Part shown: positions 1 through 38,072 of the stretch, one piece after another | Numbering within the stretch: position 1 is the first letter of the stretch | Layout: the number at the start of each line of letters is the position of its first letter | Source of the DNA: Burkholderia sp. Bp8992 | Lineage (GTDB): Bacteria; Pseudomonadota; Gammaproteobacteria; Burkholderiales; Burkholderiaceae | DNA: 38,072 bases | Assembly (NCBI RefSeq): GCF_003853705.1 | Contig: NZ_QTQI01000047.1 | Coordinates: 1 to 38,072, forward strand | Reading direction: 5' to 3' | Made by a program: the position numbers and the translations under genes | The notes under the pieces: model-generated | The model's database searches: none | What the model saw: the letters and a program-made list of their open reading frames with translations, nothing else | Told to the model about the DNA's origin: nothing

Positions 1-17
1 CGGCCGTCGCGATGCGG

Positions 18-686
18 CTATGCTCGCCCAACAGTTGCAAATGATTCTCCATTCGGTGTGCTGAATTTACCGCTTACGTACGTGCGATCCCCGTATGGCC
101 GCTTGCCGTCGATGTAGGCCATCGGCCAGAAATCCCCTTCGCTCAGCACGTCGTCTATAGCGTCCGCATCGACCGTCCGCCAGTTGGCGCCCCTCAGCAC
201 GGCAAGATGCGCGGCACGAAATTCGAAACGGCCCGACGCATCGACACCGCTCCCCTTGAAGGCAAACAGCTTGCGAAGCGCTGGCGGGATCGTGTATCGC
301 CCGGGCGCCAGCGTGCCCGCCGTCGCGACAAACACGGGGACGAGGTGTCCGAGTTCGGCGAGCGTGCGAATGGCGAGCGCATCGTCATTGGTTTTGAGTG
401 CAGCCTTGGCCAACATAATCGTCGCCCCTTCGCCGATCAGCGGATGCATCGGATCGATGCCCGGTGCGCCGGATTCGACCGGCACCCACATCACCCGCAA
501 CTGCTTCATCAACGCAACGTGGCGCGAGGTCAGGTCGGGAAGAGATGCGCCGTCGGCGAAAACGGCGCGGATGATCGCGTTGCGGTCGGCAGGTCGTGAC
601 GACACGGGAGCGCCCGACGCCGTGCGTGCGGCAAGCATCGGGAGTGCGGCGAGGGAGGCAACGAAATGTCGGCGGGACAGGGACAT
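18..686 (-). CDS. putative Tat-exported protein of unknown function
   Basis: This 222-residue protein starts with SRRHFVASLAALPML, a twin-arginine pair followed by a hydrophobic stretch, and Ala-X-Ala-like sites near residue 26. That suggests export to the periplasm by the Tat (or Sec) route. The start chosen is the ATG directly before this signal; a longer in-frame extension exists but reads through a region of promoter-like, non-coding character. The mature part has a conserved-looking end with MAYIDGKRPYGDRTY. I do not recognise the family. It is divergent from the two small membrane-protein genes at 885-1595. Third-codon positions are G/C-rich, as in the chromosome core. Function is unknown. 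Confidence 0.6.
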   Translation of the reverse strand: MSLSRRHFVASLAALPMLAARTASGAPVSSRPADRNAIIRAVFADGASLPDLTSRHVALMKQLRVMWVPVESGAPGIDPMHPLIGEGATIMLAKAALKTNDDALAIRTLAELGHLVPVFVATAGTLAPGRYTIPPALRKLFAFKGSGVDASGRFEFRAAHLAVLRGANWRTVDADAIDDVLSEGDFWPMAYIDGKRPYGDRTYVSGKFSTPNGESFATVGRA

Positions 687-884
687 GGGCTGGGAGATTG
701 CTGAAAGGGAGGGCCAGGTCGGCTCGCGGAATGTAGCATTCAGCCTGACGGCAAACCATCTGGCAAAACTGTCAGCCAGTCGGATGGTTTCGCACCACGA
801 TGACAACCGTCGAAACCGGGACGATATAGTCCGGGGAATGATGAACATGTCCGTGCACTGGAGCTTCGCTGAATTCAAAAGCCG

Positions 885-1238
885 ATGAGACTGAAATTCG
901 TCGCAGTGACCTTGCTCGTGCTCGCCCTCTGCTACCTCGGTGCGGGCATGCCCGCCGCTCACCTGTTGCTCACACCCGCCGTCATTTCCGATGGCCTGAC
1001 GCTGAAAGCGATTACCTACCACTGGACGGATCGCTTCGATCGGGCGCTCCCGGAAGCCGAACTGCTCGCGAGCCGCTTTTACGTGCTGCTGCTCGCCGCC
1101 CTTGGCGCGTTCTCGGCCATGTCTGCGCTCAAAGCAGATCGAAACACAAAGAGCTTCATCTTCGCGCTTGGCTGCGCGATCACGCTCTTCGTCATCTTTC
1201 TCTGTGCGCAGACCCAAGCCTATTACACGATGGGATGA
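885..1238 (+). CDS. small three-helix membrane protein (first of a tandem pair)
   Basis: 117 residues with three predicted membrane segments at about residues 5-28, 64-83 and 90-110. A polar loop of about 35 residues follows the first segment. The stop lies 3 bases before the start of the next gene, which encodes another 117-residue protein with the same helix layout, so the two are probably co-transcribed. A TATAGT-like -10 element sits about 55 bases upstream (near 824-829). I recognise no family. The pairing suggests a duplicated membrane component or hetero-oligomer, which is inference only. Confidence 0.6.
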   Translation: MRLKFVAVTLLVLALCYLGAGMPAAHLLLTPAVISDGLTLKAITYHWTDRFDRALPEAELLASRFYVLLLAALGAFSAMSALKADRNTKSFIFALGCAITLFVIFLCAQTQAYYTMG

Positions 1239-1241
1239 CGT

Positions 1242-1595
1242 ATGAGCGCACGAGCCAAAGTTGCCCTGTCAGTCGCCGCGTCGATCCTCTCGGTAGCGGG
1301 ACTCGCCTTTGTCGTTGGTACGCTCATTCATGTGCGCAACCTGGATCAGTTGCACCATCTTCTGACTTACGACTACATGAGCTTCGTAGACAGCCATGCC
1401 GATGGCAGCCTCGGCAGCGTGGCCAACGACTTCTTCACGGGTGTCTCCCTCGTCCTGATCGGCAGCGTCCTGTTCACGAAAATCGAGAGAACGAGCCGGG
1501 GCGCCAGGATCGTTGCCGCGTGTCTCTTCGTCTTCGCGGCGCTCTCGCTCGTCTATGCCTGCGCGAATCTTCGCCTCGGCATCGCGCCGCATTGA
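1242..1595 (+). CDS. small three-helix membrane protein (second of a tandem pair)
   Basis: 117 residues, the same length as its upstream neighbour. Predicted membrane segments lie at about 7-30, 62-80 and 88-110, with a polar loop of about 30 residues after the first. Sequence identity to the neighbour is low by eye, but length and topology match, which points to an old duplication or paired subunits. The start ATG follows the previous stop after 3 bases. The gene ends exactly where an opposing truncated gene (1596-1884) begins, so its 3' end lies at an apparent recombination junction. No function can be assigned. Confidence 0.6.
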   Translation: MSARAKVALSVAASILSVAGLAFVVGTLIHVRNLDQLHHLLTYDYMSFVDSHADGSLGSVANDFFTGVSLVLIGSVLFTKIERTSRGARIVAACLFVFAALSLVYACANLRLGIAPH

Positions 1596-1884
1596 CGGGC
1601 ACGTCGTCGACCGGCACAACCACGTAGACAATCCCCTTGGTTGGCTTAATTAGAGCCAACTCAAAAGGGTTGTCAACCTGATACTGGTGGAGGGCCGACA
1701 GCTTTTCAGCCATGTCGGTGTTGCCACAGAGCAGGTATTCCAGCCAGTTGACCGACAAGTACGCATCTTTCCACTTTTCGTCCTCACCCAAGCGAAATTC
1801 GAAGGATGCCGGGGTGGGCGAATTCGTTTCTAGATCGAGTGATGATTTCTTGCCGACCTTTGAAGAACCAAGGTCCAACCGCAT
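1596..1884 (-). pseudogene. 3'-truncated gene of unknown family
   Basis: The frame opens with an ATG that overlaps the stop of the PH/SHOCT gene (TGATG at 1882-1886), typical of translational coupling. About 96 residues look like real protein, for example VNWLEYLLCGN and GIVYVVVPVDDV. At about 1596 the frame runs into the antisense of the 1242-1595 membrane-protein gene and becomes an Arg-rich, non-protein-like tail until a stop near 1474. I read this as the N-terminal part of a gene whose 3' end was lost in a rearrangement. The family is not recognised. Confidence 0.5.
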
Positions 1885-2486
1885 CAAAGCTGGCTGATGA
1901 CCTTGGCCTTGATGGTTTCGTATTCCGAATCGCTGATGAGCCCTTGGTCCAGCATGGTCTTGGCTTTCTGCAACCGCTCAGTCGGACTTTCGCTTGCCGT
2001 TGCGACAGAGTCACCAAAACTTCCCTGAAACCCACCGGATTTGGCACGCATCTCCTCAAGCTCCCTCTGCCGGCGCTTTTCACGCCAGGCCTGCTCCTGA
2101 GCTTGGCAAATGCGATAGATTGCTTGCGCCTCAGCTTTACGCAAGCCCGAGAACTGAAATCCGCGGAGTGCGCCACCGCTTGCCAAGTCTGGCTGAGTCA
2201 GTGCAGTAACGGTCAGCGTACTGCCAAAGATACCGGCCTTGATATGGGCCGTCTTGATATCCTGCCAGCGGAGGTCAACCGGCGAAAACCCTCCAAGTAG
2301 ACCTCGCGTCATGCCGATTAGCCGGCCAGACGTCGCCGCCACAAGTGCGCGCCGATGCAAAAGCGCAAATAAACGGCGCTGCACCGTGCTCTCCTGAACG
2401 GCCTCCCCGGTAACGAGCATCGAGTCCAGATAGGACCACGCTTTCGGCATCTCGGCGGCAAGGCCGGTTGAGTTGTTGTCTGCCAT
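1884..2486 (-). CDS. bacterial PH-like domain protein with C-terminal SHOCT domain
   Basis: 200 residues from the ATG at 2486, which has a GGGGAA ribosome-binding site 5 bases upstream; an ATG at 2525 would add 13 residues but has no such site. The middle (about residues 45-130) resembles a bacterial pleckstrin-homology fold with strands around RALVAATSGRLIG and SPVDLRWQDIKTAHI. A charged helix (WREKRRQRELEEMRA) follows. The last 30 residues fit the SHOCT domain: LQKAKTMLDQGLISDSEYE, then a basic end. SHOCT modules are small C-terminal oligomerisation or binding motifs. The role is unknown; the gene is coupled to the truncated gene downstream. Confidence 0.7.
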   Translation of the reverse strand: MADNNSTGLAAEMPKAWSYLDSMLVTGEAVQESTVQRRLFALLHRRALVAATSGRLIGMTRGLLGGFSPVDLRWQDIKTAHIKAGIFGSTLTVTALTQPDLASGGALRGFQFSGLRKAEAQAIYRICQAQEQAWREKRRQRELEEMRAKSGGFQGSFGDSVATASESPTERLQKAKTMLDQGLISDSEYETIKAKVISQL

Positions 2487-2652
2487 CGCATTCCCCGTCA
2501 ATTGTGATTGTGTTGTCGCAGTCATCGCGCTGCGGTTTGGAAAATCCTAGCAGATTTAAAGGACGGCGCTGCGCCAGCCACAACTGGTTCAAATCCTGCT
2601 CTACTATCGGGTACTTCCTTGGAGCCCTGACGCCTATCGCCCGAGATTGCCA

Positions 2653-3228
2653 TCAAGGCAGATCAATCTCCTTGGCTCTGGTTGCGTCATCCGTCCAGCA
2701 GCTACTGATGTTCCTCTCTTTGCACCGCACATAGGCCTTCTCACCTAGCCACTTGCGCGTCTTCTCAAGATTTTCCATGGTCACATGCTTAGCTGACGCC
2801 GTGTTGTCTCGCCATCCGCAGAACCAGATCTTTTCAGATTCCTCGACGTTTCTTCGATACTGAGCCAAGTCGCGCGGGGCGGCCCGACGGAACCCCACTC
2901 CTTTCATTGCTTCATTCACGTGTGCAAGGAAAGCGCTTGGAGTGAATCGAGGTCCCGAACGGCCCAGGCCAAGGATCTCGCAAAGCCTGTAGTACACGTC
3001 AGTTGGAAACACACCCGGTGTCTCAAGCGTTCTCGGGTCGACCGACACTTCGAAGTAGAAATTCTGCCCGATAGCGCCAAACGCAAGCACATAGGGATCG
3101 ACATCGATGAAGACGAACGCGTCGAACTCTCCCCGGTGTAGCCGGAAGCGAAAATGACAACGATCGATCTCTTCAGCCTCCATCCTGGAGAGAAGCTCAG
3201 ACAATGAGGCCAGTTTGAAATACGCCAT
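2653..3228 (-). CDS. hypothetical protein, 191 residues
   Basis: A soluble-looking protein with no signal peptide or membrane segment. It opens with a helix (SLSELLSRMEAEEIDRC) followed by strands such as FDAFVFIDVDPYVLAFGAIG and FYFEVSV, and its C-terminal third is basic with three Cys and several Trp residues. It vaguely resembles uncharacterised DUF6037-type proteins of accessory regions, but I cannot confirm this from sequence alone. It stands alone, 127 bases downstream of the PH/SHOCT gene start and 57 bases from the AlpA-like gene. GC content at third positions is lower than in core genes, which suggests acquisition by transfer. Confidence 0.55.
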   Translation of the reverse strand: MAYFKLASLSELLSRMEAEEIDRCHFRFRLHRGEFDAFVFIDVDPYVLAFGAIGQNFYFEVSVDPRTLETPGVFPTDVYYRLCEILGLGRSGPRFTPSAFLAHVNEAMKGVGFRRAAPRDLAQYRRNVEESEKIWFCGWRDNTASAKHVTMENLEKTRKWLGEKAYVRCKERNISSCWTDDATRAKEIDLP

Positions 3229-3284
3229 TGATTACTCGCTCTTCTTTCACGTGCATGAACCAGTCGCCTATACATCGGCAACGA

Positions 3285-3512
3285 TCAAAGCTCGCTGAAG
3301 TCCCCGTAGTGAATCGGGTCCCTCAGATACGCGTGGACCTCGCTGTTCTTCCACACCGTGCACCGCGGAGATAGTTGAATCGGCTGAGGCGCCCGTCCGG
3401 CCAGGCAGAGCTTCGCCATGTCCCCCGGCAGACGCCCACAAACGGCGCGATGCGCATCCGGCGCGGCTGCCCTGTTCCGCGCCGCAATGGTCAGCACATC
3501 AACTTTCGCCAC
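3285..3512 (-). pseudogene. AlpA-like HTH regulator, probably frameshifted
   Basis: The open frame (GTG start, GAGG-type site, 6 bases after the lipoprotein stop) gives 75 residues. Its C-terminal half, APQPIQLSPRCTVWKNSEVH, is a strong match to the AlpA/prophage-regulator wing and recognition-helix end (pattern P-x-P-[IV]-x-L-x-x-R-x-x-x-W-x-x-x-E-[VI]). The N-terminal half does not fit AlpA in this frame. An overlapping frame of the same DNA reads VGVCRGTWRSS, which does match the usual GVSRxTWW helix. A single frameshift near 3410-3420 would join the two. It is therefore either a decayed AlpA regulator or a shortened variant; such genes are hallmarks of integrated islands. Confidence 0.45.
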
Positions 3513-3518
3513 CGATCC

Positions 3519-4688
3519 TCACTGCAACCGAATCTGATAAACGTCGTTATTACTTCCCTGCGTGTAGTACACGTACGTCCCGGACTGAATCAGTTGGTTC
3601 GGCACCGAATCGAGCAGTTGGGTCACCGCGCCTGTTGTGGCCTGCCAGCGATAAACCTTGTTCGCCGACGATACCTGGTAGATCACATTTCCGGCTGCAT
3701 TGCCGAGTAGTCGAGCAGTCATGTCAGTCGACAGCGTGTTGATCTTCCCGGTCGACACCACCACCGCCCGTAGATCGAGGCGAGAAAAAGTCTGCTGCGT
3801 TTCCACCCAGGCGAGTACCCCTTCCGATAAAAGAAAGTAGGCGCCTCCGCCGACCTCGTCAGGCGAAATCGAAACGGGTCCGCCCGTCGCAGCCTGCCAA
3901 GACAAATTTTGGATGTGCGTCCCACCCTGAGCGGAGATACCGCTAAGCCAAGCGACGGACTGTCCGTCCGTTTGAACGGATCCACCCGGGTACATTTGCC
4001 ACAACGCTGCCGACGCTTGCGTCTGTGATGACCACATGTATACCTGCTGTGGATTGAAGGCCTCGGGCAACTGGATCCAGTAGTAGTAGTTCACGATCCC
4101 GTTCGAAACACTGAAACTGTTGACGGAAGCACTCAGCCCTGGCGGAAGACTCGTGAAAGTCTTTGTGGACTGGCTATAAAGGGTCCCGCCTCCATAACTG
4201 TTCCAAAGCAGATACCCGTCATGTGCGGATGGCGCAAGGTCATCAGCGTGACCGGCTGTCCCGGCGAGTATCGACATATTCGTCTTCACGCCATTCGGGT
4301 CCCACTGGTAGATGCAATGAAAGGGCAACGGCTGTGGGCAGTCGACATCTACCGCGGACACGTATGCGTAGCCGCCGCTAAGCTGCCAATTTCCGGCGTT
4401 CTGCAAAGACGCAAAGCCATTCAGCACGACTTCGGTCTGACTGCCGAAATTCCTCATGCGGGCCGAGCCGTCCGCCGCGACGTAGAGCAGGCTATTGCCA
4501 TCGGCAGCCAGCATCTTTCCACCGCTCCCGAGCGTGAGAAGAGGAGCAGGAGGCGGCGATCCTCCTCCACTTCCACCACCTCCACTGCCCGCACCTTCTG
4601 AGGTGACGTCCCCGCCGCAAGCAGCCAATATCAGAGCAATGGAAGCCACAAGCCAGCGCCAAGATCCGTTTCGCTTGAAAGTAACCAT
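3519..4688 (-). CDS. putative lipoprotein with beta-propeller-like repeats
   Basis: 389 residues. The N-terminus has basic residues, a hydrophobic run and a lipobox ILAAC with Cys24, so the mature protein should be lipidated and anchored in the membrane, probably the outer one. A low-complexity linker of Gly/Ser and Pro (about residues 32-48) follows. The rest consists of recurring segments with Tyr/Trp and short strands (for example QVYMWSSQTQ, NVIYQVSSANKVYRWQATTG, TYVYYTQGSNNDVYQI), resembling blades of a WD/TolB-like beta-propeller. The exact family is not identified. The gene is followed after a few bases by the AlpA-like frame. Surface or periplasmic binding is a guess. Confidence 0.7.
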   Translation of the reverse strand: MVTFKRNGSWRWLVASIALILAACGGDVTSEGAGSGGGGSGGGSPPPAPLLTLGSGGKMLAADGNSLLYVAADGSARMRNFGSQTEVVLNGFASLQNAGNWQLSGGYAYVSAVDVDCPQPLPFHCIYQWDPNGVKTNMSILAGTAGHADDLAPSAHDGYLLWNSYGGGTLYSQSTKTFTSLPPGLSASVNSFSVSNGIVNYYYWIQLPEAFNPQQVYMWSSQTQASAALWQMYPGGSVQTDGQSVAWLSGISAQGGTHIQNLSWQAATGGPVSISPDEVGGGAYFLLSEGVLAWVETQQTFSRLDLRAVVVSTGKINTLSTDMTARLLGNAAGNVIYQVSSANKVYRWQATTGAVTQLLDSVPNQLIQSGTYVYYTQGSNNDVYQIRLQ

Positions 4689-4863
4689 GTCGAGAAGTTT
4701 TCCTGATGTTCTTGTGGTTCACCAATAACACCGGTTACGGCTCAATATCCGCTCGTCGTGCAATTCATCTGGTTGCAGAATGTCGAGCAGTGGGTGTTCT
4801 GAATGTGTTTTCAAGGATTTGAGAGGGGCGACTAGACGACCTTAGACAACTTTGGGTGACTGG

Positions 4864-6258
4864 TTATTTCCCGATACAAAACCTGCTGAAAATCACCCCC
4901 AGCAGATCATCCGAAGTGAACTCCCCGGTAATCGAATTCAGCTGCTCCTGCGCGAGCCGCAGCTCCTCCGCAAACAGATCGAGCGACTGAGCGCGCTGCT
5001 CCGCATGATCCGCCGCCTGCGCGAGGTGTTCCTGCGCGGCCCGCAACGCGATCAGGTGTCGTTCGCGCGCGAGGTACACGCCTTCCGCCCCCGCCTGCCA
5101 CCCTGCAATCCGCAGCAGCTCCGCACGCAGCATGTCGATCCCGTCGCCGCGCTTCGCCGACAGATGCACCTCCGTCAGGTCGCCCTCGGCCGCCGGATGC
5201 TCGACGCACGCCGGCACGCCCGTCAGGTCCGTCTTGTTCAGCACGCGCACCACCGGCACGCCGCCCGGAAACCGCGCCGCGATCACTTCATCGTCGGGCG
5301 TCATTCCCGTGCGCGAATCCAGCAGGTGCAGCACGACGTCCGCGCGCTCGATCTCGCTCCATGTGCGCGCAATGCCGATCCGCTCGACTTCATCCTCCGT
5401 CTCGCGCAGCCCGGCCGTATCGATGATGTGCAGCGGAATCCCCTCGACCTGGATCGTCTGCGCGACCTTGTCGCGCGTCGTTCCGGCGATCGGCGTGACG
5501 ATCGCCAGCTCCGCGCCGGCCAGCGCGTTCAGCAGCGACGACTTGCCGACGTTCGGCTGCCCCGCGAGCACGACCGACAGCCCTTCGCGCAGCAGCGCGC
5601 CCTGCCGCGCATCGCCGAGCACGTGCGCGAGCTGCGCACGGATCTTCGCGAGCTTGCCGCGCGCGTCGGCCGCTTCGAGGAAGTCGATCTCCTCTTCCGG
5701 GAAATCGAGCGTCGCCTCGACCAGCATCCGCAGCGTGATCACGTCGTCGACGAGCACATGGATCTGCCGCGAGAACGCACCATCGAGCGAGCGCCCGGCC
5801 GAGCGCGCCGCCGCCTCCGTGCTCGCCTCGATCAGGTCGGCGACGGCCTCGGCCTGCGCGAGGTCGAGCTTGTCGTTCAGGAACGCGCGCCGCGTGAACT
5901 CGCCCGGTTCCGCGAGCCGCAGCCCGAAACCGCGCCCCGCATCCAGGCAGCGCTGCAGCAGCAACTGCATCACGATCGGCCCGCCGTGCCCCTGCAACTC
6001 GAGCACGTGCTCGCCGGTGTACGAATGCGGCGCCGGGAAATACAGCGCGATCCCGCGGTCGAGCGGGGCGCCATGCTCGTCGAGGAACGGCACATAGCTC
6101 GCATGACGCGGCGCGAGCTTCTGCCCGCACAACGCGTCGATCAGCGGCAGCGCGGCCGCCTCGCCGCCGCGCCCGAACGATACGCGGACGACCCCGATGC
6201 CGCCTCGGCCGGCAGCAGTGGCAATGGCGACGATCGGATCGGAATCGGTAGCGAGCAT
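4864..6258 (-). CDS. mnmE: tRNA uridine-5-carboxymethylaminomethyl modification GTPase MnmE (TrmE)
   Basis: 464 residues, full length for the family. MnmE with MnmG (GidA) installs the cmnm5 group at U34 in the anticodon of certain tRNAs, using folate and GTP. The N-terminal folate-binding domain covers about residues 1-120. The G domain shows G1 GQPNVGKSS (233-241), G3 DTAGLRET, G4 NKTD and G5 SAK. The C-terminus is FCIGK, the conserved C(I/L/V)GK signature with catalytic Cys461. It belongs to the conserved leftward group rpmH-rnpA-yidD-yidC-mnmE, though here a plus-strand HTH gene lies between yidC and mnmE. GC3 is very high, typical core gene. Confidence 0.97.
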
Positions 6259-6383
6259 GGGAATCGGGAAATCAGGATGAAAATGGTGCGCCCGCGCAAC
6301 AGTTCGGGCATCGGAACGCCGGCATTGTAGCGTGCCGGCTCACACGCCACCGGCCGCCCCGCCGGATTCGGACTCGCCCGAAT

Positions 6384-6401
6384 TTATCCCGCCGGGGATA
6401 A
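6384..6401. promoter_or_regulatory. inverted repeat in the mnmE / HTH gene intergenic region
   Basis: TTATCCC and GGGATAA form a perfect 7-bp inverted repeat with a 4-base centre (GCCG). It lies in the 329-base gap between the start of mnmE (leftward) and the HTH gene (rightward), where both promoters must be. A helix-turn-helix dimer could bind here, perhaps the product of the adjacent gene. No clear -35/-10 pair is visible. Apart from this repeat I see nothing distinct in 6259-6587. Confidence 0.35.
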
Positions 6402-6587
6402 GGCAAGTATCAGTCCATCGGGATAACACCGCCATCGCTTCGGACGAGTATGCCTGCCGGAGCGGCCCAACGATTTGCCCCCAAATTCCCATCCCCAATC
6501 CGGTCGAGGTCGGGATTCGTCCGAACGAGATATGTTTAGCGCATATGGTTGTCTGAAACGCGTCGAGGGAATTGCACAATCTCCCCC

Positions 6588-7022
6588 ATGCCGACATCCG
6601 AAGAAAAAGCCGCGTTCTCGGAACGCCTGAAATTCGCCCTGCGGCGCAGCCCGGAGAAGGTCACCGGTGCGACCGAGCTGGCGAACCGATTCAATCTGCG
6701 CCACCGCGGAACGCACCCTGTTTCGCCGCAAACCGCGCACAAATGGCTGACGGGCCGCACGATTCCGACATCGGACAAACTCGAAACGCTCGCCGAGTGG
6801 TTGCGCGTCGAAGTGCACTGGCTGCATTACGGGCCGTCGCCGAGCGTGATCGAACACCCGACGCCGCAACCGCTGCCGCGTGACGAGCGCTATCCGCCGA
6901 CGCCCGAGACGATCGAACTCGCGTCGAAGATCGAGGCGCTGTCCCCGCATCAACGCTACCTCGTGCAGGAGCTGGTCGAGCAGTTCTACGGCGATCTGAA
7001 GCTCGAAGCGAAGAAAGCCTGA
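6588..7022 (+). CDS. XRE/CI-repressor-like helix-turn-helix transcriptional regulator
   Basis: 144 residues from the ATG at 6588; a TTG at 6549 would add 13 residues but has no ribosome-binding site. The N-terminal 80 residues form a lambda-repressor-like HTH: FSERLKFALRRSP, ATELANRFN, SPQTAHKWLTGRTIPTSDKL, then WLRVEVHWLHYGP, the usual pattern of phage-type repressors with a 'WL' helix. The C-terminal part is short (IEALSPHQRYLVQELVEQF) and lacks a LexA-like protease domain. It lies between mnmE and yidC on the opposite strand and shares a two-way terminator with yidC. Targets are unknown; autoregulation through the inverted repeat at 6384 is possible. Confidence 0.8.
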   Translation: MPTSEEKAAFSERLKFALRRSPEKVTGATELANRFNLRHRGTHPVSPQTAHKWLTGRTIPTSDKLETLAEWLRVEVHWLHYGPSPSVIEHPTPQPLPRDERYPPTPETIELASKIEALSPHQRYLVQELVEQFYGDLKLEAKKA

Positions 7023-7074
7023 TCAGGAACGGCACGCGCCGCCGTCGCAGCCTGGAAATAACCGCCGGGAAATG

Positions 7075-7110
7075 AAAAAGCCGCATGGTCGTGAACCATG
7101 CGGCTTTTTT
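7075..7110. terminator. bidirectional intrinsic terminator
   Basis: A perfect hairpin with arms AAAAAGCCGCATGGT and ACCATGCGGCTTTTT, 5-base loop, T-run on both strands. It ends the HTH gene (plus) and the rpmH-rnpA-yidD-yidC transcript (minus). Confidence 0.9.
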
Positions 7111-7154
7111 TGCGTGCATCGCGGGCGGCTGGCCGCCCGCGCGTGCAACGGGCG

Positions 7155-8819
7155 TCAGGCAGGCTTCTTCTTGACGCCGCCGAGCTTGCGCGTGATGTAG
7201 TACTGCTGCGCGATCGACAGCACGTTGTTCACGACGTAGTACAGCACGAGGCCGGCCGGGAAGAAGAAGAACATCACCGAGAACGCGATCGGCATGAACT
7301 TCATCATCTTCGCCTGGACGGGGTCCGGCGGCGTCGGGTTCAGGCTCGTCTGCACGAACATCGACACGGCCATCAGCACCGGCAGGATGAAGAACGGATC
7401 GCGCTGCGACAGGTCGTGAATCCACAGAATCCACGGCGCGCCGCGCATTTCGACCGACGCGAGCAGCACCCAGTACAGCGAGATGAACACCGGGATCTGG
7501 ATCACGACCGGCAGGCAGCCGCCGAACGGATTGACCTTCTCGGTCTTGTACAGCTCCATCAACGCGGCGTTCATCTTCTGCGGATCGCTCTTGAAGCGTT
7601 CGCGCAGCGCCTGCATGCGCGGCGTGATTTCCTTCATGCGCGCCATCGACTTGTAGCTCGCAGCCGACAGCGGGAAGAACACGGCCTTGATCAGCACCGT
7701 CAGCAGCACGATCGCCCAGCCCCAGTTGCCGACATAGCCGTGGATCTTCTCGAGCAGCCAGAACAGCGGCTTCGCGATGATCGTCACCCAGCCGTAGTCC
7801 TTCACGAGCTCCAGGCCCGGCGCGATGCCTTCGAGCATGCGCTCTTCTTCCGGACCGGCGAACAGGCTAGCCTGCACGTCGGCCGACTGGCCCGGCGCAA
7901 TCGCGGCGACCGGCTGCTTCACGCCGACGCGGTACAGCGTCGGATCGATCTTTTCAGCGTAGATGTCGCGCTTCACGCCCTGCTTCGGAATCCAGGCCGA
8001 CGCGAAGTAGTGCTGCACCATCGCAACCCAGCCGTTGTCGGCGGAGTTCACGAAGTCGGCCTTGTTCTTGTCGAGGTCGCTGAAGTTGATCTTCTGGAAG
8101 TGCTTCGCGTCCGTATAGACCGCCGGCCCGAGGAACGTATGCGAGAACATCGGCGTTTCGACGGCCGTGTTGTCGCGGACGAGTTCCATGTAGACCGTCG
8201 GCGTGACCGGTGCCGTGCCGACGTTGTCGATCTTGGTGTCGACGCCGATCACGTAGCTGCCGCGCGTGAACGTGTAGGTCTTCACGACCTTCACGCCGCC
8301 CTTCACCGGCGATTCGAACGACAGCTTCAGCGCGTTCTGGTCACCCGTCAGCGACGTCGAGCCGGGGTTCAGCTGCGTGTAGACGTCGTTGTGGTTCGGG
8401 AAATCGCCGCCGAGCAGGCCCGTGCGTGCGAGATACGTGTGGCCGGCCGTGTGGTCGAACAGCGTGATGTACAGGTCGGGCTGCTTGCCGTCGCCCTGCT
8501 TCTTCAGCGTCAGCTTCGCAAGCGTGCCGCCGCGCGTGTCGATTTCGCCGTCATAGACGTCGGTCGAGAACTTCACGAGCTGCGCCTGGGCGGCCGGTGC
8601 AGTGGTCGACGGTGCGGCGCCGGCTGCGGCGGCAGGCACTTCACCTGCGGTCGTCGTCGCGCCCGTGCCCGATGCACCGCCGGCAGCGGCCGCGGGGGCC
8701 GTCTGCGTGGCGCTCGGGAAGAACATCGACGGGCGTCCATGGGACCGCTGCCAGTTGTCGTACAGCATGACAGCTGACATGAAGAAGATCACCCATAGGA
8801 CGGTGCGTTTGATATCCAT
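7155..8819 (-). CDS. yidC: membrane protein insertase YidC
   Basis: 554 residues, normal for proteobacterial YidC/Oxa1. It inserts and folds inner-membrane proteins, alone or with SecYEG. Residues 1-25 hold the first membrane helix ([18 protein letters not shown]). A linker rich in Ala/Gly/Thr follows, then the large periplasmic beta-sandwich domain (about 60-340). The conserved five-helix core begins near residue 355 and includes [20 protein letters not shown] and the [20 protein letters not shown] segment with the hydrophilic groove region. The basic tail is [10 protein letters not shown]. It lies 8 bases downstream of yidD in the rpmH operon. Confidence 0.97.
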
Positions 8820-8827
8820 GCGTTGTC

Positions 8828-9094
8828 TCAGAGTCGATGGGACCGCGCGTCGGCTTCGCCGCTAGCGCGAGTGTCGGAGTTGGGCGGCGGGACGAGGTCG
8901 ATGCCGCCCGCGGAAAACGGATGGCATCGGCACACGCGCCTGACGGCGAGATACGTGCCGCGCGCGGCGCCATGATACTGGATTGCCTCGCGCGCGTAAT
9001 CCGAACAGGAAGGATAAAAACGGCAACGGTTGCCGAGCATCGGGCTCACGGCAACCTTGTAGAAGCGCAGCAAGGCGATCAATACCGTTTTCAT
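8828..9094 (-). CDS. yidD: membrane protein insertion efficiency factor YidD
   Basis: 88 residues. The diagnostic segment is [20 protein letters not shown], followed by DYAREAI and the Cys-rich [13 protein letters not shown]. YidD is a small membrane-associated protein that assists YidC-dependent insertion. It lies between rnpA (75 bases upstream) and yidC (8 bases downstream), the standard order. The polar C-terminal tail after VPPP is variable in this family. Confidence 0.96.
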
Positions 9095-9169
9095 ACCTTG
9101 GGCGGCGCCGTACGACGCCGCGTCAAAACCGGCCGGGCAGGCGCGAACGCCGCACCGGGCACGGATGCG

Positions 9170-9640
9170 TCACTCGGACGCGGGCTTCGACGCACGGCGC
9201 GCGATTTCCCGGACTGCCCTGTCGAGCAGTTCGCGGATCTCGGCCGCGCACATCGCCGCGAGCGGGGCGGAAGCCGCGCTCGGCAGCGCTTTCTTGTCGA
9301 AGCGCGTGTGCTGCCGCAGCAGCAGGTCGTAACCGGCGAATTCGGCGCGGCGCAGGCGAAACTGATCGCGCGCCAGCCGCTTCACGAGATTACGTGTTAC
9401 TGCACGCGGCGCATACTTCTTGCCGACGACAAGCCCCAGACGCGCGGGCTGACCGGTCGGCTTGCCGTAAATCACGAAGTGCGCGGAGCGCCGCCAGGGA
9501 CGCAAACGAAAAACGGATGAAAATTCATCCGTTTTCAGAAGTCGCGCAGCTTTCGGGAAGGCGGCTTTCGTCTGCGACGGATTCACACCCGGCTCGACGG
9601 TACCTTCCGCAGGACTGCGGACGGCGGACACAGCGCGCAA
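9170..9640 (-). CDS. rnpA: ribonuclease P protein component
   Basis: The protein subunit of RNase P, which removes 5' leaders from pre-tRNAs together with the catalytic RNA. Family hallmarks are [38 protein letters not shown] (RNR-type motif) and RFDKKALPS. There is no ATG: the frame opens with TTG at 9640, six bases after the rpmH stop, preceded directly by AAGGCAGG; a GTG at 9631 has better spacing from the same site, giving 153 rather than 156 residues. I keep the outer limit. The first 25 residues are not conserved in the family. Confidence 0.94.
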
Positions 9641-9646
9641 CCTGCC

Positions 9647-9781
9647 TTAGATGGCGAGGCGCTTGCGGCCCTTCGCGCGGCGAGCGTTGATGACCTTGCG
9701 GCCACCTGCCGTCTTCATGCGGACACGGAAGCCATGGGTGCGCTTGCGGCGCGTCACGGACGGTTGGTAAGTACGTTTCAT
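9647..9781 (-). CDS. rpmH: 50S ribosomal protein L34
   Basis: 44 residues, very basic, starting [18 protein letters not shown] and ending GRKRLAI, a standard L34. It is the first gene of the leftward operon rpmH-rnpA-yidD-yidC and is preceded by a clear sigma-70 promoter at 9894-9923. Confidence 0.98.
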
Positions 9782-9893
9782 GATGTTCTCACTTGTTCGA
9801 GAATGTCGAAATTCAGGGGACCGCGTGCCCTACCGGAGGCATTCGGGCGAACGCAATCGCCGGGAATACAGGATTGGTTTTCGCGGAACCCGC

Positions 9894-9923
9894 TATTTAA
9901 ACCGTTTTTCCGTTGACGGTCAA
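9894..9923 (-). promoter_or_regulatory. rpmH operon promoter
   Basis: On the minus strand a -35 TTGACC (9918-9923) is followed after 18 bases by a -10 TAAATA (9894-9899). The spacer is A/T-rich. The transcript would start about 120 bases before rpmH. The -35 lies inside the short palindrome TTGACGGTCAA. Confidence 0.65.
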
Positions 9924-9989
9924 TACTTTAGGAGTCGATCGCCTGTGCGCGCCCCGCGCGATCCGGCCCCGCGCCCCACAATCACAGCC

Positions 9990-9998
9990 TGTGGATAA
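9990..9998 (-). promoter_or_regulatory. DnaA box
   Basis: TGTGGATAA is the exact reverse complement of the consensus TTATCCACA. It is about 200 bases upstream of dnaA and just before the likely dnaA promoter. Confidence 0.8.
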
Positions 9999-10200
9999 GT
10001 CCCGCTGTGGCCGCGTTTGGCGTTAGAATCTCGCCTTATCTCCAAGAATCCCGCACGCCGCTTCGGCTCGCGCCTGCCTCTCCACGACTGTGACGCAGGC
10101 GTCCGAGGCACGCTCGCACGACCGCTTCGGGCCTTGTTGCGCAACCGCGACAAGGGCGCCGGCGAGCCGCGCTGTGCACGCAAAAAACGACAGTTACTTG

Positions 10201-11784
10201 ATGAACGATTTCTGGCAACACTGTTCCGCACTGCTGGAGCGCGAGCTGACGCCCCAGCAGTACGTGACGTGGATCAAACCCTTGGCCCCGGTGGCCTTCG
10301 ATGCGTCGGCGAACACGCTGTCCATCGCCGCGCCGAACCGCTTCAAGCTGGACTGGGTCAAGAGCCAGTTTTCGGGCCGGATCTCCGATCTGGCCCGTGA
10401 ATTCTGGAACACGCCGATCGAAGTCCAGTTCGTCCTCGATCCCAAGGCCGGCATGCGCAGCGCAGCGCCCGCGACCGGCGCCGCGCCGGCTGCCCCGCGC
10501 GCGCCGCTGGCGCCGAGCGGCCCGGCCGCGACGGTCGCCGCGATCGCCGCCAACCTCGCCGCGAATGCCGCTGCTGCGCCCAGCGCGCCGGCCGACGTGC
10601 CGATGACGCCGTCGGCCGCCGCCGCGCATCACCTGAACGCCGACGACGCCGACATCGACCTGCCGAGCCTGCCCGCGCACGAAGCGGCGGCCGGCCGCCG
10701 CACGTGGCGTCCGGGCCCGGGCGCCGCACCCGCGAACGGCGGCGAAGCCGATTCGATGTACGAACGTTCGAAGCTGAACCCCGTGCTCACGTTCGACAAC
10801 TTCGTGACCGGCAAGGCGAACCAGCTCGCGCGCGCTGCCGCGATCCAGGTCGCGGACAACCCCGGCATCTCGTACAACCCGCTGTTCCTGTACGGCGGCG
10901 TCGGCCTCGGCAAGACCCACCTGATCCACGCGATCGGCAACCAGCTGCTGCTCGACAAGGCCGGCGCGCGGATCCGCTACATCCACGCCGAGCAATATGT
11001 GTCGGACGTGGTGAAGGCGTACCAGCGCAAGGCGTTCGACGATTTCAAGCGCTACTACCATTCGCTCGACCTGCTGCTAATCGACGATATCCAGTTCTTC
11101 TCCGGCAAGTCGCGCACGCAAGAGGAATTCTTCTACGCGTTCGAGGCGCTGGTCGCGAACAAGGCGCAGGTGATCATCACCAGCGACACGTATCCGAAGG
11201 AAATCTCGGGCATCGACGATCGCCTGATCTCGCGCTTCGACTCGGGCCTCACCGTCGCGATCGAGCCGCCCGAGCTCGAGATGCGCGTCGCGATCCTGAT
11301 GCGCAAGGCGCAGTCGGAAGGCGTGAACCTGTCGGAAGACGTCGCGTTCTTCGTCGCGAAGCACCTGCGCTCCAACGTGCGCGAACTCGAAGGCGCGCTG
11401 CGCAAGATCCTCGCGTATTCGAAGTTCCATGGCCGCGAGATCTCGATCGAGCTGACCAAGGAAGCGCTGAAGGACCTGCTGACCGTGCAGAACCGGCAGA
11501 TTTCGGTCGAGAACATCCAGAAGACCGTCGCGGACTTCTACAACATCAAGGTCGCCGACATGTATTCGAAGAAGCGCCCCGCGAACATCGCGCGGCCGCG
11601 GCAGATTGCGATGTACCTGGCGAAGGAACTCACGCAGAAGAGCCTGCCGGAAATCGGCGAGCTGTTCGGCGGGCGCGATCACACCACCGTGCTGCACGCG
11701 GTGCGCAAGATCGCCGACGAGCGCAGCAAGGACGCGCAGCTCAACCACGAGCTGCACGTGCTGGAACAGACGCTGAAGGGTTGA
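10201..11784 (+). CDS. dnaA: chromosomal replication initiator DnaA
   Basis: 527 residues from the ATG at 10201 ([17 protein letters not shown]); upstream in-frame codons are not conserved. Domain I covers about 1-85. Domain II (about 86-190) is an unusually long Ala/Pro-rich linker, typical of Burkholderia. The AAA+ domain III has Walker A GGVGLGKT (232-239), Walker [10 protein letters not shown] and the sensor/arginine region DDRLISRF. The DNA-binding domain IV ends with [15 protein letters not shown], the DnaA-box signature. DnaA opens the origin and is followed by dnaN and gyrB on the same strand. Confidence 0.98.
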
Positions 11785-11830
11785 GCGCGCGCACCGCGCT
11801 TGATAATTCGGCCTCCGCCCCAATTTAAGG

Positions 11831-11873
11831 GGGGCGGTTCGGTTTTGAGGCACAATACTGGTTTGACCGCCCC
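11831..11873. promoter_or_regulatory. inverted repeat upstream of dnaN
   Basis: GGGGCGGT (11831-11838) and ACCGCCCC (11866-11873) form a perfect 8-bp inverted repeat with a 27-base loop, in the 170-base dnaA-dnaN gap. It lacks a T-run, so it is not a simple terminator. It could be a transcript stem in the dnaN leader or a protein-binding site near the dnaN promoter. Confidence 0.35.
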
Positions 11874-11954
11874 GGTGGTGGCGGGCCAAGAGCCCGGCTG
11901 GCGGGGCGCTGCGAGGCTGCTGCGCTGCAGGCCGTTACTCAACGAAGGAACTCT

Positions 11955-13061
11955 ATGCAACTGGTCAAGACCGAACGAGACACCCTCCTCAGGCCGCTGC
12001 AAACGGTCAGCGGCATCGTCGAACGCCGCCATACGTTGCCGATCCTCGCCAACCTGCTGATCACCAAGAACGGCCCGGACGTTTCATTCCTGTCGACCGA
12101 CCTGGAGCTGCAGATCACCACGCGCGCCGATTTCGGCGTCGGCGGCGACCAGATCGCGACCACCGTCGCAGCCCGCAAGCTGCTCGACATCCTGCGCGCG
12201 ATGCCTGACGGCCAGGTCACGCTGTCGCTCGCCGACAAGCGCCTCACCGTTCAATCGGGCAAGAGCCGCTTCGCCCTGCAGACGCTGGCGGCCGACGAGT
12301 TCCCGACCGTCGCGCAGGCGAAGGATTTCGGCGCCACGCTCACCGTCCCGCAGAAGTCGTTCCGCCAGTTGCTCGGCATGGTGCACTTCGCGATGGCGCA
12401 GCAGGACATCCGCTACTACCTGAACGGCATGCTGCTCGTCGTCGACGGCGACCAGCTGATGGCCGTGGCCACCGACGGCCACCGCCTCGCGTTCTCGTCG
12501 ATGAAGCTCGAAGGCGGCACGTTCGGCCGCCAGGAAGTCATCGTGCCGCGCAAGACGATTCTCGAGCTGCAGCGCCTGCTCGAAGACATCGACGACACCG
12601 TCACCATCGACATCGCGCAAACCCAGGCCAAGTTCACGTTCGGCCAGGTCGAGCTCGTGTCGAAACTCGTCGAAGGCAAGTTCCCCGACTTCCAGCGCGT
12701 GATCCCGAAGGCGCACAAGAACACGTTCGAGATCGGCCGTGAAGAACTGCAGCGTTCGCTGCAGCGCGCGGCGATCCTGACCTCGGACAAGTTCAAGGGC
12801 GTGCGCTGCATCATCGCGCCGGGCCAGCTGAAGATCATGTCGACCAACGCCGATCAGGAAGAGGCGCAGGAAGAACTCGAGATCGCCTACCAGGGCGATA
12901 CCGTCGACATCGGCTTCAACGTCACGTATCTGCTCGACGTGCTCGCGAACCTGAAGGTCGACACCGTGCAGGTGAGCCTCGGCGACGCCAGCTCGAGCGC
13001 GCTGATTACCGTGCCCGAGAACGACGAGTTCAAGTATGTCGTGATGCCGATGCGCATCTGA
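11955..13061 (+). CDS. dnaN: DNA polymerase III subunit beta (sliding clamp)
   Basis: 368 residues, full length. The start MQLVKTERDTLLRPLQTVSG and end KYVVMPMRI match the family; the C-terminal MPMRI-type segment forms part of the hydrophobic partner-binding pocket. DnaN encircles DNA as a dimer and tethers replicative polymerase and other proteins. The ATG has a GAAGGAA site upstream. The product of the second gene of the dnaA-dnaN-gyrB group, it also receives its own leader (11785-11954). Confidence 0.98.
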   Translation: MQLVKTERDTLLRPLQTVSGIVERRHTLPILANLLITKNGPDVSFLSTDLELQITTRADFGVGGDQIATTVAARKLLDILRAMPDGQVTLSLADKRLTVQSGKSRFALQTLAADEFPTVAQAKDFGATLTVPQKSFRQLLGMVHFAMAQQDIRYYLNGMLLVVDGDQLMAVATDGHRLAFSSMKLEGGTFGRQEVIVPRKTILELQRLLEDIDDTVTIDIAQTQAKFTFGQVELVSKLVEGKFPDFQRVIPKAHKNTFEIGREELQRSLQRAAILTSDKFKGVRCIIAPGQLKIMSTNADQEEAQEELEIAYQGDTVDIGFNVTYLLDVLANLKVDTVQVSLGDASSSALITVPENDEFKYVVMPMRI

Positions 13062-13084
13062 CGCGCACGACATCAAGACACACA

Positions 13085-13115
13085 CCAGGGGGCGGCAAGC
13101 CCCTTTGGCGTTTTT
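13085..13115 (+). terminator. possible weak terminator after dnaN
   Basis: CCAGGGG pairs imperfectly with CCCCTTTGG, and five T residues follow at 13111-13115. It lies 24 bases after the dnaN stop. Confidence 0.45.
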
Positions 13116-13226
13116 ATGGCGAACCGACAACCCGTCCCTTTGGTGCCCTAACGGCGCCTAGGACGGGCCAGGAAAACTGGAGCGGCCCGGCGTTTTCGCA
13201 AGAAAGCGCACCGCGCCGCCGCTTGA

Positions 13227-15728
<2,502 letters not shown>

Positions 15729-15805
15729 CGCAGTGCCAGCTGTCGAATGTCACTATAAGTGAAAAAATCGACACAAAAGCTGAAAATTGAAGACGCATTT
15801 GGTGA

Positions 15806-15840
15806 AAATTTCCGAAGAAATTTGGCGCGTGTTCTGCGCC
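15806..15840. repeat. two adjacent short inverted repeats after gyrB
   Basis: AAATTTC / GAAATTT (7 bp arms, 4-base loop, 15806-15823) is followed directly by GGCGC / GCGCC (15824-15840, 7-base loop). Neither is followed by a T-run. They lie about 80 bases after the gyrB stop in an A/T-rich stretch. Confidence 0.5.
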
Positions 15841-15868
15841 GTTCCTAGCGGAAATTTTTAAAGGCAAG

Positions 15869-15971
15869 TGCAAAGCCATAGCGTTGGAGCTCGGCTTTGC
15901 AGTACCAAGTTGACGGGTTTGCCCCCTCTGCTTCCCGACAACCGTTCGAATTCCGTTGCATTCGCAAACCC
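15869..15971 (+). other. nested inverted repeats, possible structured RNA
   Basis: TGCAAAGCC (15869-15877) pairs with GGCTTTGCA (15893-15901), a perfect 9-bp stem with a 15-base loop. Next, GGGTTTGC (15915-15922) pairs with GCAAACCC (15964-15971), enclosing a smaller CAAC/GTTG stem (15939-15958) around TTCGAA. The second arm overlaps the left arm of the terminator at 15966-16000, so the two structures exclude each other. No convincing ORF covers this stretch. Either a leader/attenuator, a small RNA or the gyrB 3' UTR is possible. Confidence 0.4.
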
Positions 15972-16000
15972 CGCTTTCCGTATGGTTCGCGGGGTTTTTT
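15966..16000 (+). terminator. intrinsic terminator
   Basis: AAACCCCGC (15966-15974) and GCGGGGTTT (15989-15997), 14-base loop, followed by T residues to 16000. It may end gyrB transcription or the structured region before it. From 16001 to 16332 I see no gene or clear promoter. Confidence 0.75.
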
Positions 16001-16332
16001 ATTTGCTTTTCTGGATTTTGGTTTCCCTTGACAGCCGAGCGAATTCGGCCACGCTTTCCTACTCGCCAGGGATTTATGCTCCCTTGTCACGAAAGTTGGC
16101 CCATACGCCTTGGCTTTGTCGACGAAAGCTATCGCGAGGGATTTGTAACATTGGACACCACGAGGACGCAGAAGAAAAACGTCCGGGCAACCAGTCGTGC
16201 TCACGCGGGTGATAGGTGGCTCAAATTTCTTTGAATCGACGGAAGAGCCCTTTCCTCTCGCTAGTCCCGCGCGTAGTTAGCGAGCCAAATACAACAACTC
16301 GCCGGTTAAGCGCATGAGAGGTCCGGATAGGC

Positions 16333-16361
16333 ATGCAGTGCAAAATGCAGTACATTTGCAC
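16333..16361 (+). promoter_or_regulatory. candidate operator of the restriction-modification operon
   Basis: ATGCAGTGCA (16333-16342) and ATGCAGTACA (16345-16354) are direct repeats with a 12-base period. Overlapping them, GTGCAAAATG (16338-16347) and CATTTGCAC (16353-16361) form a near-perfect inverted repeat. The block ends 23 bases before the ribbon-helix-helix gene. Short direct repeats are the usual target of such proteins, so autoregulation of the operon is a fair inference. Confidence 0.5.
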
Positions 16362-16384
16362 GACATTGTTACTGAGGCGCCGCT

Positions 16385-16582
16385 ATGTCACGCCTGAAAG
16401 ACGAAACCCTTTCCATCCGCACTTCTGCCGACATCAAGCAATTGCTGCGCATGGCTGCTGCGCATGAGCGCAGGTCGGTGGCATCAATGATCGAGATTCT
16501 TGTGCTGGAGTATGCGCAGCAACACGGCTTGCACGCAGACGGTCCTAAGCACGCGTCACCCAAGAGAACACAGTCGAAATGA
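16385..16582 (+). CDS. ribbon-helix-helix protein, probable operon regulator
   Basis: 65 residues. A short strand (TLSIRTS, 9-15) is followed by a helix (ADIKQLLRMAAAHE), a turn and a second helix (SVASMIEILVLEYAQQHG), the Arc/MetJ-like ribbon-helix-helix fold that binds DNA as a dimer through the strand. The basic C-terminal tail is short. Its stop overlaps the ATG of the first hsdM (ATGA at 16579-16582), so it is translated as part of the operon. With the repeats just upstream it likely acts as a controller protein that times methylase and nuclease expression; this role is inferred. It could instead be the antitoxin half of a lost pair. Confidence 0.75.
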   Translation: MSRLKDETLSIRTSADIKQLLRMAAAHERRSVASMIEILVLEYAQQHGLHADGPKHASPKRTQSK

Positions 16583-18081
16583 ATCGTCCGTCGCCAACCG
16601 TCACCCTCGGCCAGCTCGAAGGCCACCTTTGGGAATCCGCCAACATCCTGCGCGGCCCCGTGGATGCGGCTGACTTCAAAACCTACATCTTCCCGTTGTT
16701 GTTCTTCAAGCGCGTCTGCGATGTCTGGGACGAGGAGTATCAGGAGATTGTTGAGGAGACTGGCGACGAGCAACTCGCCTGGTTCCCGGAATCGCACCGA
16801 TTTCAGATCCCGGAAGACTGCCACTGGAACGACGTCCGCACCAAAGCCAGCAACGTCGGGGCAGCGCTGCAACGCGCGATGCGCGAAATTGAGAAGTCCA
16901 ATCCAGACACGCTGTATGGCGTGTTCGGCGACGCGCAGTGGTCCAACAAGGAACGCCTGTCCGACGCGCTACTCAAGGATCTGATTGAGCATTTTTCGGC
17001 GCTGCCACTCGGCAACGACAACGTCAACTCAGACCTCCTCGGAGATGCCTACGAGTATCTGATCAAGAAGTTCGCGGACGCAACGAACAAGAAAGCGGGC
17101 GAGTTCTATACCCCGCGCAGCGTGGTACGGCTGATGATCGACATGCTAGACCCCAAGGAAGCCGAGACTATCTACGACCCGGCCTGCGGCACTGGCGGCA
17201 TGTTGCTGGCTGCCGTGCAGCACGTCAAAGAGATGCATGGCGACGTTAAACGCCTGTGGGGCAAGCTGTACGGGCAGGAAAAGAACCTCACCACTTCATC
17301 CATCGCGCGGATGAACCTGTTCCTACATGGCATTGAGGACTTCCAGGTAGTGCGCGGTGACACGCTGCGCAACCCAGCCTTCTTCGAGGGCGACCGGCTG
17401 GCCACCTTTGATTGCGTGATCGCAAATCCGCCGTTTTCGTTGGAAAAGTGGGGCGAGGACCTGTGGCTGAACGATCCCTTTGGCCGCAACTTTGCCGGTC
17501 TACCACCGTCATCCAGCGGGGACTTCGCTTGGGTGCAGCACATGGTCAAGTCGATGGCAGACGTGACCGGCCGGATGGCGGTGGTGCTACCCCAGGGTGC
17601 CCTGTTCCGCAAAGGTGTCGAAGGCAGCATCCGCCAAAAACTGCTGGAGTTGGATCTGATCGAGGCCGTGATTGGGCTCGGCCCCAATCTGTTCTACGGA
17701 ACAGGGCTCGCTGCATGCATCCTGGTACTGCGTAAGCGCAAACCGACCAAGCACAAGAAGAAGGTGCTGATCGCCGATGCCTCACGACTGTTCCGTCGGG
17801 GGCGTGCCCAAAACTATCTGGAGCCCGAGCACGCCGCCGGGATCCTGGGCTGGTATCGCGGCTTTGCCGACGTTCAGGACGCGGTTCGTGTGGTCATGCT
17901 CGACGAGATCAAGGCCGAGGGCTGGACCCTAAACATTTCGCGCTACGTCCTGCCACCACTGCAAGAAGACATCCCACCACTGCCTGACGCCATCGCGACA
18001 TTCAAGGATGCGCTTACCCGCTGTCGCGAGGCAGAAGAGCGGCTTGGGCAGATCATGACTGAAGGGGGATGGCTGCAATGA
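16579..18081 (+). CDS. hsdM: type I restriction-modification methylase subunit HsdM (first copy)
   Basis: 500 residues. HsdM methylates adenine N6 within a bipartite site chosen by HsdS. The N-terminal helical domain starts LGQLEGHLWESANILRG; the catalytic part follows AGEFYTPRSVVRLM. Motif I is DPACGTGG (200-207) for S-adenosylmethionine binding and motif IV is NPPF (283-286) for catalysis, so the enzyme looks active. The C-terminus carries a coiled helix (FKDALTRCREAEERLGQIM). It overlaps the ribbon-helix-helix gene upstream and the second hsdM downstream, both by ATGA. Compared with the second copy it is clearly related but distinct throughout. Confidence 0.93.
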   Translation: MNRPSPTVTLGQLEGHLWESANILRGPVDAADFKTYIFPLLFFKRVCDVWDEEYQEIVEETGDEQLAWFPESHRFQIPEDCHWNDVRTKASNVGAALQRAMREIEKSNPDTLYGVFGDAQWSNKERLSDALLKDLIEHFSALPLGNDNVNSDLLGDAYEYLIKKFADATNKKAGEFYTPRSVVRLMIDMLDPKEAETIYDPACGTGGMLLAAVQHVKEMHGDVKRLWGKLYGQEKNLTTSSIARMNLFLHGIEDFQVVRGDTLRNPAFFEGDRLATFDCVIANPPFSLEKWGEDLWLNDPFGRNFAGLPPSSSGDFAWVQHMVKSMADVTGRMAVVLPQGALFRKGVEGSIRQKLLELDLIEAVIGLGPNLFYGTGLAACILVLRKRKPTKHKKKVLIADASRLFRRGRAQNYLEPEHAAGILGWYRGFADVQDAVRVVMLDEIKAEGWTLNISRYVLPPLQEDIPPLPDAIATFKDALTRCREAEERLGQIMTEGGWLQ

Positions 18082-19709
18082 CTTCAGACCGCGCCTTCAA
18101 GGACAACAAGATCTTCACTGAAGAGATGGCGGACGCTGCGCGTGCGCGACTGAAGGAAAAGTTTGCCCAAATGGCACAAGATAAAACTGGTAGCCCTAAG
18201 CGCATCAGCCAACGAGAGCTGGAAAGCTACCTGTGGGGCGCTGCCGTGCTTCTGCGCGGCCTCATCGACGCAGGTGACTACAAGCAGTTCATCTTCCCGT
18301 TGCTGTTCTACAAGCGCGTGTCGGATGTCTGGGACGAGGAATACCAAGTGGCGCTGGTCAACTCGGACGGCGATCTTTCCTACGCGCAGTTTAGCGAGAA
18401 CCACCGCTTCCAGATCCCTGCGGGTGCGCATTGGAATGACATGCGACAGACCCCGAAGAACGTCGGCGCAGCCATTCAGAAGGCCATGCGCGCCATCGAG
18501 ACGGCCAACCCGGATCTGCTCGATGGCATCTTCGGCGATGCCCCCTGGACCAACCGCGAGCGCCTACCCGACGAAACGCTGAAGAACCTGATCGAGCACT
18601 TCTCGACCCAAACGCTGTCGGTGGCCAATGTCCCCGAGGACGAGCTGGGCAACGCCTACGAATACCTGATCAAGAAGTTCGCGGACGACTCCGGCCATAC
18701 GGCCGCCGAGTTTTACACCAACCGCACCGTTGTCCACCTGATGACGCAACTCCTGGCGCCGCAGGCGGGCGAGTCGATCTACGACCCCACGTGCGGCACA
18801 GGCGGCATGTTGATCTCAGCGCTGGACGAAGTGAAGCGCTCCGGCGGCGAATACCGCACGCTCAAGCTGTACGGGCAGGAGCGCAACTTGATCACCTCAT
18901 CCATCGCCCGCATGAACTTGTTCCTGCACGGAGTGGAGGACTTCGAGATCATCCGGGGCGACACCCTGGCCGCCCCCAAGCACATCGAGGGTGATCGTCT
19001 ACGCGAGTTTGATGTGATCCTGGCCAACCCGCCGTACTCCATCAAGCAGTGGAACCGCGAGGGTTGGAGTAGTGACAAGTGGGGCCGCAACTTGCTGGGC
19101 ACGCCGCCGCAGGGCCGCGCCGACTATGCGTTCCAGCAGCACATCCTGACCAGCCTCACGGCCAAGGGCCGCTGTGCTGTGCTCTGGCCACATGGCGTAT
19201 TGTTCCGCAACGAGGAACAGGCGATGCGCGCCAAGATGGTCGAACAGGATTGGGTCGAGGCCGTCATCGGCCTGGGGCCGAACCTGTTCTACAACTCTCC
19301 GATGGAATCGTGCATCGTCATTTGCAACCGCAAGAAGACAGCAGCACGGAAAGGCAAAGTGATCTTCGTCGATGCGGTGAACGAGGTTACCCGCGAGCGA
19401 GCACAGAGCTTCCTCAAGCCCGAGCACCAGGAGCGCATCCTGGCCGCCTACAAGACGTTTGTGGATGTACCCGGTTTCGCCAAGGTCGCCACCTTGACCG
19501 AGATCCGTGTGAACGGCGGCAACCTGTCGATCCCACTATACGTGAAGCGTATCGCTGCAACTGTCGCCACTGACGGGAATAGCGGCGCGATATCGCTGCG
19601 CTCGTCCTGGGAGCAGTGGCAAAACGAAGGCCGCGCCTTCTGGCAGCAGATGGACGCGCTGGTGGAAACGCTGGATGGACTGATCATGGAGGACATCGAG
19701 CGTGTCTGA
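18078..19709 (+). CDS. hsdM: type I restriction-modification methylase subunit HsdM (second copy)
   Basis: 543 residues from the ATG at 18078, which overlaps the previous stop and has GAAGGGGG at a good distance; an ATG at 18069 sits right against that site. It shares the HsdM plan: SQRELESYLWGAAVLLRG, AAEFYTNRTVVHLM, motif I DPTCGTGG (from about 236) and motif IV NPPY (317-320). Both motifs are intact, so this is not a decayed duplicate. It has a longer N-terminus of about 45 residues and a longer C-terminal helix. It is followed by hsdS with an 8-base overlap. Two M genes for one S gene is not the standard operon and may give a hetero-M complex. Confidence 0.93.
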   Translation: MTSDRAFKDNKIFTEEMADAARARLKEKFAQMAQDKTGSPKRISQRELESYLWGAAVLLRGLIDAGDYKQFIFPLLFYKRVSDVWDEEYQVALVNSDGDLSYAQFSENHRFQIPAGAHWNDMRQTPKNVGAAIQKAMRAIETANPDLLDGIFGDAPWTNRERLPDETLKNLIEHFSTQTLSVANVPEDELGNAYEYLIKKFADDSGHTAAEFYTNRTVVHLMTQLLAPQAGESIYDPTCGTGGMLISALDEVKRSGGEYRTLKLYGQERNLITSSIARMNLFLHGVEDFEIIRGDTLAAPKHIEGDRLREFDVILANPPYSIKQWNREGWSSDKWGRNLLGTPPQGRADYAFQQHILTSLTAKGRCAVLWPHGVLFRNEEQAMRAKMVEQDWVEAVIGLGPNLFYNSPMESCIVICNRKKTAARKGKVIFVDAVNEVTRERAQSFLKPEHQERILAAYKTFVDVPGFAKVATLTEIRVNGGNLSIPLYVKRIAATVATDGNSGAISLRSSWEQWQNEGRAFWQQMDALVETLDGLIMEDIERV

Positions 19710-20916
19710 TAACAAGAACAAAAACCTTAAACCCGGCTGGCTCCAGGTGAAGTTCGGCGACGTGGTGCGGCTCTCGAAGGCACGCAGCCAAGATCCGCTG
19801 GCCGATGGCTTTGAACGCTACGTTGGTCTGGAACACCTCGAACCAGGCGATTTGCGCATCCGCAGTTGGGGCAACGTTGCTGACGGCGTTACCTTCACCA
19901 GCGTGTTTCAACCTGGGCAGGTGTTATTCGGCAAGCGCCGCGCCTACCAACGCAAGGTGGCCGTGGCAGATTTCTCTGGCGTGTGTTCTGGTGACATCTA
20001 CGTGCTGGAGACCAAGGACGCGAAGGTCTTGCTACCGGAGTTGCTGCCATTCATTTGCCAGACCGATGCCTTCTTTGATCACGCAGTGGGCACATCTGCC
20101 GGCTCCTTGAGCCCGCGTACCAACTGGTCGAGCTTGGCGAATTTCGAGTTTGCACTGCCTCCGATAGATGGGCAGTTAGAGATAGTCAGCGCCATTGCCG
20201 CAATTGATGAGTGTTTCGAAGCCTGCACAACATTGCAAGTCAACGGAAGTACCGTGCTGCAGTCACTGCTCGATCGCATGTGGCGCACGTTTCCTAAGCA
20301 GAAGATTGGCGCTCTTATTGACCAAGGGCTGATTACTCCGCCTCAAGACGGCAATCATGGTGAGAAACACCCGAAGGCGGCTGACTATGTGCCCGAAGGC
20401 GTGCCGTTTGTGATGGCTTCAGATTTGAAGGGGGGGCAAGTTGACCTCACGGGGTGCAGCAAAATCCCCCATTCACTCGCCCGCACGCTGAGGATTGGCT
20501 TTGCCAGATCAGGCGATGTTCTTTTGAGCCACAAAGGAACAGTTGGAGAGGTCGCTAGACTGAGAGATTTGACGACGGATTTTGTCATGCTGTCCCCGCA
20601 GGTTACGTACTACCGAGTGATCAACGGAGCCAAACTCGAACCTGACTGGCTCTACTTCGCATTTCAAACGCCCGGATTTAAGCGCCTCCTTGAGCAGTAC
20701 GGAAAGCAGTCAACCAGGGCTTACGTGGGGATAACAACCCAGCGGGAACTTTCAATTCCGATTGCGCAGGTGCCAGACCAGCGGGAGGTGATTGCAGAAC
20801 TCGTCGCGGTAGAAGTAGCAATCGCAGGAGCAGCGGAACGTGCAGCCTCTGTAGCCAATATGCGGCAGCGTCTGCTTACTGAAGCGCTAGCTGGAGGTGA
20901 TCACAATGTTCACTGA
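19702..20916 (+). CDS. hsdS: type I restriction-modification specificity subunit HsdS
   Basis: 404 residues from GTG at 19702, preceded by GGAGG. HsdS recognises the two halves of the DNA target. The first target-recognition domain spans about residues 8-155 and includes FQPGQVLFGKRRAYQRK; a conserved helix follows (DGQLEIVSAIAAIDECFEAC). The second covers about 195-355 with IGFARSGDVLLSHKGTVGEV and again ends in a helix (DQREVIAELVAVEVAIAG). The second domain has visibly lower GC at third positions than the first, which suggests that it was exchanged separately. It overlaps hsdR by 11 bases. Confidence 0.93.
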   Translation: MSDNKNKNLKPGWLQVKFGDVVRLSKARSQDPLADGFERYVGLEHLEPGDLRIRSWGNVADGVTFTSVFQPGQVLFGKRRAYQRKVAVADFSGVCSGDIYVLETKDAKVLLPELLPFICQTDAFFDHAVGTSAGSLSPRTNWSSLANFEFALPPIDGQLEIVSAIAAIDECFEACTTLQVNGSTVLQSLLDRMWRTFPKQKIGALIDQGLITPPQDGNHGEKHPKAADYVPEGVPFVMASDLKGGQVDLTGCSKIPHSLARTLRIGFARSGDVLLSHKGTVGEVARLRDLTTDFVMLSPQVTYYRVINGAKLEPDWLYFAFQTPGFKRLLEQYGKQSTRAYVGITTQRELSIPIAQVPDQREVIAELVAVEVAIAGAAERAASVANMRQRLLTEALAGGDHNVH

Positions 20917-23887
20917 ATCCAACACCGTTGAAGCCTACGTCCGCGATCTGCTCGCAGGCCCTATGAAGGTCATCTCCGCCAACACGGTTCAGGAACTGCA
21001 AACCGGCTATGGCTTCAGTCCCAAAGGCATTGGCTGGCGCTACGCAGCGCCGGGTGAAGTGCCGCGCCAGATTCAGGAAGTGCTGGTTGAGCCCTGGCTG
21101 CGCGATGCGCTGATCCGCCTCAACCCCGAGATTGCCACTCAGGCCGACCGGGCTGACGAGGTGCTCTACAAGCTGCGCGCCATTGTCTTGTCGGTGCGCT
21201 CGGATGGCCTGATCCGCGCAAACGAGGAAATGACCGCCTGGATGCGCGGCGAGCGCTCGATGCCCTTCGGCCCCAACAACGAGCATGTGCCGGTGCGGCT
21301 GATCGACCTGGATGATCTGTCGCAGAACCAGTACATCGTCACCCAACAGTTCATCTACCGTGCCGGACCTACCGAGCGCCGCGCCGATCTGGTGCTGTTG
21401 GTCAACGGTTTGCCGCTGGTGCTGATCGAGGCCAAAACGCCGGTCAAGAAGTGCATTAGCTGGGTCGATGGCGCGGTGCAGGTGCGCGACGACTACGAAA
21501 AGTTTGTGCCGGAGCTCTTCGTCTGCAACGTGTTCTCAGTAGCCACCGAGGGCAAGGCCTACCACTATGGGTCCATCGGGCTGCCGGTCAAGGATTGGGG
21601 GCCGTGGCACCTGGACGGTGGCGATGCGCAGCACCACCCACTGAAGTCGCTCAAGCTGTCGGTCGAGAGCATGCTGCGGCCGCATGTGGTGCTGGACATC
21701 CTCGGCAGCTTCACCTTGTTCGCAACGGACAAGAAGAAGCGTCGTATCAAGATCATTTGCCGCTATCAGCAGTATGAGGCGGCCAACAAGATCGTCGAGC
21801 GCGTGCTGGCGGGCTATCCCAGAAAGGGTTTGATCTGGCACTTCCAGGGCTCGGGCAAGTCACTGCTGATGGTGTTCGCCGCGCAGAAGCTGCGCATGCA
21901 TGCCGGCCTGAAGAACCCCACCGTTCTGATCGTGGTGGACCGCATCGATCTCGATACGCAGATCACAGGCACCTTCACCGGGGCGGACATTCCCAATCTG
22001 GAAAAGGCCGACACGCGCGAAAAGCTACAGCAATTGCTGGCGCAGGATGTGCGCAAGATCATCATCACGACGATCTTCAAGTTCGGCGAGGTCACAGGCA
22101 GCCTGAACGACCGCAGCAACATCATCGCGCTGGTGGACGAAGCCCACCGCACCCAGGAAGGTGACCTGGGCCGCAAAATGCGCGAAGCCCTGCCCAAGGC
22201 GTTTCTGTTCGGCCTGACCGGCACGCCGATTAACCGCGCCGACCGTAACACCTTCTACGCCTTCGGTGCCGACGAAGACGAAAAGGGCTACATGAGCCGC
22301 TACGGCTTCGAAGAGTCGATCCGCGATGGCGCCACGCTGAAGCTGCACTTCGAGCCTCGGCTGATCGACCTGCACATCGACAAGGCCGCGCTGGACGCGG
22401 CCTACAAAGACCTGACCGGCGGCCTGTCGGATCTGGACAAGGATAACCTCGCCAAGACCGCCGCGAAGATGGCCGTGCTGGTCAAGACGCCCGAGCGCAT
22501 CCGCAAGGTGTGCGAGGACATCGTCGAGCATTTCCAGACCAAGGTGGAGCCTAACGGCTTCAAAGGTCAGATCGTCACGTTCGACCGGGAGTCCTGCCTG
22601 CTGTTCAAGACCGAACTGGACAAGCTGCTGCCACCGGAGGCCACCGACATCGTGATGTCGGTGCAGGCGTCCGACAAGAAAGAGCACCCTGAGTATGCCC
22701 CCTACGACCGCAGCCGCGATGAGGAAGAGCGATTGCTCGACCGCTTCCGCGACCCTACCGATCCGTTGAAACTGATCATCGTAACGGCCAAGCTGCTAAC
22801 CGGCTTCGACGCGCCCATCCTGCAGGCGATGTACTTGGACAAACCGTTGCGTGACCATACGTTGCTGCAGGCGATCTGCCGGGTGAACCGTACTTATTCC
22901 GAACAGAAGACGCACGGTCTAATCGTGGACTACTTGGGCATCTTCGACGACGTGGCCGCTGCGCTGGAATTCGACGACCAGAGCGTCAGGCAGGTGGTCA
23001 GCAACATTCAGGAGTTGAAGGACAGGCTACCCGAAGCGATTCAGAAATGCTTGAATTTCTTCCAGGGCTGCGATCGCACGCTGCAAGGCTACGAAGGCCT
23101 GATCGCGGCGCAACAGTGCTTGCCCAATAACGAGGTGCGCGACAACTTCGCAGCCGAATACAGCCTGCTCAACAAGATCTGGGAAGCGCTGTCACCTGAT
23201 ACGGTGCTGGGGCCCTTCGAGAAGGATTACAAGTGGCTATCGCAGGTGTACCAGTCGGTGCAGCCGTCCAGCGGCCATGGCAAGCTGATCTGGCATTCTC
23301 TCGGTGCCAAGACCATTGAGCTGATCCATCAGAACGTGCATGTGGATGCGGTACGAGATGACCTCGACACTCTGGTACTGGATGCCGACTTGCTTGAAGC
23401 GGTGCTTTCGAACCCCGACCCGAAGAAGTCCAAGGAGATCGAGATCAAGCTCAACCGAAGGTTGCGCAAGCACGCGGGTAACCCGAAGTTCAAGAAACTG
23501 TCGGAACGGCTCGACGCGCTGAAAGACCGTTTTGAGTCTGGACAGATCAACAGTGTCGAGTTTTTGAAGCAGTTGCTGGAGATCGCCAAGGAAACCCTGC
23601 AGGCCGAGAAGGAGGTCCCGCCTGAGGAAGACGAGGATCGCGGAAAGGCAGCACTGACCGAGCTTTTTAACGAAGCGAAGACTGCCGAGACGCCCATCAT
23701 GGTCGAGCGAGTGGTGGCAGACATCGACGAGATTGTGCGCCTGGTCCGCTTCCCCGGTTGGCAAGGAACGCAAGCCGGTGAGCGTGAGGTGAAGAAGGCG
23801 CTGCGCAAGGCCCTCTTCAAGTACAAGCTGCATGCGGATGAGGAACTGTTCGAGAAAGCCTACAACTACATCCGGCAGTATTACTGA
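20906..23887 (+). CDS. hsdR: type I restriction enzyme HsdR (nuclease and translocase)
   Basis: 993 residues from ATG at 20906, with the strong site GGAGGTG 6 bases upstream. HsdR adds ATP-driven DNA translocation and cleavage to the M2S core. The N-terminal nuclease has RADLVLLVNG and LVLIEAKTP, with Asp near 160 and the E-A-K at 175-177, the PD-(D/E)XK set. The SF2 motor has Walker A QGSGKS (from about 314), DEAH (411-414), LTGTP and a C-terminal lobe with VTAKLLTGFDAP and QAICRVNR. The C-terminal helical region docks to HsdM. The gene is intact. It is followed after 8 bases by the PHP-like gene fragment. Confidence 0.95.
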   Translation: MFTESNTVEAYVRDLLAGPMKVISANTVQELQTGYGFSPKGIGWRYAAPGEVPRQIQEVLVEPWLRDALIRLNPEIATQADRADEVLYKLRAIVLSVRSDGLIRANEEMTAWMRGERSMPFGPNNEHVPVRLIDLDDLSQNQYIVTQQFIYRAGPTERRADLVLLVNGLPLVLIEAKTPVKKCISWVDGAVQVRDDYEKFVPELFVCNVFSVATEGKAYHYGSIGLPVKDWGPWHLDGGDAQHHPLKSLKLSVESMLRPHVVLDILGSFTLFATDKKKRRIKIICRYQQYEAANKIVERVLAGYPRKGLIWHFQGSGKSLLMVFAAQKLRMHAGLKNPTVLIVVDRIDLDTQITGTFTGADIPNLEKADTREKLQQLLAQDVRKIIITTIFKFGEVTGSLNDRSNIIALVDEAHRTQEGDLGRKMREALPKAFLFGLTGTPINRADRNTFYAFGADEDEKGYMSRYGFEESIRDGATLKLHFEPRLIDLHIDKAALDAAYKDLTGGLSDLDKDNLAKTAAKMAVLVKTPERIRKVCEDIVEHFQTKVEPNGFKGQIVTFDRESCLLFKTELDKLLPPEATDIVMSVQASDKKEHPEYAPYDRSRDEEERLLDRFRDPTDPLKLIIVTAKLLTGFDAPILQAMYLDKPLRDHTLLQAICRVNRTYSEQKTHGLIVDYLGIFDDVAAALEFDDQSVRQVVSNIQELKDRLPEAIQKCLNFFQGCDRTLQGYEGLIAAQQCLPNNEVRDNFAAEYSLLNKIWEALSPDTVLGPFEKDYKWLSQVYQSVQPSSGHGKLIWHSLGAKTIELIHQNVHVDAVRDDLDTLVLDADLLEAVLSNPDPKKSKEIEIKLNRRLRKHAGNPKFKKLSERLDALKDRFESGQINSVEFLKQLLEIAKETLQAEKEVPPEEDEDRGKAALTELFNEAKTAETPIMVERVVADIDEIVRLVRFPGWQGTQAGEREVKKALRKALFKYKLHADEELFEKAYNYIRQYY

Positions 23888-23895
23888 GGGGAAAA

Positions 23896-23961
23896 ATGAG
23901 CGATATCTCGTGTCGGACTTGGTCTTACCCTGGTGCGCGTTGGTGGAAATTCGACTTCCAC
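23896..23961 (+). pseudogene. N-terminal remnant of a PHP/TrlF-like gene
   Basis: A GAGGGGAAAA site and ATG at 23896 begin 22 codons that include SYPGARWWKFDFH. This matches the N-terminus of PHP-domain proteins and TrlF-like ATPases (usual pattern G-[AS]-R-W-W-K-F-D-F-H-T-H-T-P). The frame breaks right after FDFH, where the second His of the metal motif should follow, and continues instead as an IS3 transposase tail. I infer a gene co-transcribed with hsdR that was destroyed by insertion and deletion. The family match is by memory of the motif, not a search. Confidence 0.5.
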
Positions 23962-24072
23962 AGACGTGTCGATTACATTGAGATGCTCTACAACCCAGTT
24001 CGTCGGCACGGTTTCGCTGACGACCTGTCACCCATAGAGTTTGAACGGCGCTATGTGCCAAACGGCTCGTGA
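23962..24072 (+). mobile_element. IS3-family transposase C-terminal remnant
   Basis: 37 residues with VDYIEMLYNPVRRHG and LSPIEFERRY, the typical C-terminus of IS3-family OrfB (integrase-type DDE transposase). The upstream 350 or so residues are missing. The frame is fused to the PHP-like start. The bases just after the stop (GTGTCTATGAAACTCT) resemble an IS3 end. The element cannot move. Confidence 0.8.
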
Positions 24073-24586
24073 GTGTCTATGAAACTCTGGTCGGTTCAGG
24101 TTGCCCATTTCACCGCCTCAAGAGCTGGCTCGTGATTGATGATTCGGTTTAATGGGCGTATCACCTGAACACAAGCGTTCTCAACCAGGAGCCGCATTCA
24201 TCCTGCTCAACACCGGCGCGGTATTCGGGATGCGAAGGCACAGTAGCAGATTGAAGACTGGCTGGCCGAAGTACACGGCACAAGCAGACGCTAGCGCGTC
24301 GTTAGTTATGCTGAGCCATGGCGTGAACAAGCCAAAGACCCGTGTCAGGCACCTCGTATTCCGAAAGCTGATTGCGTCGTTCGATACAGCGCTACGAGTC
24401 CCAAGACAGATTTCGGTCGAAGTATCTAAGCACGCGACCGCTCTGACGAACATGATACGAAGGCTCTGTTTCGCTTCGGTCGTGCGGTGGACGCCTCACC
24501 ATCGCACGCGGCGCTAGCTATGACCCTAGGAAAGTCGGTATATTGACTAACTCAAAGTTCTTCAGATTGATTTCCGGGGATTTCAC
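24073..24586. other. intergenic debris between IS remnant and GmrSD-like gene
   Basis: About 510 bases without a convincing gene. Open frames of 90-121 codons on both strands lack domain features, ribosome-binding sites and codon bias, and overlap each other. A possible sigma-70 promoter for the next gene lies at its end: TTGACT at 24543-24548 and ATTGAT 17 bases later, just upstream of the GTG start. Confidence 0.4.
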
Positions 24587-26713
24587 GTGTCGCACACGCT
24601 CACAGCAAAAGAACAAACGCTGCAGAAGATTTTCAGCGATGAATATGTGTTTACGATTCCAGGCTATCAGCGTCCCTATTCTTGGGGAAACGACCAAGCG
24701 CAGGAACTCCTTGATGACTTGCTGAGTGCGCTCGAAGTCTCCCCAGAACAGCTCGGGGATTGTGTGCCGTACTTTCTTGGCAGCATCGTCCTCATAAAGA
24801 GTGAAACTTCACCAGACGCGACAGTTGTGGATGGGCAGCAGCGCTTGACCACGCTGACGCTGCTTCTTTCAGCCATCAGAGCCACAATCAGCGACTGTGC
24901 GGTGCAGGCAGGCATCACGAAACGTATCTACGAGCACGGCGATGTCGTCTCGGCCACCGAAGCGAGCTACCGGCTGTCGTTGCGCGAGCGAGACAGAGAT
25001 TTTTTCCGTCAGTACATCCAACACGAGGACGGCCTCGCCAAACTCATTGAGCTGAACTCGACTCTGCCGACTAGCGCGCAGGAGCGCTTGCGGTCCAATG
25101 CCAAGGTCTTCATGAGCGGCCTGTCGAAGTTGCAGGAGGTTGAACTCAAGAGACTGGTCCAGTTCATAATCACGCGTTGCTACCTCGTTACCGTGGCAAC
25201 ACCGGACCTTGATTCTGCGTATCGCATTTTTGGTGTTCTTAATAGCCGCGGTCTCGATTTGAGTGCCACGGATATTTTGAAAGCAGAAATCATCGGGGGC
25301 ATTGAACCCGTTCTGCGAGAGATGTACACGAAAAAGTGGGAAGATGCAGAGGAGGACCTAGGGCGCGACGAGTTCGGCGACTTATTCAGCCATATCCGCA
25401 TGGTGTACCGCAAAGCCAAGCCGCAGGGGACATTGCTGAAGGAATTCAAGGAGCATGTTACACAGACAGCCGAATCACAGACGCTTGTCGACTCTGTTCT
25501 TCTACCGATGGCGAGAGCTTTCGCTGCTCTCACCGATGCTGATTACGCCAGCACAATGCATGCGGAGTTAGTGAACGAGCATCTGCGTTGGCTTAACAAG
25601 CTGGAATTCAAGGACTGGTTGCCACCGGCCTTGGCCTTTTACGTTCGGCATTCCGAGCATCCGGACTTGATGCTGACTTTCTTCCGCGACCTCGAACGCC
25701 TTGCATATTCGATGCTCGCGCGAAAAATTGGGGTCAATGGCCGTATCGAACGCTTCTCGGCGTTAACGGGCGCCATCGAAAATGGCCAGAATCTGTTCGC
25801 CGAGGCATCACCGCTGCAACTTTCCCCGAGTGAGCAATTCGACGCCTATTCGGTGCTGAACGGCCCGCTGTATGACACACACTCTGCACGTGCCGTAGCA
25901 CTATTGCTCTTACGCCTGGACCGTCTTTTGTCCGATGGCGCGGCGGTGTACGAACATGAGGTCGTCTCGGTCGAACATGTGATGCCCCAACAGCCCGCGC
26001 CGAATGGCCAATGGGCGATGTGGGTTCCCGATGCGAAAATCTATCAAAGCTGGGTCCATCGGCTTGGCAACCTCGTGCTACTGAGCCGCAAGAAGAATAG
26101 CTCCGCGAGCAACCGAGAGTTTTCCTGGAAGAAGAATTCCTATTTCACCAAAGGCGGTGTTTCCGGGTTCGCTCTTACAACGCAAGTGCTGCAGCATTCG
26201 GAGTGGACCGTGGACATCATGCAGGCGCAGCAGGCTTCGATGATGCAGGTGTTCGAGACGCACTGGCGTCTGGAGGAGCGCAAGAGCAAATCGGAAATTG
26301 CGAAGGAATTGCTTGGCGAACTGTCATCGGATAGCGATGGCATCTACTTCGAGCTGGAAAGCGCCAAGCACGGCCTTGCCGCAGTGGCGCGGAAAAGTAG
26401 CAGCGCGTTCACGATTCTTGCGCAGTCGCAAGCGCGATTGGACTGGACAGGACAACCACATTCATATCAGCAGTTACGAGAAAGTTTGCGGACGTTTGGT
26501 TCTCTACAGCTGTCCGCGGACGGCTCTCATCTGGTTTTCACGCAGGATGTGAACTTCGTCAGCCCCAGCGCCGCGTCCGCTACCGTCTTGGGCAGAACGG
26601 ACAACGGGCGGAATTCGTGGCGCCTCAAAGGAACGACGATTACCTATGCCGCATGGCAGGACAATTTGCCGGCCGACAAGTCGCCGAGCGAGACCGAAGG
26701 CGATGACCGGTAA
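24587..26713 (+). CDS. GmrSD-like DUF262/DUF1524 nuclease with DUF4357-like tail
   Basis: 708 residues from GTG at 24587. The N-terminal DUF262 domain shows IPGYQRPYSWG (24-34) and DGQQRLTTLTLLL (82-94), the nucleotide-handling ParB-like site. A DUF1524 domain follows with VEHVMPQQ (His464) and HRLGNLVLLSRKKNSSASN (His491, Asn495), the His-Me finger nuclease. This fusion matches GmrSD-type IV restriction enzymes, which cut modified phage DNA. The last 80 residues contain VNFVSPSAASATVLGRTDNGRNSW (given here in part by its first and last residues only in spirit): a DUF4357-like module with SPSAA and GRTDNGR. It stands alone, converging with zorD 125 bases away. Confidence 0.85.
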   Translation: MSHTLTAKEQTLQKIFSDEYVFTIPGYQRPYSWGNDQAQELLDDLLSALEVSPEQLGDCVPYFLGSIVLIKSETSPDATVVDGQQRLTTLTLLLSAIRATISDCAVQAGITKRIYEHGDVVSATEASYRLSLRERDRDFFRQYIQHEDGLAKLIELNSTLPTSAQERLRSNAKVFMSGLSKLQEVELKRLVQFIITRCYLVTVATPDLDSAYRIFGVLNSRGLDLSATDILKAEIIGGIEPVLREMYTKKWEDAEEDLGRDEFGDLFSHIRMVYRKAKPQGTLLKEFKEHVTQTAESQTLVDSVLLPMARAFAALTDADYASTMHAELVNEHLRWLNKLEFKDWLPPALAFYVRHSEHPDLMLTFFRDLERLAYSMLARKIGVNGRIERFSALTGAIENGQNLFAEASPLQLSPSEQFDAYSVLNGPLYDTHSARAVALLLLRLDRLLSDGAAVYEHEVVSVEHVMPQQPAPNGQWAMWVPDAKIYQSWVHRLGNLVLLSRKKNSSASNREFSWKKNSYFTKGGVSGFALTTQVLQHSEWTVDIMQAQQASMMQVFETHWRLEERKSKSEIAKELLGELSSDSDGIYFELESAKHGLAAVARKSSSAFTILAQSQARLDWTGQPHSYQQLRESLRTFGSLQLSADGSHLVFTQDVNFVSPSAASATVLGRTDNGRNSWRLKGTTITYAAWQDNLPADKSPSETEGDDR

Positions 26714-26838
26714 TTTCTGAGGCGAAGTTAGGTCCTCTGAACCCGCCGGTCAAGCTGCTTAGCAAGCTCGTTGCACACCGGTACCTGTCTGTCGCACTGA
26801 CCTAAGCAACGGGCTGGCGCGACAGATGGGTACCGACA

Positions 26839-29800
26839 TCAAACATCCGCCGATTGCCATTCGGCAAAGAGCATCCGCTCGACCTCGAGCATGGTTGTTT
26901 CATGCGCTTGAAGCAGGTCGCCGAGATGCTTCTGGTCAACCAACTCGACAGAGTTCAAATGCGCGTTTTCGTTCGCCTGCGCATTGAAGAACTGATTTGT
27001 GACACAGACTTTTTCGAACGACACATTGGGGTGCCTACGTCGGTAGAACGCTTCGCCAGCCACAACCTCTTTCACAGCGTCCCATCCGAGTTTTGTTCCA
27101 TCAATTCCGCTGGACTTGGCCTGAATAAGCTGACCTCGATTTCCGTCAATGGCCACAATGTCGACGCCGTTGTCATTCGTGCCCGGTGTCCGGTAGCAGT
27201 TATACCCACGCTTGCTCCAAAGTGCACCTACAAGGCACTCGAAGTGTTGCCACCCCATACGCTGTGCCATATCCAGCGTGATGCGTTCATCCAGGCCGTC
27301 ACTCTGCGAGTGCGGCACCACGTCCGTGAGGTTAAAGTCGGACGGCACCACGTCTCCGGCGCCGTTGAGCATGTCCTCTGACAACCCTCTCTTATGAGCT
27401 AGCAACTGGTCGAGCTTGACGTCGAAAGTCATAAAGTCGTCAGCCCAAACAGTTGGGTAATACACGTACACAGGCTTCGTCTGATTGATGCGGTACGCAC
27501 GGTCGGTGGCCTGGTCTTCTTTGGCCGGATTCCATGTGCGCGAGTAATGGATAACGTGGTTCGCCGCCTGGATGTTTACGCCGAACCCGACGGCGACCGG
27601 CGAAAGAACAAGGACACCGAAGCCCGGCGTGTCTTGAAAGGCCTTGATTCTCTTTTGCCGACTGGCGACGTGACTCGAGGACGCACTTGTATCACCGTTA
27701 ATGATGTCGGGACGATACCCGAATTCGGCTTCGATGTAATGCTGCAGGAGTCGCTGAATCTCCCGGAACTCGCAAAAGACGATTGCCTTCTCGCCCTTCG
27801 CTCTGATTTCCGAGAGCTGCCCGAGTAGCCAATTGAGCTTCGGGGATTTCGCACGATAGTCGCCCAATGGTTCCGGCTTGAACACGCTTAGACCGTGCAC
27901 TCGTGGGTCAGCACATACCAGCCTTAGGTAGTGTAGCAACCCGAGGTGATTCTTGAACGGCGTCGTATGGTTGGGCTCCTGGCGCCGTTTGAATCCATCC
28001 ACCGCCTTCGCGTAAAGGTTCCGCTGAACGCCAGAAATTGAGAGCCGCCGGCAATCTTCGACAACGATTTTCGGAGGTAGCCCCGTATCGACCTCAGTCT
28101 TCAGGCGCCGGAGAATCTGGGGCGAGATGCGAGCGCGCAATTCTTCGACACGAGCTTTTTCTTCGTCAGTCTTCGCCTCAATCGGCTTCCGGTACCGCTC
28201 ACCAAAGTCGTTCAAGGCACCGAGCAAGCCCGGTTGCACATAGTCGAAGAGACACCACATATCGGCCAAGGTGTTCTCCACCGGCGTCCCGGTGCATGCA
28301 ATCCTGAACGCGACATTCTGCTTCTTGGCGGCCCGGGTCACCATTGCAGCTGGGTTCTTGATGCGCTGCGCCTCGTCGCACACCATCAAGGACCACTTTT
28401 GTGCCGCAAACGAAAACTCCAAGTCTCGCAATGTCTCGTATGTCGTCAAAACCACCTTGGCATCGCCAATCCAGTTGGGCTTCAAAAACTTGACCAGGCC
28501 ATCCTCGGTCTGCAAGCGTTGGTCTATCTGGCTGCGCGGTACGCGAAACGCGGCAAGACTTTCGCCGTATGCAGTCAATAGGGGCAATGCTCCAGGCTGA
28601 AAGAACTTGTTAGCTTCCTCTGCCCAGTTTTCCAGCAGTGAGACCGGCGCGACTACGAGCATTGGATTGATGATGGGGTCCCTCTCCAGCAACCAGGCCA
28701 TAAGCGCCAGCAATTGGAAGGTCTTACCCAGCCCCATGTCGTCTGCAAGGATTGCGCCGCGAACCTGGTAATCGGTTTGCAGACTGAAGAGATGCTGCAT
28801 CCACGCGAGACCCGCTTGTTGATGCGGCAACAATGAGAACTCCGGGCGAATGCTTTCCGGAAGCTTCGGACGAGCAGGTACGGCCTGCAGCGCTTCACGA
28901 CGCAACTCTTCGTATTCGAGTGCCTGAATGTTTGCACGCAGAACTAGCTGCTTTTTGGCCACGCTTTCGCTGGGCCGGTTGCGCGCGTTTTCCGGGTCAA
29001 ACTGCTTACCCGACTCCAAATCTGAAAAGACGCTCTCGAACGTCGAGATGATTTCTTTCGCATCAGTCAGCGAAATGGGGTCCTTGAGCCAAGGGACGTC
29101 GAGCTGAACCACGCCTTTCGCGTCAGCGACCTGTACATCATCCTTCAGCTTCTCAATAGCAAGCTTGTTGGTCGGCACGGCCACCGGCTCGCCACCGTCC
29201 TTCGACTGATAAACAATGACAGGCAGAATGTTGTCAGGAAACCAACCTTCACCCTCGTCCTTCTTCGCGATATACGGCGAATGGTAGGGCTTCTCCACAC
29301 CAATCGATTCGATGCGCGCAGAGTAGCCAGCCAGGTTGTGGACCTGAGCGTAGGAGACCAGCGTCGGAGGAATGCGACGCTGTGCCAGTGCAGCCGACAA
29401 TTCTTTGAGTTGCTGCTCCGAATCTCCCTGCAGAGCAAGGTCATAGCCCTGCCAGGCAAGCAGTTGGTGGCCCTGCGCCAGCGACCTGGAGAGAGCCAAG
29501 ATGAACGCGGAAAGTTCGTTGTCGTCGAGCCAATGCGTCTTCGAGGAGGTCGGTCCGCTCGCCACTGCAGATTCGATAAGCAGGCCGATACGTACTGGAT
29601 AGCCCGCAGCATTTCGCTCGAACGTCGGTACGAAGCGTTCGTAGTCGAGGCCGGCGTCTTCACGAGCACGTTCGAATTGTGATTCTTCGATGACGTCAAT
29701 CGCATCTGCACCGAGTGCCGCGAAGGGGTTGAGCAAAAAAGCTTGGGCCCGAGAACCTGCCACCCGCCGTCCGGGCAACCGCCTTATTTCACGAAGCACG

Positions 29801-30591
29801 GTCTTCACCTTCGGTGTGACTAGAACCTGGACGATTCCCTCCTGCGTTGTAATGTCGTACCGGTCGCGAACTTCTCGTGCTCTGTCGAACGTGTCGAGCC
29901 AGTCATCAGGTGCTCCGTCGAAGCTCGGCACGATTTCGACTACGTGGTCGTCTACAACTGCCACCGAGCGCCGCAGACCTATAGTGAGCTTTTCCGGACT
30001 CAAAACCACCGAGCGGTAGAGAAAATCATCAAGTCTTGCTTCGGCATCGACTGCGAGCTTGCGAATCCGCCCCCACCCTTGCCGGTTGGCTAAATCAGAG
30101 TGGTCCTCGTCGCCACGGCGCGAGAATGCAATGACCGCATTAAAAAGCTTCCATTGCGCGGGACGCATCAGCATCTCTGCGGCGCCTTCTAACATCACGG
30201 GCCCCGTGATAGTGCCTTGAAATTCACGGCCGCCGTCGATGCGCCATCCATCTATCGCAATAGAGAACTCGTGGTCGGTCAACGAATGGTTGCTTCGCAG
30301 ATGCTGACGGAATTCCGTGAAAGGCGGTATTCGGAGTACATCGCGCAGCTGCCCGTAGTCCGGTCGTTCAAGGATGTCGTATAAAGACTGCCAATCCAAC
30401 AAGAACTCGTCCTCGACCGGGCTGACGAGGCCATCATCGGTCAGTTGTGTGAGGTAGCCGCCAACGAGGTCTCCATCGACCATCGCTCCCGTGCTTTGAG
30501 TTCGCCGAGTTAGAACGATGCCCTTATCCGACCAGTGTCGCTTCCAGGTGATGACGTCTCGCGCTTTTGCTTGCTTGAATAATTTGAACAC
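26839..30591 (-). CDS. zorD: Zorya ZorD: SNF2-type helicase with C-terminal Mrr-like nuclease domain
   Basis: 1250 residues from GTG at 30591 (AAGG site upstream). ZorD is the DNA-degrading effector of type I Zorya. The first 580 residues are a family-specific region. The SNF2 motor has QQAGLAWM, Walker A DDMGLGKT (617-624), DEAQ (739-742), CTGTPVEN and, in the second lobe, GVNIQAANHVIHYSRTWNPA with QATDRAYRINQ. After a linker, residues 1105-1215 form an Mrr-like PD-(D/E)XK domain: MGWQHFECLVGALWSKRGY, NGVDIVAI (Asp1144) and QAK (1157-1159). All catalytic residues seem present. It is the last gene of zorABCD, 9 bases after zorC. Confidence 0.93.
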   Translation of the reverse strand: MFKLFKQAKARDVITWKRHWSDKGIVLTRRTQSTGAMVDGDLVGGYLTQLTDDGLVSPVEDEFLLDWQSLYDILERPDYGQLRDVLRIPPFTEFRQHLRSNHSLTDHEFSIAIDGWRIDGGREFQGTITGPVMLEGAAEMLMRPAQWKLFNAVIAFSRRGDEDHSDLANRQGWGRIRKLAVDAEARLDDFLYRSVVLSPEKLTIGLRRSVAVVDDHVVEIVPSFDGAPDDWLDTFDRAREVRDRYDITTQEGIVQVLVTPKVKTVLREIRRLPGRRVAGSRAQAFLLNPFAALGADAIDVIEESQFERAREDAGLDYERFVPTFERNAAGYPVRIGLLIESAVASGPTSSKTHWLDDNELSAFILALSRSLAQGHQLLAWQGYDLALQGDSEQQLKELSAALAQRRIPPTLVSYAQVHNLAGYSARIESIGVEKPYHSPYIAKKDEGEGWFPDNILPVIVYQSKDGGEPVAVPTNKLAIEKLKDDVQVADAKGVVQLDVPWLKDPISLTDAKEIISTFESVFSDLESGKQFDPENARNRPSESVAKKQLVLRANIQALEYEELRREALQAVPARPKLPESIRPEFSLLPHQQAGLAWMQHLFSLQTDYQVRGAILADDMGLGKTFQLLALMAWLLERDPIINPMLVVAPVSLLENWAEEANKFFQPGALPLLTAYGESLAAFRVPRSQIDQRLQTEDGLVKFLKPNWIGDAKVVLTTYETLRDLEFSFAAQKWSLMVCDEAQRIKNPAAMVTRAAKKQNVAFRIACTGTPVENTLADMWCLFDYVQPGLLGALNDFGERYRKPIEAKTDEEKARVEELRARISPQILRRLKTEVDTGLPPKIVVEDCRRLSISGVQRNLYAKAVDGFKRRQEPNHTTPFKNHLGLLHYLRLVCADPRVHGLSVFKPEPLGDYRAKSPKLNWLLGQLSEIRAKGEKAIVFCEFREIQRLLQHYIEAEFGYRPDIINGDTSASSSHVASRQKRIKAFQDTPGFGVLVLSPVAVGFGVNIQAANHVIHYSRTWNPAKEDQATDRAYRINQTKPVYVYYPTVWADDFMTFDVKLDQLLAHKRGLSEDMLNGAGDVVPSDFNLTDVVPHSQSDGLDERITLDMAQRMGWQHFECLVGALWSKRGYNCYRTPGTNDNGVDIVAIDGNRGQLIQAKSSGIDGTKLGWDAVKEVVAGEAFYRRRHPNVSFEKVCVTNQFFNAQANENAHLNSVELVDQKHLGDLLQAHETTMLEVERMLFAEWQSADV

Positions 30592-30600
30592 GGTTTCGCC

Positions 30601-32295
30601 TTATTTCCACCAACCCTTGCCCGGCTTCACACGGAAGCCCCATTCCATCAAAACGCGGCCGATACGCTCGTCACCTTCACCACCGCGCACCCACAAGTTT
30701 CCGCCGAGTGCAGTCCTGTCCTCGATTTGCAGACCATGCGTTGCCGCAAATCGCTTGAGCGCAACGTGGGAGTAGGATTCGTGCGCTTCGGTTCGATTTT
30801 GCGAAGAGCCAACGTTCTCACGGGAGGAGACGTTACTCGTCGACTTCGTAGGCTCGTTTGCGGCCTTGGTTCTACCTGAAGCACGCAAAGTTTCGGCTGA
30901 AGGAAGAATCTGAAAACTCTCACGCAGTGTTGCCTCGAACATCTCCTCCCATCGATTCCAGCCATGAATGCCGTCACCATGCTTTAGCCACAGCATGCTT
31001 TTTGATTGCTTCAACGAATTGCGTTCATTTTTCCCGAGCTTCAATGTCTGATTTGTATTGAATGGCAGAGAGCGACTGGCGTCATAGCCATAAAACGCGT
31101 TTCCGAGACCACTAAATTCGACAGCGACCAACTTGCCCATCGTCATAATGAAGGCGTTGTTCGCGCCAGAGGCGTCGAGTTCGCGAGTCAGGCCCTTCAT
31201 TCTCTTACGCAGCGCGACCAGGTCAGGTTCACGTGAATTGCGCGCAGTCGAGCCTAATGCGAACTCGATGTCATCGATGGATTTAACGTATCGCTTCCAA
31301 AACTCCATTCGCCGACGGTCGGCAAGACCGTCCTCCGCCAACTTCGTAAAGAAGGTCTCGATAAATTCGAGCTTCAACCAGTCAGAGACCATTGCTCGAG
31401 CCGCAGGCTCGACGCCACCCCATCGGGTCGCATTTGAAGGTAGCCACGGATTGCCCCACCAGGCGACAGCATGGTCGCGCAGTCTCGGGTGCAAGGGGGT
31501 GCCAGAGACCTCAGCGTATCGGTCAAGGACCAGAATCGTTCCTCGGTCGCGGAGCACCTCATTGTGTGCAAGCAGACCAAGCAAGCGGGGTAGCAACCTC
31601 ACAAACTCATCGTCATCGAGCTTCGTCGCGCCCTCAACTTGCGTAAGCACGAGCTGGCGCAGAAACCACGACTCCTTTCCGATTTGAAGTTGCTCGCAAA
31701 TGTGGTCTATGCGCGACGTATCGCCTTCGAGCAACTCGCCCACATATCGTGTGCACGGGGACTCATCAAAAAGCTGTCTGTTTTCGATTGCCGTGTCGAC
31801 CCATGAAGGGTTCGACCTGCTATCACGTATCTTGGGGTTCCGGTCGTGAAGGTAGTCTCGCAGGGTCAGCCAGTTCTTCCTTCCCGAGGACGCCACCCCA
31901 CATGCATCTACGTCGAAGGAGAAGTAGCTCTTTGCGAGTCCTTGATAGCAGCGCCTGTATGACGCGGTCTTGGTTATGTAGCCATCAACGCTGTCCAGGA
32001 TATGCTGCAAGCGTGGTCGGTCCTCCATCACGCACTCGCCTTGGGGACGGTGTGGAATACATAGGCCAAAGGACAGAAGATAGGCATCGCGGAACGTGGA
32101 CACTTCGTGGCTCTGCCAATACCGTCGCACCGCGTCGAGCTGATGGTCATGAACAGGTTCTCGGCCAACACGAGATTTCGCGCGCGCTTTCAACTGTTCG
32201 AGAAGCACGTCGATTTCAGTGCCCGGGCTAATCGGCTGCGTCTCTTCGCTGACCGACGATTGCAGCAAAGACGCCAGGTAGTTTAGTGCGCTCAT
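30601..32295 (-). CDS. zorC: Zorya ZorC (EH_signature protein)
   Basis: 564 residues, starting four bases inside the end of zorB (ATGA overlap at 32292-32295). In type I Zorya, ZorC is a cytosolic, DNA-binding partner required for defence. Visible are a helical middle part with RTILVLDRYAEVS and WWGNPWLPS, then a conserved-looking block HGDGIHGWNRWEEMFEA. The C-terminal 110 residues begin with a Ser/Thr-rich linker and end in a small basic domain (RFAATHGLQIEDRTALGG, LWVRGGE). No catalytic motif is seen. Assignment rests on position, size and neighbours more than on motifs. Confidence 0.85.
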   Translation of the reverse strand: MSALNYLASLLQSSVSEETQPISPGTEIDVLLEQLKARAKSRVGREPVHDHQLDAVRRYWQSHEVSTFRDAYLLSFGLCIPHRPQGECVMEDRPRLQHILDSVDGYITKTASYRRCYQGLAKSYFSFDVDACGVASSGRKNWLTLRDYLHDRNPKIRDSRSNPSWVDTAIENRQLFDESPCTRYVGELLEGDTSRIDHICEQLQIGKESWFLRQLVLTQVEGATKLDDDEFVRLLPRLLGLLAHNEVLRDRGTILVLDRYAEVSGTPLHPRLRDHAVAWWGNPWLPSNATRWGGVEPAARAMVSDWLKLEFIETFFTKLAEDGLADRRRMEFWKRYVKSIDDIEFALGSTARNSREPDLVALRKRMKGLTRELDASGANNAFIMTMGKLVAVEFSGLGNAFYGYDASRSLPFNTNQTLKLGKNERNSLKQSKSMLWLKHGDGIHGWNRWEEMFEATLRESFQILPSAETLRASGRTKAANEPTKSTSNVSSRENVGSSQNRTEAHESYSHVALKRFAATHGLQIEDRTALGGNLWVRGGEGDERIGRVLMEWGFRVKPGKGWWK

Positions 32296-33002
32296 CGCAA
32301 TGCACAGTCGCCAAAGTTCCCCGATTGCGCCGGGGCCGGAGACCTATCCTCGCCAACACCTAGGAACTCAAGGCGCATCTCGACGCGGCGACTTTCCTCG
32401 TCGGTTTCCTTCGAGTCATTGAACGAATATCCGCCGACCAAAAACAGATTTCGCACGTCCAGCTTTTGCGCCTCGTCGAGCACACTCGCACCAGTCGTTG
32501 CAAACATACTGCACAACACCCGCTCGCTGCGCTGGAGACTCAGATCCAGGTTGCTCAGGTACGTGCCGGTTCTGTCTGTATAGCCTTCGACAACCACACG
32601 CTTCAGTACGCGCTTGCCCAGGTCATCGTTCGCCAATGTCAGGATTTCAGGAACGAACTGACGCAACACCGCTTCCTGCTCGGGCGCCAGGTTTGATTTC
32701 CCGAACGCAAAACGGGCGCGGTCACCAAAATCGATGACATGTCGGTTGCGGTCTATCTTGATACCGTCGTACCGCTTGGCGGCACTTTGAAACCGGTCGA
32801 GAATAAGCTCTATGTCCTTTCGATGCTGCTCTTCGCGCTTTTCTTTCTCCGTCACGTTCTTGGTCACGGCGAGCAGCGCCACCCCCATGACCACGAGGAA
32901 GAGCACCATCAGTGCGGTCATCAAGTCAGCAAAGGAAATCCAGAAGGGCTTTTCCGCCTCGTCGCGACTTCCGCGCTTGACGACGATTTGAGTTCCAAAC
33001 AT
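32292..33002 (-). CDS. zorB: Zorya ZorB (MotB/OmpA-like stator subunit)
   Basis: 236 residues. ZorB forms the inner dimer of the ZorA5B2-type ion-driven motor and anchors it to peptidoglycan. The N-terminal membrane helix is FWISFADLMTALMVLFLVVM with the ion-binding Asp26. A coiled segment (EKEKREEQHRKDIELILDRF) precedes the OmpA-like domain with FAFGKSNLAPEQEAVLRQF, VVEGYTDRTG and LSLQRSERVL. The OmpA motif suggests a working peptidoglycan anchor. It starts 3 bases after zorA and overlaps zorC. Confidence 0.95.
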   Translation of the reverse strand: MFGTQIVVKRGSRDEAEKPFWISFADLMTALMVLFLVVMGVALLAVTKNVTEKEKREEQHRKDIELILDRFQSAAKRYDGIKIDRNRHVIDFGDRARFAFGKSNLAPEQEAVLRQFVPEILTLANDDLGKRVLKRVVVEGYTDRTGTYLSNLDLSLQRSERVLCSMFATTGASVLDEAQKLDVRNLFLVGGYSFNDSKETDEESRRVEMRLEFLGVGEDRSPAPAQSGNFGDCALR

Positions 33003-33005
33003 CGT

Positions 33006-35030
33006 CTAGTTCCTCGCTGGTGTCAGGGTGCTCATGGAGGCGAGCGTTACCTCCAGCTCACCGACTGCAGACGAAAGCAACCCTACTGCCGAGGTCAGTT
33101 TTGTATGGAACTCGGCATTCGCTTTTTCCAACGTACGCTTGACCTCAGTTGCAAAAGCGCCGTGCGCTTCAGCGAGAACCTGGCTTACACCAGCGAGATA
33201 CTCGTCCGCCTGCTTTTGCGCCGCTCCAAGATGGCTTGTGGATGTCTCAATGCGATTGAGAATGTCACCGGTCAACGCAGCTTCCCTTCTCGCAGCATCG
33301 ACGGTGGCGCGCAATTCCGTAACAAGCTGGCCGATGCTATCGCGATGAGCGCGGTAGTCGCTCAGCAGTTCCTGGATTGCTCCCGCACCGCTCGTCAAAT
33401 TCCCGGCTGTCGCTGCGAGTTTGGTTGAGACGTCGGTGGTTTGCCCCATGACACCGGCGACGCGCTCACCTGCCGCGGCGAAGTTCCGCGACGCCGTGCC
33501 CAACGCTTCCGCGCCAGCATTCATGCGGTCGACAGAAGAAGTTGTCGACTGCGTCAAAGCATTCACGCTTTGCGCCATCTGCGTAGTTGCGGCGCCTAGC
33601 TCCTTGACAAGAGCATCCATCGATTCCGACATCGCGTTCACTACGCCGCTCGCGCGCTCAGACATCGCATGCTCGCGTGCACGATTGTTCTCAAATACTT
33701 CCTTCTGCGCGCCGCTCAGCGTCGTTAGCATTTCGCCAACGTGAGTGCTGAGCGTCTCCAACGTCGCCTGCAATTTTTGGTTTGTCTCCGACTGAGACGT
33801 TGCAACCAACTGGCGTAGCTGCTCAACGAACGCCTCCGATTGCACGTTCATTGCATCCTGTCGCGCCTCCATCTTTTCAATGGCCTCCGCCATGCGGTGC
33901 GCCATCGCATCCGTCGAACGCTGACTCGAAGCCTCGATGTTCTCGACCAGAGTGTGCAACGTGCTCACAGCCTGCTGAATGCTCTGGGCCGTTTGTTGAT
34001 TAAGCTCGGTGAGGCCTGAAATTTGGCCACCGAACAAGTCATTCAACCGTTGGCTGAAGCTCGTCATTACGTCCTGCAATACCCGAGCAGCACTTGCACT
34101 CTGGTCACCGCTGGCGGTTTTAACGGTCGCCGCGATTTCATCGAGTGGGCCTTTGAGGCCCTGTTGGATGCTCTCGGCAATCACCTGTCCGAGAGCGACG
34201 TTGTTCTGGCGTCCCGCCTCTGCGGTGAGTGCATATTGTTCTTTGCTCGCCTCGATTTGTGCACTAGTCAACTCGCGCAGCAGCTCACCCATCTCCTTGA
34301 CGAGAGCGTCCTTCAAAATTTTAGATTGGCTCGCCGACTCCTCTGACGCTTTTACTAGACGTGCCAGGTATTCTTCTCCGGCACCTGCCTCAAAGGAAGC
34401 ATCAATCGCATGTGCAATTTCTTCCGTACGTCGGTACAGCGAGGCAAGGAGAAATTTTTCGAAGAGCGTGGTTAGCATTGCCGCGGCGATTGCCGAGGCA
34501 GACACAAGAAACGCCTCACCCACCGAATGCATAAGTGATTCAAGACTACCGCGAACAGTTGCAGCGTTCTCGCTTACCTGAAACGCGTGAAGACCTTCTA
34601 TGAGTCCGCTGAACGTCCCGATAATGCCAATACCAGTAAAAATTCCGGGAACGTGCTTAAAAAACTCAGTGCGCAAGCGGCTGTCGACGACAACCTGATT
34701 GTTGAAGTACACCTCAGCTGGCACGGTGGCACGTACAGCGCGCACGATCATTTGTCCATCCCGCTCTTCCCGCTGGACGTGCAATGATTCGGCATACTCG
34801 TTCCAGAGATGGGTGAGCCGACGGTCGCTCGCGAAGACCGCCTCAAACTGCGACGAGAAGTCTCCGCTTTCAAAGCTTCCGATGCGTCGCTGGATGGCGC
34901 GCAGCCGAAGCAGGTGACTTATCGCTGGACCGAAGAAAAACACAACAGCAATAACGACAAGGAGGGCCAAAAACACGCCCGTGATAAGTGCAGGCATCGG
35001 CACGCCGGCAAGCAATGATTGGATGTTCAA
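33006..35030 (-). CDS. zorA: Zorya ZorA (MotA/ExbB/TolQ-like stator with long tail)
   Basis: 674 residues from the TTG at 35030, which has GGGGAGA six bases upstream; the frame continues to 35147 but the extra 39 residues look non-coding. ZorA makes the pentameric motor ring. Membrane segments are at about 13-35, 129-148 (PGIFTGIGIIGTFSGLIEGL) and 170-191 (GEAFLVSASAIAAAMLTTLF), the MotA/ExbB core. After residue 200 comes a coiled-coil tail of about 470 residues with heptad-like Ala/Gln/Glu repeats, which in Zorya forms the long cytoplasmic tail that carries the signal to ZorC/ZorD. First gene of zorABCD. Confidence 0.93.
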   Translation of the reverse strand: MNIQSLLAGVPMPALITGVFLALLVVIAVVFFFGPAISHLLRLRAIQRRIGSFESGDFSSQFEAVFASDRRLTHLWNEYAESLHVQREERDGQMIVRAVRATVPAEVYFNNQVVVDSRLRTEFFKHVPGIFTGIGIIGTFSGLIEGLHAFQVSENAATVRGSLESLMHSVGEAFLVSASAIAAAMLTTLFEKFLLASLYRRTEEIAHAIDASFEAGAGEEYLARLVKASEESASQSKILKDALVKEMGELLRELTSAQIEASKEQYALTAEAGRQNNVALGQVIAESIQQGLKGPLDEIAATVKTASGDQSASAARVLQDVMTSFSQRLNDLFGGQISGLTELNQQTAQSIQQAVSTLHTLVENIEASSQRSTDAMAHRMAEAIEKMEARQDAMNVQSEAFVEQLRQLVATSQSETNQKLQATLETLSTHVGEMLTTLSGAQKEVFENNRAREHAMSERASGVVNAMSESMDALVKELGAATTQMAQSVNALTQSTTSSVDRMNAGAEALGTASRNFAAAGERVAGVMGQTTDVSTKLAATAGNLTSGAGAIQELLSDYRAHRDSIGQLVTELRATVDAARREAALTGDILNRIETSTSHLGAAQKQADEYLAGVSQVLAEAHGAFATEVKRTLEKANAEFHTKLTSAVGLLSSAVGELEVTLASMSTLTPARN

Positions 35031-35183
35031 TTTCGGTCTCCCCGGCAAAGGGTTTGTTTTCTTATGGCAGCCTAGGCATGCCGCAACGCACTGCTGACGT
35101 TCAACTGACAGGCGCCTCGTCACGCTCCGACGGGCTGTCGCGTCCATGCGGCTAATATTACGGCATATTCCCCTTGAGGATTA
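35031..35183. promoter_or_regulatory. divergent promoter region between zorA and the nuclease-like gene
   Basis: This stretch must hold the start signals for zorABCD (leftward) and for 35184-37204 (rightward). On the minus strand TTGCGG, 16 bases, TAAGAA (around 35060-35090) is a weak -35/-10 candidate. On the plus strand an A/T-rich patch TAATATTACGGCATATTCC (about 35154-35172) could supply a -10. No operator-like repeat is evident. Confidence 0.35.
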
Positions 35184-35399
35184 ATGGGAAAGACTCGAAT
35201 CCGGAAGCTCGAACAGACGAATGATTGGGTTACTACCTTACGACGTTCGGCACCTACCCGACCCGCACAAATGTCGACGTCGCCTAGTCGGTCCCGATCA
35301 GAGCGTGCGCGACAACAAGTGGACAGTGTTAACGACTTCTGGCAGACGAAGTGCTCTGCTCGAACGCGATCGACTTACGCAAACAACGACAAAATATGA
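35184..35399 (+). CDS. possible small basic protein coupled to the downstream gene
   Basis: 71 codons from ATG at 35184 with GAGGA upstream. The stop overlaps the ATG of the next gene (ATGA at 35396-35399), the usual sign of translational coupling. The product is basic and Ser/Arg/Thr-rich, with no recognised domain, and composition does not strongly argue for coding. It may be a real small partner, a leader peptide, or chance. Confidence 0.3.
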   Translation: MGKTRIRKLEQTNDWVTTLRRSAPTRPAQMSTSPSRSRSERARQQVDSVNDFWQTKCSARTRSTYANNDKI

Positions 35400-37204
35400 A
35401 TGATGGCCTGCCCGCCGACGATGCGGCACCGTCTCACTGGCTTGAGCACCTGTCCGAAGGTCTGGAGGGTCTCACTACCGATGCCCGCCGCACGGCGTAT
35501 TCACTCTTACATTCGCCATGGAAATGTCCGCGTGATGACGTACTCAAATACGTGCCGTCGCCGCTGGGCGATTCAATCGCTTTCTTGCAAAAGAGCGTCT
35601 TACGACATGTCTTTCGGAAGCGGACCCGCCGGGGTCTGGGCACAGCGGTTCTCGATGTAGGAATTGGTGCATTCACACAAGGCCCCAACGGCTCTCGCGA
35701 GGCAATGGGACCCAATACCGTCATCGCGGTCGAAGCACTCCTTGGACTGGCCAAGGAAGACCTGGCAAAGGCGAACATTCAATGGAGTGAATTATCCGGA
35801 CAGGCTCAAGCCTCACTTCTAGCACTCTATGCCCAATGTGAGGTTGCTGTGCACTTGATGGCAGGTATGTTCGAAGCCGTCAGTAATACTGGCGGTGTCA
35901 TGCATTACGCCATTCCTGCTCGGTTACATATCGCGCGCAAGATGCGTTGGTTTTCACTGTACTGGGCACAGCAGAGCAACATGGCAGACGCCCACAATGC
36001 GCTGATGGTGTCACGCGGCCTTCGCCACTTCGACGGGCCGGCAAGAGAGGATGAGTTCTTTCAAGCTTGGGTCGATTCCATCCTTGATAAATTTCTATGC
36101 CTGCACCGGCGCTACGTCCCCAAACTCCTGCTGACAAAAAACGGCGCTGCGGTACCGAAGCTACGGGCTCGCGCTGAACTTCTGTGCTTTGTCTGGTTGC
36201 ATCCCCTTGCGGCTCGGTGGGACATTGATAACTTCTCGCACGTCGTTTTGGAAGACCGTCCACTGGCTTCAATCTCGCGCGAGCAATTGCAGCAAGCAGG
36301 GTTCGGCAATGTCGAACTAGAGGCCCTATTGGCTGAATCAGCCGCGCAGCCTCCCGGCGATCGGTTTATTACTCAAGCGGACGACCCACGGCACCTGTAC
36401 ATCCACAATTTAAACTTAAAATTTTCGGTGCAACGCTACGTGCAGTCACAGTTCAGCGAAATTGGCTCGCCCATCGGAAAATGGTTCGAGCGTGACTACA
36501 TTCTCCAATATATCCAGGACCGACTTGATAGTTCGCGCTTTATGGCGTGGTTCGAATTCAAAGACATGGATGCCAAGTACGATGTGGACATCATTATCTA
36601 CGACAAAACGACGTGCCTTTTTTACTTCTGCCAAGTCAAACACCGAGCCCAAGTGCTTCAACCGTATTTGCGTGACGAACTCGACGAGTTCAACCGAAGC
36701 AAAAACATAAACCATGGGATCGGGCAACTCAGCCGCCTGCGTGAATTGATAGACACAGAGCAGGTCCGCAAACGTCTCGTAAGTAAGCTTGGGAAAAAGT
36801 TGGTAGGCTCCGGATTGTTGAGCGAGCGAAGTCGCTTCCTTCTTGTGCACACCATTGAAAATTTCGACATGTGCACACGACGCGGAATAACTATGTACGA
36901 GTGGAATACATTTCGAAACCTCCTTCAGGGCCAGATGTTGTTCTCGCGGCGCGACCTCGATGGTGTCACGCAATACGGAACGGAAGAGCTGGACTTCTCA
37001 AGGCTCACAGCAGTTCAACAACATCTGCTGCGGGTTACAGCTCGCTTGTCTAGGGAGATGGCTCCAGGCCAGCCAACACCTGAGGACACGTATGAAGTCC
37101 TGCAGCATGCGGAACTCACTCTTCAGTATCGGAAGTCGTTTTGGCTGAACGACAAATCTATCGGTAAATTGAGAGCCAGAATGTTGCGAACGCCGCTGCT
37201 ATAG
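35396..37204 (+). CDS. unknown 602-residue protein with PD-(D/E)XK-like nuclease motifs
   Basis: 602 residues from ATG at 35396; a GTG at 35351 would add 15. No known family is recognised. The N-terminal 330 residues are mostly helical, with HLSEGLEGLTTDARRTAYSL and a Trp-rich segment MRWFSLYWAQQ. Around residues 360-420 lies GKWFERDYILQYIQDRL (Glu365), then YDVDIIIYD (Asp396, Asp398) and FCQVKHR (Gln413, Lys415). The spacing E...D-x-D...Q-x-K fits PD-(D/E)XK nucleases of the Mrr/NERD kind. A helical C-terminal part follows (to YRKSFWLNDKSIGK). It is back to back with zorA and has similar, lower GC. I infer a defence nuclease; the function is untested. Confidence 0.7.
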   Translation: MNDGLPADDAAPSHWLEHLSEGLEGLTTDARRTAYSLLHSPWKCPRDDVLKYVPSPLGDSIAFLQKSVLRHVFRKRTRRGLGTAVLDVGIGAFTQGPNGSREAMGPNTVIAVEALLGLAKEDLAKANIQWSELSGQAQASLLALYAQCEVAVHLMAGMFEAVSNTGGVMHYAIPARLHIARKMRWFSLYWAQQSNMADAHNALMVSRGLRHFDGPAREDEFFQAWVDSILDKFLCLHRRYVPKLLLTKNGAAVPKLRARAELLCFVWLHPLAARWDIDNFSHVVLEDRPLASISREQLQQAGFGNVELEALLAESAAQPPGDRFITQADDPRHLYIHNLNLKFSVQRYVQSQFSEIGSPIGKWFERDYILQYIQDRLDSSRFMAWFEFKDMDAKYDVDIIIYDKTTCLFYFCQVKHRAQVLQPYLRDELDEFNRSKNINHGIGQLSRLRELIDTEQVRKRLVSKLGKKLVGSGLLSERSRFLLVHTIENFDMCTRRGITMYEWNTFRNLLQGQMLFSRRDLDGVTQYGTEELDFSRLTAVQQHLLRVTARLSREMAPGQPTPEDTYEVLQHAELTLQYRKSFWLNDKSIGKLRARMLRTPLL

Positions 37205-37477
37205 GTGGATTTTGCCGATTACTGTTCCGTAGAGTATTGTCTATCGCTTTGTCAGGTGTCGATTAGAGAATCCGAACTGATTTGCTACTGATCGAGGGAA
37301 ATGGTTGCAATGATGGACTCAAATCTGCGCCCGACGACGTACGAGCATGACGGGGAACATCCGACCGGAAGCGCGCGCAATGGATCGCGACACCTCCATA
37401 CCTCTGCCGATCGGCTATCACTCGAATTTTCCATATTTCGAGATGCCCAGTTAGGTAGACTCAAATGGCGTCACCGC
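37205..37477. other. spacer upstream of symE
   Basis: About 270 bases without a convincing gene. A frame of 85 codons from 37301 has no recognisable features and runs over the symE start. The symE promoter should be here, but no strong -35/-10 pair stands out. Confidence 0.35.
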
Positions 37478-37518
37478 AAAAAGCGCGGGCCGCATGGGCT
37501 GCCACCCATACGACCCGC
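37478..37518 (-). terminator. intrinsic terminator of the candidate SymR
   Basis: Read on the minus strand: GCGGG, inner stem ATGGG/CCCAT, CCCGC, then GC and TTTTT. The same DNA is a stem in the symE 5' leader when read on the plus strand. Confidence 0.55.
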
Positions 37519-37557
37519 TGACCACCACCAACTCAATACAGGAGTCGGAAATGGCTA
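37478..37557 (-). ncRNA. symR: candidate antisense RNA SymR
   Basis: On the minus strand a TATGAT -10 element (37564-37569) lies just inside symE. A transcript starting near 37557 would cross the symE start codon and ribosome-binding site and end at a hairpin (GCGGG/CCCGC with inner ATGGG/CCCAT, 37485-37518) followed by five T (37482-37478). The length of about 80 nt and the geometry match E. coli SymR (77 nt), which blocks symE translation. The -35 is weak (TTCCGT-like). Existence is inferred. Confidence 0.55.
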
Positions 37558-37796
37558 ACGCCAATCATAAGTCACGTCCCTCGGTAACGGAACGCTTCGT
37601 CACCGTCCAAGAGTCAGCACGCCATCATTCCTTGTCCAGGGTCCTCCGTGCTATCAGAGCGCACCGGAAACTGAACACGACGTATTACCCGTGGATCAAA
37701 TTGGCTGGAGTATGGCTTGAGGACGCGGGATTCGAGGCAGGAGAACGCGTCCGGATTACCGTCGAGGACAAGCGACTCATCATCACGCCGATGTGA
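37551..37796 (+). CDS. symE: SymE-family type I toxin
   Basis: 81 residues from ATG at 37551, with GGAG 7 bases upstream. SymE-type proteins are SOS-linked toxins of E. coli that condense or damage nucleic acid and are held down by the antisense RNA SymR. The family core is visible: the middle has TTYYPWIKLAGVWLEDAGF and the end GERVRITVEDKRLIITPM, an AbrB-like swapped beta-hairpin. The N-terminal 30 residues are basic and variable. A LexA box is not evident. SymE genes are common in defence islands next to type I restriction systems, as here. Confidence 0.85.
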   Translation: MANANHKSRPSVTERFVTVQESARHHSLSRVLRAIRAHRKLNTTYYPWIKLAGVWLEDAGFEAGERVRITVEDKRLIITPM

Positions 37797-38000
37797 TCAG
37801 CGCATTGTCGATGGTGAGCGTCGCAAGTCACTATCCGTCTGGAAGCTCGGCACCCGATGCTCCATACCGTTAGTAACTGTGACAAGCGACGATCGTTCTG
37901 AAACTGCAGTGAGCCGGTCACTCAGGTCCGCTGCCGTGTAGCTATTCGGCAAGAGGTGTGATCTACACCGGCACACCACACATTTCCATCGCCGAAATGC

Positions 38001-38030
38001 AAAAACCCCCGCCTTTCGGGCGGGGGTTCT
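38001..38030 (-). terminator. rRNA operon terminator
   Basis: On the minus strand AACCCCCGCC, loop CGAAA, GGCGGGGGTT and a T-run to 38001. It lies 12 bases after the 5S rRNA end. Between symE and this point (37797-38000) I see no gene. Confidence 0.85.
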
Positions 38031-38041
38031 TGGCTTAGGGA

Positions 38042-38072
38042 GCCTGACGATTACCTACTTTCACACGGGAAT
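38042..38072 (-). rRNA. rrf: 5S ribosomal RNA, 3' end (cut by window edge)
   Basis: The last 31 bases are the reverse complement of the conserved 5S 3' end (ATTCCCGTGTGAAAGTAGG, then TAATCGTCAGGC). The gene, and the rest of an rRNA operon, continues beyond the window on the minus strand. Confidence 0.9.

Follow-up and report, generated by a model that had tools for sequence, protein, structure and literature searches.

A predicted PD-(D/E)XK nuclease encoded beside a Zorya operon in Burkholderia, probably a portable defence part

A gene located next to a type I Zorya operon in Burkholderia sp. Bp8992 encodes a predicted nuclease of the PD-(D/E)XK type. Its family has no name, and relatives occur in operons of type I restriction, of type I-C CRISPR and of umuDC. 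Because some of these relatives lie within other antiviral gene clusters, the gene probably represents a portable element of defence, not a component of Zorya. We consider it rather likely that nucleases of this family move as single genes that settle within or next to other antiviral loci, where they would act as added or back-up effectors.

The window is the whole stretch of DNA analysed, 38,072 nucleotides of contig NZ_QTQI01000047.1. The gene and its surroundings are as follows:

35396..37204, plus strand: unnamed 602-residue protein, predicted PD-(D/E)XK nuclease (open reading frame, codon-position differences, relatives)
35365..37211, no strand: DNA homology block common to the window and locus L001, 80% identical, the apparent portable unit (blastn)
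33006..35147, minus strand: zorA of type I Zorya, divergent neighbour, not counted in the unit (PADLOC ZorA1, E 1.7e-262)
26839..33002, minus strand: zorD, zorC and zorB; ZorD has an SNF2 helicase and a C-terminal Mrr_cat nuclease domain
37494..37796, plus strand: SymE-like gene, downstream, not counted in the unit (PF08845, E 6.5e-14)
20897-23887: type I HsdR, left of Zorya
24587-26713: GmrSD-type restriction protein with a DUF4357 fusion, next to the Zorya operon in the same island

The reading frame spans 35351..37204 on the plus strand and opens at a GTG (617 residues); the ATG at 35396 gives the 602-residue product. A preliminary description of this DNA had assigned the product to no known family, and this holds for the libraries searched: Pfam, NCBIfam and PHROGs are without a match at E<=1, and PADLOC gives a single weak match, to a NERD nuclease model (E=0.012, residues 377-461). 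If our reading is correct, this is an unnamed defence nuclease lying outside the libraries used. The closest relative, L001 from Paraburkholderia bryophila, is 78% identical across all 602 residues. The two genes align without gaps over 602 codons and differ at 93, 55 and 209 first, second and third codon positions, a third-position bias that is the signature of a protein under selection. This ungapped alignment, its bias and a motif kept in 14 of 14 members place the observation beyond chance, and sequence comparison thus confirms 35396-37204 as a real gene under protein-level selection. Its GC content (53.1%) is, as had been described, low in common with zorA: the four zor genes have 55-56%, and three genes within the window's first 16 kb 62-66%.

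Nucleases of the PD-(D/E)XK type are defined by an acidic residue on helix 1, an aspartate on strand 2 and a (D/E/Q)-x-K motif on strand 3. The residues that had been proposed for such a site, Glu365, Asp396/Asp398 and Gln413/Lys415, are present at the claimed positions and conserved:

36401..37201, plus strand: C-terminal part, residues 336-602, modelled alone, with the nuclease core at residues ~364-510 (AlphaFold2, VIA-align)
36488..36490, plus strand: codon of Glu365; E in 9/14 and D in 5/14 members (alignment)
36581..36589, plus strand: codons of Asp396-x-Asp398; each Asp in 14/14 (alignment)
36632..36640, plus strand: codons of Gln413-x-Lys415; Gln and Lys in 14/14 (alignment)
36896..36919, plus strand: YEWNTFRN at residues 501-508, of which Y, E, W, N and R507 occur in 14/14 (alignment)

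The alignment comprises 14 intact members (the window gene, L001-L006, L017-L020, L031, L032 and L038), with pairwise identity down to 15%, and H485, Y501, E502, W503, N504 and R507 are also invariant among them. L047, the fifteenth intact member (93% identical to L038), has the same E, D-x-D, Q-x-K and YEWN stretches; two truncated copies, L039 and L048, lack the motif region and are outside the count. AlphaFold2 models (pLDDT 74.6 and 74.7 overall; 82-95 as ten-residue means for the core elements of the domain model) show a helix-strand-strand-strand-helix-strand core. In the model D398 lies on strand 2 and Q413-x-K415 on strand 3, residue 365 immediately precedes helix 1, and the residue pattern of the fold (E/D365, D398, Q413-x-K415) is found in all 14 members. 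Structural matches of the model, obtained with VIA-align, include Upx (PDB 9wuf) and the folds of EndoMS and Holliday-junction resolvase. When PDB sequences were searched with profiles (E<=10), the full-length protein gave no chain and the C-terminal domain NucC only (E 0.54). The predicted fold contains the core and the homologues keep the motif; the PD-(D/E)XK assignment made earlier is therefore supported as a prediction.

The C-terminal half would thus be the catalytic core, with E/D365 at helix 1, D398 on strand 2 and Q413-x-K415 on strand 3, and most likely a Mg2+-dependent DNA cutter. The N-terminal half matches no family and is modelled as mostly helices; it probably serves in sensing or self-restraint. 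We infer an antiviral role, and control of the nuclease by this half or by a partner. The enzyme may lie latent in the healthy cell until infection, or a breakdown of the defence located with it, sets it off, as PrrC does with the type I restriction enzyme.

The DNA shared with the nearest relative is, apart from a short stretch further downstream, confined to this gene. When all 38 kb of the window were compared with ten loci by blastn, only L001 matched, where the block 35365-37211 holds the gene, 31 bp upstream of it and 7 bp past its stop; this block indicates that the shared unit is one gene. In L001 a HEC-05-like gene lies directly upstream of the family gene, a Fic gene downstream and a Sir2 gene ~11.5 kb away. 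The same locus has a PDDEXK_1 protein and a UvrD-type helicase that scores with GajB; the two might just as well form an AddAB-like pair. A 79-bp stretch, 85% identical, is also found downstream of the gene in both genomes (window 37245-37323, L001:14198-14275); in L001 it lies ~2.4 kb further on, past the Fic gene, as if cargo stood between the gene and a common flank.

Other relatives are embedded in operons of known defence systems. In Cardiobacterium hominis (L002) the order is cas5c, cas8c, cas7, cas4, a gap of 20 bp, the family gene and cas1c, followed by an ORF resembling cas2 and a CRISPR array of ~10 repeats; NCBIfam models above their cut-offs identify the operon as type I-C. The same operon in Nitratidesulfovibrio has overlapping cas4 and cas1c. 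A Neisseria gonorrhoeae record (L050) matches L002 as far as the cas4 end (89%) and resumes its match shortly ahead of cas1 (87%), with two other ORFs in between, so that the cas4-cas1 junction of type I-C loci looks like a slot for exchangeable cargo. At this junction the family gene occupies L002:9960-11792, and ORFs of 119 and 207 aa, without a Pfam match above cut-off, occupy L050:5592-6869. The Neisseria locus itself appears decayed, with a split cas8c and a short cas1.

In L038 and L047 the family gene follows hsdR, hsdM and hsdS, its ATG abutting the hsdS stop (0 bp). The HsdR of L038 scores above the NCBIfam cut-off, hsdM (E 1.9e-14) and the specificity subunit HsdS (E 5e-141) below it; the Hsd proteins of L047 were identified by their identity to those of L038. 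Two further genomes of the same sampling, L039 and L048, have the same hsd operon with a truncated copy 3 bp after hsdS, cut after residue 213 (L039:7580-8239) or 272 (L048:9091-9948), so that the nuclease part is absent; the adjoining hsdRMS genes are open. Truncated copies beside open restriction genes are consistent with the loss of a nuclease that is costly to keep, and equally with simple decay. The L048 genome has four equal-score matches on four contigs, perhaps an assembly artefact. Among the four operons HsdR and HsdM are 96-98% identical and HsdS 48-76%; the two intact fourth genes are 92.6% identical.

The remaining relatives have more varied surroundings. In L031 the family gene lies 2 bp past umuC (longest ORF) of a umuDC pair, with TnsD/TniQ ~6 kb off, and L032 has TnsA-like, Mu-type transposase, TniB and TniQ genes within ~7 kb. 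IS110 and rve transposases precede the gene in L005, and an AAA protein follows. L018, L019 and L020, a distant subfamily (15-20% identity to the others), adjoin an HTH/M78 gene, UbiD/NusB and a kinase gene, ordinary genes with no recognisable defence locus among them. L004 is on a 3.5 kb contig, too short for context. In L006, a Colwellia metagenome-assembled genome, two large genes (1496 and 678 aa, no Pfam or PADLOC match; L006:2241-8767) immediately precede the family member and follow a WYL regulator gene; they are possibly an unnamed defence operon. Shortly downstream of the member in L017 is a gene for an 868-aa SEC-C-motif protein (L017:11111-13717) with a sub-threshold NERD match (E 0.0012).

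The idea that homologues belong to defence islands thus stands in part. Among the 15 intact members five are in or beside recognised defence genes (the window gene, L001, L002, L038 and L047); three are near transposition genes (L005, L031 and L032) and L018-L020 are among ordinary genes, the tally placing L003, L006 and L017 in no category. In a tree of the 15 members, in which the long branch of L006 is of unsure placement and five rows, including L002, L038 and L047, are atypical in composition, the window gene, L001, L002, L038 and L047 form one clade (95/94). All five clade members are in defence contexts, and the clade spans Burkholderiaceae, Cardiobacteriaceae and genomes from later profile searches. 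The link to defence rests on the operonic cases and not on a statistic.

The family is rare and patchy. A scan of 84,980 species genomes with short exact peptides, which detects close relatives only, gave six relatives. Genome profile searches covered 1,994 genomes altogether, repeats included, in overlapping samples whose counts take in the centre genome and truncated copies. Positives were 1/398 in the family, 1/144 in the genus and 1/398 in the phylum of G001 (the centre genome itself in the family and phylum samples), 1/369 in the class and 1/3 in the genus of G002, 4/62 in the genus of G005, 2/40 in the genus of G003, 4/198 among relatives of G927, 3/197 in the order of G006 and 4/178 among relatives of G1539. 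No relative was found on 72,556 plasmids (five members as queries), in 50,697 phage records (two members as queries) or in three scans of viral contigs.

The location of the gene in the window would fit an accessory Zorya effector, as had been proposed, which ZorAB would recruit. The operon is a complete type I Zorya (zorD/C/B/A, minus strand, 26839-35147), each gene matching its type I PADLOC model; the NCBIfam ZorC model scores below cut-off (E 8e-52). The family gene does lie, as described, between this operon and SymE, divergent from zorA and similar to it in GC content, 248 bp from the start of the longest zorA ORF or ~400 bp from a start near 34997, which is probably the real one since the PADLOC match begins at residue 41. 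Against this proposal, however, tblastn with the window ZorA-D found no zorA, zorB or zorC at 49 loci (many overlapping) of 16 other genomes, the flanks examined being mostly <=10 kb per side, and the only ZorD matches fell in a helicase-like region of L024. The same queries readily recovered all four genes in a control, the Zorya locus of a Polaromonas plasmid (L051), where no family gene was seen on opening the locus. A zorC relative occurs on 24 plasmids, 20 of them from Klebsiella (~25% identity among the Klebsiella matches listed), and none of the 24 has the family gene. Within the stretches examined, Zorya stands beside the gene in the window only, and the nearest relative, L001, is in another island. 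In addition, the operon already has its own nuclease, as ZorD ends in an Mrr_cat domain (PF04471, E 1.3e-12), a domain reported for ZorD in general (PMC11890865). On the stretches and plasmids examined, recruitment by Zorya is highly improbable. A Y-family DNA polymerase gene (L051:3848-5068) lies ~0.9 kb upstream of the Polaromonas Zorya I operon and may be compared with the umuDC pair of L031.

A separate one-gene defence, also suggested earlier, fits better than a Zorya effector and competes most strongly with a coupled defence, though we think it unlikely. The N-terminal half would recognise phage DNA or protein and the C-terminal half would cut, functionally independent of the adjoining operon; operons would be safe landing sites only. 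The single-gene block, the differing operon partners, the opposite strands of the window gene and Zorya, and the different cargo at the Neisseria cas4-cas1 junction all agree with this, but some relatives are part of the operon of another defence. In the four close restriction operons the gene, intact or truncated, keeps its place 0 or 3 bp after hsdS despite the divergence of HsdS, and this suggests that in these genomes it is tied to restriction. A DNA-repair or recombination nuclease, or a non-antiviral toxin linked by chance to mobile elements, would account for the umuDC neighbour, the transposition genes of L005, L031 and L032, the ordinary neighbours of L018-L020 and the EndoMS and resolvase folds; it is very unlikely given the rarity of the family (the centre genome alone in the G001 family and phylum samples) and its embedding in cas and hsd operons. 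A bolder form of the coupled reading, which we hold to be rather doubtful, is a portable guard nuclease. It would join three or more antiviral machines unrelated to one another (type I restriction, type I-C CRISPR and the Zorya island) as well as an SOS polymerase operon; these, or the undamaged condition of the cell, would keep it silent, and it would be freed when a phage disarms them.

Our preferred reading, a mobile added or back-up effector, may be set against known systems. Upx is counted among immune systems (PMC12629846); it is among the structural matches of the model, but with 7% identity in the aligned part and a chain of 1212 residues against 602 here, and neither PDB-sequence profile search lists it at E<=10. 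The nuclease domains of McrC, Shedu SduA and Hachiman HamA are among the closest, yet PADLOC gives no match at E<=1 except NERD, and the window gene, unlike McrC and HamA systems, has no recognised McrB-like GTPase or HamB-like helicase next to it. That exception, the viperin-associated NERD nuclease (PDLC02906), reaches 12.6 bits over only positions 414-490 of a 542-position profile. PrrC/RloC anticodon nucleases were considered and rejected: their ABC-ATPase and anticodon nuclease domains are not found, no Pfam family matching at E<=1. PrrC, the anticodon nuclease of a type I restriction operon, is silent until phage disarms restriction (PMC2610378). A nuclease gene within such an operon is also seen in L038, L047 and the truncated L039 and L048, but not for the window gene itself; PrrC is a tRNA nuclease with an ATPase, whereas a PD-(D/E)XK core is predicted for the present family and no ATPase was matched. 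Acting as a guard, the family would parallel PrrC, but with DNA as its target and with no fixed partner. Such coupling has been proposed in PMC3506569 for RM, DND and CRISPR-Cas loci and, if our reading is correct, one family in several immune operons would offer a direct test of this immunity-suicide coupling across defence types.
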